From a virus: DNA of 38,180 bases. The position numbers and the translations under genes were made by a program. The DNA is taken from positions 1-38,180 of the IMG/VR virus record IMGVR_UViG_3300044522_000255; one strand, given 5' to 3'. The notes below the pieces were generated by a model. It ran no database searches. It saw nothing but the letters and a program-made list of their open reading frames with translations, and had not been told where the DNA came from. Of this stretch, positions 1 to 38,180 are shown in pieces. The first letter of the stretch is position 1, and each line of letters opens with the position of its first letter.

Positions 1-192
1 TTAGCAGAAGCCGTACCTTTAAGTATCGTTTGAAGATTTTGGCCTTCTAGCCTTGTTTGTGTAACCATGTAGTCACCGGCAGAAGGTGAGGCATCAGCAG
101 TGGTGCATAACCATTTCCAAGATTTTTTAAAACCTGAACCTGTTGGCGCATCCGTTGTTTCAACAGAATTAGTCCAAGTACCTAAAGTTCCA
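1..192. repeat. Terminal direct repeat, left copy
   Basis: These 192 bases recur at 37989-38180 with one difference: C at 65 here, T at 38053. The tail-fibre reading frame runs through both copies and stays in frame when they are merged (a gene of 1635 nt). The repeat therefore marks circular closure or terminal redundancy rather than a gene duplication. The mismatch changes one codon, Val to Ile. Confidence 0.95.
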
Positions 193-896
193 ATTTGGGA
201 AGTCCATCTATCTGCGGTTGCTATGCTATCGGTAGTAATAGCAGCAGTTGAAAGACCTCGTTGATGCACTTGCATAGCACCATTGATAATCAAATTACGA
301 TTAGACAACCCATTCCCAACCCACGCCACACCATTAGTTTGTGCGCTATCAGCCATCAACACAGAACCATCAGCACCAACAGCCTGACGAGCAGGAGTGT
401 TTGCAGCCGAAGCAGCAATAATGTCACCCTTAGTGGTCATCAAACTATTTGGTGACGACTGCCAAGCAACACCATTAGTCGCAGTCGAATCAGCACCAAG
501 AGCCTGATAGTTAGTACCAACAGCCAAACGATTAAACGCCGACCCAGTAGTAACCAACAAGTCACCCTTAGTAGTCATCGTCGAAGCCATATTGTTTGCT
601 TCATCAGCATCATCAGCCGTAAACACCGGATAGATCGTTGCACCAGAACTATGTGCAACAGCAGTCGTATCATCCTGCCCGCGAGTCAACGTCAAAGTAG
701 AACCCGAAATAGTTGCCGAACATTTCTCCTCAGACGAAGTACCAGGATCAATCACCACATAAAACGGAACAGCAGCCGTAGACGGCCAACCTGTGGTAGC
801 AGTCAAAGTAACCGACGTGTCGGAAATACTCAAAGAACTAGCAGTTGTGGTTGATGCCGCAGCACCCTTGTATTGTCGTCTAGTTACAGCAGCCAT
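1..896 (-). CDS. Tail fibre protein, N-terminal part (continues at the other end of the window)
   Basis: The ATG at 894-896 follows an AAGGAC ribosome site. The frame is open to base 1 and continues at 37988-37250 after circular closure, giving about 544 residues. The N-terminus (MAAVTRRQYKG) is followed by a beta-rich domain with the motif LTRGQDDTTAVAHSSGA, as in many phage tail proteins. Next come two tandem copies of a TTKGD...GADS..TNGVAW module, around residues 115-155 and 160-205, then the conserved RNLIINGAMQVHQRG stretch. The remainder is a carbohydrate-binding-like beta-sandwich typical of aquatic phage fibres. It lies 19 bp downstream of the nozzle gene. Receptor binding is inferred from this architecture; no receptor is known. 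Confidence 0.85.
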   Translation of the reverse strand, partial: MAAVTRRQYKGAAASTTTASSLSISDTSVTLTATTGWPSTAAVPFYVVIDPGTSSEEKCSATISGSTLTLTRGQDDTTAVAHSSGATIYPVFTADDADEANNMASTMTTKGDLLVTTGSAFNRLAVGTNYQALGADSTATNGVAWQSSPNSLMTTKGDIIAASAANTPARQAVGADGSVLMADSAQTNGVAWVGNGLSNRNLIINGAMQVHQRGLSTAAITTDSIATADRWTSQIGTLGTWTNSVETTDAPTGSGFKKSWKWLCTTADASPSAGDYMVTQTRLEGQNLQTILKGTASA

Positions 897-907
897 AGTT
901 GTCCTTT

Positions 908-916
908 ATCATACAC
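908..916 (-). promoter_or_regulatory. GTGTATGAT motif upstream of tail fibre
   Basis: On the minus strand GTGTATGAT lies 11 nt upstream of the tail-fibre ATG. The same 9-mer precedes the decoration-like gene (7300-7308) and TerL (21735-21743). TATGAT resembles a -10 box, but no -35 hexamer is visible. If it is a -10 box, the leader would be only a few bases long. Confidence 0.45.
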
Positions 917-2766
917 TACCTAACCGACCGCATAATTACCGTACATGTGCCGTTCCAATCCCACTCGTTATGAGAATGAGCCGAATCCACAGGCTGCCAG
1001 CGTACATCCTCAACGACCACCGAATAGGTATCTAAGTTCTCCTGATAGGTGATCACCGACGGGGTTTCCACCAACGCCCGCAAACGGAACAGTTCATCAT
1101 CCACATCAAAAAAGTATTCTCGACCACGAACATTAATTTGGTGGTGCAACAAAATTGGGACACTAAAGATTTGTGAACGCAACGGTGCCGCATACGCCCG
1201 ACCCATCCAACGTGTCAACACAGGACCAACCGTGGCAGAAGCCGAACGGGTCATAGTGAGCCGAACTTCAGCCTCAAAAACTCTTGTCTCAAACCCATCA
1301 AACGTGGATTCCAAACTGTTAGCAATTGACTGTGTGCCAACCGTAGCGAACGACCCACCATCAGAGGCCACCGCCAACGAAATAGAACCATCTAATTGCT
1401 CTGTACGTAAATCCCATTTAGGAATAAATTTGCTGTCCGGTACACCCCAACGATAAATACCTGACTCAATAGTTCCTGATGCAACAAGATCGGTGGCATG
1501 TTCGCAGTACACACCTAAGCCTGTAACCGTGAACACAGGTCGTGTACCGTACAGGTTGATTGAAGGCACAGCACCTTGACAGGGTGCAGCAACCGTACCT
1601 GTAACCATCAAATCTGCTGCCCACGCAGGTTGATTAGTGGCGATCTGTGAACCAATGTCCATACGACCCAAACCCGTAGAAATGGTGTCAAGGTTCTTGT
1701 ATGAGAACCAAACAAACCGACCTTGTGAAGCAAACGCATCCACTTGACCAACCTCGATCAACGGTCCCACAACAAGGTTGCCGTTGTCATCCGATGACGC
1801 AAACCTAAAACCTGTAGTTGTACCAATCAACACATAGCCCAAATATGAATCTAGTGCTGTAACAATTTCGCCTTCAGGTAGTTCGGCTGCCACAATTGGT
1901 GTAGTCAAAGTACTAGCGTCTGCCAAGATAGTTGTCTTGTAGATCAACGATGTTTGACCAGCAAACCCTGCCGCATAAATATGGTTTTGTCCACCAGCGA
2001 ACCCAACCCAACGAAACTGTGAGTTTCCATGAGTGAACAACCCTGCGCCTGGACCACCAGAAGAAATAAAGTTGTAGATCGTATTGCCAGCAGCAGCCAT
2101 CAAACGGCCTTTAACGTACTTAATTTTGGTGAATGTATCCGTACCCGTGATGTACGAATCGAAATCATTCGTAGAAGTGTTTGTGTAGTGGATACCGTGA
2201 CTAGCAAACGAAGCCCATACGTTGTAACCGTCGCTTGTCATTGAGCCAACATCCCCACCAGGTTCGTCAATGCAGTTAGTTGGACTGGCGGTAAGGCTCG
2301 TGTAGAACGTTACGTTGCCACCCGAAGCCACATACAGGCGTGTGCCAGCAACAATAGATTTTAGAGTTGCAGCAGCATCAGACAAAATCTGCGTGGTGTC
2401 TTTCAACAACGACAACTTGCCACGATCCCAAACATTCACACCCTTACTAGAAAGAAAACGGTACGCCTCAGCGTCAGCAGTATCCGAATAGTTTTGACCT
2501 GCACCATAATGCCAAGACGACTGCGAACGCCTCCACAAACCTTGCGGGTTGATAGCAGCCTCACCAGGTTCAGCCGACTGGTCAACCGAATCACGGACAC
2601 GCGCATCAAACTGTCGTGTGAAATCATTAGATTTAGTGTCAATCAAATATGGTCGACCGTTGATGGCAATGGGAAAAACAAACGGAACAAGTTGCGTAGT
2701 GCCTGTGCCTGTATAAAACGATGCACCACCAAGAAATGGGCTACTAAAATCTAAAACGTATGCCAC
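916..2766 (-). CDS. Tail nozzle / beta-propeller-like structural protein
   Basis: This 616-aa protein sits between the adaptor gene (1 bp away) and the tail fibre. The N-terminus carries stretches I associate with aquatic and actinobacterial phages: INGRPYLIDTKSN near residue 35 and NPQGLWRRSQSSWHYGAGQ near 75. The middle (about 130-400) consists of repeating strands and turns such as RLYVASGGNVTFYTS and RLMAAAGNTIYNF, as expected of a beta-propeller. The position after a short adaptor and before the fibre parallels the T7 gp12 nozzle. The functional name is inference from order and fold type; a minor tail protein with a propeller is the alternative. It starts with ATG. Confidence 0.6.
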   Translation of the reverse strand: MAYVLDFSSPFLGGASFYTGTGTTQLVPFVFPIAINGRPYLIDTKSNDFTRQFDARVRDSVDQSAEPGEAAINPQGLWRRSQSSWHYGAGQNYSDTADAEAYRFLSSKGVNVWDRGKLSLLKDTTQILSDAAATLKSIVAGTRLYVASGGNVTFYTSLTASPTNCIDEPGGDVGSMTSDGYNVWASFASHGIHYTNTSTNDFDSYITGTDTFTKIKYVKGRLMAAAGNTIYNFISSGGPGAGLFTHGNSQFRWVGFAGGQNHIYAAGFAGQTSLIYKTTILADASTLTTPIVAAELPEGEIVTALDSYLGYVLIGTTTGFRFASSDDNGNLVVGPLIEVGQVDAFASQGRFVWFSYKNLDTISTGLGRMDIGSQIATNQPAWAADLMVTGTVAAPCQGAVPSINLYGTRPVFTVTGLGVYCEHATDLVASGTIESGIYRWGVPDSKFIPKWDLRTEQLDGSISLAVASDGGSFATVGTQSIANSLESTFDGFETRVFEAEVRLTMTRSASATVGPVLTRWMGRAYAAPLRSQIFSVPILLHHQINVRGREYFFDVDDELFRLRALVETPSVITYQENLDTYSVVVEDVRWQPVDSAHSHNEWDWNGTCTVIMRSVR

Positions 2767-2767
2767 G

Positions 2768-3652
2768 TTAAACCCTAATAGTTAACGGGTATTGCCGAGC
2801 CAACTTAGAGGCCTCAGCAATAATACGGTCACGACGCAACCTCAAAATGTTTGTAACCGAATTAGAAATAGAACCAGCAGGAACCTCATCCGATCTACGG
2901 GTATCGCCTTGTGATTCGATGAAGTTACGTTTTACTTCACGCACAGACAACATGCGAGCCATGACACCCATCTCAACAATGTCTTCCATGTTTATTGGCA
3001 TCAAACAAACCGACTGAATATCCGAGGAAGTCGTCGAAGCACGAACAAATGGGGCTTTGTATCGGACACGCAAAGTACCTGCCATAGACACCTCATCAAA
3101 AGTTAAAGCAAACCCTGACGCAAAATCGGATGTAGGCAAATCCCGTGACAACCGCACCCCACGCAACACCGGATAATCAGAAGACAAATAGCGTAACCGC
3201 ACATCAATCAAGTCAATGATCGTGGTTGCACTTGTCAAGTTGACCTGACGGTCAGAACCGTTGTAATCAACATTCGCCGCAATCACCCGAAACAGTCCGT
3301 TAGACGGGCTAGACAAATCATCTAGTTCCTGGTTGAACGAATCCAACAGTTGTTGCTGAGGAAAACGTGGGTTCAGAATCGCAAGTGCGCCAGCCGTATG
3401 TGCGGCTGCTGTAGTACCTAGATAGCCTCGCTCAACAGTCAAAGTCTTAGAACCTGACTCAGCAACCCAGACATACATGAGTTCCGAATCAATCTCAAAA
3501 ACTGATCCAGCGCGCAAACCAGCCAAGTCATAAGACATGACAATAGAAGTGTCCGACGATGTAACGGTTGTTGCTAACTTGTTCCGTTCCTCAATCGTTC
3601 CAGATAACAGTTGCCGTGACACCCTGTTGATGAGCGCACCAGCAGTAGACAT
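2768..3652 (-). CDS. Head-tail adaptor / tail tubular A-like protein
   Basis: A 294-aa protein with an ATG start immediately after the Lys-rich miniprotein gene. The N-terminal half contains a beta domain (FEIDSELMYVW, then TVERGYLGTTAAAHTAGA) shared in style with the tail-fibre N-terminus. It is followed by NPRFPQQQLLDSFNQELDDL, an amphipathic segment frequent in phage adaptor or tail-tube proteins. The C-terminus is helical and basic (RLRRDRIIAEASKLARQYP). Length and position directly before the nozzle-like gene fit a gp11-type adaptor of podoviruses. Assignment is by context; I see no catalytic motif. Confidence 0.55.
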   Translation of the reverse strand: MSTAGALINRVSRQLLSGTIEERNKLATTVTSSDTSIVMSYDLAGLRAGSVFEIDSELMYVWVAESGSKTLTVERGYLGTTAAAHTAGALAILNPRFPQQQLLDSFNQELDDLSSPSNGLFRVIAANVDYNGSDRQVNLTSATTIIDLIDVRLRYLSSDYPVLRGVRLSRDLPTSDFASGFALTFDEVSMAGTLRVRYKAPFVRASTTSSDIQSVCLMPINMEDIVEMGVMARMLSVREVKRNFIESQGDTRRSDEVPAGSISNSVTNILRLRRDRIIAEASKLARQYPLTIRV

Positions 3653-3778
3653 TTATTTCTTTTTCTTGGCCTTCATTTTAGGCTTGCCGTATTCCATCAT
3701 CTTCTCTTTTTTGCCTTCCATCTTTTCATGCTTCTTCTTGGCACTCTTAGACTTGTATTTTTCGCCCTTCATAGACAT
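3653..3778 (-). CDS. Lys-rich miniprotein (41 aa)
   Basis: An ATG-to-TAA frame of 41 residues, about 40% lysine, ending YGKPKMKAKKKK. The stop touches the ATG of the adaptor gene. It belongs to a run of four tiny, strongly basic proteins (3653-4353). Such proteins recur in aquatic phage virion operons. Binding of packaged DNA is a reasonable inference but is not shown by any motif. Confidence 0.7.
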   Translation of the reverse strand: MSMKGEKYKSKSAKKKHEKMEGKKEKMMEYGKPKMKAKKKK

Positions 3779-3780
3779 GA

Positions 3781-3897
3781 TTACTTGCCCTTCTTCTTTG
3801 CTTTCATCATTGGCTTGCCGGTTTTCTTAGCCATCTTCTTTGCGTCAGCCTTACCTTTGGCAGTGTAAGGGAAGTTCATTTTTCCAACTTTAGGCAT
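3781..3897 (-). CDS. Lys-rich miniprotein (38 aa)
   Basis: A 38-residue frame (MPKVGKMNFPYTAKGKADAK...) preceded by a good GAAAGGAACG ribosome site. The PKVGKMNFPYT start followed by a Lys-rich tail is a form I have seen repeatedly in marine phage operons. Only 2 bp separate it from the next miniprotein gene. Function unknown; nucleic-acid binding is likely from its charge. Confidence 0.7.
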   Translation of the reverse strand: MPKVGKMNFPYTAKGKADAKKMAKKTGKPMMKAKKKGK

Positions 3898-3938
3898 AAT
3901 CGTTCCTTTCAAGGTTTAGAAAAACAGATTACCACACA

Positions 3939-4199
3939 TCAACAATCCCATTTGCGTAACGCCAAAGCCTTACGGGTCGGCTTTCCCTTGCTGTCTTTCA
4001 ACGGGCCTGGCATCCCACCCATACGTGCGCAAAACGATTTACGTCGAGCAGCCGCTTTAGGTGATTTCGCTGCTTGCTTCGCTGACACAGGTGGCTTCAG
4101 GTTCATACCTTGTGCTTTAGCAGATGCACGACCTTTAGCGTTCAAACCGCCAGCAGGGTTCTTGCCTTCTTTGCGTTGCCAAGCAGCAGTCTTAGCCAC
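3939..4199 (-). CDS. Basic protein, DUF6321-like
   Basis: An 86-aa protein starting with GTG, overlapping the preceding gene by 8 bp. It carries the conserved words AWQRKEGKNPAGGLNAKGRA, KAAARRKSFCARMGGM and GKPTRKALALRKWDC, which I recognise as the DUF6321 family abundant in aquatic phages. Its function is not established. Two cysteines (in SFCARM and at the C-terminus) and the high basic content suggest a small structural or DNA-associated protein. Confidence 0.75.
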   Translation of the reverse strand: MAKTAAWQRKEGKNPAGGLNAKGRASAKAQGMNLKPPVSAKQAAKSPKAAARRKSFCARMGGMPGPLKDSKGKPTRKALALRKWDC

Positions 4200-4353
4200 G
4201 CTTCTTAGCGGCTTTCATGTTGTCAATTAGATTAGGGTATGGGCGACCAGCCGCTTTAGCCGAAGCCTTCGCAGCAGCCTTTTTCTTTGGGGACAGTTTC
4301 TTAGATTTCTTTTTAGGGTTCGGTGTGTCCCAAACTGCTTTAGGTTTCATCAT
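4192..4353 (-). CDS. Lys/Ala-rich miniprotein (53 aa)
   Basis: The ATG at 4351-4353 overlaps the glycosyltransferase stop as ATGA, and the TAA at 4192-4194 lies inside the start of the DUF6321-like gene. The N-terminal half is Lys/Ser/Ala-rich, followed by GRPYPNLIDNMKAAKKRG, a tail I recognise from phage miniproteins. Likely translated by coupling. Function unknown. Confidence 0.7.
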   Translation of the reverse strand: MMKPKAVWDTPNPKKKSKKLSPKKKAAAKASAKAAGRPYPNLIDNMKAAKKRG

Positions 4354-5474
4354 TTCAATACTCCTGCGTTAAGCAATACGTCTCTGACATTTAACACTAC
4401 ACGATGCTTTACCCCAGGTAACAGTTCCACTTTGTGTTGCCCGATGGAGGCTTGTATCCGTTTAGATACCTCGATTTCGCACATCGGTTCAAACGGTTTC
4501 CATGCACCAGTAGATCTGTTGGTGGTTGGTTGCACGATCTGTAGCACTTGGTCGGCTGCTGTGTCCCAGTTGAACGCTGCTGTTTGTGGGGCTGTCAGGA
4601 CTGCTTGACGACGGTACTTGTCACGTTTGTTGTATAGGTCTGTGATTGCTTCTGCGAGTGCATCTGCGTCAGGTTCATCCCAGTCACCCATGTCTTGCCA
4701 AAGACCTTTAGCAGTAGGAACACTGGTGGTTGGTATGCGATGGGTGGCAAGATCGGCGAACTCTCGATGCCCGTGAGCGTTAGACAGGATGGTTGGGATA
4801 CCAGCAGAGATGGCTTGTAATGGCATTAGACCAAAACCTTCGCCACGGGACACTGACACGAACCCATCCATAGAGCGCACTAGATCACGTTCTTGTTCAA
4901 CTGTCAACCATTCACGGTGAAAGATCACGTTCGGGTAATCCAGGTTTTTTGGTGCCGACAGATGGGGTGGCACAATCTTAATGTGAAGTTCTGCGTCAGA
5001 TAGTTGCAATCTGTTAAACACTTCTAACACCACATCTAACCCTTTGCGATACCACTCTGAGCCACCGCACATGATCCGGAACTTGCCTTCAGGTTTATCT
5101 GCTGACGGACACCACATGTCACGGTCAACACCCAACGGGATCATGTGAACGTTGTTGTGGAACTGGGAGAACAGATCATAGTTGTGCATGGATGGCACTA
5201 TCACTGTTTCGATTAACGGGATGTATTCATGGAACTGTGGTGGTAGCCAGTTTGTTTCCCACATGGTTAAAACCGACACCCGTTGGTCATCAAACCAGCC
5301 TGAAATGAGGTTCGGTCGTAACGCAAACATTACGGTTTCGGCACGGTCATCCAATGTTACCTTTTCCGATAACGCTGTTTTTAACCCTTGAACCATTTTC
5401 CCGTAACCGATATGCGGGATGTTGACACCTTCAACACTTAAAAGTCGGGAAGTATCCCTGATTCTGCCTGCCAT
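4350..5474 (-). CDS. GT4-type glycosyltransferase
   Basis: A 374-aa GT-B-fold enzyme that would transfer a sugar from a nucleotide donor. The N-terminal acceptor domain shows HIGYGKM (residues 21-27). The donor domain shows PLGVD (113-117), RKGLD (143-147) and GEGFGLMPLQAISAGIP (211-227), the family E-x7-type motif with its glycine/proline context. It overlaps the 94-aa gene by 37 bp and sits between capsid-fibre-like genes and the basic miniproteins, deep within the virion operon. That location suggests it modifies virion proteins, as reported for some actinophage capsids and tails, or alters the host surface. Acceptor and sugar cannot be read from the sequence. Confidence 0.85.
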   Translation of the reverse strand: MAGRIRDTSRLLSVEGVNIPHIGYGKMVQGLKTALSEKVTLDDRAETVMFALRPNLISGWFDDQRVSVLTMWETNWLPPQFHEYIPLIETVIVPSMHNYDLFSQFHNNVHMIPLGVDRDMWCPSADKPEGKFRIMCGGSEWYRKGLDVVLEVFNRLQLSDAELHIKIVPPHLSAPKNLDYPNVIFHREWLTVEQERDLVRSMDGFVSVSRGEGFGLMPLQAISAGIPTILSNAHGHREFADLATHRIPTTSVPTAKGLWQDMGDWDEPDADALAEAITDLYNKRDKYRRQAVLTAPQTAAFNWDTAADQVLQIVQPTTNRSTGAWKPFEPMCEIEVSKRIQASIGQHKVELLPGVKHRVVLNVRDVLLNAGVLK

Positions 5475-5722
5475 TTTTCTGTTGCTCTCGCTTCCACGTT
5501 TGCAGCACCATCAATTTTTCTTGGCTGGATACCGTCGTCACGTAATCGTTTGTATGCGTCTAGATCCTTTTCTAGCACACGATCCTTTTGTGCGATGGTT
5601 GCCGACCGTGAGGAACCTGTACGGGTGGGCATAAGTTCTGCACTAAATCCGACTGCTGAAACTTTGCATCCGAAACAACCCTCGACATCCAAGTTTGGAT
5701 GTGTCTCTTGATGTTTGATCAC
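5438..5722 (-). CDS. Conserved phage hypothetical with CxxC
   Basis: A 94-aa protein with a GTG start overlapping the previous stop as GTGA. The N-terminus HPNLDVEGCFGCKV carries a CxxC pair, and the middle has RLRDDGIQPRKIDGAANVEARA. I have seen this combination in short proteins of actinophage virion operons, without a known role. It overlaps the glycosyltransferase gene, so the two are probably translationally coupled. Confidence 0.6.
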   Translation of the reverse strand: MIKHQETHPNLDVEGCFGCKVSAVGFSAELMPTRTGSSRSATIAQKDRVLEKDLDAYKRLRDDGIQPRKIDGAANVEARATEKWQAESGILPDF

Positions 5723-6015
5723 GTTATGTAACTCCCGTATCCTGCTGCTGTTAACGATGCTACCTCAGTAGCATCCACCTCAATGTCATGCCCACCGTAG
5801 TACACCTTGATTACTGTCAACATGTTAGACGGCTGGTTCTCTGTGTATGACAAGTCGGTTAACTGAAACACGTTACGACCACGCGCTGTTGGTTGGCGAT
5901 GTCGAGCCAACCTGTTAGCAAGCCGTTGTTCTTCGGATAGACGGTTTCCTTTAACGTCAAAGTCAGCCAATACTGGGGTCACAAAGTTGTCGGTTGGTGT
6001 ACGGAATATTGCCAT
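5719..6015 (-). CDS. Virion-associated protein, paralogue of the repeat protein C-terminus
   Basis: This 98-aa protein is probably a short relative of the C-terminal domain of the upstream gene. GRNVFQLTDLSYT here matches ARNLYKLTDNSYT there. VYYGGHDIEVDATEVASLT and its ending GYGSYIT match VWYGGRDHFLTAAEVTELT and GFGAYIT. Start and stop overlap the neighbours (TGATG and GTGA). The shared domain may be the part that attaches to the capsid or tail while the repeats project. That is inference; no family name is recognised. Confidence 0.65.
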   Translation of the reverse strand: MAIFRTPTDNFVTPVLADFDVKGNRLSEEQRLANRLARHRQPTARGRNVFQLTDLSYTENQPSNMLTVIKVYYGGHDIEVDATEVASLTAAGYGSYIT

Positions 6016-6896
6016 CAGGTTATGTACGCTCCAAATCCGTCTGCTGTAAGTTCTGTTACTTCTGCTGCTGTCAAAAAGTGGTCACGCCCACCATACCAAA
6101 CTTTTCTTACTTGACCTAGATCACGTTGGTCAACAATGGTGTAACTGTTGTCGGTCAGTTTGTAAAGGTTTCTTGCTCGAACATTACTTTTAATGTAAGA
6201 ACCTAAACGGTTTGCCCCATCAAAATCGTTGAAGAATCCGCCAACATACTGGTAGGTGTATGGCACACGGAAGATGTGCGACTTTACCCAGTCAGCCGAA
6301 TCCGTACTTTGACCTGATCCTGTGGCCGTACGGAAGTATGCGACACCACTAAGACTGACCGAAGTTCCTTCACCCGAACCTACGGCTGTGCGAATGTTGA
6401 TAACAAGATCAATACCGTCACCGGACCCGACACCTAATCCTGTAGCAACACGGATGGGGGTACGAATGAATGTGACTACAGAACCCCCTATACCGCTTCC
6501 CTCGGCCGTTCTAACAGGCGTAATCTCCCCAACAGTAGTGTCAGAGCCAAGACCGCTACCTGACGCCGTACGAGGCGCAATATGCAATCCTGTGGAATCC
6601 ATTGTTCCCACACCGGAACCTGTGGCAGTACGAATCCGTATGGACAGTGCTACCGCAGTAGCATCACCAATGCCACTACCTGTAGCAAACCTTGCACGAA
6701 GCACACTTGCCGTGGAAGAAGCAGTGCCTAATCCCGACGCAGTAGCAGTAACAATAACCGCTCTTGCGCCACTTGCAATTTGAGTACCAACACCACTACC
6801 AGTAGCCGTGCGTGTGGCATTAACGTACCCATACCGATAAAACGGATGAGTGTTCCTAAACGGTTCTGTAAACCCCGCAACAGCAGTTATAGCCAC
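6015..6896 (-). CDS. Fibre-like protein with nine 20-residue repeats
   Basis: A 293-aa protein with a GTG start. Residues 29-197 hold nine copies of a unit whose core reads R-[TVF]-A-[TSEV]-G-[SL]-G-x-G. Core arginines stand at 29, 69, 89, 109, 129, 149, 169 and 189, with a degenerate copy at 49, so the period is exactly 20. Such spacing is expected of a beta-solenoid or beta-helix. The C-terminal ~55 residues match the neighbouring 98-aa protein. It lies between the decoration-like gene and the glycosyltransferase. A head or tail fibre, perhaps glycosylated on its many Ser/Thr, is my best inference. Confidence 0.7.
   Translation of the reverse strand: MAITAVAGFTEPFRNTHPFYRYGYVNATRTATGSGVGTQIASGARAVIVTATASGLGTASSTASVLRARFATGSGIGDATAVALSIRIRTATGSGVGTMDSTGLHIAPRTASGSGLGSDTTVGEITPVRTAEGSGIGGSVVTFIRTPIRVATGLGVGSGDGIDLVINIRTAVGSGEGTSVSLSGVAYFRTATGSGQSTDSADWVKSHIFRVPYTYQYVGGFFNDFDGANRLGSYIKSNVRARNLYKLTDNSYTIVDQRDLGQVRKVWYGGRDHFLTAAEVTELTADGFGAYIT
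6306..6812 (-). repeat. Nine coding repeats of 60 bp (20 aa)
   Basis: DNA encoding the RTATGSGVG-type repeats. The unit length is 60 bp without insertion or deletion across all nine copies. The nucleotides diverge between copies while the Gly/Ser/Arg core stays, indicating selection on the protein rather than recent slippage. Confidence 0.85.
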
Positions 6897-6910
6897 TAGG
6901 GGCTACCTAC

Positions 6911-7279
6911 CTAATCGAGCGACAGCGTGAGCGAAGTGATCTGAAAAGTATCGCCAGCAGTCACAGCCGCCGAAGACGACAACGCACCAGTCCACAAACA
7001 GTTGCCAGCAGTAGCAGCATCCCACATAGACCAATGACTGTACGTTTCCGTAGCAGCAACGTTAGTCCACTCCAAAGTTGCTGAAGTAGCAATCGAACCA
7101 GAAGCAGCAGTAGCCCACGCAGCAACCTTACGAGTTGTTTCAGTAGCAGCCGCAGTAGTACCAGCCTCGCCAGCATCCGCTGTATGCAACTTTACATAAA
7201 CATTCGTAGGAATAGTCCACGCAGTCTTACCAGTCGTGTGTTCCAGAATCTTTAACTCTGCATAATTGGAAATAGACAT
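6911..7279 (-). CDS. Small virion protein, capsid decoration-like
   Basis: A 122-aa beta-rich protein directly after the major capsid gene and its terminator. The patterns VYVKLHTADAGEAGTT near residue 27, a central SATLEWTNV and SHWSMWDAATAGNCLWTGAL near 80-100 match a widespread small phage structural family. It is usually annotated as hypothetical or decoration/tail protein. The ATG follows GAAAGGTTTGT. Its position suggests capsid decoration; a tail protein is the alternative. Confidence 0.55.
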   Translation of the reverse strand: MSISNYAELKILEHTTGKTAWTIPTNVYVKLHTADAGEAGTTAAATETTRKVAAWATAASGSIATSATLEWTNVAATETYSHWSMWDAATAGNCLWTGALSSSAAVTAGDTFQITSLTLSLD

Positions 7280-7299
7280 ACAAACCTTTCGACAAAAAC

Positions 7300-7308
7300 A
7301 TCATACAC
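7300..7308 (-). promoter_or_regulatory. GTGTATGAT motif upstream of decoration-like gene
   Basis: Second copy of the 9-mer, 20 nt upstream of the ATG at 7279 and just after the capsid terminator, where a new transcription start would be needed. No -35 hexamer is seen at 17 nt. Confidence 0.45.
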
Positions 7309-7313
7309 CAAAC

Positions 7314-7360
7314 AAAAAGTGGGGCGGCACCGAGGTCGAGGGGAACCTGGGCCGCCCCAC
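7314..7360 (-). terminator. Rho-independent terminator after the capsid gene
   Basis: Read on the minus strand, GTGGGGCGGC pairs with GCCGCCCCAC (10 bp). An inner CCAGGT/ACCT-GG stem with one bulge extends the helix, and TTTTTG follows at once. It lies 27 bp after the capsid stop. This is the strongest terminator visible in the window. Confidence 0.9.
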
Positions 7361-7386
7361 ACTTTGGGGTAACTAACGCAACTTAA

Positions 7387-8355
7387 TTAGGAAGCGTTTG
7401 CACCAATGCTTGATGCGCCTTCAATACGACGCAACGAGGCTTCGCGGAAGCGACCGTAGCCACCCAACCAGTACCAACCGATTGGATTGAAACGGAGCAA
7501 ACTGTCCACGACAGGACCACGAACAACCTTAGGAACAACACCGTTGCCATCGATTGCTGAGTAAGCCTTCGCCAAAGCCTGACGGCCCATGATCAAAGTG
7601 CTGTAAACGTCAATGATTCCAGTTGTGCTGGTACCGTTCGATGCGTTGGCATTCAAAGGTGCGCGTGGAGTCTCAATGAAACGAACCGACTCAAAAGTGC
7701 CGATTTCGCCATTGTAGATACCTGCGGTGTCCACGTTAACGTGAGGTGCATTCCATGCAGCGTTACCGGTTTCACGACGAAGATCGTATGAAACGTCTGG
7801 GTGAATGTAACCCATGTAGTAACCGTTGAATGTTGCAACGTTTGCTGAACGCAACGCTGCTGTCTGCTTACGAACATCGTTTGCAGTCAAAATTGCGTCA
7901 ACCTTAACCGATTCGCGGCTTGTTGGAACTGCTGCACCACCCGTAGCGTAAGCCACGTTCGTGCCTGCACCCAACACTCCTTGAACAACAGTGTCAATCG
8001 AAAGACCAGCGTTGTAGCCGATCAAGTTTGCTGCTGTTGCATCAACATCAAGGAACGCTGTTCCACGAAGTTTTGCGGTTGTCTGAACGGTGTTACCGTA
8101 TTCAGCAAGAGTCACAGTCACTTGGCTGTCACCCATTGTTGCAGGGGTAAGGTCCGAAGTTTCGGTGAGGGTTGCTGTTGCTGCTGCCAATTCGGAGAAG
8201 ATCGTGAAGATCACCGAAGAACCAGGCATAGCCTGATTGGTTGCTTGGACATCTGCTGCTTGGTCAAACAACAGTTCTGAACGGAGAGCGAAATACGCTA
8301 ACCGGTCGTACGCCGCCTGGTCGACACTGAGTGAACTTGCTTGTGTAATTGCCAC
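7387..8355 (-). CDS. Major capsid protein, N4-gp56 family
   Basis: A 322-aa protein of HK97-like fold, forming the icosahedral shell. Recognisable words of the N4-gp56 family are ELLFDQAADVQATNQAMPGSS (27-47), LAEYGNTVQTTAKLRGTAFLD (83-103), a GYYMGYIHPDVSYDLR segment near 180, and the C-terminal WYWLGGYGRFR. The start is GTG after AAAGGAAACATA. It follows the scaffold gene by 51 bp. A consensus promoter upstream of the scaffold and a strong terminator just downstream make scaffold plus capsid a separate high-output unit. Confidence 0.92.
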   Translation of the reverse strand: MAITQASSLSVDQAAYDRLAYFALRSELLFDQAADVQATNQAMPGSSVIFTIFSELAAATATLTETSDLTPATMGDSQVTVTLAEYGNTVQTTAKLRGTAFLDVDATAANLIGYNAGLSIDTVVQGVLGAGTNVAYATGGAAVPTSRESVKVDAILTANDVRKQTAALRSANVATFNGYYMGYIHPDVSYDLRRETGNAAWNAPHVNVDTAGIYNGEIGTFESVRFIETPRAPLNANASNGTSTTGIIDVYSTLIMGRQALAKAYSAIDGNGVVPKVVRGPVVDSLLRFNPIGWYWLGGYGRFREASLRRIEGASSIGANAS

Positions 8356-8406
8356 TATGTTTCCTTTGGGGTAGCCCCAGAAGGTAGTGCGCCTACTGGA
8401 GAGTGA

Positions 8407-8856
8407 TTAGTATTTTTCTGCTTCTGCTCTTGCCTGAGCCATTAAAGCCATCACTTCTTCTGCGGATTTAGCGTTGTTGAAACGCTGCACATAATCAACC
8501 GGTGCATCACTTGTCTCGCCTGCACGACTGGCCTGAGCCACCCGATTCCATGCCTGCTGTTCGGCAGCCACTTCTTTTTTCTGTGAAGGTATGAGATTTG
8601 CTTCTTCGGCTGCTGCACGGATTGCTTCGGCTGTGAACTCACCGTCGTAGCCTTTAACGAACCATTTGGCACCTGCCGCATCAGGATCAACTCCTGCTTT
8701 GACAAACGCTAATTCTCGTTTGGCTGCTTCGGCTTCTTTGGCTTGCGCCTCTAGAGCCTTGTTCCGATCTTCCAATTCACGCATTCTGGCGCGTACTGGA
8801 TTCCGTGTCGCTTGGTCTTGTGCTTCATCCTCAAACTCGAAGTCTGACTCTGACAT
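8407..8856 (-). CDS. Capsid scaffolding protein
   Basis: A 149-aa, highly charged and helical protein right before the capsid gene. The acidic N-terminus (DFEFEDEAQDQ) is followed by a coiled coil (RARMRELEDRNKALEAQAKEAEAAK, about residues 22-48) and an Ala/Glu-rich helical C-terminus. Size, composition and place match phage scaffolds that guide shell assembly and are then lost. ATG with AGAAGGAG ribosome site. Confidence 0.75.
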   Translation of the reverse strand: MSESDFEFEDEAQDQATRNPVRARMRELEDRNKALEAQAKEAEAAKRELAFVKAGVDPDAAGAKWFVKGYDGEFTAEAIRAAAEEANLIPSQKKEVAAEQQAWNRVAQASRAGETSDAPVDYVQRFNNAKSAEEVMALMAQARAEAEKY

Positions 8857-8971
8857 GACCCACTCCTTCTGCCCACACTCTGACCGGAGGGTTCAGAATG
8901 GCTGCAAATCTCACCCCTTTTAACGCATCGAAGACGGGGGGCTTCCGATGGGTGTTCTGTTGAACTCTCTC

Positions 8972-9002
8972 AGTATACACACACCCACAGGGCGCATGTC
9001 AA
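8972..9002 (-). promoter_or_regulatory. Consensus promoter for scaffold-capsid unit
   Basis: On the minus strand TTGACA (9002-8997) and TATACT (8977-8972) are separated by 19 bp. Transcription would start near 8965 and give a leader of about 110 nt. The leader contains a CATCGGA/TTCGATG hairpin and ends in the scaffold ribosome site. It lies in the only gap (151 bp) inside the upstream virion operon. Confidence 0.75.
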
Positions 9003-9007
9003 GTACC

Positions 9008-10138
9008 CTACTGGGCTTTACCGACTGAAGTAGTAACCGCACCAGAAGTTTCACCTTGTGTGCGAGTAAACCCGCCACCACCAGCGAACTCTCCTACACG
9101 GCGACGGCGACGCTTCTCTAATTCTTGTTTGGCAGCAGTATCAGTACCGAATTGTTGACCGATTATTTGTTCTTGGCTAAGGGCTGTTTCGCCACCCAGT
9201 TGTGTAGTAAGTTCGCCAAGGTTGCTGATAGCGGTAAACCCCGTTTCGGCTTCGGTTTCGGTAACACCTTGACGTACCAGGCCCTCTGCAAGATCACCTG
9301 TAAGTTGGATGCCTGCCAACCCTAAACCTTTGGCAGCGATCTTGGCTGCATCGGCTTGACGTTTGTAATCGGCTGCAACAAGTAACGGTCTGACACGTTC
9401 AGGGTCAATAAAGTATGCAGCAAGATCACCGTCGGACACTCCGTACAGTTCTTTCATTTGGCGTTTCACTTCAGGATCAGCGTTTTGAACAGCATTGAAC
9501 CCGTCTACGATGCGGCTTTGTAGTTCTGACGCTGAAACCGTACCGCCAATCAATTTAGCAAAGTCGTCTTCGGAGTCATAAAACGATGCTGGCAGACCGT
9601 TCGCCCTAAGAACATCCCTATACGAAGTTTCCATGTCAAGATATTCGCTTGGCGACAATTCCAAAAACCCTGCCGCCACCCTTCCCACGTTTCCAACAAA
9701 CCTATCCTTAAATGCCTGTTTGTCTCTGAGTAGAAAAATAAACCTGTCCATGTTGGCATCTTCCAACTGTCCCGTATCCCACAAGTCTTCTACATCCTTG
9801 GAAAGGGATTCTAGTTTTAATCTTTTCAATTCGTTTTGCAAAACAATTTTAGCGTCAGTTTTTTTGGCTTCTGCTGCTATCTGATCTGGAGTTTTTGATG
9901 TTGGTACTTCTGTTGGTACTTCTGTTGGTACTTCTGTTGGTACTTCTGTTGGTACGTATGGTGCCGATTCGTCAAATATGTCCCTAGGTGTTCCACCAGC
10001 ATAAACAGGAGAAGAATCTGCTGCGGCATCGGTGCCATAACCTGGGTCCATAGGAGAACGACCCTGTGCGTCACGAAGGCTATCCGCAGTTAAATTACCA
10101 AAACCAAAATCAATTTGATCAAAATTTATCATTGACAT
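9008..10138 (-). CDS. Putative internal virion / ejection protein (376 aa)
   Basis: A mostly helical protein without a recognised domain. Residues ~65-80 hold four tandem PTEV units, a flexible hinge. The rest is rich in Ala/Glu/Leu helices, and a KRRRRRVGEF cluster lies near the C-terminus. It is the last of four large proteins between portal and scaffold, 2 bp after the 556-aa gene. In podoviruses this interval often encodes internal core proteins that enter the cell with the DNA. That role is inferred from position and composition only. Confidence 0.5.
   Translation of the reverse strand: MSMINFDQIDFGFGNLTADSLRDAQGRSPMDPGYGTDAAADSSPVYAGGTPRDIFDESAPYVPTEVPTEVPTEVPTEVPTSKTPDQIAAEAKKTDAKIVLQNELKRLKLESLSKDVEDLWDTGQLEDANMDRFIFLLRDKQAFKDRFVGNVGRVAAGFLELSPSEYLDMETSYRDVLRANGLPASFYDSEDDFAKLIGGTVSASELQSRIVDGFNAVQNADPEVKRQMKELYGVSDGDLAAYFIDPERVRPLLVAADYKRQADAAKIAAKGLGLAGIQLTGDLAEGLVRQGVTETEAETGFTAISNLGELTTQLGGETALSQEQIIGQQFGTDTAAKQELEKRRRRRVGEFAGGGGFTRTQGETSGAVTTSVGKAQ
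9903..9950 (-). repeat. Four 12-bp tandem repeats (TEVP hinge)
   Basis: The unit ggtacttctgtt is repeated four times perfectly, with a partial fifth. The copies are identical at DNA level, so copy number is probably variable by slippage. They encode (PTEV)n in frame. Confidence 0.9.
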
Positions 10139-10140
10139 AA

Positions 10141-11811
10141 CTACTTAGCCTTTCCAAACGTTCGAGCAATCATCGCGGCAATATCCACAGCCTGTCGATT
10201 GGCTTCATTCGTATATTGCCAACCAAACGACTTGTCCGACTTCAACTTCTTAACCCAATCGCCCAAACCCATCTGACCCGACTCTTTTGTACCAAACGCA
10301 GACTGCCATTTAGGGTCTTTAGTGAAATCTATTTGCGACTCATCCAACTCCAAAACGTTTGCCGCATACCGCCTGTAATTAGAAAAAATGTCATCCAACG
10401 ATAAACCAGAATCAATCTGATCCGACAAATGCCCATACGCACCTTTTGCCGCTTTCTGTGCTTTCTGCAAAATTGACTCAGACGAAACAGCCACACCGTT
10501 ATACATGCCGCCAGTCAAAGCAGCCTGGACTTCAGCATCCGAAACCGAATATCCGTAAGCGCGGGCAGATTGACGTAACGCATCAGCATCGGCACCTTGT
10601 AGCACGTTAGTCGCCATCTTCGTATCCGTGACTGTGGGTGCAGCAGCACCACGACGGAACGCATACTGGTACACAGCCTGCTTTAGTCCTGTGCCAGTCA
10701 ACCCTGATCGAGCGACCGTCTTTGACAGGTCGGCTAGGTCGGTTTCAGACAAACCAATATCTGCGTAGTCTGTGGTGATTGCCCTGCGGGCAGTAGCAAT
10801 AAGATCGTCTTGTACGCCTTTACGTTCGGTGTCAAACGAATACTGCTTGTCAGTTACAGCAGTAAAGTATTTGGTGTTTCTAAGCAACGACTTCAATTCA
10901 TCATCAGAGTATTCGATGGTTCCCTGGGCGACAGTGTTCAAAATGTCAATAAAGTCTTGGCCGAAATGTTCCGTGACAGCCGATGTAGTCCAATCAGAAT
11001 ACGAAGGATAGTCCTTGCGGAATATCTCCATCCATGCCATATTGTCGGCTGGTTTGGCACTTTTCTGATATTCGGTGCGTAACAGTTTACGGTTCGCTGG
11101 TGTGTCCTTCAGTTTCCGTGCAACTATCTGTGCGTCAACAAACGTCTTTTGATCTGCCGACAACTTCTTGATAGTCGTAGAAGTATCCGTTGGTGCCGTA
11201 TCCACCACCGTTGGTGGAGGGAGTCGCCGACCTGTAGCAAGAGCCCTTGATTCTGCTTCGGTTAAAACTTTGGGTGTAGCAACCGTTGGCGCAACCGCGG
11301 TTTCCACGGCAGCAGCGGGAGCAGCCGCAGGAGCGACCAAACCGAAACCGCCACCCTGGATTGGTGCAATAATGCGAGGCAACTTGACACCCAAAGCATC
11401 AGCCTTGTCGTACAAATCGTTCAATTTTTGGTACGCAACATCTTTGTTCTGTTTTTTGTTTTTATTGTTTGGGTCGTCTTTGAAAATGTTTGCTGATTTG
11501 ACCGCCGCAGTTTCGGCACGTTTAATTGCGTCTTTTGTTGCCGTGTCCTCAACAACTTTTTGAGATGCCGAATCCTCAGTTACAAGCCCTGCTTTTTTTT
11601 CGGATTTTTCTGCTTTGCCAAATAAATCATCCAACAAGTTGTACTGTTTTTTGGCGGCTTCATACTGTTTCTGTATGGCCGTATATTCTGCGTCAGTCAA
11701 ACCTTCTTGACCCAACGCTGTCTTCAAATTATCGCGGACAGTCTTTGCCGCAGCACGACGAGGACCAATCTCTGCTGTTGTTTTAGGTGGTTGTACTTCA
11801 CGTGGTGCCAT
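10141..11811 (-). CDS. Putative internal virion protein (556 aa)
   Basis: A large, mainly helical and soluble protein with no signal peptide. Residues 40-150 are Lys/Glu/Ala-rich and coiled-coil-like, and 155-185 form a Pro/Ala linker (VAPAAAPAAA). The C-terminal third contains DDIFSNYRRYAANVLELDES and WVKKLKSDKSFGWQYTNEANRQA, which look like conserved virion segments. It follows the 258-aa gene by 1 bp and has a GGAGG ribosome site. Location between portal and scaffold suggests a core or ejection protein. No enzymatic motif is seen. Confidence 0.5.
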   Translation of the reverse strand: MAPREVQPPKTTAEIGPRRAAAKTVRDNLKTALGQEGLTDAEYTAIQKQYEAAKKQYNLLDDLFGKAEKSEKKAGLVTEDSASQKVVEDTATKDAIKRAETAAVKSANIFKDDPNNKNKKQNKDVAYQKLNDLYDKADALGVKLPRIIAPIQGGGFGLVAPAAAPAAAVETAVAPTVATPKVLTEAESRALATGRRLPPPTVVDTAPTDTSTTIKKLSADQKTFVDAQIVARKLKDTPANRKLLRTEYQKSAKPADNMAWMEIFRKDYPSYSDWTTSAVTEHFGQDFIDILNTVAQGTIEYSDDELKSLLRNTKYFTAVTDKQYSFDTERKGVQDDLIATARRAITTDYADIGLSETDLADLSKTVARSGLTGTGLKQAVYQYAFRRGAAAPTVTDTKMATNVLQGADADALRQSARAYGYSVSDAEVQAALTGGMYNGVAVSSESILQKAQKAAKGAYGHLSDQIDSGLSLDDIFSNYRRYAANVLELDESQIDFTKDPKWQSAFGTKESGQMGLGDWVKKLKSDKSFGWQYTNEANRQAVDIAAMIARTFGKAK

Positions 11812-11812
11812 A

Positions 11813-12589
11813 TCAGCCTCCCAATAAATTCATAGCAATATCAATCCCACGACGGAATCGAACAGATTTCTCACGGTCAGGATCAGCAGCGGAAACCTGC
11901 TGTGCAGCAGCCACCTGCATCGCAGGCGCATCAGGACCCTTCGTACGCTCGGTTTGCTGAATAGCAGCAATCGCCTTATCCACATCCTCTTTAGACATAG
12001 TGCGACCCAACTTCTCCAACGAAGCCTGACGCAAATACTCGGTAATATCTTCCGGCGCAGAAACACGATACCTAGACCCACCGCCACCACCCATCGTCAT
12101 AGGCATAGAAGCAATTTCAGGTATCAACGCTTGCCACGTGTAGCCACGACTGTTCGCATAAGTCAAAAGTTCTTTGAACGCCGATCTGTCAGTTGACATA
12201 GTGCCTGTCTGGGAAGGTTTGTTTCTTCCGTAAAAACCTCTTGAATACAGAATCGACTGATATTGACGCAAAGTTGTCGTGTCCATAGAATACATTTCTG
12301 TATAAACATCTTTGTTTGGGTTGTACGGTTTCTTGTCAATCAAACCTGATTCATTAACCAAATACGAACCTTTATAAACTTGTTGTGGACCGAACCGTGA
12401 CAACTTTTTACTCAAAGTCGCTTGTTCTGCGGCAGTCACATTCCCACTGAAACCCTTAAATGCGCGAGCAGGAACCTCATAATCTACAGCAACACCAGCG
12501 AAATCTAGGCCGCCTTCAGCACCCACGAACTCCTCAAACGAAGTTGCACCAGAATCAGTTGTTGCGCCATCACCTTCAGCCATGATCAT
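11813..12589 (-). CDS. Putative virion protein (258 aa)
   Basis: The ATG overlaps the stop of the giant gene (ATGA). The middle region (TTLRQYQSILYSRGFYGRN, then FKELLTYANSRGYTW) has the helix spacing of a small peptidoglycan-binding-like fold, but I cannot confirm it. It is followed by a Gly run and a helical C-terminus. Probably part of the same internal-protein set as its neighbours. Confidence 0.45.
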   Translation of the reverse strand: MIMAEGDGATTDSGATSFEEFVGAEGGLDFAGVAVDYEVPARAFKGFSGNVTAAEQATLSKKLSRFGPQQVYKGSYLVNESGLIDKKPYNPNKDVYTEMYSMDTTTLRQYQSILYSRGFYGRNKPSQTGTMSTDRSAFKELLTYANSRGYTWQALIPEIASMPMTMGGGGGSRYRVSAPEDITEYLRQASLEKLGRTMSKEDVDKAIAAIQQTERTKGPDAPAMQVAAAQQVSAADPDREKSVRFRRGIDIAMNLLGG

Positions 12590-15500
12590 TCCACTTCCGA
12601 TGCCAACAGGCGATCATAGATTCGAGCAAAGTTTGGTTCACTTTCAGATAATACCAAACCAATACTAGCCAACTTGTCCCTCAACGGTCCAGCAGACTTC
12701 GCAGAACGGAAACCTGACTCGGAAACACCCGAAGCAGCAATAGCCTGCTCACGTGCCAACAAATACTGTCTGATAGATGTAACAGTACCATCCACCGTTA
12801 CACGCTTATCAAACACCAGTTGCTTCAACTCCAAAATGTCGTTGTAATACTTGCCCACCTGGAACTCTGCCACAGCAGGAAACCCAGGATACTTCTTAGA
12901 CAAAAACGCTCGATACCGTTTCAACAAATCTTTTGCCTCATCACTCGGATACGGACCAACCTGCTGACGTGCAGCACGGAAATTGGCTGAACCAATACGA
13001 ATCTGTGCCAACTCAATAATCTGATCATCGGTCAACTTGACACGCTCGCCCGCCCGTGTCTGACGGTCATACACAGTGAAGTTGAAGTCTGAACCAGCGG
13101 GAGCCAAATACCTTGACACCTCTGGATACAGGGAAATCAAATCCCCGTTGCGTCGTTCCCAGTCGTTAAACTCTGATGTTGCTTCCAAACCTTCAACGGC
13201 CGCACGGCTTTTTGCAGACACATACAGTGCTGCTTCGTCACCGTATTTAGCCAAAAACTGTGGCACCGCTTTGTCGTAGCCGATAGCAGGATCAGCCTGC
13301 ATATCATAAAACTCTTTGATCAACGCCGAAATGAACTGGTCGCCTTCGTTGGTTGGAACTTTGAACTCGATGGTTCCCGCTGTTGGGCCGGTGAACTGTG
13401 ATACAGCCCTAAATGTGGTCAAGATTCGTGCTTTGAACTTTGCATCTTTTTGTAGTTGCAACACTTCGTCTTTGCTTGACAGGTCGTAGTCACCTGTGGC
13501 AGATAAGGCTCGCAAGGTTTCTGCGTATGTGTTGAAATAGATGCTTGTAACGTCATCTTCGTCTGATGTCCACGCAGATTTAAGTTTCTGCAAATATCCT
13601 AAAGGCAGCAAAGCCTCTGGTCCCTTTCTTCCATACGGCAACAAGATGCCAACCATCGCATCTGTTTCAGGAACATCAGGCATCCATGCGGATACAGCAA
13701 TCTGTGCCATAGGTCCAAGCGCAGGGAAAGCCTGGATACCTTGCGACAAACGGGCAACAGGTGCCTCAATGGTTGCATCCAAACCCAGCAACGCTTTAGA
13801 CAATGTTCCCGAACCTGGGAACGTAAACATGGTTTGACCTGTGGTTGGGTCTTTGTAGAAGAACCCTCGACCGTCATTGTCTGGGTCGGCGTTGCCAACA
13901 CCGGTATATATGCGTTGGAAGGATCTTGCTGCTCCGATTGGGTTGGATTTGAAGAACCCTGCGTATGTGCCAAGAACTTCTTTCCATGCTGGTGCGAACG
14001 GCATGATGATGCGTAGTGCGTCTTGCAGGTTGGTTTTCTCCGAAGCGTCATACAAAAGTTCTTTCATCCGTGTGACTGCTTGCACTTTGGCAAATTCATC
14101 TAATTCGTTAATGGTCACATCGCCAGCAGTTTTTGTTGATGCTCGCATACGACCAATAATTTGTTTGTCGCCAACATATTTTTCAGGGGTAATGCCGGCT
14201 TCTTTGGCATATTTTTCTACTTTTGTCAAAAACTTTTGTGCTTCAGCAGGGTCAAGACGGTCAACAAGTGCGCCTACTTCTTGGTAATAGTATTCACGGA
14301 ACACTGGTGAGCGTTCAAGTTTGCGTGTAACCGTTCCGACAACACGGTTAAAAAACCAGTCGGTGCTGCCATCCATTGTCTTTTGAAAAGCGTTTAATTC
14401 GCCTTTGTCTTTTGCCTCAAATAGACTTAACTCACGCTTTAGTTTTTGAGGTAATCCTTTTTTGCCATCCCAAAGAGGTGTCCTGTCAATTATTCGACGT
14501 GCAAAAACCGTTCCGTTACCGCTTTTACCAAAAGCGTCAGTGTTCTCTACTGGTTGGACTATCGAAATAGCGTCATCGCCGTAACCTGTTGCCTCAACCA
14601 CACCACCCGTGTACGGGTCAATAACCATTTGTCTTGAAACAGAATCTTTAAAACCTGTTATGACACCAACTTCGTTGTCTGCCAACTGAACGACTGAACC
14701 AACACGCAAAACACCACCCTCGGCAGCAACCAAATCTGATGTCACACTCTCAAACGCTGGAACAGTCTTATTTCCAATAGTTTTTGGCACACGATTAAAG
14801 GCGTACATAAAGTCTATTTCGTAAACTCCACCCGTAAGGGTTTGTGCGTTTCCGATAGGAATGTCGTACGCATACTGCAAAAGAGCCTGAACCATCTCAT
14901 CTTCTGGCAACGAAGCCAAATCTACGGCCCCTGTAGTGGTTATTTTGCCAAAAGCAGATTCCGTTACCTGAAAACCTTTAAGGTGCAAATCAAAAATATC
15001 TTTTTTAAGTCCTGGGTTACTTCTGATTAGGTTGACAATTCGGCTTGCCGCAGCATCACGGGATGCTTGTGACACCCCACCAAATTCGACAAAAGTTTGT
15101 ACTGCCATGCGACGCTCGGCCCCACGGAATGTTCTGTATCCGTTTTGTGCCACAGCGTCAGTGTGGCGGGCTACACCTTCTGCGCTTCCTCTTTCAACGG
15201 GGGCAAACACACCCGATGCAATCATGTTGTCTTCAATGTTTAACGCACCAAGACCTTGTTTTTCTAAACCAAAACCTAACTCTTTAGCCAAATCCTGTAA
15301 TGCTTCATCCAGCAACCCTTCGTTGGTGAGCATCATTTCATCTTGTTTGGTTACAAGTTTGGCTAGTTTCGCTTCCTGTTTTGTTGTGCGAACCGTTATT
15401 GCTCGAAGTTCATCAATTTGTTGACCCAGTTTGCTAATCTTTTCCTGACTTGCTTTTGTGCCAAGTGCCGCAAGGTTCTCAAATTTCAAACTCATCTTTT

Positions 15501-17580
15501 TTGATGTGCCAGTCACAAGACTGATGTACTGCATCGGGTGTACCAGCGCACTTGGTAGTTCGCTGAAAGCCATACGTATTTGTGCGTCAAGGGAGTTACG
15601 GACAACATACCCGCCTGAAGCCAAAGCCAAAGGTTTCCACAAATTGTTTTGCACATAGTCAATAGCGTTAAGTAGACCTTTTTCTTCTGGGGTAACAACC
15701 TTTACGCTTCTAGTGATTTTCAAATCATTTCGCTGTTTTTTCAACTCGCTTATCTGATCAAACATGTCTCTTGTTTTTTGGGGTTTAGCCACCAACGCAT
15801 CTATTTCTTTGCCTAAACGATCAAACTCTTTTTGATCGGTAATAAAAACGATAGGTTTTCTAACCTTTTTGGCGGTGATAGCCATTTTGCCAAATTTGTC
15901 TTGCTTTCCCAAAACTTCACGGAACAGTTTATTTCTTGTAATACGTCGAACATCACGCAAATCTGGCAACACCTGCACACGATTCAACATCTCAACCAAT
16001 TCGGTTGGTGACGTGATCGCCATTTCATTAGTGCCTCGATACCCCAACTCAGATAGCATCATTTCAAACTGTTGTTCTGGGATAAGGCTTCGATTTTGGT
16101 TCATCAAATATGCGAGATACCCGTTGTCTGTTGGGCTGCCAGCCCTGTTCTGCAAATACATACGAGCATTTTCCACACCGCCTCTTGCCCTAGTAAACAG
16201 TTCGTTAATCACTTCGTCTTTAATTCCGTCTTGTTTCATCACGGATTTTAGAGTTGCCTCAAAGACTTCCACCGTGGATTTTCGGGCAGCATCAGAATTT
16301 GAAGGGACAAAAGACCTAATTGCCTTATCCGCAATATCATCAACTATGTCAGCGTCTACGCCGGCTGTACGCAAATACGAAATGATTGTTTTGACTGCCC
16401 TGCGGTTGTCGTTTGTGTCTCCAGCAACAACAATCGAACCTTTTGCCATTGTGGTGAAATATCGTGATTTGCGAATACCCTCAACTAACGGCATACGTTC
16501 GTGAATGATGTCGCCAATAGCGGTACCCATTATTGTTTGTTTACCCAACAGCGTTTTTTGGATATTGCGAATATCTTGCGGTAACGCCTGATCCGAAATA
16601 CCCCAACCTGTTGCCAGGATTGCTCGCACCACTTCAGGGTCGTTTGCATCAGCCAAAGCCGCAACAACTTCGTTCGGCAGTTTGTGATCAAAGATGTCTT
16701 CCGCTATTCGAGAAGCACTTTTCTCTCCAGTAAGACGATCAATCAATGTTACGAAACGGCGGTTGGTACGCGAAAACGTGTCGTATGCTGTGCCATCCAA
16801 ACCATACTCGGCAAGACCTTTGGTTAAACCAACACCTGAAGCAAGTTCTTCCCGAAGTACTTTCAACGCTGCTGTTGATAGTCTCGGTACGTTGCTTTTG
16901 CCGGCTGTAAGAATTTTTGCGCCCTTGGTGACTGGGGTGACGGGATCAAACCTGATCATCGTTGCCGCATCCAACACACCGGACATCACGTTGTACCATA
17001 AAGATTTTGGTTTGAACACTAGGTTTGCTGCACCACGGCCAACAGTCCACGCCGATCCGTTTACTGTGCCACGGTAGCGACGTGCGCGTTCAGCCTGCTT
17101 CTCCATAAGTTTGTCGCCAGCAAAAAATCCTTCACCTTGTAGTTCTGGGTTTTCTAACATCGAACCCAATGTGGTCGAAATTATAAACCCGTCAACATCT
17201 TTGTTGTCATCAAAAAACTGTGCGACACCACCCTGCACAAATTCGGGAACAAAGTTTAAGCCCGCAAAACCATACCTGGTGGTTGCTTTAAGTTTGTCGT
17301 AAACATTACGTCGCACCCAACTACCTTCAGGTTGATCCGATCCTTGATCATCAATGATCTGTTTTGCTTTCATTGTTGCAACAGCATCAATAGCCTGAGT
17401 GGTAGCATCACCTTTAGCCAAAGCGGTCACTTCGCTTGGCGACAACCATCCCGCACGGGTTTTGATTTCGGTAAGTTTTTGTATTTGCTGTGGTGTCATC
17501 GCCGCAGGTGCGGGTGCGGCAGCAGGCTTGTTTATTTCGTTAAGAACATTTATTGCTGGAATTTGTTGGCTGAGTTTCAC
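12586..17580 (-). CDS. Giant internal virion / ejection protein (1664 aa)
   Basis: The longest gene, 13% of the genome, starting with GTG in a GTGA overlap. The N-terminus has a Pro/Ala linker. The body is helical with long coiled-coil stretches near residues 590-620 and 700-740. Around residue 1180 it has LRIIMPFAPAWKEVLGTYAGFF, a pattern seen in large polyvalent or ejected phage proteins. I see no lysozyme or transglycosylase catalytic signature. Place (after portal) and size parallel T7 gp16 and N4-type ejected proteins. It may form the tunnel for genome delivery or carry activities injected into the host. Function is inference. Confidence 0.55.
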   Translation of the reverse strand: MKLSQQIPAINVLNEINKPAAAPAPAAMTPQQIQKLTEIKTRAGWLSPSEVTALAKGDATTQAIDAVATMKAKQIIDDQGSDQPEGSWVRRNVYDKLKATTRYGFAGLNFVPEFVQGGVAQFFDDNKDVDGFIISTTLGSMLENPELQGEGFFAGDKLMEKQAERARRYRGTVNGSAWTVGRGAANLVFKPKSLWYNVMSGVLDAATMIRFDPVTPVTKGAKILTAGKSNVPRLSTAALKVLREELASGVGLTKGLAEYGLDGTAYDTFSRTNRRFVTLIDRLTGEKSASRIAEDIFDHKLPNEVVAALADANDPEVVRAILATGWGISDQALPQDIRNIQKTLLGKQTIMGTAIGDIIHERMPLVEGIRKSRYFTTMAKGSIVVAGDTNDNRRAVKTIISYLRTAGVDADIVDDIADKAIRSFVPSNSDAARKSTVEVFEATLKSVMKQDGIKDEVINELFTRARGGVENARMYLQNRAGSPTDNGYLAYLMNQNRSLIPEQQFEMMLSELGYRGTNEMAITSPTELVEMLNRVQVLPDLRDVRRITRNKLFREVLGKQDKFGKMAITAKKVRKPIVFITDQKEFDRLGKEIDALVAKPQKTRDMFDQISELKKQRNDLKITRSVKVVTPEEKGLLNAIDYVQNNLWKPLALASGGYVVRNSLDAQIRMAFSELPSALVHPMQYISLVTGTSKKMSLKFENLAALGTKASQEKISKLGQQIDELRAITVRTTKQEAKLAKLVTKQDEMMLTNEGLLDEALQDLAKELGFGLEKQGLGALNIEDNMIASGVFAPVERGSAEGVARHTDAVAQNGYRTFRGAERRMAVQTFVEFGGVSQASRDAAASRIVNLIRSNPGLKKDIFDLHLKGFQVTESAFGKITTTGAVDLASLPEDEMVQALLQYAYDIPIGNAQTLTGGVYEIDFMYAFNRVPKTIGNKTVPAFESVTSDLVAAEGGVLRVGSVVQLADNEVGVITGFKDSVSRQMVIDPYTGGVVEATGYGDDAISIVQPVENTDAFGKSGNGTVFARRIIDRTPLWDGKKGLPQKLKRELSLFEAKDKGELNAFQKTMDGSTDWFFNRVVGTVTRKLERSPVFREYYYQEVGALVDRLDPAEAQKFLTKVEKYAKEAGITPEKYVGDKQIIGRMRASTKTAGDVTINELDEFAKVQAVTRMKELLYDASEKTNLQDALRIIMPFAPAWKEVLGTYAGFFKSNPIGAARSFQRIYTGVGNADPDNDGRGFFYKDPTTGQTMFTFPGSGTLSKALLGLDATIEAPVARLSQGIQAFPALGPMAQIAVSAWMPDVPETDAMVGILLPYGRKGPEALLPLGYLQKLKSAWTSDEDDVTSIYFNTYAETLRALSATGDYDLSSKDEVLQLQKDAKFKARILTTFRAVSQFTGPTAGTIEFKVPTNEGDQFISALIKEFYDMQADPAIGYDKAVPQFLAKYGDEAALYVSAKSRAAVEGLEATSEFNDWERRNGDLISLYPEVSRYLAPAGSDFNFTVYDRQTRAGERVKLTDDQIIELAQIRIGSANFRAARQQVGPYPSDEAKDLLKRYRAFLSKKYPGFPAVAEFQVGKYYNDILELKQLVFDKRVTVDGTVTSIRQYLLAREQAIAASGVSESGFRSAKSAGPLRDKLASIGLVLSESEPNFARIYDRLLASEVE

Positions 17581-17948
17581 TGAACATCATTTCCATACGC
17601 ATCCAATAAGTCGAGCAGATCATCCGACGCATACATTTGTGCGATAGCGCGTAGTTCTTCAATAGCAACAACGTTGGATGAACGCGGAATAGGGATACCG
17701 GCAGCCATAGCGTTAGGTCCTGGACCAAAGTTTGCGCCAGCAGTAATCGGTTCTAGTGGTCGTTCTGTTGGGCGTGTCAACGGTCCTGCTGCACCAGGCA
17801 CAGGGCGTTGGATTTGTTGTTGCGGTGCGGCTGTTGGTGATGAACCCATTGGTACGGCTCTTTGTGCGTCAGCCAACGCTTTAATACCGCCGTATTCAGG
17901 TGTCATCGCAGATGAGTTCAAATCAGTTCGTTGAGCGTATGCAGCCAT
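17577..17948 (-). CDS. Small virion-operon protein (123 aa)
   Basis: A Pro/Ala/Gly-rich, low-complexity N-terminus (residues 1-95) and a short conserved helix at the end, ELRAIAQMYASDDLLDLLDAYGND. That helix resembles C-termini of small proteins next to portals in other aquatic phages. Overlaps portal stop (TAATG) and giant-gene start (GTGA). Role unknown. Confidence 0.55.
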   Translation of the reverse strand: MAAYAQRTDLNSSAMTPEYGGIKALADAQRAVPMGSSPTAAPQQQIQRPVPGAAGPLTRPTERPLEPITAGANFGPGPNAMAAGIPIPRSSNVVAIEELRAIAQMYASDDLLDLLDAYGNDVQ

Positions 17949-19714
17949 TATCTACCCCCTAGTTGTGCTAACAGTCCTTCTATTCCTGGTGGACCTGCTG
18001 GTGCTTCGGCTGGTTGTTCTTGACCCATTCCTGGCATCGCTAGTCCTGGCATTGTTTCTGGTGCGCCTGCTGGTGCTTGTGCTGCTTGACGGTCTTTGGC
18101 TCGCTGGTCTGTCCGTTTAACAGCGTCGAATAGTGGTATGTCTTGTTCGACGACAAGTTTGGTGAGGTATGCCAAATCTTCTGGCTGATACGGGCCTTCA
18201 GGATTCGCAGCCTGCTGTTGTATGGATGATAGTAGGGCAGATTCAACTCCTTCCGCGATGATGCGGTCGTGTTCTAGGTCAGGGTCGGATATGAGTGGGT
18301 CCGCTTCACGCGCTGATTCTTTACTCATTAAGCCCGTACCGAGCCGCTGACCTAAACCTACGATCAAACTGTTTACATCTGATCCTGCTGCCGAGTATGC
18401 AACATAGTGGAAGTCTGTTTGCCAAATTTTGTTTGGTTGATATGTTTCCATGCCAACTGATTGTTTGGATGACATGTAAAATGTTTTGGTTTGATTACCC
18501 CAATACGCTTTTTCGATTGCAATAGCGATCTTGTCTTCGGCGAACAGTGATTGTTCAAAGGTTGCTTGTGCTTCTTGAACACGGAAATCAACGGTTGCTG
18601 AAAGGACTGATTCTCCGCGACGACCTGTACGGATATTGGATGCTGATTCGCCACCGAACTCGGCAGGGATCGCACCCTCTAAACGTTCTTGACGCTCCAA
18701 ACGATCCAACGCAGTATCAGTCTTGTAGCCAGGGTTGAGTTGCAACTGTTGAATGTCGCCACCTTTGACAATACCCAACTGTCCTTGTTTACCGTTTGCC
18801 ACTTGCATGATTTCAGGGTTTTCACCTGGTCGTGCAATCAAATATTCTTCAGGAAAAATACCGCGCTCAATAGCGATTTCGGTAAGTGCTTGTAAACGTG
18901 CGCGTGTGTAGTACATGCCCATAACGCCGTCAAATTGGCCGCGAGGCTTGTCTAGGGTGATGCGGTTTGCTACAACAGCCAACGGCATGTTAGTGCGGTT
19001 CGGAATGTACTCGATGGTGAGTGCTTCGATACCGGCACGTTCTGATGCGTTCAAAGTTGGGTTGTCTTCTGCGCCGAGAACTACTAGATGGATACATTCT
19101 GGTGACACATATTCGAGCATCGTGTATTTAGTTGAGGCATCAACTTTGCCCATACGAAGTTTGCCCAACACCAAGTCACCGTAGTTTTGGATTAGGTAGG
19201 TTGCTGTGGCTTTGTAGGTAAAGATGCAGTCATCTGGGACTGGGTTATCTGGGTCATCGGTGAAAGCAGGGTAGGTGTCTAATGGGTTGCGTACAGTCCA
19301 CACTGGCATCAAAGTTTTGAAGTCAGGTTTAAGTACAACAGCCGACTGTGAGTAGCCGAGAAGGTGTCGTGCGCGTCGACGCATTTTCATTTGCATACGG
19401 TTGTGATCCCAAATGGATAGCATCGCACGTTTGCGCATTTTGGCTGTGGACTTTGAACGGTCTGAGCCTTCTTTGACTGGAGGGAAATATGGGGATGGCA
19501 TTGTTGATGCAACACGCATCGACATTTGATCTAAGCCTTGAACTAACAGGTTTGCTACAGATGCTTTAGCGTTTTTGTCTAGTTCGTTTAGTGGAACGAT
19601 TACGTCACCGTTTGCTAGGTCGCGTACACGGCGCATTTGTTCCTGCAAAGGACCCTGCGCTCTGCGCCTCTGCTCATAGAGAGCAACGATTTCTTCAGTG
19701 GTAAGCAAACGCAC
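17948..19714 (-). CDS. Portal protein
   Basis: A 588-aa protein after TerL, forming the dodecameric DNA channel at one capsid vertex. Typical portal features are an N-terminal helical part (LYEQRRRAQGPLQEQMRRVRDLANGD), VANLLVQGLDQMSMRVAS near 55, the wing region NPLDTYPAF, and IPAEFGGESASNIRTGRRGESVL near 350. The C-terminal tail is Pro/Gly/Met-rich. The track start is GTG at 19714, but AGGAG ends only one base before that codon. TTG at 19706-19708, 5 nt after AGGAG, is the better-spaced start and shortens the protein by two residues. Confidence 0.85.
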   Translation of the reverse strand: MRLLTTEEIVALYEQRRRAQGPLQEQMRRVRDLANGDVIVPLNELDKNAKASVANLLVQGLDQMSMRVASTMPSPYFPPVKEGSDRSKSTAKMRKRAMLSIWDHNRMQMKMRRRARHLLGYSQSAVVLKPDFKTLMPVWTVRNPLDTYPAFTDDPDNPVPDDCIFTYKATATYLIQNYGDLVLGKLRMGKVDASTKYTMLEYVSPECIHLVVLGAEDNPTLNASERAGIEALTIEYIPNRTNMPLAVVANRITLDKPRGQFDGVMGMYYTRARLQALTEIAIERGIFPEEYLIARPGENPEIMQVANGKQGQLGIVKGGDIQQLQLNPGYKTDTALDRLERQERLEGAIPAEFGGESASNIRTGRRGESVLSATVDFRVQEAQATFEQSLFAEDKIAIAIEKAYWGNQTKTFYMSSKQSVGMETYQPNKIWQTDFHYVAYSAAGSDVNSLIVGLGQRLGTGLMSKESAREADPLISDPDLEHDRIIAEGVESALLSSIQQQAANPEGPYQPEDLAYLTKLVVEQDIPLFDAVKRTDQRAKDRQAAQAPAGAPETMPGLAMPGMGQEQPAEAPAGPPGIEGLLAQLGGR

Positions 19715-19748
19715 TCCTAAATATGAGAATTAGAACAAAGATACCATA

Positions 19749-21725
19749 CTAAATCCAAGACGGTCGCCACTGTTTCGGTGGTGCAATACCTTGTCGAAGT
19801 TTCGGTGCATGTAGTTCAGCAAACCAGTGTGCCATCACAAGGTCGGTACCCGATTTTTTGTCTCTAGTCCACGAAGACATCTCCTCAATGAACGCTAAAG
19901 TCTTCCAGTTTTCACGCATAGTTGGCAAACGCACCTGACCGGTACGCCACAAGTTAGGTAGCAACGCTTCCACACCCAAGTTTTCGTCTAGTTTGTTGCG
20001 GCTAGTGGTGTGAGGTATTACGTTTACGGTATGTAATGCCTGCCATTTGCGAACAAAGTCGTGTGCCAACAAGAATCGTTGTGCTGCGTTCACTTCCACA
20101 ATCCAATGGGAGATTGGGTAGCCGTATTCAAACGACCTGTTCTGCCATTCTTCCATGATCCCTGAATAGGTACGCCCCGAAATGTCGTATCCGAGTAGTC
20201 CTTCAGCAGTCAGTTTGATTCGTTCACAGTCAATCAAGAATCGTAGGTTCGTTTCAGGTTGATATATCCACCATTGGATAGCCCAAAACATGGTTGGTGA
20301 CGGATCAACCGAAGCAATCGAAATGAGTGGTGGCTGCAAATTTTGTGGGATATGCCCTGGTCGACGATCATTGTCAATACACCCTGGATACATCACACCA
20401 TCAGGACCCACCCCACCTGTAGCCCACACCCGTTCAATCAGATAGTTGCCTTCAGCCTGATCTTCTTGCTGATACACCACAGCAAACTTCGCAGGATTAG
20501 AATGCTTCACATACGATAAGTCTTTCCAAGACAGACGGTACGGGTCTAACAGTGGGCCTTCAGGCCATGCTGGTGCGCTGTTACGTTTAGACGCTTTACC
20601 TGTGTCTAGTTCTTCGTAATACGCTTTGTAGATGAGGTGGTGGTACTTGTGTTTTTTGAGGGGTTCTTTTTCTTCGGAGATGTCCGTGGTGTCTGACCCG
20701 TCGTAGTTGTCTTCGAAATCTTCGTACGTGATTTTGGCAAGACAGTGGGCGTAGAGGTCAAGAGGTCCGAGTCTTTGTCCGACAACTGCGAGGAGTCCAC
20801 CTGGGTCAACACGGGCTTCTGCCATTGAGTCCCAGCGTTCGATAAGTTTATCTCGTGCCGCACTTTCTTTAGCATTTTCCGGACTCGCAACGTCGTCAAA
20901 TAAGCACAGATCCGCACGGTGGCCAATGAACTCAGACTCGATACCGTAAGCACTAACAGTAGGTTCTTTGTTGTCCAGTCCACCCATGTCCTCCTGTTCG
21001 ACAATAAATTCTTCGGCTCGCCACAGACTACCACTAGTTGAAGGCTTAAACCTACCGAAATCTATAGCCAAACATGCTTCGGCTTTTATCGCTAACCCTT
21101 TGTCAATCAGAATCGGGTCAGGGTCTAACGGAAATTGGCGTTCCAAGGTTTCACGGATACGACGGCTATACATTTTTGCTAGTGCCTGCGACACGGAGCC
21201 GATCATCACACGGATCTTGCGGTTCTTAACAATCTGCCACACAGCCACATCATGGAACAGGGTGGATTTGCCTGCACCTGGGGGACAGTTCAACACCACA
21301 AACTCTTTATCGTTGTTCAACAACCATGCTTCGATCTGGTATGCGGCATCAACCTGCCACGGGGAAGGCACACGCCCCAAATAGCGTCTACGGAAATAAT
21401 CAAAATCGGTTAAAGCCCGTTGCGCTTCAGGTTTCAAACGGTCATACGGAATAACCGGTGGCAAATCGGACACATCCATAACTTTCTGCCATTGATCTGC
21501 TTGTACGCCACCTTCTTTTTTGCGTACTTTAGCCCCATCAAGGTTCGCTAACTCCAACTCTGCTTTAACTTTACGTTTCTTGGAGTCCCATTTTTGTGCG
21601 GTGTTGATATGCACACCAGCAATCTTCGCTGCATCTTTGATCGACATACCTGATGCCCGTGCCTGCCAAAAACGGGCTACATCTTGTGGCGGTATTTGTC
21701 GTCGCCCTGATCTTCCAGCAGTCAT
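19749..21725 (-). CDS. terL: Terminase large subunit with N-terminal HTH
   Basis: The packaging ATPase and nuclease, 658 aa from the ATG at 21723-21725; an in-frame GTG at 21743 would add six residues. The N-terminus (about 15-47, VARFWQARASGMSIKDAAKIAGVHINTAQKW) is a helix-turn-helix of the kind normally carried by TerS. Walker A is CPPGAGKST near 147-155, Walker B LCLFDD near 273-278, and an Asp-bearing nuclease strand SIASVDPSP lies near 470. No separate terS is found next to it. A GTGTATGAT motif stands 9 nt upstream of the ATG and there is no Shine-Dalgarno sequence, so translation may be leaderless. Confidence 0.9.
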   Translation of the reverse strand: MTAGRSGRRQIPPQDVARFWQARASGMSIKDAAKIAGVHINTAQKWDSKKRKVKAELELANLDGAKVRKKEGGVQADQWQKVMDVSDLPPVIPYDRLKPEAQRALTDFDYFRRRYLGRVPSPWQVDAAYQIEAWLLNNDKEFVVLNCPPGAGKSTLFHDVAVWQIVKNRKIRVMIGSVSQALAKMYSRRIRETLERQFPLDPDPILIDKGLAIKAEACLAIDFGRFKPSTSGSLWRAEEFIVEQEDMGGLDNKEPTVSAYGIESEFIGHRADLCLFDDVASPENAKESAARDKLIERWDSMAEARVDPGGLLAVVGQRLGPLDLYAHCLAKITYEDFEDNYDGSDTTDISEEKEPLKKHKYHHLIYKAYYEELDTGKASKRNSAPAWPEGPLLDPYRLSWKDLSYVKHSNPAKFAVVYQQEDQAEGNYLIERVWATGGVGPDGVMYPGCIDNDRRPGHIPQNLQPPLISIASVDPSPTMFWAIQWWIYQPETNLRFLIDCERIKLTAEGLLGYDISGRTYSGIMEEWQNRSFEYGYPISHWIVEVNAAQRFLLAHDFVRKWQALHTVNVIPHTTSRNKLDENLGVEALLPNLWRTGQVRLPTMRENWKTLAFIEEMSSWTRDKKSGTDLVMAHWFAELHAPKLRQGIAPPKQWRPSWI

Positions 21726-21734
21726 TGTGGTGCT

Positions 21735-21743
21735 ATCATACAC
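21735..21743 (-). promoter_or_regulatory. GTGTATGAT motif upstream of terL
   Basis: Third copy of the 9-mer. TATGAT ends 9 nt before the ATG, so a transcript starting at the usual distance would begin at or next to the start codon. The following bases, ATAGCACCACAATGAC, also resemble the start-associated sequence of early gene junctions with three extra bases. Confidence 0.5.
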
Positions 21744-21834
21744 CTGTTGGTGGGTGTGTCCGTAGAGATAGTTTCGTCGGGTTACTAACTCCGGTTCTCC
21801 CCTCGCCCACCAACATTAAAAACATCTGCTACAC

Positions 21835-22077
21835 TCAACATTCACACTCGTCGGGATGACGACAAACCAATACTTTCACGGTCGTACCCTCGTTGCACAG
21901 GGCGGGACAATCATCCACGGAAACGTGGTTCGATGATCTAATTGATAGATCAAGCAGCGCGGTGAACGTCACATCACCAACAATCAAGGTGTCGGCTAAA
22001 AGAACTTGGCTACGGCGACCTGCTCCAAAGAGCGAACCGTGGGGGGAGCAAACACCCGAACAATCATTGACCGCCAT
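21835..22077 (-). CDS. Possible small Cys-containing protein upstream of terL
   Basis: An ATG frame of 80 residues (MAVNDCSGVCSPHGSLF...). It has a beta-like middle (SQVLLADTLIVGDVTFTALLDL) and six cysteines in CxxxC, CPALC and CEC pairs, which suggests a small metal-binding protein. It sits in the otherwise gene-free interval before terL, and the codon use is unremarkable. A competing frame on the plus strand (21893-22195) looks less protein-like. I recognise no family. Moderate to low certainty. Confidence 0.4.
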   Translation of the reverse strand: MAVNDCSGVCSPHGSLFGAGRRSQVLLADTLIVGDVTFTALLDLSIRSSNHVSVDDCPALCNEGTTVKVLVCRHPDECEC

Positions 22078-22554
22078 CACCCAAACAGATACACACAAGT
22101 GTATATATCTCCCAACACGATACAAACCCGAAACCACACACAGTAGTCAACCCACCACCCACCTCCCAAGGCGGGGGTTCAACCACTCACAGTGACCACA
22201 AAACCAAACGTCGACACAAGACATTATAGATATATAGGGGGGCGGGTGGCTCGGCATACCCCCAGTCAGTGATCTAGGGTGCTGGGTGCTTGGTGTGAGT
22301 GTTTGCGGTCTGCCGGCGTTGGTGTTGTCGGTTTGTTTGGCCGGTCTAATGGGTGGGGGCTACCCAATACGGCGCGGCAATAGGCCTGCCGGCGGCAAGT
22401 AGTAACGATTGTTAGTGATCGCCTAGATCGTGGCTTGGGTTGGTGGTGTCTGGTGTTGTTGCGGCTTCGATTTGTGGCGGGATAGCACAATGCCCGCCGG
22501 CGGTGGGTGCGGGCGGGCATTGGTGGCCGATCTTGTCGGCGGGGGTGTTGGGGG
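22078..22554. other. Gene-free interval, candidate origin / packaging region
   Basis: No credible gene. It holds an AT-rich imperfect palindrome (agatacac...gtgtatatatct, 22087-22110) and a minus-strand TATAAT box (22228-22223) next to tatata. It also holds a C-rich/G-rich block (22150-22185) and then 300 bp of G/T-rich DNA with several GCCGGC palindromes and hairpins. It lies between the end of the early operon and the start of the virion operon, the usual place for an origin, cos/pac site or late control region. Confidence 0.4.
22488..22522 (-). terminator. Strong hairpin after the early operon
   Basis: CAATGCCCGCC (22488-22498) pairs perfectly with GGCGGGCATTG (22512-22522), an 11-bp GC-rich stem with a 13-nt loop, 33 bp beyond the clamp-like gene. 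There is no following T-tract, so it may be a U-less terminator or an RNA 3' end stabiliser. Confidence 0.5.
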
Positions 22555-23283
22555 TTATTTGGTTTTCATTGGCATTATGAGTAACTCAGTGGTGCTGGTT
22601 TGTGTTGTGATTGTGTAGACCACTGGTTTGATTGGGTCGGTGTAGTGGGTTAGTTGTGCTGGTTGCTCGTTTCCGGTGCTGGCCTGTTTGGTGGTTTTGG
22701 CTAGTCTTTCGATTTGCCATTGGGCAAGGCTGAACGGTTGGAATGTGGCCGGTGTTGTGGTTTGTGCTGTTGTCCATATTGCGGCGGTGTTGGGTGTTTC
22801 GTGTTGTGGGTTGTTGCCGGTGTGGGTTTGGCCTGCGCTCGTTGTGAGTGTCCACGCTTCCGGCGTGGCGGTCAATGTGGCTGTGACGGTGCCGGCGTGT
22901 TTGCCGGCTAGTTTTGCTGCTGCTGTGAGTGCTTTGGACACTTCGCTGGCTGGCAGTGTGAACCTGTCCGGTGTTGTTGTGATCTGTTCGCCGGTGGTGT
23001 GTCGTGCTGCTGCGTAACTGTCGCAACACTCGAACGTAAAGCCGGTGATCGTTACTAGTTGTAGAGCCTGCTTCTCGGTGCTGGCGTACGGTGTGACGAT
23101 CGCGAACACTTGCGCAAGGTCTTTTAGTGTGCCAGTGATTTGGCCTAGTTGGGTTTTCTGATCGTTGCTCATTTTGCTGTTCTCCTGTTTTAGTTGGGTT
23201 GTTTCGGGTTCTGGTTTGTGGTGTATGTGCGGCCAACGTGCGTTTATTGCGTCGAGGTCGTTTAGGTGCTGAATTATGCCCAT
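22555..23283 (-). CDS. DNA sliding-clamp-like protein (two-domain)
   Basis: 242 aa from the ATG at 23283, 5 bp after the preceding stop. An internal ATG at 23172 with AGGAGAACAGCAAA gives 205 aa and may be the true start. From residue 47 the order of features is that of beta-clamp domains. A helix LKDLAQVFAIVTPYAS and strands ALQLVTITGFTFECCDSYAAARH are followed by FTLPASEVSKALTAAAK. A second copy is QWQIERLAKTTKQA, then KPVVYTI and the C-terminal LLIMPMKTK, like the (L/V)MPM(R/K) end of DnaN. Bacterial DnaN has three domains; only two fit here. I infer a clamp that could recruit host polymerase or other clamp binders. Last gene of the early operon. Confidence 0.5.
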   Translation of the reverse strand: MGIIQHLNDLDAINARWPHIHHKPEPETTQLKQENSKMSNDQKTQLGQITGTLKDLAQVFAIVTPYASTEKQALQLVTITGFTFECCDSYAAARHTTGEQITTTPDRFTLPASEVSKALTAAAKLAGKHAGTVTATLTATPEAWTLTTSAGQTHTGNNPQHETPNTAAIWTTAQTTTPATFQPFSLAQWQIERLAKTTKQASTGNEQPAQLTHYTDPIKPVVYTITTQTSTTELLIMPMKTK

Positions 23284-23288
23284 TTGAT

Positions 23289-23483
23289 TTAGTTCCTATT
23301 CTGTTGGGTTGTTGTTTTTCGTGCGCGGTTGCGCTCGATCTTTGCTCGCTGGTAGGCGATTAGTTCCGCGTTTGTGTATTTGGTGCGGGGTGGGCGTTGG
23401 GCGTGGGTGGCTATTAGAGCCACTAGGAACGCGCTGGCGGGTGCTATGCCGGCGAGTATGTAGTAGCCGATAGGGTCGGTCAT
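23289..23483 (-). CDS. Small single-pass membrane protein (64 aa)
   Basis: Starts at an ATGA overlap with the upstream gene. Residues 6-27 (GYYILAGIAPASAFLVALIATH) form one transmembrane helix, followed by a strongly basic cytoplasmic tail (RAKIERNRARK). Function unknown; one of several tiny early membrane or soluble proteins. Confidence 0.65.
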   Translation of the reverse strand: MTDPIGYYILAGIAPASAFLVALIATHAQRPPRTKYTNAELIAYQRAKIERNRARKTTTQQNRN

Positions 23484-23890
23484 TGTGCTATCTCGTCGAG
23501 ATAGTTGGCCAATTCGCGGTAACTGTTGCGGATTGTGGCTTGGTCGTGTCCGTCGTACGTTGTTACGGCGACTATGTAGCCGTCGTTGCTGTCGCGTGTG
23601 ATTTCGCAGTGCGGGCCGCCACAAGTGCGCAAGATTTCCACGCGGGTTTGCTGGTGGTCGTCGGTGCGTAGAATTTTCATTTCTAGCGCGGTTTCGTTTA
23701 GGTACTGGGCGACAATATCGCAAGCGTCGAGATCTATATCTGTTTCTAGTTCGCTGATTGCTTCGGCATAGGTTGCGGCGGTTTCGTCGTCTAGATCGCG
23801 GCCAGAGTGCGCAAGAATAAAGTCTAGAGCGTCTAATTCTCTGCCGATATTCCGGCAATAGTCGCGGGCGGTGTTGGTTGTGTCGCTCAT
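23480..23890 (-). CDS. Early acidic hypothetical protein (136 aa)
   Basis: I chose the ATG at 23890, which overlaps the upstream stop as ATGA; a start five codons further upstream (23905) is also open. The N-terminal half is helical and acidic. The C-terminal half has the strand pattern VEILRTCGGPHCEITRD...GYIVAVTTYDG, common to small plasmid and phage proteins of unknown role. It ends with DEIAQ, part of the repeated junction sequence. Confidence 0.65.
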   Translation of the reverse strand: MSDTTNTARDYCRNIGRELDALDFILAHSGRDLDDETAATYAEAISELETDIDLDACDIVAQYLNETALEMKILRTDDHQQTRVEILRTCGGPHCEITRDSNDGYIVAVTTYDGHDQATIRNSYRELANYLDEIAQ

Positions 23891-24135
23891 TTTGTTTGTA
23901 TCCATTTCTCAATCTCGCTGGTGAGTGTGGCTAGTTCTTTGTTTAGGTTTTCGCGGATCCGGTCCAATGTGAATAGAACGTAATCTCTAAAGTCGTTTTG
24001 GCTGTTTTCGTTGCGTGGCTCGTCGTTGTCGTCGTTTCTGATCGCGTCTAGAAGTAGATCGCTGGCTAGATGGCCTTCCCCGATACAGTAAAGGCGGTTC
24101 ATCTGTAGCGCGATTTCTCGATAGTCGGTGCTCAT
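23887..24135 (-). CDS. Early hypothetical protein (82 aa)
   Basis: Helical and soluble, with an acidic middle (NDDNDEPRNENSQND) and a helical C-terminus. Both ends overlap neighbours as ATGA, so it is translated with them. No family recognised. Confidence 0.6.
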   Translation of the reverse strand: MSTDYREIALQMNRLYCIGEGHLASDLLLDAIRNDDNDEPRNENSQNDFRDYVLFTLDRIRENLNKELATLTSEIEKWIQTK

Positions 24136-24407
24136 TGTGGCGCGGCTTCCGTTGTGATCAGGCCAAGAATAACGGCGTTAGGAAATAGGCGTTTGATTTG
24201 GTTGATCGTTTTTCGGTTTGCTGTCACTGTGCTAGTGCCGGCGGGGAATAGGTGTGTCCGCTGGATTATTGCGCCGGTTTCCGCGCTTGGCCCGTCTGAC
24301 CAGAACGCTAAAACCGTGACGCACTCGCGCTCGATCTGATTTAGTAGCGGGTTTTCTTTGACCTTGTTTAGTTGTTTGGTGATTTCGTCTATCATTGTTT
24401 GGCTCAT
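24132..24407 (-). CDS. Early hypothetical protein (91 aa)
   Basis: The ATG at 24405-24407 (MSQTMIDEI) follows GGGAG at 11 nt; an in-frame TTG 18 nt upstream (24425) overlaps that site and is less likely. The protein has an alpha-beta pattern (ECVTVLAFWSDGPSAETGAIIQRTHLFPAGTS, then AVILGLITTEA). First gene after the promoter at 24470-24498. No family recognised. Confidence 0.6.
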   Translation of the reverse strand: MSQTMIDEITKQLNKVKENPLLNQIERECVTVLAFWSDGPSAETGAIIQRTHLFPAGTSTVTANRKTINQIKRLFPNAVILGLITTEAAPQ

Positions 24408-24469
24408 AGTTTGCCCGTCTCCCAACGGTTACGCGCGCGCGAGGTGTTCGGGTTTTCGTGCGCTATTTG

Positions 24470-24498
24470 ATTAGATCATATTTGTAGCGCGTTGTCAA
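24470..24498 (-). promoter_or_regulatory. Early promoter embedded in the end of the upstream gene
   Basis: TTGACA (24498-24493), a 17-bp spacer and TCTAAT (24475-24470), matching 11 of 12 consensus bases. The start near 24463 leaves a leader of about 55 nt to the ATG at 24407. The -35 box and spacer lie in the last codons of the 24476-24757 gene. Confidence 0.75.
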
Positions 24499-24757
24499 GT
24501 CTTTGTTTTTGGCTGGTGGTGTGCTGGTGCGTGGCACCAGCTCGGAACTTGGCCGGCGGCAGATTGTCAAATAGTAGTTTGATCTGTTCGCGGGTGGCTG
24601 TTGTGAGTTGTTGCGCGGTGGCCGCGTCTGCGGGTATGAGTGGCACGATCACGCCGGAACGAACGCCGGCGAGATATTTACGTGCGGCGGTGAGTGTGTC
24701 GAAGTGGCCAACGGTGATTTGGCCGGCGGCGGTTTGTATTTGGATTAGGTATCTCAT
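24476..24757 (-). CDS. Early hypothetical protein (93 aa)
   Basis: Starts at the ATG 24755-24757 (MRYLIQIQTAAGQITVGHFDTLTAARKYLAG). The opening beta-beta-alpha pattern, strand plus TAARKYLAG helix, is like small DNA- or RNA-binding folds. The gene is preceded by TTGTCA-N17-TATAGG only 1 nt before the ATG, so its mRNA may be leaderless. Function unknown. Confidence 0.6.
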   Translation of the reverse strand: MRYLIQIQTAAGQITVGHFDTLTAARKYLAGVRSGVIVPLIPADAATAQQLTTATREQIKLLFDNLPPAKFRAGATHQHTTSQKQRLDNALQI

Positions 24758-24780
24758 ACCTATATAGAGCGTGGTTCGGC

Positions 24781-24809
24781 TTGACAATGTAAAAACTATT
24801 TTCTATACG
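24781..24809 (+). promoter_or_regulatory. Plus-strand promoter-like sequence
   Basis: TTGACA (24781-24786), exactly 17 bp, then TATACG (24804-24809). It points against all genes and into a 120-bp gene-free stretch with a 9-bp hairpin and then a T-run. A short antisense or trans-acting RNA is possible. The -35 box is the near-complement of a minus-strand TTGTCA at 24787-24782, so the site may serve either strand. Confidence 0.4.
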
Positions 24810-24879
24810 AACATTTGTTTGATTACTGATCGGTAACTTACGTGTGCTTTCGCTGTGTAGTCGGTTGTGGTGCCGGTAG

Positions 24880-24917
24880 CGGTAGTGGTAGCCGTTGGGA
24901 GTGGTCTGCCACTACCG
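24880..24917. other. 9-bp stem-loop in gene-free interval
   Basis: CGGTAGTGG (24880-24888) pairs with CCACTACCG (24909-24917). The surroundings (24758-24933) carry no convincing gene. An overlapping minus frame (stop at 24803) runs through it but lacks a ribosome site. Confidence 0.5.
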
Positions 24918-24933
24918 GTACTTGTTAGCGGCG

Positions 24934-25095
24934 TTATTTTTTGTGTCGGTAGTAAAGGTGCGTAAACGGGTAGATCGACACAAGCATTGTTGCCCACCAT
25001 AGATAGCCGGCGTTGGCACCTACTGTCACGGCACATATACCTACGGTGATGATTATGGTGGTGGCGGTAGCGCGCAATATTGGGCTGTCGGTCAT
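24934..25095 (-). CDS. Small membrane protein (53 aa)
   Basis: The ATG overlaps the upstream stop (ATGA). Two adjacent hydrophobic stretches, TIIITVGICAVTVGANAGYL and WWATMLVSIYPFTHLY, form a helical hairpin, followed by a basic end RHKK. Early expression argues against a holin; superinfection exclusion or a membrane anchor is possible but unproven. Confidence 0.6.
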   Translation of the reverse strand: MTDSPILRATATTIIITVGICAVTVGANAGYLWWATMLVSIYPFTHLYYRHKK

Positions 25096-25382
25096 TGGTT
25101 GCTCAATTCTTGCCACGCATACGGGGTGAGTGCTGTTTCGTTTGATTGGCTGTTGTCGTTGGCGTATTCGTTGCGCTCACTGTCGGTCATACACTCCCAA
25201 GCGTCACAATCCTCTTGTGACCATTCGGTGGTGCTGATTAGTGTTATGCGTGACGCGTCGCCATACGTTTCGTTTTCGGTATCTAGGTACAAGGTATGCG
25301 GGTAGTAGTCGTTCATACTGTCGGTATGCCGGTTTTGCCCAAATATTTCGTCAGTGAATTGTTGTAATGCGCGTAAGTTCAT
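25092..25382 (-). CDS. Early acidic hypothetical protein (96 aa)
   Basis: Acidic and soluble, with a dense run of Asp/Glu/Asn (WSQEDCDAWECMTDSERNEYANDN). Its low pI and size are compatible with a small inhibitor or DNA mimic, but nothing specific shows this. Starts at the repeated GGAGATAGCACAATGA junction. Confidence 0.6.
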   Translation of the reverse strand: MNLRALQQFTDEIFGQNRHTDSMNDYYPHTLYLDTENETYGDASRITLISTTEWSQEDCDAWECMTDSERNEYANDNSQSNETALTPYAWQELSNQ

Positions 25383-25519
25383 TGTGCTATCTCCGTGTAG
25401 GTGTCGTTGTTGGTTTCGACAAGGTTGGTGTAAATAATTATCTGGCCTTCGTTGTCCTCGTCTATTGAGTAGTTGGGCATAAGTTTTTCTAATGCCGTTC
25501 TAAGTTTGTAACCGTTCAT
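25379..25519 (-). CDS. Early miniprotein (46 aa)
   Basis: MNGYKLRTALEKLMPNYSID followed by an acidic strand pair, ending TEIAQ. The N-terminal sequence resembles that of the next gene upstream (MKVKYALEMLTQQNPDDEI). Both may be diverged copies of the same small fold. ATGA overlaps at both ends strongly support it as a gene. Confidence 0.6.
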   Translation of the reverse strand: MNGYKLRTALEKLMPNYSIDEDNEGQIIIYTNLVETNNDTYTEIAQ

Positions 25520-25749
25520 TGTGCTGTCTCCTCGTTGTCTAAAGTCTCAATTGCTGCTGCCTGTATATCGTCTCCAACGCCGTTCCACTCCAAAGTGTCC
25601 TCGCAAGCGTCTGCGATTTCTAACCATTGAGTATCGGTGATGTCTCTACCAAGTACGTCTATGAACCATTGTTTAGTCCAGTAGGCGATAACGATTTCGT
25701 CGTCGGGGTTTTGTTGTGTAAGCATTTCTAATGCGTATTTCACTTTCAT
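25516..25749 (-). CDS. Early hypothetical protein (77 aa)
   Basis: Starts MKVKYALEMLTQQNPDDEIVIAYW and has an acidic helical C-terminus ending NEETAQ. The opening, helix ALEMLTQQ then PDDEIVIAYW, is common in small phage proteins of unknown role. The start matches the repeated junction sequence. The frame continues upstream without a stop, but the ATGA overlap with the 52-aa gene fixes the start. Confidence 0.6.
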   Translation of the reverse strand: MKVKYALEMLTQQNPDDEIVIAYWTKQWFIDVLGRDITDTQWLEIADACEDTLEWNGVGDDIQAAAIETLDNEETAQ

Positions 25750-25904
25750 TGTGCTGTCTCCGTTTCGTGTTGTTGAGTGTGATATTCCAAGTCGTCGGTT
25801 TCCCAATAGACGTAGATCGTGCCGCAAGTGGCACATTGTGCGCAAGGCGTACCGGCTAGTTGTGATCGGTAGTAACGCCAAGCGGGTGTTGTGGTGGTGC
25901 CCAT
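25746..25904 (-). CDS. Early zinc-binding miniprotein (52 aa)
   Basis: Contains CAQCATCG (residues 21-28), three closely spaced cysteines, before an aromatic strand (TIYVYWE) and a His-containing tail (YHTQQHE). It ends ETETAQ at the repeated junction. TAATG overlap with the upstream gene. Metal binding is inferred from the motif. Confidence 0.6.
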   Translation of the reverse strand: MGTTTTPAWRYYRSQLAGTPCAQCATCGTIYVYWETDDLEYHTQQHETETAQ

Positions 25905-26038
25905 TATTCCTCCCATAATTCTGTTGTCGTAATCTGTCCTTCACAATCGGCGCAAAGTGTTTGACCGTCTGGGTAGATATGTCCACCATTTCCTTCCCAG
26001 TCGATTATTTCGCCACAACTAGCGCATTTAGTTTCCAT
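25904..26038 (-). CDS. Early zinc-ribbon miniprotein (44 aa)
   Basis: Two CxxC knuckles (C5/C8 and C29/C32) 20 residues apart form a compact zinc ribbon. Ends with ELWEE. Joined to its neighbours by TAATG overlaps. Such mini zinc ribbons often bind nucleic acid or protein; here the partner is unknown. Confidence 0.65.
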   Translation of the reverse strand: METKCASCGEIIDWEGNGGHIYPDGQTLCADCEGQITTTELWEE

Positions 26039-26211
26039 TAGATACCCCGATCAGTTTCGGTTGGGTGACATTTACACCACCAACAAACAACGTTGTCAAA
26101 ATAATCAGACCACGACGGTTGTAGGTTGCCAATGGTGGCAGACAGATTATCGCCACAGTTCGGGCAAGTGCCATTAGTTTCGTTGGCAATATATTCGGCC
26201 AATGTTTTCAT
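26038..26211 (-). CDS. Early zinc-ribbon protein (57 aa)
   Basis: Starts MKTLAEYIANETNGTCPNCGDNL. The CPNC knuckle and a second CWWCKCH cluster form a zinc ribbon. Overlaps both neighbours as TAATG. Third of three consecutive metal-binding miniproteins. Confidence 0.65.
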   Translation of the reverse strand: MKTLAEYIANETNGTCPNCGDNLSATIGNLQPSWSDYFDNVVCWWCKCHPTETDRGI

Positions 26212-26822
26212 TATTCCCCCCACCATTTTGTCGGATGAATATCGCCGTCAATCGTGAACCGGCGCGGCTCAGACCACTCCAGATATTCGATTACGGCCTG
26301 TTCACTGGTTAGGTTGTCAATCTCCGCGTAACCTGATCGTGCTAATTCGCGGCATAGATCACGGAATTGTTCCGCAAACATTTCGGTGGTTTCACTTTCC
26401 GCGTCTACCTCGTATCCGGCTTCGTCGTAACTGAACAATGCGACAGTCATACAGTGTTCGTGGCTGTAATGGTTGCCGTGACTGTTGCGGGTAAACGTGG
26501 CGGTGCTTGCGCCGTGCCAGTTTACGTTGGGCGCGTCGTCGCTGTTGAGTGTGCCATAGATAGCAACCCCGTCGCCTTGACAATTTGACAATGACCACTC
26601 GACAGTAAGACCAACACGCTTAGACAGATCATCTGGCCTCATCTCTCCGTCGTATGTGCCAGTGAGTGCGGAATACAGTTCGCCGTTGAGATAATCGGTG
26701 ATCTGGCTACTGTCTAGCCACTCGGCCAATTCGTAGCGCATTTTCTCTAACGCTTTTTCACGTGCCGTATCAGACAATTCGCCCAATAAAAACACGGTTT
26801 CTGTAACCGTTACTTGTTTCAT
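26211..26822 (-). CDS. Early conserved phage protein (203 aa)
   Basis: The ATG at 26820-26822 follows GGGAGACTGT. The N-terminus VTVTETVFLLGELSDTAREKALEKMR matches a motif (LSDxAREKAL) that opens many phage hypothetical proteins. A beta domain follows (GVAIYGTL, TFTRNSHGNHYSHEHCMTV, with several His and a Cys), then a helical segment and WSEPRRFTIDGDIHP. First gene behind the 26864-26892 promoter. The family is widespread but of unknown function. Confidence 0.65.
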   Translation of the reverse strand: MKQVTVTETVFLLGELSDTAREKALEKMRYELAEWLDSSQITDYLNGELYSALTGTYDGEMRPDDLSKRVGLTVEWSLSNCQGDGVAIYGTLNSDDAPNVNWHGASTATFTRNSHGNHYSHEHCMTVALFSYDEAGYEVDAESETTEMFAEQFRDLCRELARSGYAEIDNLTSEQAVIEYLEWSEPRRFTIDGDIHPTKWWGE

Positions 26823-26840
26823 ACAGTCTCCCAACTGATC

Positions 26841-26855
26841 CCCCGTCAAGCGGGG
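26841..26855 (-). other. Hairpin at the predicted 5' end of the early mRNA
   Basis: CCCCG-CTTGA-CGGGG on the minus strand, a 5-bp stem. It begins about two bases after the start predicted from the 26864-26892 promoter. A 5'-terminal hairpin often protects mRNA; an operator is the alternative. Confidence 0.4.
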
Positions 26856-26863
26856 CTAATAAG

Positions 26864-26892
26864 AGTATGACCTAACACCGGCAAAATGTCAA
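26864..26892 (-). promoter_or_regulatory. Main early promoter
   Basis: TTGACA (26892-26887), 17-bp spacer, CATACT (26869-26864). It lies in the 73-bp gap before the 203-aa gene and would drive the small-gene cascade downstream. Confidence 0.75.
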
Positions 26893-26895
26893 GGA

Positions 26896-27024
26896 TTATT
26901 TCGGATAATTTTTTGCCCACACTTCGACAAGCGAACCTAAATAATTGTCGGTGTATTCGGCCAACGGATTATCGCCGGCACGGTAAGGATCGGTGATGTC
27001 AAACAGTGACGGTTGATCGTTCAT
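26896..27024 (-). CDS. Miniprotein (42 aa)
   Basis: MNDQPSLFDITDPYRAGDNP...WAKNYPK, stop TAA at 26896-26898. The ATG overlaps the stop of the winged-helix-like gene as ATGA. The QPSLFD-like start recalls short clamp-binding peptides (QxxLF), which is notable because the phage has a clamp-like protein; binding is untested. Otherwise no family. Confidence 0.55.
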   Translation of the reverse strand: MNDQPSLFDITDPYRAGDNPLAEYTDNYLGSLVEVWAKNYPK

Positions 27025-27344
27025 ACGCGCCGCCAAACACGAACAGGCCGAGCGTGACACGCTACACGCGCCGAAGGTTGGTAAGTGTCGGTAGGGCAGA
27101 TCAGTCCGTCACTGGCAACTTGTCGAAGCACGGCACCTATCGCACGCGGTTCGTGTGGTGTCGGTAGTGCTGCGTTTTCGAGTGCTTGCCAAATGTTGTC
27201 GGTTGTGAAGGTGTCGGTAGTGGTAGCGATTTGTACGATCACGTTGTAGCAGGTTGTGAGCCATGTTTGGTCTGCGTTGGTAGCAACGGTAGCGATTGCC
27301 TGGTTTTTGGCTTCGGTAGCGGCGATGATGTCTAGTAGGTTCAT
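27021..27344 (-). CDS. Winged-helix-like small protein (107 aa)
   Basis: The ATG at 27342-27344 has GGAGAACAA. The C-terminal half (DNIWQALENAALPTPHEPRAIGAVLRQVASDGLICPTDTYQPSARVACHARPVRVWR) has helix-turn-helix spacing and then two strands. It resembles a winged-helix family found in actinobacterial phages and plasmids. A DNA-binding or replication-linked role is inferred; no partner site is known. Confidence 0.6.
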   Translation of the reverse strand: MNLLDIIAATEAKNQAIATVATNADQTWLTTCYNVIVQIATTTDTFTTDNIWQALENAALPTPHEPRAIGAVLRQVASDGLICPTDTYQPSARVACHARPVRVWRRV

Positions 27345-27457
27345 TTGTTCTCCATTGGTGTTGGTCGGTGTTTGTTTTCGCATACGGGTGGTTCAACAAG
27401 TTTGATGTAGGTAGTGATCACTTGTTTGCATTGTGGGCAGTGCCAGGTTTGTTTCAT
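27341..27457 (-). CDS. Zinc-finger miniprotein (38 aa)
   Basis: MKQTWHCPQCKQVITTYIKL...VCENKHRP: a CPQC knuckle plus C and H further on. ATGA overlaps with both neighbours. Likely translated with them; function unknown. Confidence 0.6.
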   Translation of the reverse strand: MKQTWHCPQCKQVITTYIKLVEPPVCENKHRPTPMENK

Positions 27458-27858
27458 GCTGCTTCTTGGCATCGGCATGGTTTCACATACGTATATGTGC
27501 CACCCATAAATTCTGTTGTATAAAACGTTTCGCAACCTGGGTAGCAGTCTGTTTCGTCAACATCGTGATGGCCTTGTCTACCTATGTCCCATCCGGTGTG
27601 GTCACAGAGTTCGCAGCCGAATGTGCCACCGATGTGACCGCCAACTTGTCGAAACATGTGGCGTACTTCCCCGATTGATGCAGGGAATTTGGATAGTGAT
27701 TCACACAATTTGAGTACGGCTTTTGCGTCGTCGTCTGATGCGTCAAGCATGATGTCGTCGCGTGTCCACGCAGACTTCAACGTGTTGCGTGCGATGTTCG
27801 TTGTCGGGAATAGGCCGCATAAACGGTCAATAAATAGTTCGATGTGTATTGGTTTCAT
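27454..27858 (-). CDS. Replication-loader-like protein with zinc cluster (134 aa)
   Basis: The N-terminal 75 residues are helical (LFIDRLCGLFP, AKAVLKLCESLSKFPASIGEVRHMFRQ). The phrase FPASIGEV is reminiscent of small helicase-loader or replication-initiation proteins of phages. The C-terminal part has CELC, two more Cys in DCYPGC and a final CRC, enough for a zinc domain. ATG after GAGGGG. The replication role is only suggested by pattern. Confidence 0.5.
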   Translation of the reverse strand: MKPIHIELFIDRLCGLFPTTNIARNTLKSAWTRDDIMLDASDDDAKAVLKLCESLSKFPASIGEVRHMFRQVGGHIGGTFGCELCDHTGWDIGRQGHHDVDETDCYPGCETFYTTEFMGGTYTYVKPCRCQEAA

Positions 27859-27876
27859 GTTGCCCCTCGGCGTTGT

Positions 27877-28092
27877 TTAGAGTTCTACGCCTTGTGCGAT
27901 GTGGGTTCGTAGCCTGGAGATTACCGACTCTGCTTGTTTCATGGTTGCTTTGAGTGCGTCAAGTTCTTGGGCTAACGATTCGGCTGCATCCATGTAGCGG
28001 TCGCGTTCTTCTTGTAACGCTTGGTTAGTGACGGCGAGTGCGTCTACTCGATCCTGCCAGTATTCAAGTTCAAATTCTGTTTCGTTGCTCAC
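27877..28092 (-). CDS. Coiled-coil protein (71 aa)
   Basis: I favour the GTG at 28092, behind AAGGGATACGCA. An ATG at 28140 would overlap whiB by 71 bp. The protein is one continuous helix with heptads (YWQDRVDALAVTNQALQEERDRYMDAAESLAQELDALK). Probably a small dimer or oligomer. The 23-bp overlap with whiB suggests coupled translation. Confidence 0.6.
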   Translation of the reverse strand: MSNETEFELEYWQDRVDALAVTNQALQEERDRYMDAAESLAQELDALKATMKQAESVISRLRTHIAQGVEL

Positions 28093-28357
28093 TGCGTATC
28101 CCTTTCCGTTGATGTGGGGATGTGCCACCCCATACCCCATAATCTATGTTGTTTACTACAGCAAAGTCAAGGCATTCTTTTTTTACTTGGCATCGGTCAC
28201 AAATTTCGCGGGCTTCACGCATCTTGATGTGGTTGATAGATATTTCTTCGATGTCCATAAAAAACAATTCGGTGAGTTCGCCTCGGCATTCTGCTTCGTT
28301 TTGCCAACCGAAGTCGTTGTCTTTTAGTTCGTTGATGAAGTTGTCTAGCAGGCTCAT
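28070..28357 (-). CDS. whiB: WhiB-family Fe-S transcription regulator
   Basis: 95 aa from the ATG at 28357, which overlaps the upstream stop as ATGA. The four [4Fe-4S] ligands are C24, C53, C56 and C62 (C-x28-C-x2-C-x5-C), followed by GVWGGT at 74-79 and a basic C-terminus, the complete WhiB signature. WhiB proteins occur in Actinobacteria and their phages and act by binding region 4 of the primary sigma factor. This one probably redirects host RNA polymerase or blocks host WhiB2-type control. It is the best host marker in the window. Confidence 0.92.
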   Translation of the reverse strand: MSLLDNFINELKDNDFGWQNEAECRGELTELFFMDIEEISINHIKMREAREICDRCQVKKECLDFAVVNNIDYGVWGGTSPHQRKGIRSEQRNRI

Positions 28358-28875
28358 TTCTGTGGATTCCATGGACTCCAGCCTGCCACATCGAACAGTA
28401 GTTTGCCAGCACGTAGGTTTGTTATCGGGTTCATCAGTTCCTCCTGGGTACATACTCCCATACGGACACAAACTATTGCAAGTTTGGTTCGTTTCAAATC
28501 CCAGTTAATTCCGTTGATCTGAAGGAGCGATGTATCTGAGCGATGATTTGAGCCGTCATGCCCGACAACTTCGCAGTTCTCATTCACGATGTCTCCTCCT
28601 CGAACATTGGGGCAGCCGCCGGATTCGGTGAGGATTATTTCTCCGAGCCGTTGCCATGTTTCAGGTGGCCAGCCTGCTTTGGTGGCTAGTTCTGGTAGCC
28701 ATGAGATGTCGCCGTGACGGAACACGATGTCAGGTTCAGGCACCCTGTCAGACGCACGGAGAGCCACGCTAAGAGGTTCAGGGGTTGGCAAAGGGGCTTT
28801 GGCTGCTGAAACTATGCTGCCGAAGGTGATAATCCCTACCATAGAAACGGCAAATAGCCGTACAAGGTTTCGCAT
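28354..28875 (-). CDS. Secreted lysozyme / transglycosylase-like protein
   Basis: 173 aa with a clear signal peptide (residues 1-25, basic start, hydrophobic core, VSAAKA end). The mature part has the SLT/goose-lysozyme order: catalytic-type Glu in EIILTESGGCPN (about 86-97), then TSLLQINGINWDL, NPITNLRAGKLLFDVAGWSPWNP at the end, with cysteines that may pair. It would cleave peptidoglycan outside the membrane. It is placed among early genes beside whiB, away from the holin-endolysin group, so a role other than final lysis is possible. AGGAGACACC ribosome site. Confidence 0.75.
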   Translation of the reverse strand: MRNLVRLFAVSMVGIITFGSIVSAAKAPLPTPEPLSVALRASDRVPEPDIVFRHGDISWLPELATKAGWPPETWQRLGEIILTESGGCPNVRGGDIVNENCEVVGHDGSNHRSDTSLLQINGINWDLKRTKLAIVCVRMGVCTQEELMNPITNLRAGKLLFDVAGWSPWNPQK

Positions 28876-28929
28876 TGGTGTCTCCTATCATAGCAAAAAG
28901 GTCGAGTTGCTTACTGGCAAAGGGTTTTG

Positions 28930-29012
28930 CCCCTAGTCCACCGCGATCAGACAATGGCTAGGGGACAACAACACGCGCCGGTTATGAGGGAGCGTACCCT
29001 GAATGTTGTTGT
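28930..29012. other. Two adjacent stem-loops in intergenic gap
   Basis: CCCCTAG (28930-28936) pairs with CTAGGGG (28958-28964), extended by CCA/TGG across a one-base bulge. Immediately next, ACAACAACA (28965-28973) pairs with TGTTGTTGT (29004-29012), enclosing a small GGG/CCC stem. They fill the 141-bp gap between the resolvase and the secreted lysozyme gene. No T-tract follows on the minus strand, so a regulatory or processing structure is as likely as termination. Confidence 0.6.
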
Positions 29013-29016
29013 TACA

Positions 29017-29352
29017 TCAGTATTCAGTAATGTTTAACAATTTGATCAAATCTTTTACGGTGAGTACCACGTACTGATCTTCGGCTTTACCATAGCCTCG
29101 CCGTTTGGCAACCACAACCCCAACTTCTGCGTTGGCGTTTATCCGTTCTGTTTCGGCTTCTTTCAACCAGCCAGAGAAGTTTAGGGTGTTGTGGGATTTG
29201 CATTCAAAGACCAGGCGGTTGTCTACACCTGTGATGTCACCTTTGTCGAGCGCACCTTGTAGGGCGCGTCGTTCACAGTTCGGGTAGAACTGTTTAAGGT
29301 AGTCAACGATGAGTGTCTCGAAGGCTGTGCCTTTAGATTTGTTTTTGCTCAC
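29017..29352 (-). CDS. Hjc-like PD-(D/E)xK Holliday junction resolvase
   Basis: 111 aa, GTG start in a GTGA overlap. Catalytic residues of a PD-(D/E)xK fold are visible: E12 in the first helix, D39 in KGDITGV, and E50-x-K52 in LVFECKSH, followed by a helix and the strand VGVVVAKRRG. The family cuts branched DNA. It lies directly downstream of the annealing protein and exonuclease genes and would resolve recombination intermediates before packaging. Confidence 0.75.
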   Translation of the reverse strand: MSKNKSKGTAFETLIVDYLKQFYPNCERRALQGALDKGDITGVDNRLVFECKSHNTLNFSGWLKEAETERINANAEVGVVVAKRRGYGKAEDQYVVLTVKDLIKLLNITEY

Positions 29353-30308
29353 GGGGCAAGGATGCCAATGAGTTCTGATGCCTCTTTTTTGGTTAGATCA
29401 TTAAACGATGTGATGGTTCGTTTTGTGTGATCTGATGCCATTGAGAGTTGGTCTTCTTTGCTGGTGATACCTGCTCCACCACATAACGCACGAAGTTTGC
29501 CTAACTGTGGTGCTGTGGCTGGTGCGCCAGGTTCTTTGATTTGTGGTGTGCCGTTGGCAGGATGATTGCTGCGTGATTCTTCGATCACTTCGGAACCTGC
29601 GAACAGGTCAACCACTTTGGCCAACACGTCACCAACATCCAAGATTTGTTCGTTTGGATCAATTTGGAATGAGTCCACAATTTCAGGTTTGACTACAGGT
29701 TTCGGTGCGTACAACGCTTTCTTGGCTGTGGCATATGCGGCACGTAACAAATCCATATCGGATTCATGCAAGTTGTCTAGGTTGACTCCGGCAGTGTTGG
29801 CAATTTCGCGCCAATCCAAAGCAACCTCTGCACATGCGCCTTTGAACCGTTCAATATTGTCTGCTGACACTGGTGGGTTGCTGGCAAGTGCCACAGGTTT
29901 TGCTTGGGGTACAGGTTTGGTTGTGGCATGAGGGTTGTCATCCCATTCTTGCTTAGTCCACAACGATAGACAGATACCGAATCGCATCGCTGCGTTACGA
30001 AGGAAGTCACCGATCAGTTCTTTGTCTAGTTCTTGTTTGTCTGCACGTACTGAACCAACACCTAAACGGGCTTGTCCAAGAACGGTGAGTTCACCCCACA
30101 TGGTTGCGATGCCGTTCTCAACATGGATTGATGGTCGCCCATTATCCCATGCGATAGGAACCCAACGCCATGTCGGGTCAATCTCCAACAAGATTCGTGT
30201 GATGTCTGCGTGACCCACAAAATCTAGTGAGGTGCCAGCCTTCGGTAGTTTGCCAACAATCTTTGGATCTGGCACACCGTATGCTCCGAGGATTTCTTCA
30301 AGTTTCAT
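29349..30308 (-). CDS. Rad52-like single-strand annealing protein
   Basis: 319 aa. The N-terminal domain has the Rad52/Rad22-like phage words LPKAGTSLDFVGHADITRILLEIDPTWRW (about 19-47), LGQARLGVGS near 77 and LIGDFLRNAAMRFGICLSLWTK near 98. The C-terminal half is a variable linker followed by LGKLRALCGGAGI. It anneals complementary single strands produced by the neighbouring YqaJ-type exonuclease. Overlaps are TAATG upstream and GTGA downstream, so all three recombination genes are one unit. Confidence 0.8.
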   Translation of the reverse strand: MKLEEILGAYGVPDPKIVGKLPKAGTSLDFVGHADITRILLEIDPTWRWVPIAWDNGRPSIHVENGIATMWGELTVLGQARLGVGSVRADKQELDKELIGDFLRNAAMRFGICLSLWTKQEWDDNPHATTKPVPQAKPVALASNPPVSADNIERFKGACAEVALDWREIANTAGVNLDNLHESDMDLLRAAYATAKKALYAPKPVVKPEIVDSFQIDPNEQILDVGDVLAKVVDLFAGSEVIEESRSNHPANGTPQIKEPGAPATAPQLGKLRALCGGAGITSKEDQLSMASDHTKRTITSFNDLTKKEASELIGILAP

Positions 30309-31258
30309 TATTTGCTCTCCTTTGCTGTGATCCGCATAGTGCGGAAGGTTGATGTTTTCTTAAACTTTGCGTGTAATGCTGGATGTTCTTTCTCAAACTG
30401 TTTCGCATCAAACGATGTACGTGACGAGTTCTTCCAGGTAATAACTTGCACCCCGTCAATTGATCCGTACTCTGCGTCACCGAGCAGCATCCCCAACTCA
30501 CCTTGCAACTGATCGCGTACTGCTTCAGCAGATTTGATTTGTTCTTTAGCAATAGACAAACGCTCTAAAGTGTTGTATACCTCATGGCCCAAGACAACAG
30601 TGTTCTCATATCCTTCGGGGTACAAAGCCGAAGCGTTGTCGTAGGTGGGGTCAGCACCTTCCGGCATCATCCCCATGTCAATGAACCCCAAGAATTTGCG
30701 TACTGCGTCTATGTGTTGTTGGCGTTCGTCGGATGTGACGGTTTGTGTGTGGAATTGCAGTTGAAGATCGGAGTCAAAAACGATCCATGTGATTTCGTTT
30801 GTATCAGCGCAGATCGCTTGTTGTACTCCTTGCCATTTCCAATATGGGGGGAGTTGACCGTTCCACCTTTTGTTATAGGTTTTCAGTTCATAGATTTTTC
30901 CTGACAAATCTTTGCCATCCAATGTTGCCATCAGACGTACACCTTCTTCTTCGTAGCAGTACAAGTCTTGTGGTTCGCTGATGGTGACGTTCAAGATTTC
31001 TGATGCCCACAACATGAGTGGTCCTTCAAGGATTGTTCCTCGACGCATCGCATCGTTTTGTTCTTTCGGCACGGGGGGTGTCTTGGCCAAGAGTTCTACT
31101 GCGAGGTCTGCTGGTGTGGTGAATCGGTGTTCGTTGTGAACAACGGCGGCCACGGATGCTGTGATCCGTGCTAGACCTTCATCGTTTTTCCATCGTGCGT
31201 TCAACCATTCCTGGCTGCCGTGTGGTGGCTTGGGTATTGTGTATCCGTGCTTAATCAT
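30308..31258 (-). CDS. YqaJ-type recombination exonuclease
   Basis: 316 aa with the lambda-exonuclease fold. The YqaJ opening GSQEWLNARW (14-23) with ARITAS is followed by catalytic E78 (RGTILEG), D114 (MATLDGK) and E124-x-K126 (YELKTYNK). It digests one strand of double-stranded DNA to feed the Rad52-like partner. A GGAG-AAACG ribosome site precedes the ATG, after the promoter-like sequence at 31289-31317. Confidence 0.85.
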   Translation of the reverse strand: MIKHGYTIPKPPHGSQEWLNARWKNDEGLARITASVAAVVHNEHRFTTPADLAVELLAKTPPVPKEQNDAMRRGTILEGPLMLWASEILNVTISEPQDLYCYEEEGVRLMATLDGKDLSGKIYELKTYNKRWNGQLPPYWKWQGVQQAICADTNEITWIVFDSDLQLQFHTQTVTSDERQQHIDAVRKFLGFIDMGMMPEGADPTYDNASALYPEGYENTVVLGHEVYNTLERLSIAKEQIKSAEAVRDQLQGELGMLLGDAEYGSIDGVQVITWKNSSRTSFDAKQFEKEHPALHAKFKKTSTFRTMRITAKESK

Positions 31259-31288
31259 CGTTTCTCCTTGTCGGTGTTTTGTAACTGT

Positions 31289-31317
31289 AGGTTAGGGGTG
31301 TTGCAGGGTTAAGTCAA
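31289..31317 (-). promoter_or_regulatory. Probable promoter of the recombination unit
   Basis: TTGACT (31317-31312), 17 bp, TAACCT (31294-31289). The -35 overlaps the end of the 82-aa gene. The -10 is weak. It precedes the 50-bp gap before the exonuclease gene. Confidence 0.45.
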
Positions 31318-31557
31318 GTCAATCGTTTGGATTGTTTGCACCATAGCCACAGGTACGTGTAGCACATGGTCTACATCGTTGTTCGGGGTTCGTGACTGGT
31401 AGATGGTGACATGGCCTGCTTTAGCGTCTGGTAGCAGAAATCCTGCTGTGTGTACGAGGCATCCTTCTTGATCTAGGTTCTCGATTTGTGTCCATTGGTC
31501 TGTGCCGGAGTGTGCGTCTAGCCAGGTGATGTGAACGAATGCGTGGTCAGTCGTCAT
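31309..31557 (-). CDS. Hypothetical protein (82 aa)
   Basis: Beta-rich small protein (AFVHITWLDAHSG, GCLVHTAGFLLPDAKAGHVTIYQSR, VLHVPVAMVQTI). The strand order is typical of an SH3-like or OB-like barrel found in small phage proteins near recombination genes. ATG with GAGGAGTAGAAG. Function unknown. Confidence 0.6.
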   Translation of the reverse strand: MTTDHAFVHITWLDAHSGTDQWTQIENLDQEGCLVHTAGFLLPDAKAGHVTIYQSRTPNNDVDHVLHVPVAMVQTIQTIDLT

Positions 31558-31645
31558 CTTCTACTCCTCGATCACCGCAGAACGGTTGTTGCGGTAGGGG
31601 TGTCTTGCATGGGCAAGGGTTGTTGCGGCGGCCGAAGATAGTCAT
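31547..31645 (-). CDS. Cys-rich miniprotein (32 aa)
   Basis: MTIFGRRNNPCPCKTPLPQQ... with a CPC and one more Cys. The ATG overlaps the upstream stop (ATGA) and its end overlaps the next start by 11 bp. Small but well framed. Confidence 0.45.
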   Translation of the reverse strand: MTIFGRRNNPCPCKTPLPQQPFCGDRGVEDDD

Positions 31646-31815
31646 TCTGGGTACGCGATGACTGACATATCGGATTGTGAATAATGGATGAGCCGACCGT
31701 CTTTACCGATAGCCACCCATGTTGGGGCATCCGAATCACACAAGCAGCCGACATTGAGTTTCGGGTCGTGAACGATGACAGATTTACAAGCGTTACATTT
31801 CACTTGGTAAATCAT
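31642..31815 (-). CDS. Zinc-ribbon protein (57 aa)
   Basis: MIYQVKCNACKSVIVHDP...GCLCDSDAPTW: knuckles C7/C10 and C24/C26 of a zinc ribbon, then a beta tail. ATGA overlaps at both ends. Function unknown. Confidence 0.6.
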   Translation of the reverse strand: MIYQVKCNACKSVIVHDPKLNVGCLCDSDAPTWVAIGKDGRLIHYSQSDMSVIAYPE

Positions 31816-32309
31816 TGTTGTGGCTCATTCAGGTGACTTATAGAAATTGTGCGTGTGTTTTCAGGATCATACGAGGATGGTGTCCCCAACTCCCACGCTT
31901 CAAGTTGTTCTTTCCAGCCAAATAATTCAACCGATTTCAGTTCAGGCATCACCGGTTTTGCAACCCACAAAACCAAACCGTGAACACCGTTTTGTCGCTT
32001 CCTCACAGCAGCACCGCTACTAGTTCTTATGCGCCTCACCTCAATGTTTTTCCCTACATCGGGAATTGTTCGATACAGGTGATGTTCGGATTTGTGCCAC
32101 ACATGACCAGACCAATATTTGTTGGTGTGTTTGGCTACAGCAAGTTCGCAGACCGCAGCAGCAACCTGTGCTGTTCTGTTGTCCTCCTGTAGTGCCTTGT
32201 TGCTGTAATGGGCTGCATCAAAAGCCCCCCAGTTGGCCGTATATCTGCGAATGCCAACATCACAAGCGTGTTCGTATTCCCAAGCGGTTAGTTCAACGGT
32301 GACGCTCAT
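31812..32309 (-). CDS. Hypothetical protein, possible nuclease-like fold (165 aa)
   Basis: Starts at the ATG 32309 (MSVTVELTAWEYEHACDVGIRRY). The sequence has a helix AAVCELAVAKHTNKYWSG, strands EVRRIRTSSGAAVRKRQNG and GLVLWVAK. E...(R/K) spacing of this kind (conserved Glu in a helix, then a strand with polar residues) occurs in restriction-like folds and in small phage proteins annotated as hypothetical. I cannot assign it. Translationally coupled on both sides. Confidence 0.5.
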   Translation of the reverse strand: MSVTVELTAWEYEHACDVGIRRYTANWGAFDAAHYSNKALQEDNRTAQVAAAVCELAVAKHTNKYWSGHVWHKSEHHLYRTIPDVGKNIEVRRIRTSSGAAVRKRQNGVHGLVLWVAKPVMPELKSVELFGWKEQLEAWELGTPSSYDPENTRTISISHLNEPQQ

Positions 32310-32482
32310 TGTTCGTCTGCTATCCACGGTTCAATCTCGTCTTCGGGTACATCAACAGCAAGCATGAAGGTGTTGCCGTAGCGCACATCATATTTGTTGC
32401 CTGTGCCATCAACGATCACGGATTCGATTGTCCCCGACTCGTCATCAATGATCACCCTGTCACCCACATTGAACAATCTCAT
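32306..32482 (-). CDS. SH3-like small protein (58 aa)
   Basis: MRLFNVGDRVIIDDESGTIESVIVDGTGNKYDVRYGN: the VGDRV start and alternating strands are typical of an SH3/KOW-like barrel. Acidic C-terminus. ATGA overlaps at both ends. Confidence 0.6.
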   Translation of the reverse strand: MRLFNVGDRVIIDDESGTIESVIVDGTGNKYDVRYGNTFMLAVDVPEDEIEPWIADEQ

Positions 32483-32622
32483 ACGATGCTCGCCCTGACA
32501 TCACGGATCTGTTGACGTAAACGCTCAATCTCTGACCGCAACTGTCTGATTTCTTCCATACGTTCAGCGATCATAAACGCTGCTGTCTCACGCTGATACA
32601 ACAACTCTTTCATTGAACTCAT
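32479..32622 (-). CDS. Coiled-coil miniprotein (47 aa)
   Basis: One amphipathic helix throughout (ERMEEIRQLRSEIERLRQQIRDVR). Good ribosome site AGGAGAACCGGTA. Probably oligomerises; role unknown. Confidence 0.6.
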   Translation of the reverse strand: MSSMKELLYQRETAAFMIAERMEEIRQLRSEIERLRQQIRDVRASIV

Positions 32623-32645
32623 TACCGGTTCTCCTTTGCCTGGGT

Positions 32646-33848
32646 TTATAAAACTGCTAAATCAGAATAGTTGCGGATGTCATGGCGACCCACCAAAAAT
32701 GTGAGTACACCTGCTGTAGACCAAATACCTTTAGAGTCGGCAAACCATTTGCTACCACCATCCAAAGACGGACACTGCAACGATGTGTACGCCCCGTGAT
32801 CGATGATTTCTAAATGATGATAGTGGGCTGTCACCCACAGATCGGGTTCTCTGCCTTCCTCACGTAACACTTTAATCGACTGGGCGTTAAACCAATCTAC
32901 CTTTTTGCCCGATATTTTGTGGCCGTGAGCGAACGCCACTTTCACATCCGACAAAACTTTTGTTGTCACCATCTCGTCATGTGGAATAGTCCATTCCAGG
33001 TTCGGTACATGACCGTCAAGTATCCGATACAACGCATCCAGCAGAAACCCTCCAGAGTTGTCGCTATCAGAAGTAACCTGTTTACCACCGCGTCGCATCC
33101 ACTCACCATGATTACATAGCACACCGACCACATCCAACCGTGGTGTGAGTGGTGCAAGCGTGGTTATTGCTTTAGCAAACAGGTCGATACCAAGTAGCAA
33201 CTGTTGGCGTTGGGTGAGTTCGACTGTAAACAACTGGCTGGCATAGTTGCCGTCGCAACCCTCAAACGGATCACCCATATTTGTGAACGCGACACCCTCA
33301 ATGTTGTGTCCGGCACGTTGTAGTTCTTTGATCCGTTTCACACCTGCATCAATCGAAGCGACCATACGTTCCACTGTCGCAGCGACACCACCACCAGCCG
33401 ATTTGCCTAACTGTAGGTCGGCCCAATTGAAAACAAAAGTGCAAGGTGTCTCATTGGATACTGTCACCTTTGTGGATGGTGGCTTCCATTTGTGAACATA
33501 CTTGCGGATGTCATCTATCTCCGCATCGTTTAACGCTGTCAAAGACTTGCGTTTGAACTTTGCTCGATACGACCACAACCAGATCAGGTCACGATCACCG
33601 TTCTCCAACCGTTTAGACGACTGCCATTTAGACATACGCACCGTGTCATCAGCAACCTCAAACACTGTTGGGTCAAGTCCGAAAGATCGCAATACTGCAT
33701 CCCAGTCACCTACAAGTTCTGTTGGCATCGCACCCGTGGAAAGTTCGCCACCATCTAAACCAACCTGCGCCCACGCCTTACCATCCACAGAATCATTGGC
33801 ACTGGCTTTCACGTTTCGTTCTTTTGCAAGATCATCAGCCAGTGACAT
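32646..33848 (-). CDS. Calcineurin-like metallophosphoesterase
   Basis: 400 aa from the ATG at 33848 behind GAGGAGAACTTAGAC. The metal-binding blocks appear in order: NWADLQLGK (family DxH replaced by D-x-Q), NMGDPFEG, CNHGEWMRRGG (GNHE-like), AFAHGHK and TAHYHH (GHxH). The N-terminal 120 residues include VLRSFGLDPTVFEV and precede the catalytic domain. Related phage enzymes may trim DNA ends or hydrolyse phosphodiesters during replication. Substrate is unknown. Its gene follows a small HTH protein, an arrangement I have seen in actinophages. Confidence 0.75.
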   Translation of the reverse strand: MSLADDLAKERNVKASANDSVDGKAWAQVGLDGGELSTGAMPTELVGDWDAVLRSFGLDPTVFEVADDTVRMSKWQSSKRLENGDRDLIWLWSYRAKFKRKSLTALNDAEIDDIRKYVHKWKPPSTKVTVSNETPCTFVFNWADLQLGKSAGGGVAATVERMVASIDAGVKRIKELQRAGHNIEGVAFTNMGDPFEGCDGNYASQLFTVELTQRQQLLLGIDLFAKAITTLAPLTPRLDVVGVLCNHGEWMRRGGKQVTSDSDNSGGFLLDALYRILDGHVPNLEWTIPHDEMVTTKVLSDVKVAFAHGHKISGKKVDWFNAQSIKVLREEGREPDLWVTAHYHHLEIIDHGAYTSLQCPSLDGGSKWFADSKGIWSTAGVLTFLVGRHDIRNYSDLAVL

Positions 33849-34098
33849 GTCTAAGTTCTCCTCTGCGATACCCGTTAATCGAACCAACACTGATCCGATG
33901 ACCACGGTTTTCTAATGCCCGACTAATTGCCGGTGCAGAAATAGTGTAGTCGTTTAACGCAGCAAGAAGATCGGCTTTGTCTTGGGTGTCTAGTTTGTTG
34001 ATGATCTGTAACAGCATCGGTATTCTGCCACTGATTGTCGTGTTACTTTTTATCTCTTGTAGCAGACTTGGTTTCACGGACTTTTTTGGCGTGTTCAA
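33835..34098 (-). CDS. Small HTH protein
   Basis: The C-terminal 50 residues (DKADLLAALNDYTISAPAISRALENRGHRISVGSINGYRRGEL) have the spacing of a helix-turn-helix: ISAPAISRALENRG for the first helices and ISVGSINGYRRG for recognition. The start is uncertain. TTG at 34098 has AGGGAG but overlaps the next gene by 56 bp; ATG at 34017 avoids overlap but has a poor ribosome site. It overlaps the phosphoesterase start. It could be a DNA-binding TerS-like factor or a regulator. Confidence 0.6.
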   Translation of the reverse strand: MNTPKKSVKPSLLQEIKSNTTISGRIPMLLQIINKLDTQDKADLLAALNDYTISAPAISRALENRGHRISVGSINGYRRGELRHVTG

Positions 34099-34234
34099 TG
34101 TGCGCTCCCTCAATCGTTTTGTTCAACTTCTCTATGATTTCCCACAGTTCGTCGGCTTGGTTTCTTGAAGGTGTGACCTTCAGCAAACTGTCGCGGATGA
34201 GCATGAGTTCAACGGTAGTGAATCCCCTCGCCAT
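34043..34234 (-). CDS. Small helical protein (63 aa)
   Basis: MARGFTTVELMLIRDSLLK followed by NQADELWEIIEKLNKTIEGA, two amphipathic helices and a Lys-rich tail. No family recognised. An in-frame TTG two codons upstream is less likely than this ATG. Confidence 0.55.
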   Translation of the reverse strand: MARGFTTVELMLIRDSLLKVTPSRNQADELWEIIEKLNKTIEGAHIEHAKKVRETKSATRDKK

Positions 34235-34256
34235 TTGCAAGCACCTTTCAATCGGT

Positions 34257-34463
34257 TTAGTTGTGCTTGGACCTTACATGGTCTGTGAGCGCGGTGTCAA
34301 TTCTATCTACTTTGTCTTCGGTTCGGTTCAAAGACTTGTGCATTCCTCTGAGGATGCCTTGCACTACGGCGTGGTCGTCACGGTTTTCTTTGCCTAGTTT
34401 GGCAACAACGATTGCTAGCAGACCAAAACTACCAGTAACGACAGCAGCCCAAACAGCATCCAT
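34257..34463 (-). CDS. Small membrane protein, holin-like (68 aa)
   Basis: Starts MDAVWAAVVTGSFGLLAIVVAKLGKENR: one N-terminal transmembrane helix, then a charged helical region (KSLNRTEDKVDRIDTALTDHV). This is the layout of class III-type holins and holin antagonists. It lies 1 bp after the endolysin stop. Function inferred from neighbourhood. Confidence 0.55.
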   Translation of the reverse strand: MDAVWAAVVTGSFGLLAIVVAKLGKENRDDHAVVQGILRGMHKSLNRTEDKVDRIDTALTDHVRSKHN

Positions 34464-34464
34464 G

Positions 34465-34992
34465 TCATACGGCTTTCGCAGCAACGAAGGCTGCAACCGC
34501 TGGTGGGACTTGGTTTCCTTGGGTGTAGCGGATGTGCCACGGTTCAGATTGGACTTCGTGTGAGAAGCCAAATAGGTGTTCGTTGTCTAGCATCCATTTG
34601 AGTCTAGGGCCTGATGCTGTAGCCACATCAACAGCAATCCCCATGTTGTGTTGCGATTTTCCTGGTGTTGCCAAACATGCCATACCTTTTTTTAGGTACC
34701 ACTTCTTGCCTTCAAAGGTGCGTGTGTCAGGGTTGCCTGTTGGTTCCAGTTGGTACCGTTGAAAGAACGCTTTGGTTTGGGATTCGAGTGTGCGATATGT
34801 GTCGCCTGCTGATGTTGGTGTCAGTTTGATACCAGCCTTTTGTGCGGCATCTACCATCGCTTCCCATGCGTCAGCAGCACAATGGTGGAGTGTGCCACCA
34901 ACAGTTTTGCGTAACTGGTCAGCAGTAAGTTTGCCTGGGACAGCGTTCTTTAGGTGGTCACAAAGTTTGACCGGCACAACTGGATACGCCAC
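34465..34992 (-). CDS. Endolysin, M15 family D,D-peptidase
   Basis: 175 aa with a GTG start. The zinc site is H115, D122 (SQHNMGIAVDV) and H153, with the general base E150 in EPWHIRY, the VanY/M15B pattern. R67 in DTYRTLESQ contacts substrate in this family. The N-terminal 40 residues hold a short helical segment. No signal peptide, so it depends on a holin. It would cut peptide bonds in the host murein. Membrane proteins lie on both sides. Confidence 0.88.
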   Translation of the reverse strand: MAYPVVPVKLCDHLKNAVPGKLTADQLRKTVGGTLHHCAADAWEAMVDAAQKAGIKLTPTSAGDTYRTLESQTKAFFQRYQLEPTGNPDTRTFEGKKWYLKKGMACLATPGKSQHNMGIAVDVATASGPRLKWMLDNEHLFGFSHEVQSEPWHIRYTQGNQVPPAVAAFVAAKAV

Positions 34993-34996
34993 AGGT

Positions 34997-35317
34997 TTAT
35001 CTGCCCGAGTTCTTGAGTCCGCCGCTACCGAAACGAAACAGATTCCTCATTATTGAAGATCCGCTTTCTCTTGTCGTGTAAGAAACACCGGCTTTGCCAG
35101 TGTCCTGGATTTTTGTTGCTCGCAACATTTTGTCGCTGGATTCTGCAATCTTGGCTTGCTGATAAGCCTTCAAGTTTTTGGTACCTTGCGCTTGCATCGC
35201 AGATTTTGCTTCATCTGCTTTACGAACTGTTGCTATCGCATCCGCCCATTTTGCGTTGTAATTGATAGGTGGTTCTTTTGAAATTGAAGGTTTGTTGGAC
35301 TTCTTTTTAGCAGCCAT
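34997..35317 (-). CDS. Basic small protein (106 aa)
   Basis: Lys/Ala-rich N-terminus (AAKKKSNKPSISKEP), a helical centre and a Gly/Arg tail (FRFGSGGLKNSGR). The stop lies 5 bp before the endolysin start. No family recognised; its charge suggests nucleic-acid or membrane-surface binding. Confidence 0.5.
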   Translation of the reverse strand: MAAKKKSNKPSISKEPPINYNAKWADAIATVRKADEAKSAMQAQGTKNLKAYQQAKIAESSDKMLRATKIQDTGKAGVSYTTRESGSSIMRNLFRFGSGGLKNSGR

Positions 35318-35553
35318 TACTTTGTCTCCTTTGCGCCGAACGCACTGTTGATTTCTTCCATTGTAAGTTTGCCATCAAGCGAAGCCTGAGCAAGTTTCTG
35401 CACAACAGTTGCACATGCAGCAAAACCAGCAAGCACAGCCGACTTCCAAATCTCTAGTTCAGGGGCAATCACAGCACTACCACCAACGATAGCCAACGCT
35501 GAGGACAGGAACACTGCCACGATACGACCTGCGATGTCTTGTGCTTTCTTCAT
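35317..35553 (-). CDS. Holin candidate (78 aa)
   Basis: Two hydrophobic helices (RIVAVFLSSALAIVGGSAVIA and SAVLAGFAACATVVQKLAQ) with a short loop and a soluble tail DGKLTMEEINSAFG. This layout is common among actinophage holins encoded just before the endolysin. It would form the membrane lesion releasing the M15 enzyme. Confidence 0.7.
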   Translation of the reverse strand: MKKAQDIAGRIVAVFLSSALAIVGGSAVIAPELEIWKSAVLAGFAACATVVQKLAQASLDGKLTMEEINSAFGAKETK

Positions 35554-35717
35554 TCTGATTCCTTTGTGCTGAGAGTTAATGCTGCGTGTAACACTAATGA
35601 TACACCAACCACCCAGATCGCTTGCCGGAGTGTTGGCCCTGACAGGGTGATGAGGACTAGTCCCGTGCCTGCGTATGTCCAGGCGTTGTCTTTGATGAGG
35701 TTGGAGAGGCGTTTCAT
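35550..35717 (-). CDS. Second small membrane protein (55 aa)
   Basis: MKRLSNLIKDNAWTY, then TGLVLITLSG and IWVVGVSLVLHAALTLS: two short hydrophobic stretches. ATGA overlap with the holin candidate gene. Two adjacent membrane proteins before an endolysin often act as holin and antiholin; here that is an inference. Confidence 0.65.
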   Translation of the reverse strand: MKRLSNLIKDNAWTYAGTGLVLITLSGPTLRQAIWVVGVSLVLHAALTLSTKESE

Positions 35718-37069
35718 TATCGTCTTATTCTAGTTGATGCCGCTGTGAGGGTTGCTCCTGCTGCGATGGCGATGAGGGTTCGTCGTTCTCCTACAGGAAT
35801 GTTTGATCCTGTTGGTACGTAGTCGTCAAATCCGCCGAAGATGTCTATGGTTGATTCGAAGGCTTCCTGAACGGCGATAGGGGCGTTTTGGATTGCTTCT
35901 GTGAGTTCGGCTATTTGGGTGTCGTCTAGTTGTTGGACTTCGATGGTTTCAAAGATTTCTGTGGCTTGTTCTTCGGTGATGACCGCCAACACGTCAGGGT
36001 TGGTGGCGAGTTCTTCGGCTTGGTCGGCTGTTACTTCGGTGTTGAGGAGTTGTTCGATGAGGGCTACGGCTTCTTCTTCGTTGAGGTCGCCGAGTGCTTC
36101 TATGGCTGTGTCGAATTGTTCTTCGGTGAGTGGTTCGCCACTGTCCACAGCGTCTAGGAGGGCTTCTACTAGTTCGGCTGGTATTTCTTCGGTTACATCT
36201 ATTGGGAGCGTCTCAGGCGTTTCTGGTGCGTCTGGCAGGGTGTCTGGTGGCAGGGTGTCAGGCACCGTGGTATCAGGAACGGTGGTGTCGGGGATGGTGG
36301 TGTCAGGTACGGTCGTGTCAGGAACCGTCGTTTTAGGTACAGTGGTATCAGGTACGGTTGTGACTACAACTGGTGGGATTGTGTCCACAAGAGGAGGAGC
36401 GTCTGATGTTTCACTGGATACTAGTGGTGGGGTGCTTGTTGTCGTCGGCAATTCTGTCGTTGCTGACTCTGGGATTGTTTCTTCTGTTGTCGTTGGGGTC
36501 AGACTCGTAGTTGTTTGAAGTGTCGTAGTAGTCAATTCTTCTTCCACAGGAACAGTCGTGGAGGGTGCAATAGTAGAAGTGGTCGTCGTTGTAGTCGTGG
36601 ATGTTGTTGTGGTGTCCCATAAAGAAAGATTAGCAATAGACAGATGACCAGGCTGGCAACAGGTATCTATCGAATATTGACGGAACGTAAAAATGTCGCC
36701 TTCAACCACAGGTACAGACATAGTTCCTGACGAAGTGTTGACTTGTGTAATCAACGTGTACACCCCATTGACACCGTACTGTGGCGGGTCATACACCCAA
36801 CCATCATTGGTTTGATATGACCAATCAAAGTCAACTGTGTTCACATCAGCAGGCACAACCGTTTCAATTTGCACCCAATGCGCCCCACCACTACAACCGT
36901 TATAGTCGGGACCATGCAAAGTGATGATGTTCTCAACTACTTCTATTGAGCCACCACAATCTTGTGACTGACTGTAGGTCCAATCACCTAGAAAATCTGC
37001 TTTAGCAGATGGTGCGAACAACGCCAAAAATGCTACAGGGGCAAAGATTAGCCAACGAGTATTACGCAC
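35717..37069 (-). CDS. Secreted, Thr/Pro-rich, membrane-anchored surface protein
   Basis: 450 aa from the GTG at 37069; an ATG 27 codons upstream would overlap the previous gene in another frame. Signal peptide 1-24 (RWLIFAPVAFLALFAPSAKA). A beta domain with five Cys follows (25-150). Next come a mucin-like Thr linker (152-215), about seven pentapeptides of the form T[VI]P[DK]T near 238-275, and an acidic helical region with repeated EEQ/ADQA words (290-410). The C-terminus YVPTGSNIPVGERRTLIAIAAGATL plus RIRR is a membrane anchor or sorting-like tail. Similar layouts occur in secreted proteins of aquatic Actinobacteria. Role unknown; host-surface remodelling is possible. Confidence 0.65.
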   Translation of the reverse strand: MRNTRWLIFAPVAFLALFAPSAKADFLGDWTYSQSQDCGGSIEVVENIITLHGPDYNGCSGGAHWVQIETVVPADVNTVDFDWSYQTNDGWVYDPPQYGVNGVYTLITQVNTSSGTMSVPVVEGDIFTFRQYSIDTCCQPGHLSIANLSLWDTTTTSTTTTTTTSTIAPSTTVPVEEELTTTTLQTTTSLTPTTTEETIPESATTELPTTTSTPPLVSSETSDAPPLVDTIPPVVVTTVPDTTVPKTTVPDTTVPDTTIPDTTVPDTTVPDTLPPDTLPDAPETPETLPIDVTEEIPAELVEALLDAVDSGEPLTEEQFDTAIEALGDLNEEEAVALIEQLLNTEVTADQAEELATNPDVLAVITEEQATEIFETIEVQQLDDTQIAELTEAIQNAPIAVQEAFESTIDIFGGFDDYVPTGSNIPVGERRTLIAIAAGATLTAASTRIRR

Positions 37070-37070
37070 A

Positions 37071-37247
37071 TCAGGCTTCAGGCTTCCATTCGGTAGCCGT
37101 GTTACCTTCAGCAACCCACGCATCATAAGCAGGCTTGTTCGGGTTGTCATCTGTTAAATGAAACGAACGCACTCCACCATCAGATAATGGTTGCAAAATG
37201 TGGCGTTGGACTTTACCAAATACTTCAGTATCAAAATAGTAAAACAT
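37071..37247 (-). CDS. Short post-fibre protein (58 aa)
   Basis: MFYYFDTEVFGKVQRHILQPLSDGG...PAYDAWVAEGNTATEWKPEA. Starts 2 bp after the tail-fibre stop. The YDAWVAEGNT end resembles small proteins encoded just after phage tail fibres, possibly assembly helpers. The stop lies 1 bp before the surface-protein GTG. Confidence 0.6.
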   Translation of the reverse strand: MFYYFDTEVFGKVQRHILQPLSDGGVRSFHLTDDNPNKPAYDAWVAEGNTATEWKPEA

Positions 37248-37249
37248 TA

Positions 37250-38180
37250 CTATGACAACTCCGCACTAAAACCGAGATAGCCAGTTGAAGTCACTGCTTT
37301 TACAACATTTGCACCACCTACAACGAATACTGCGCTTCCGTGAGTGTAGCGAATACCTGCTGAATCATCTTCGGCTTGAATTAGAGCAACAGTTCCACCA
37401 GAATAATCTAGCGCAGTAGAGAACTGATACACGCCAATGTTTGCACTATCAAGCGCAGTGACAGCACTTCTCATAGTTGTAGGAAAGCGAATAAATGTTT
37501 CAGCCAAAGTGCTTGCAGCACCTGCCCCAATATTAAATGAGTTACCTGCAGCATTTGTGGTGCGATAATAATACCGTTGGCATTTAGCCAATGTTGTGCC
37601 GTAGTCCTCAAACTCAAATGGTGTAGCAACAGAACCAACCTCAAGTTGCACACCAGTTATCTGCCAATAGTTGCTTGTCGCAGCAGCAAGGTTTGTTTGA
37701 CCTGCAGCACGATTAGCACTGGTATTAGTTTGCCAAGTGGTTGCCAAAGTACCTGAACTAAAATTACTTCCAGCCGCTAACCAAAATTGAATATCCAAAG
37801 AACGGTTTTCATCGTTATCAAAAGCACCAGTAGTGTCAGCAGGAAAAGTTATGGTTTTCTTTTCCCAAGTTCCTGAAACAGATACCGTATAGGATTTGGA
37901 AACAATACGAGTGTTATCAACATCAAATAAAGCAGCGATATATGTTCCCGTAACATTTGATTTAACCCAAAAACTTAAAGTTAATTCTTTAGCAGAAGCC
38001 GTACCTTTAAGTATCGTTTGAAGATTTTGGCCTTCTAGCCTTGTTTGTGTAATCATGTAGTCACCGGCAGAAGGTGAGGCATCAGCAGTGGTGCATAACC
38101 ATTTCCAAGATTTTTTAAAACCTGAACCTGTTGGCGCATCCGTTGTTTCAACAGAATTAGTCCAAGTACCTAAAGTTCCA
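37250..38180 (-). CDS. Tail fibre protein, C-terminal part (continues at base 1)
   Basis: The frame is open at the window edge and joins the 1-896 part. Total length is about 544 aa after merging the repeat. This part holds a carbohydrate-binding-like domain: GTWTNSVETTDAPTGSGF, ELTLSFWVKSNVTGTY, WEKKTITFPADTTGAF, then WQITGVQLEVGSVATPFE and CQRYYYRT. It is a beta-sandwich I know from fibres of aquatic phages, probably receptor-binding. The ATG at 38056 is internal; upstream codons read GTLGTW...SAGDY in frame. Confidence 0.88.
   Translation of the reverse strand, partial: GTLGTWTNSVETTDAPTGSGFKKSWKWLCTTADASPSAGDYMITQTRLEGQNLQTILKGTASAKELTLSFWVKSNVTGTYIAALFDVDNTRIVSKSYTVSVSGTWEKKTITFPADTTGAFDNDENRSLDIQFWLAAGSNFSSGTLATTWQTNTSANRAAGQTNLAAATSNYWQITGVQLEVGSVATPFEFEDYGTTLAKCQRYYYRTTNAAGNSFNIGAGAASTLAETFIRFPTTMRSAVTALDSANIGVYQFSTALDYSGGTVALIQAEDDSAGIRYTHGSAVFVVGGANVVKAVTSTGYLGFSAELS
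37989..38180. repeat. Terminal direct repeat, right copy
   Basis: Second copy of bases 1-192, differing only at 38053 (T for C at 65). Confidence 0.95.

Follow-up and report, generated by a model that had tools for sequence, protein, structure and literature searches.

Sliding clamps hold DNA polymerases on DNA, and the textbook form of a clamp is a closed ring. The locus analyzed here encodes a predicted clamp relative from a family that keeps the segments forming the partner-binding pocket and drops both of the surfaces that close the ring, and it raises the question of what function a clamp can have when the standard ring is lacking. The DNA, IMG/VR virus record IMGVR_UViG_3300044522_000255 (38,180 bases, 48% G+C), is called the window here. 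The open reading frame (ORF) at 22555-23283 had been described from its letters as a two-domain, DnaN-like clamp in a phage without a polymerase. Its product, designated the mini-clamp, bears on how small polymerase-less phages steer the host replicase.

The ORF was present on the minus strand, with 242 codons and the C-terminal end ...KPVVYTITTQTSTTELLIMPMKTK. Homologues begin at the position of its Met38, with the N-termini MSNDQKTQ..., METTTTQ... or MNTTTQ..., and no sequence upstream of Met38 was common to them. The gene was therefore taken to run from 23172 to 22555 and to encode 205 aa, which correspond to the residues 38-242 named in the original prediction. The features of the locus are listed in Table 1.

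Table 1. Mini-clamp gene, its clamp-related segments and neighbouring genes in the window.
Feature	Position	Strand	Basis
Mini-clamp gene (205 aa; begins at ORF residue Met38)	22555..23172	-	Homologue starts; AF2; DnaN fold match
DnaN domain 2 equivalent (residues 9-128; sub-motifs 2A + 2B)	22789..23148	-	hhalign to DnaN 129-252
DnaN half-domain 3B equivalent (residues 146-203), ends LLIMPMK	22564..22737	-	Relatives' hhalign to DnaN about 315-366
Pocket segment CDSYAA, residues 50-55 (E. coli beta T172-L177)	23008..23025	-	Alignment; PMC11139829 residue list
Pocket segment P127...I132 (beta P242, V247)	22777..22794	-	P in 33/34, I/L/V in 34/34 family members
Pocket segment L198-I-M200-P201-M202 (beta V360, M362, P363)	22567..22581	-	Alignment
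42-aa protein MNDQPSLFD..., candidate clamp-binding partner	26896..27024	-	N-terminal motif conservation; co-occurrence
QPSLF motif, residues 4-8, resembles DnaN clamp-binding QxxLF	27001..27015	-	Homologue conservation
107-aa protein tracking the clamp, winged-helix-like by eye	27021..27344	-	18/20 clamp-positive vs 0/37 clamp-negative loci
Single-strand annealing protein (recombination context)	29349..30308	-	phrog_3290, E 1e-48
RecE-like / YqaJ exonuclease (recombination context)	30308..31258	-	phrog_434, E 4e-50; PF09588, E 3.5e-5

Direct sequence searches of Pfam, PHROG and the PDB with the window protein returned nothing relevant. Close relatives with 50-85% identity came from viral contigs, and 80 terminase-neighbour loci, searched iteratively with HMMs, added diverged members. 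The diverged members matched phrog_947 ("DNA polymerase processivity factor") and phrog_3007. The best of them, L047, missed the Pfam cut-off for the DnaN central domain PF02767 (23.4 bits vs 27), and a DnaN-profile search found it at E 2.6e-8, aligned from about DnaN residue 125 on. In profile-profile comparison with nine DnaN proteins, the whole family scored 94.9% (E 4.7e-8), and 20 column-shuffled controls reached at most 0.5%. The score was 97.5% when the window clade was removed from the family, and a non-significant 3% for the window clade alone; this clade matched the rest of the family at 99.9% over the full length. These results indicate that the window protein can be assigned firmly to DnaN only by way of its relatives and the predicted fold. 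A cellular copy of the clamp was not found in one scan of genome contigs.

The original prediction had named, among its checks, a structure model of residues 38-242 as a monomer. AlphaFold2 (AF2) was run with 52 aligned sequences, an input that includes the diverged relatives carrying the DnaN link, and it returned a clamp fold with pLDDT 91.2 and pTM 0.88; all five models were near 90. An earlier run with 14 close relatives only gave pLDDT 46 and was not used. The top PDB matches in Foldseek were DnaN clamps, with probability 1.00. In VIA-align, residues 8-205 of the model aligned with E. coli DnaN 124-366 at Z 16-17 and an rmsd of 2.5 A over 175-180 of the 205 residues. Taken together, the profiles and the model make it nearly certain, in fold and homology, that the mini-clamp is a diverged, DnaN-derived clamp relative, and the DnaN resemblance noticed originally is borne out.

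The proposal of two full domains did not hold. The AF2 model has three helix-strand clamp sub-motifs, not four. In the domain 2 region it shows strand 10-15, helix 16-29 and strand 39-60, followed by strand 71-74, helix 75-95 and strand 97-120; in the 3B region, helix 151-164 is followed by strands to residue 199. With hhalign, DnaN domain 2 ran straight into GFN..YL of half-domain 3B and half-domain 3A was skipped. The sequence alignment thus covers DnaN from about 131 to 367 without domain 1 and without 3A, in a chain of 205 aa against about 366 aa. From the sub-motif count and the alignment gap at 3A, we concluded that the chain consists of domain 2 plus 3B, that is, one and a half domains. 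A split clamp with domain 1 encoded elsewhere was rejected: no other window ORF matched the DnaN profile, and among the tested genes only the 42-aa and 107-aa genes of Table 1 tracked the clamp.

The analogy originally drawn with trimeric PCNA and T4 gp45 finds no support in the same evidence. PCNA chains do align over residues 9-205 of the model with Z about 14, and T4 gp45, at roughly 228 aa, is near the mini-clamp in length. However, DnaN is the better structural match, and three chains of this architecture would bring 9 motifs to a ring, not 12. We therefore regard a true two-domain clamp of the PCNA/gp45 trimer type as highly improbable.

No polymerase, primase, clamp loader or helicase was recognisable among the 30 larger window proteins scanned against PHROGs, in agreement with the original prediction; the Pfam scan covered about 20 proteins. 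ORFs 3-896 and 37250-38179, both on the minus strand at the contig ends, match consecutive parts of the tail-fibre family phrog_4492 and fuse in frame. Because these ends join, the record probably represents a whole circular genome, which makes the absence of a polymerase and a helicase meaningful. The terminase matches those of T7-like and Streptomyces phages. Genes for a single-strand annealing protein and two exonucleases are also present, and the annealing protein occurs in relatives both with and without the clamp. A 477-aa protein (35717-37150, minus strand) is rich in Thr and Pro, contains TTVPD repeats and a hydrophobic stretch at its N-terminal end, and had no family match in PHROGs or Pfam. 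It was considered as a hidden helicase and rejected on this composition and the absence of a Walker A motif. A VanY-type D-alanyl-D-alanine carboxypeptidase at 34465-34992 (minus strand; PF02557, E 3e-16) is a probable endolysin.

In bacterial DnaN, the dimer interface joins a face bearing Ile78 and Phe106 to a face bearing Ile272 and Leu273, and the peptide pocket is built from domain 2 and 3B residues (PMC11139829). Both interface segments are missing from the mini-clamp, and the pocket-bearing segments of domain 2 and 3B are present. In the window protein, the pocket positions L155, P242, V247, V360, M362 and P363 are kept as L37, P127, I132, L198, M200 and P201. The V360 position is L, I or M in 34 of 34 family members, and the M362 position is invariant. 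Pocket columns were more conserved than other columns (0.60 vs 0.44, permutation p 0.0007). Four positions changed in the window protein (T172 to Cys, H175 to Tyr, N320 to Ala and Y323 to Gln), so that in the window clade subsite II, which binds Gln, may differ; N320 and Y323 are retained in about half of the family. The helices that would line the DNA channel carry a mean net charge of +3.3, against -4.3 for the remainder of the protein, and basic residues on them are conserved (R156 in 34/34, K87 in 32/34 members). This charge distribution argues for DNA contact by the inner helices.

A pocket retained on a chain without interface surfaces could also suit a protein that acts against the host. 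The mini-clamp might be a non-ring monomer or dimer whose pocket sequesters host clamp-binding proteins (Pol III alpha, loader delta, repair proteins) and stops host replication, with the 42-aa protein, whose QPxLF motif is described below, protecting or regulating that pocket. Both halves of the dimer interface lie in the missing parts and the pocket positions are conserved, as such a decoy would have them. A monomeric beta mutant still binds DNA, binds delta about 50-fold more tightly and is not processive, and this behaviour keeps the explanation alive. The annotated mycobacteriophage clamp Adephagia gp35 is toxic in M. smegmatis, but its gene, at 1,209 bases, is too long for a short clamp. 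Moreover, the conserved basic residues of the inner helices would be purposeless in a pure decoy, and a phage without a recognisable polymerase needs the host replicase, so that sequestering its partners seems costly. On this evidence, we consider the sequestering role unlikely and favour a clamp relative that works on DNA.

We next turn to a candidate ligand of the pocket. The original prediction had pointed to a clamp-binding-like QPSLFD peptide in a 42-aa protein; the peptide is present, and its case was strengthened by conservation and co-occurrence. Homologues of the 42-aa protein occur in clamp-bearing loci, and 27 of 28 distinct ones begin with M/V-x-x-QPxLF, the exception being MNEHTLF. 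Among 50 motif-bearing copies, the seven codons from the Gln onward were spelled in 21 ways and always read QP[S/E]LF[D/E]. Loose motif matches in the window proteome were no more frequent than chance (3 seen vs 2.45 expected), and the QPxLF motif therefore counts only through its conservation. The peptide MNDQPSLFDITDP is the candidate clamp ligand from this protein. A QMNLLD sequence in a 120-aa ORF was rejected as a second clamp-binding motif, as its Gln precedes the conserved start Met.

Co-occurrence was examined in 57 terminase-neighbour loci whose sequence reached far enough upstream of the terminase. The clamp and the QPxLF protein were found together in 20 loci, neither was found in 37, and neither gene was ever found alone (0/57). 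One of the 20 co-occurrences, in locus L070, rests on a weak QPxLF match; at about 648-690 of that locus, the sequence MNTQESLFGK in another frame may be a substitute clamp-binding motif. In the clade of L049, L052 and L054-L056, the mini-clamp gene lies on the strand opposite the terminase and the QPxLF gene is still present. Most flanking genes were patchy; the annealing protein, for example, was found in 16 of the 20 clamp-positive and 28 of the 37 clamp-negative loci. A cytosine methyltransferase was rejected as a replacement for the clamp in clamp-negative phages, as it occurred in both groups (10/20 and 16/37). The 107-aa gene co-occurs with the clamp almost as well as the QPxLF gene does (Table 1), and the linkage may therefore belong to a three-gene module that includes it. 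Homologues of the 107-aa protein are found in Streptomyces phages, and its PHROG families are of unknown function. Mapped onto the terminase tree, the presence or absence of the clamp switches at least 7 times, five of them on well-supported branches. Of these five independent contrasts, four were concordant, none was discordant and one was undecided (p 0.125). The linkage of the clamp and the QPxLF protein is thus striking, and after correction for the tree it is not statistically decisive.

The QPxLF motif would also fit the DnaN pocket of the host, whose binding consensus is QLxLF (QPLLI in MutL), and other phages make clamp-targeting proteins, such as Twort gp168. The 42-aa protein might thus act on the host clamp and leave the mini-clamp to another task, for example replacing a host clamp poisoned by QPxLF. 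A host target alone, however, predicts that the QPxLF protein would occur in clamp-less relatives, and it was absent from 37 of the 37 examined. We consider this explanation quite unlikely, and take the mini-clamp itself as the probable target.

The retention of the pocket together with the basic inner face suggests a platform on DNA. We propose, with a probability of about 60%, that the mini-clamp is a reduced DnaN-type clamp that serves as a DNA-associated platform for clamp-motif proteins. The protein keeps the basic helices of the inner face and the hydrophobic pocket where domains 2 and 3 meet, and lacks domain 1 and 3A, which carry the DnaN dimer-interface surfaces that close the ring. 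The pocket would grip proteins with clamp motifs, and the mini-clamp would hold them on phage DNA. The 42-aa QPxLF protein would be the dedicated phage ligand of this pocket, and the host replicase would perhaps be a further client. We infer from these features that QPxLF binds the mini-clamp pocket, that the mini-clamp sits on DNA and that its role is in the replication or recombination of the phage. With three half-domains per chain, a 12-motif ring could in principle form as a tetramer, or 3B could pair with itself. Tentatively, and with more doubt than confidence, we also suggest that the mini-clamp represents a separate class of phage clamp. The half-domains would join through a new interface into a DNA-encircling or C-shaped platform, and the QPxLF ligand would act in place of the host loader or jointly with it.

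Short DnaN-like clamps were also found in cultured phages (phrog_3007), including KMB41, fFiEco03, Serratia phage Eta, ST1UNAM and Shewanella phage 1/41. The KMB41 protein matched 236 phage records, and E. coli DnaN as a query retrieved short phage clamps aligned from residue 136 onward. Scanning viral contigs brought up 431 encoded relatives; 80 of these were retrieved. This family is widespread among phages, and its database labels vary between "DNA polymerase III beta subunit", "sliding clamp" and "RusA-like Holliday junction resolvase". The last is attached to short clamps in PHROGs (phrog_3007 and phrog_12598) and in many public phage records, such as NC_048113.1 and NC_054641.1. Pfam scans of the window protein and its relatives gave no RusA match, and the window model is a clamp; the RusA-like label is probably misleading for short clamps, as neither Pfam nor the fold supports it for the members tested. 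The window protein at 29017-29352 (minus strand) is called RusA-like through phrog_244 (5e-29), and Pfam gives only PDDEXK_15, below the cut-off; this label may be another mix-up. A limited search of the open-access literature found no paper on the short-clamp architecture.

The phrog_3007 clamps, like the mini-clamp, consist of domain 2 and 3B (173-206 aa), and their family profiles align at 95.2-97.4%. They match the window's relatives L047, L048 and L050 over nearly the full length at E 6e-16 to 8e-18. The one-and-a-half-domain layout, a length of about 170-215 aa and the full-length alignment to the phrog_3007 type were thus found via relatives, and the window protein alone had no PHROG match. 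Compared with the window protein, they share about 7-13% identity and have the pocket sequence TDGHR in place of CDSYA. In the surrounding 4 kb or so of these enterobacterial-type clamps, no protein with an N-terminal QxxLF motif was detected. Two BFVD models from uncultured Caudovirales phages, A0A6J5NB57 and A0A6J5S145 (202 aa), have the same length as the mini-clamp and a TM-score of 0.67-0.73 in both directions, with 15% identity; one of the two carries the annotation "DNA polymerase III, beta chain, central". PCNA and T4 gp45 share the clamp fold distantly but are trimers of two full domains; the absence of gp45 from the structural-match list does not exclude likeness. Bacterial DnaN shares with the mini-clamp the fold, the position of the pocket and the C-terminal MPxR/K, whereas its domain 1, half-domain 3A and known dimer interface are all missing from the phage protein.
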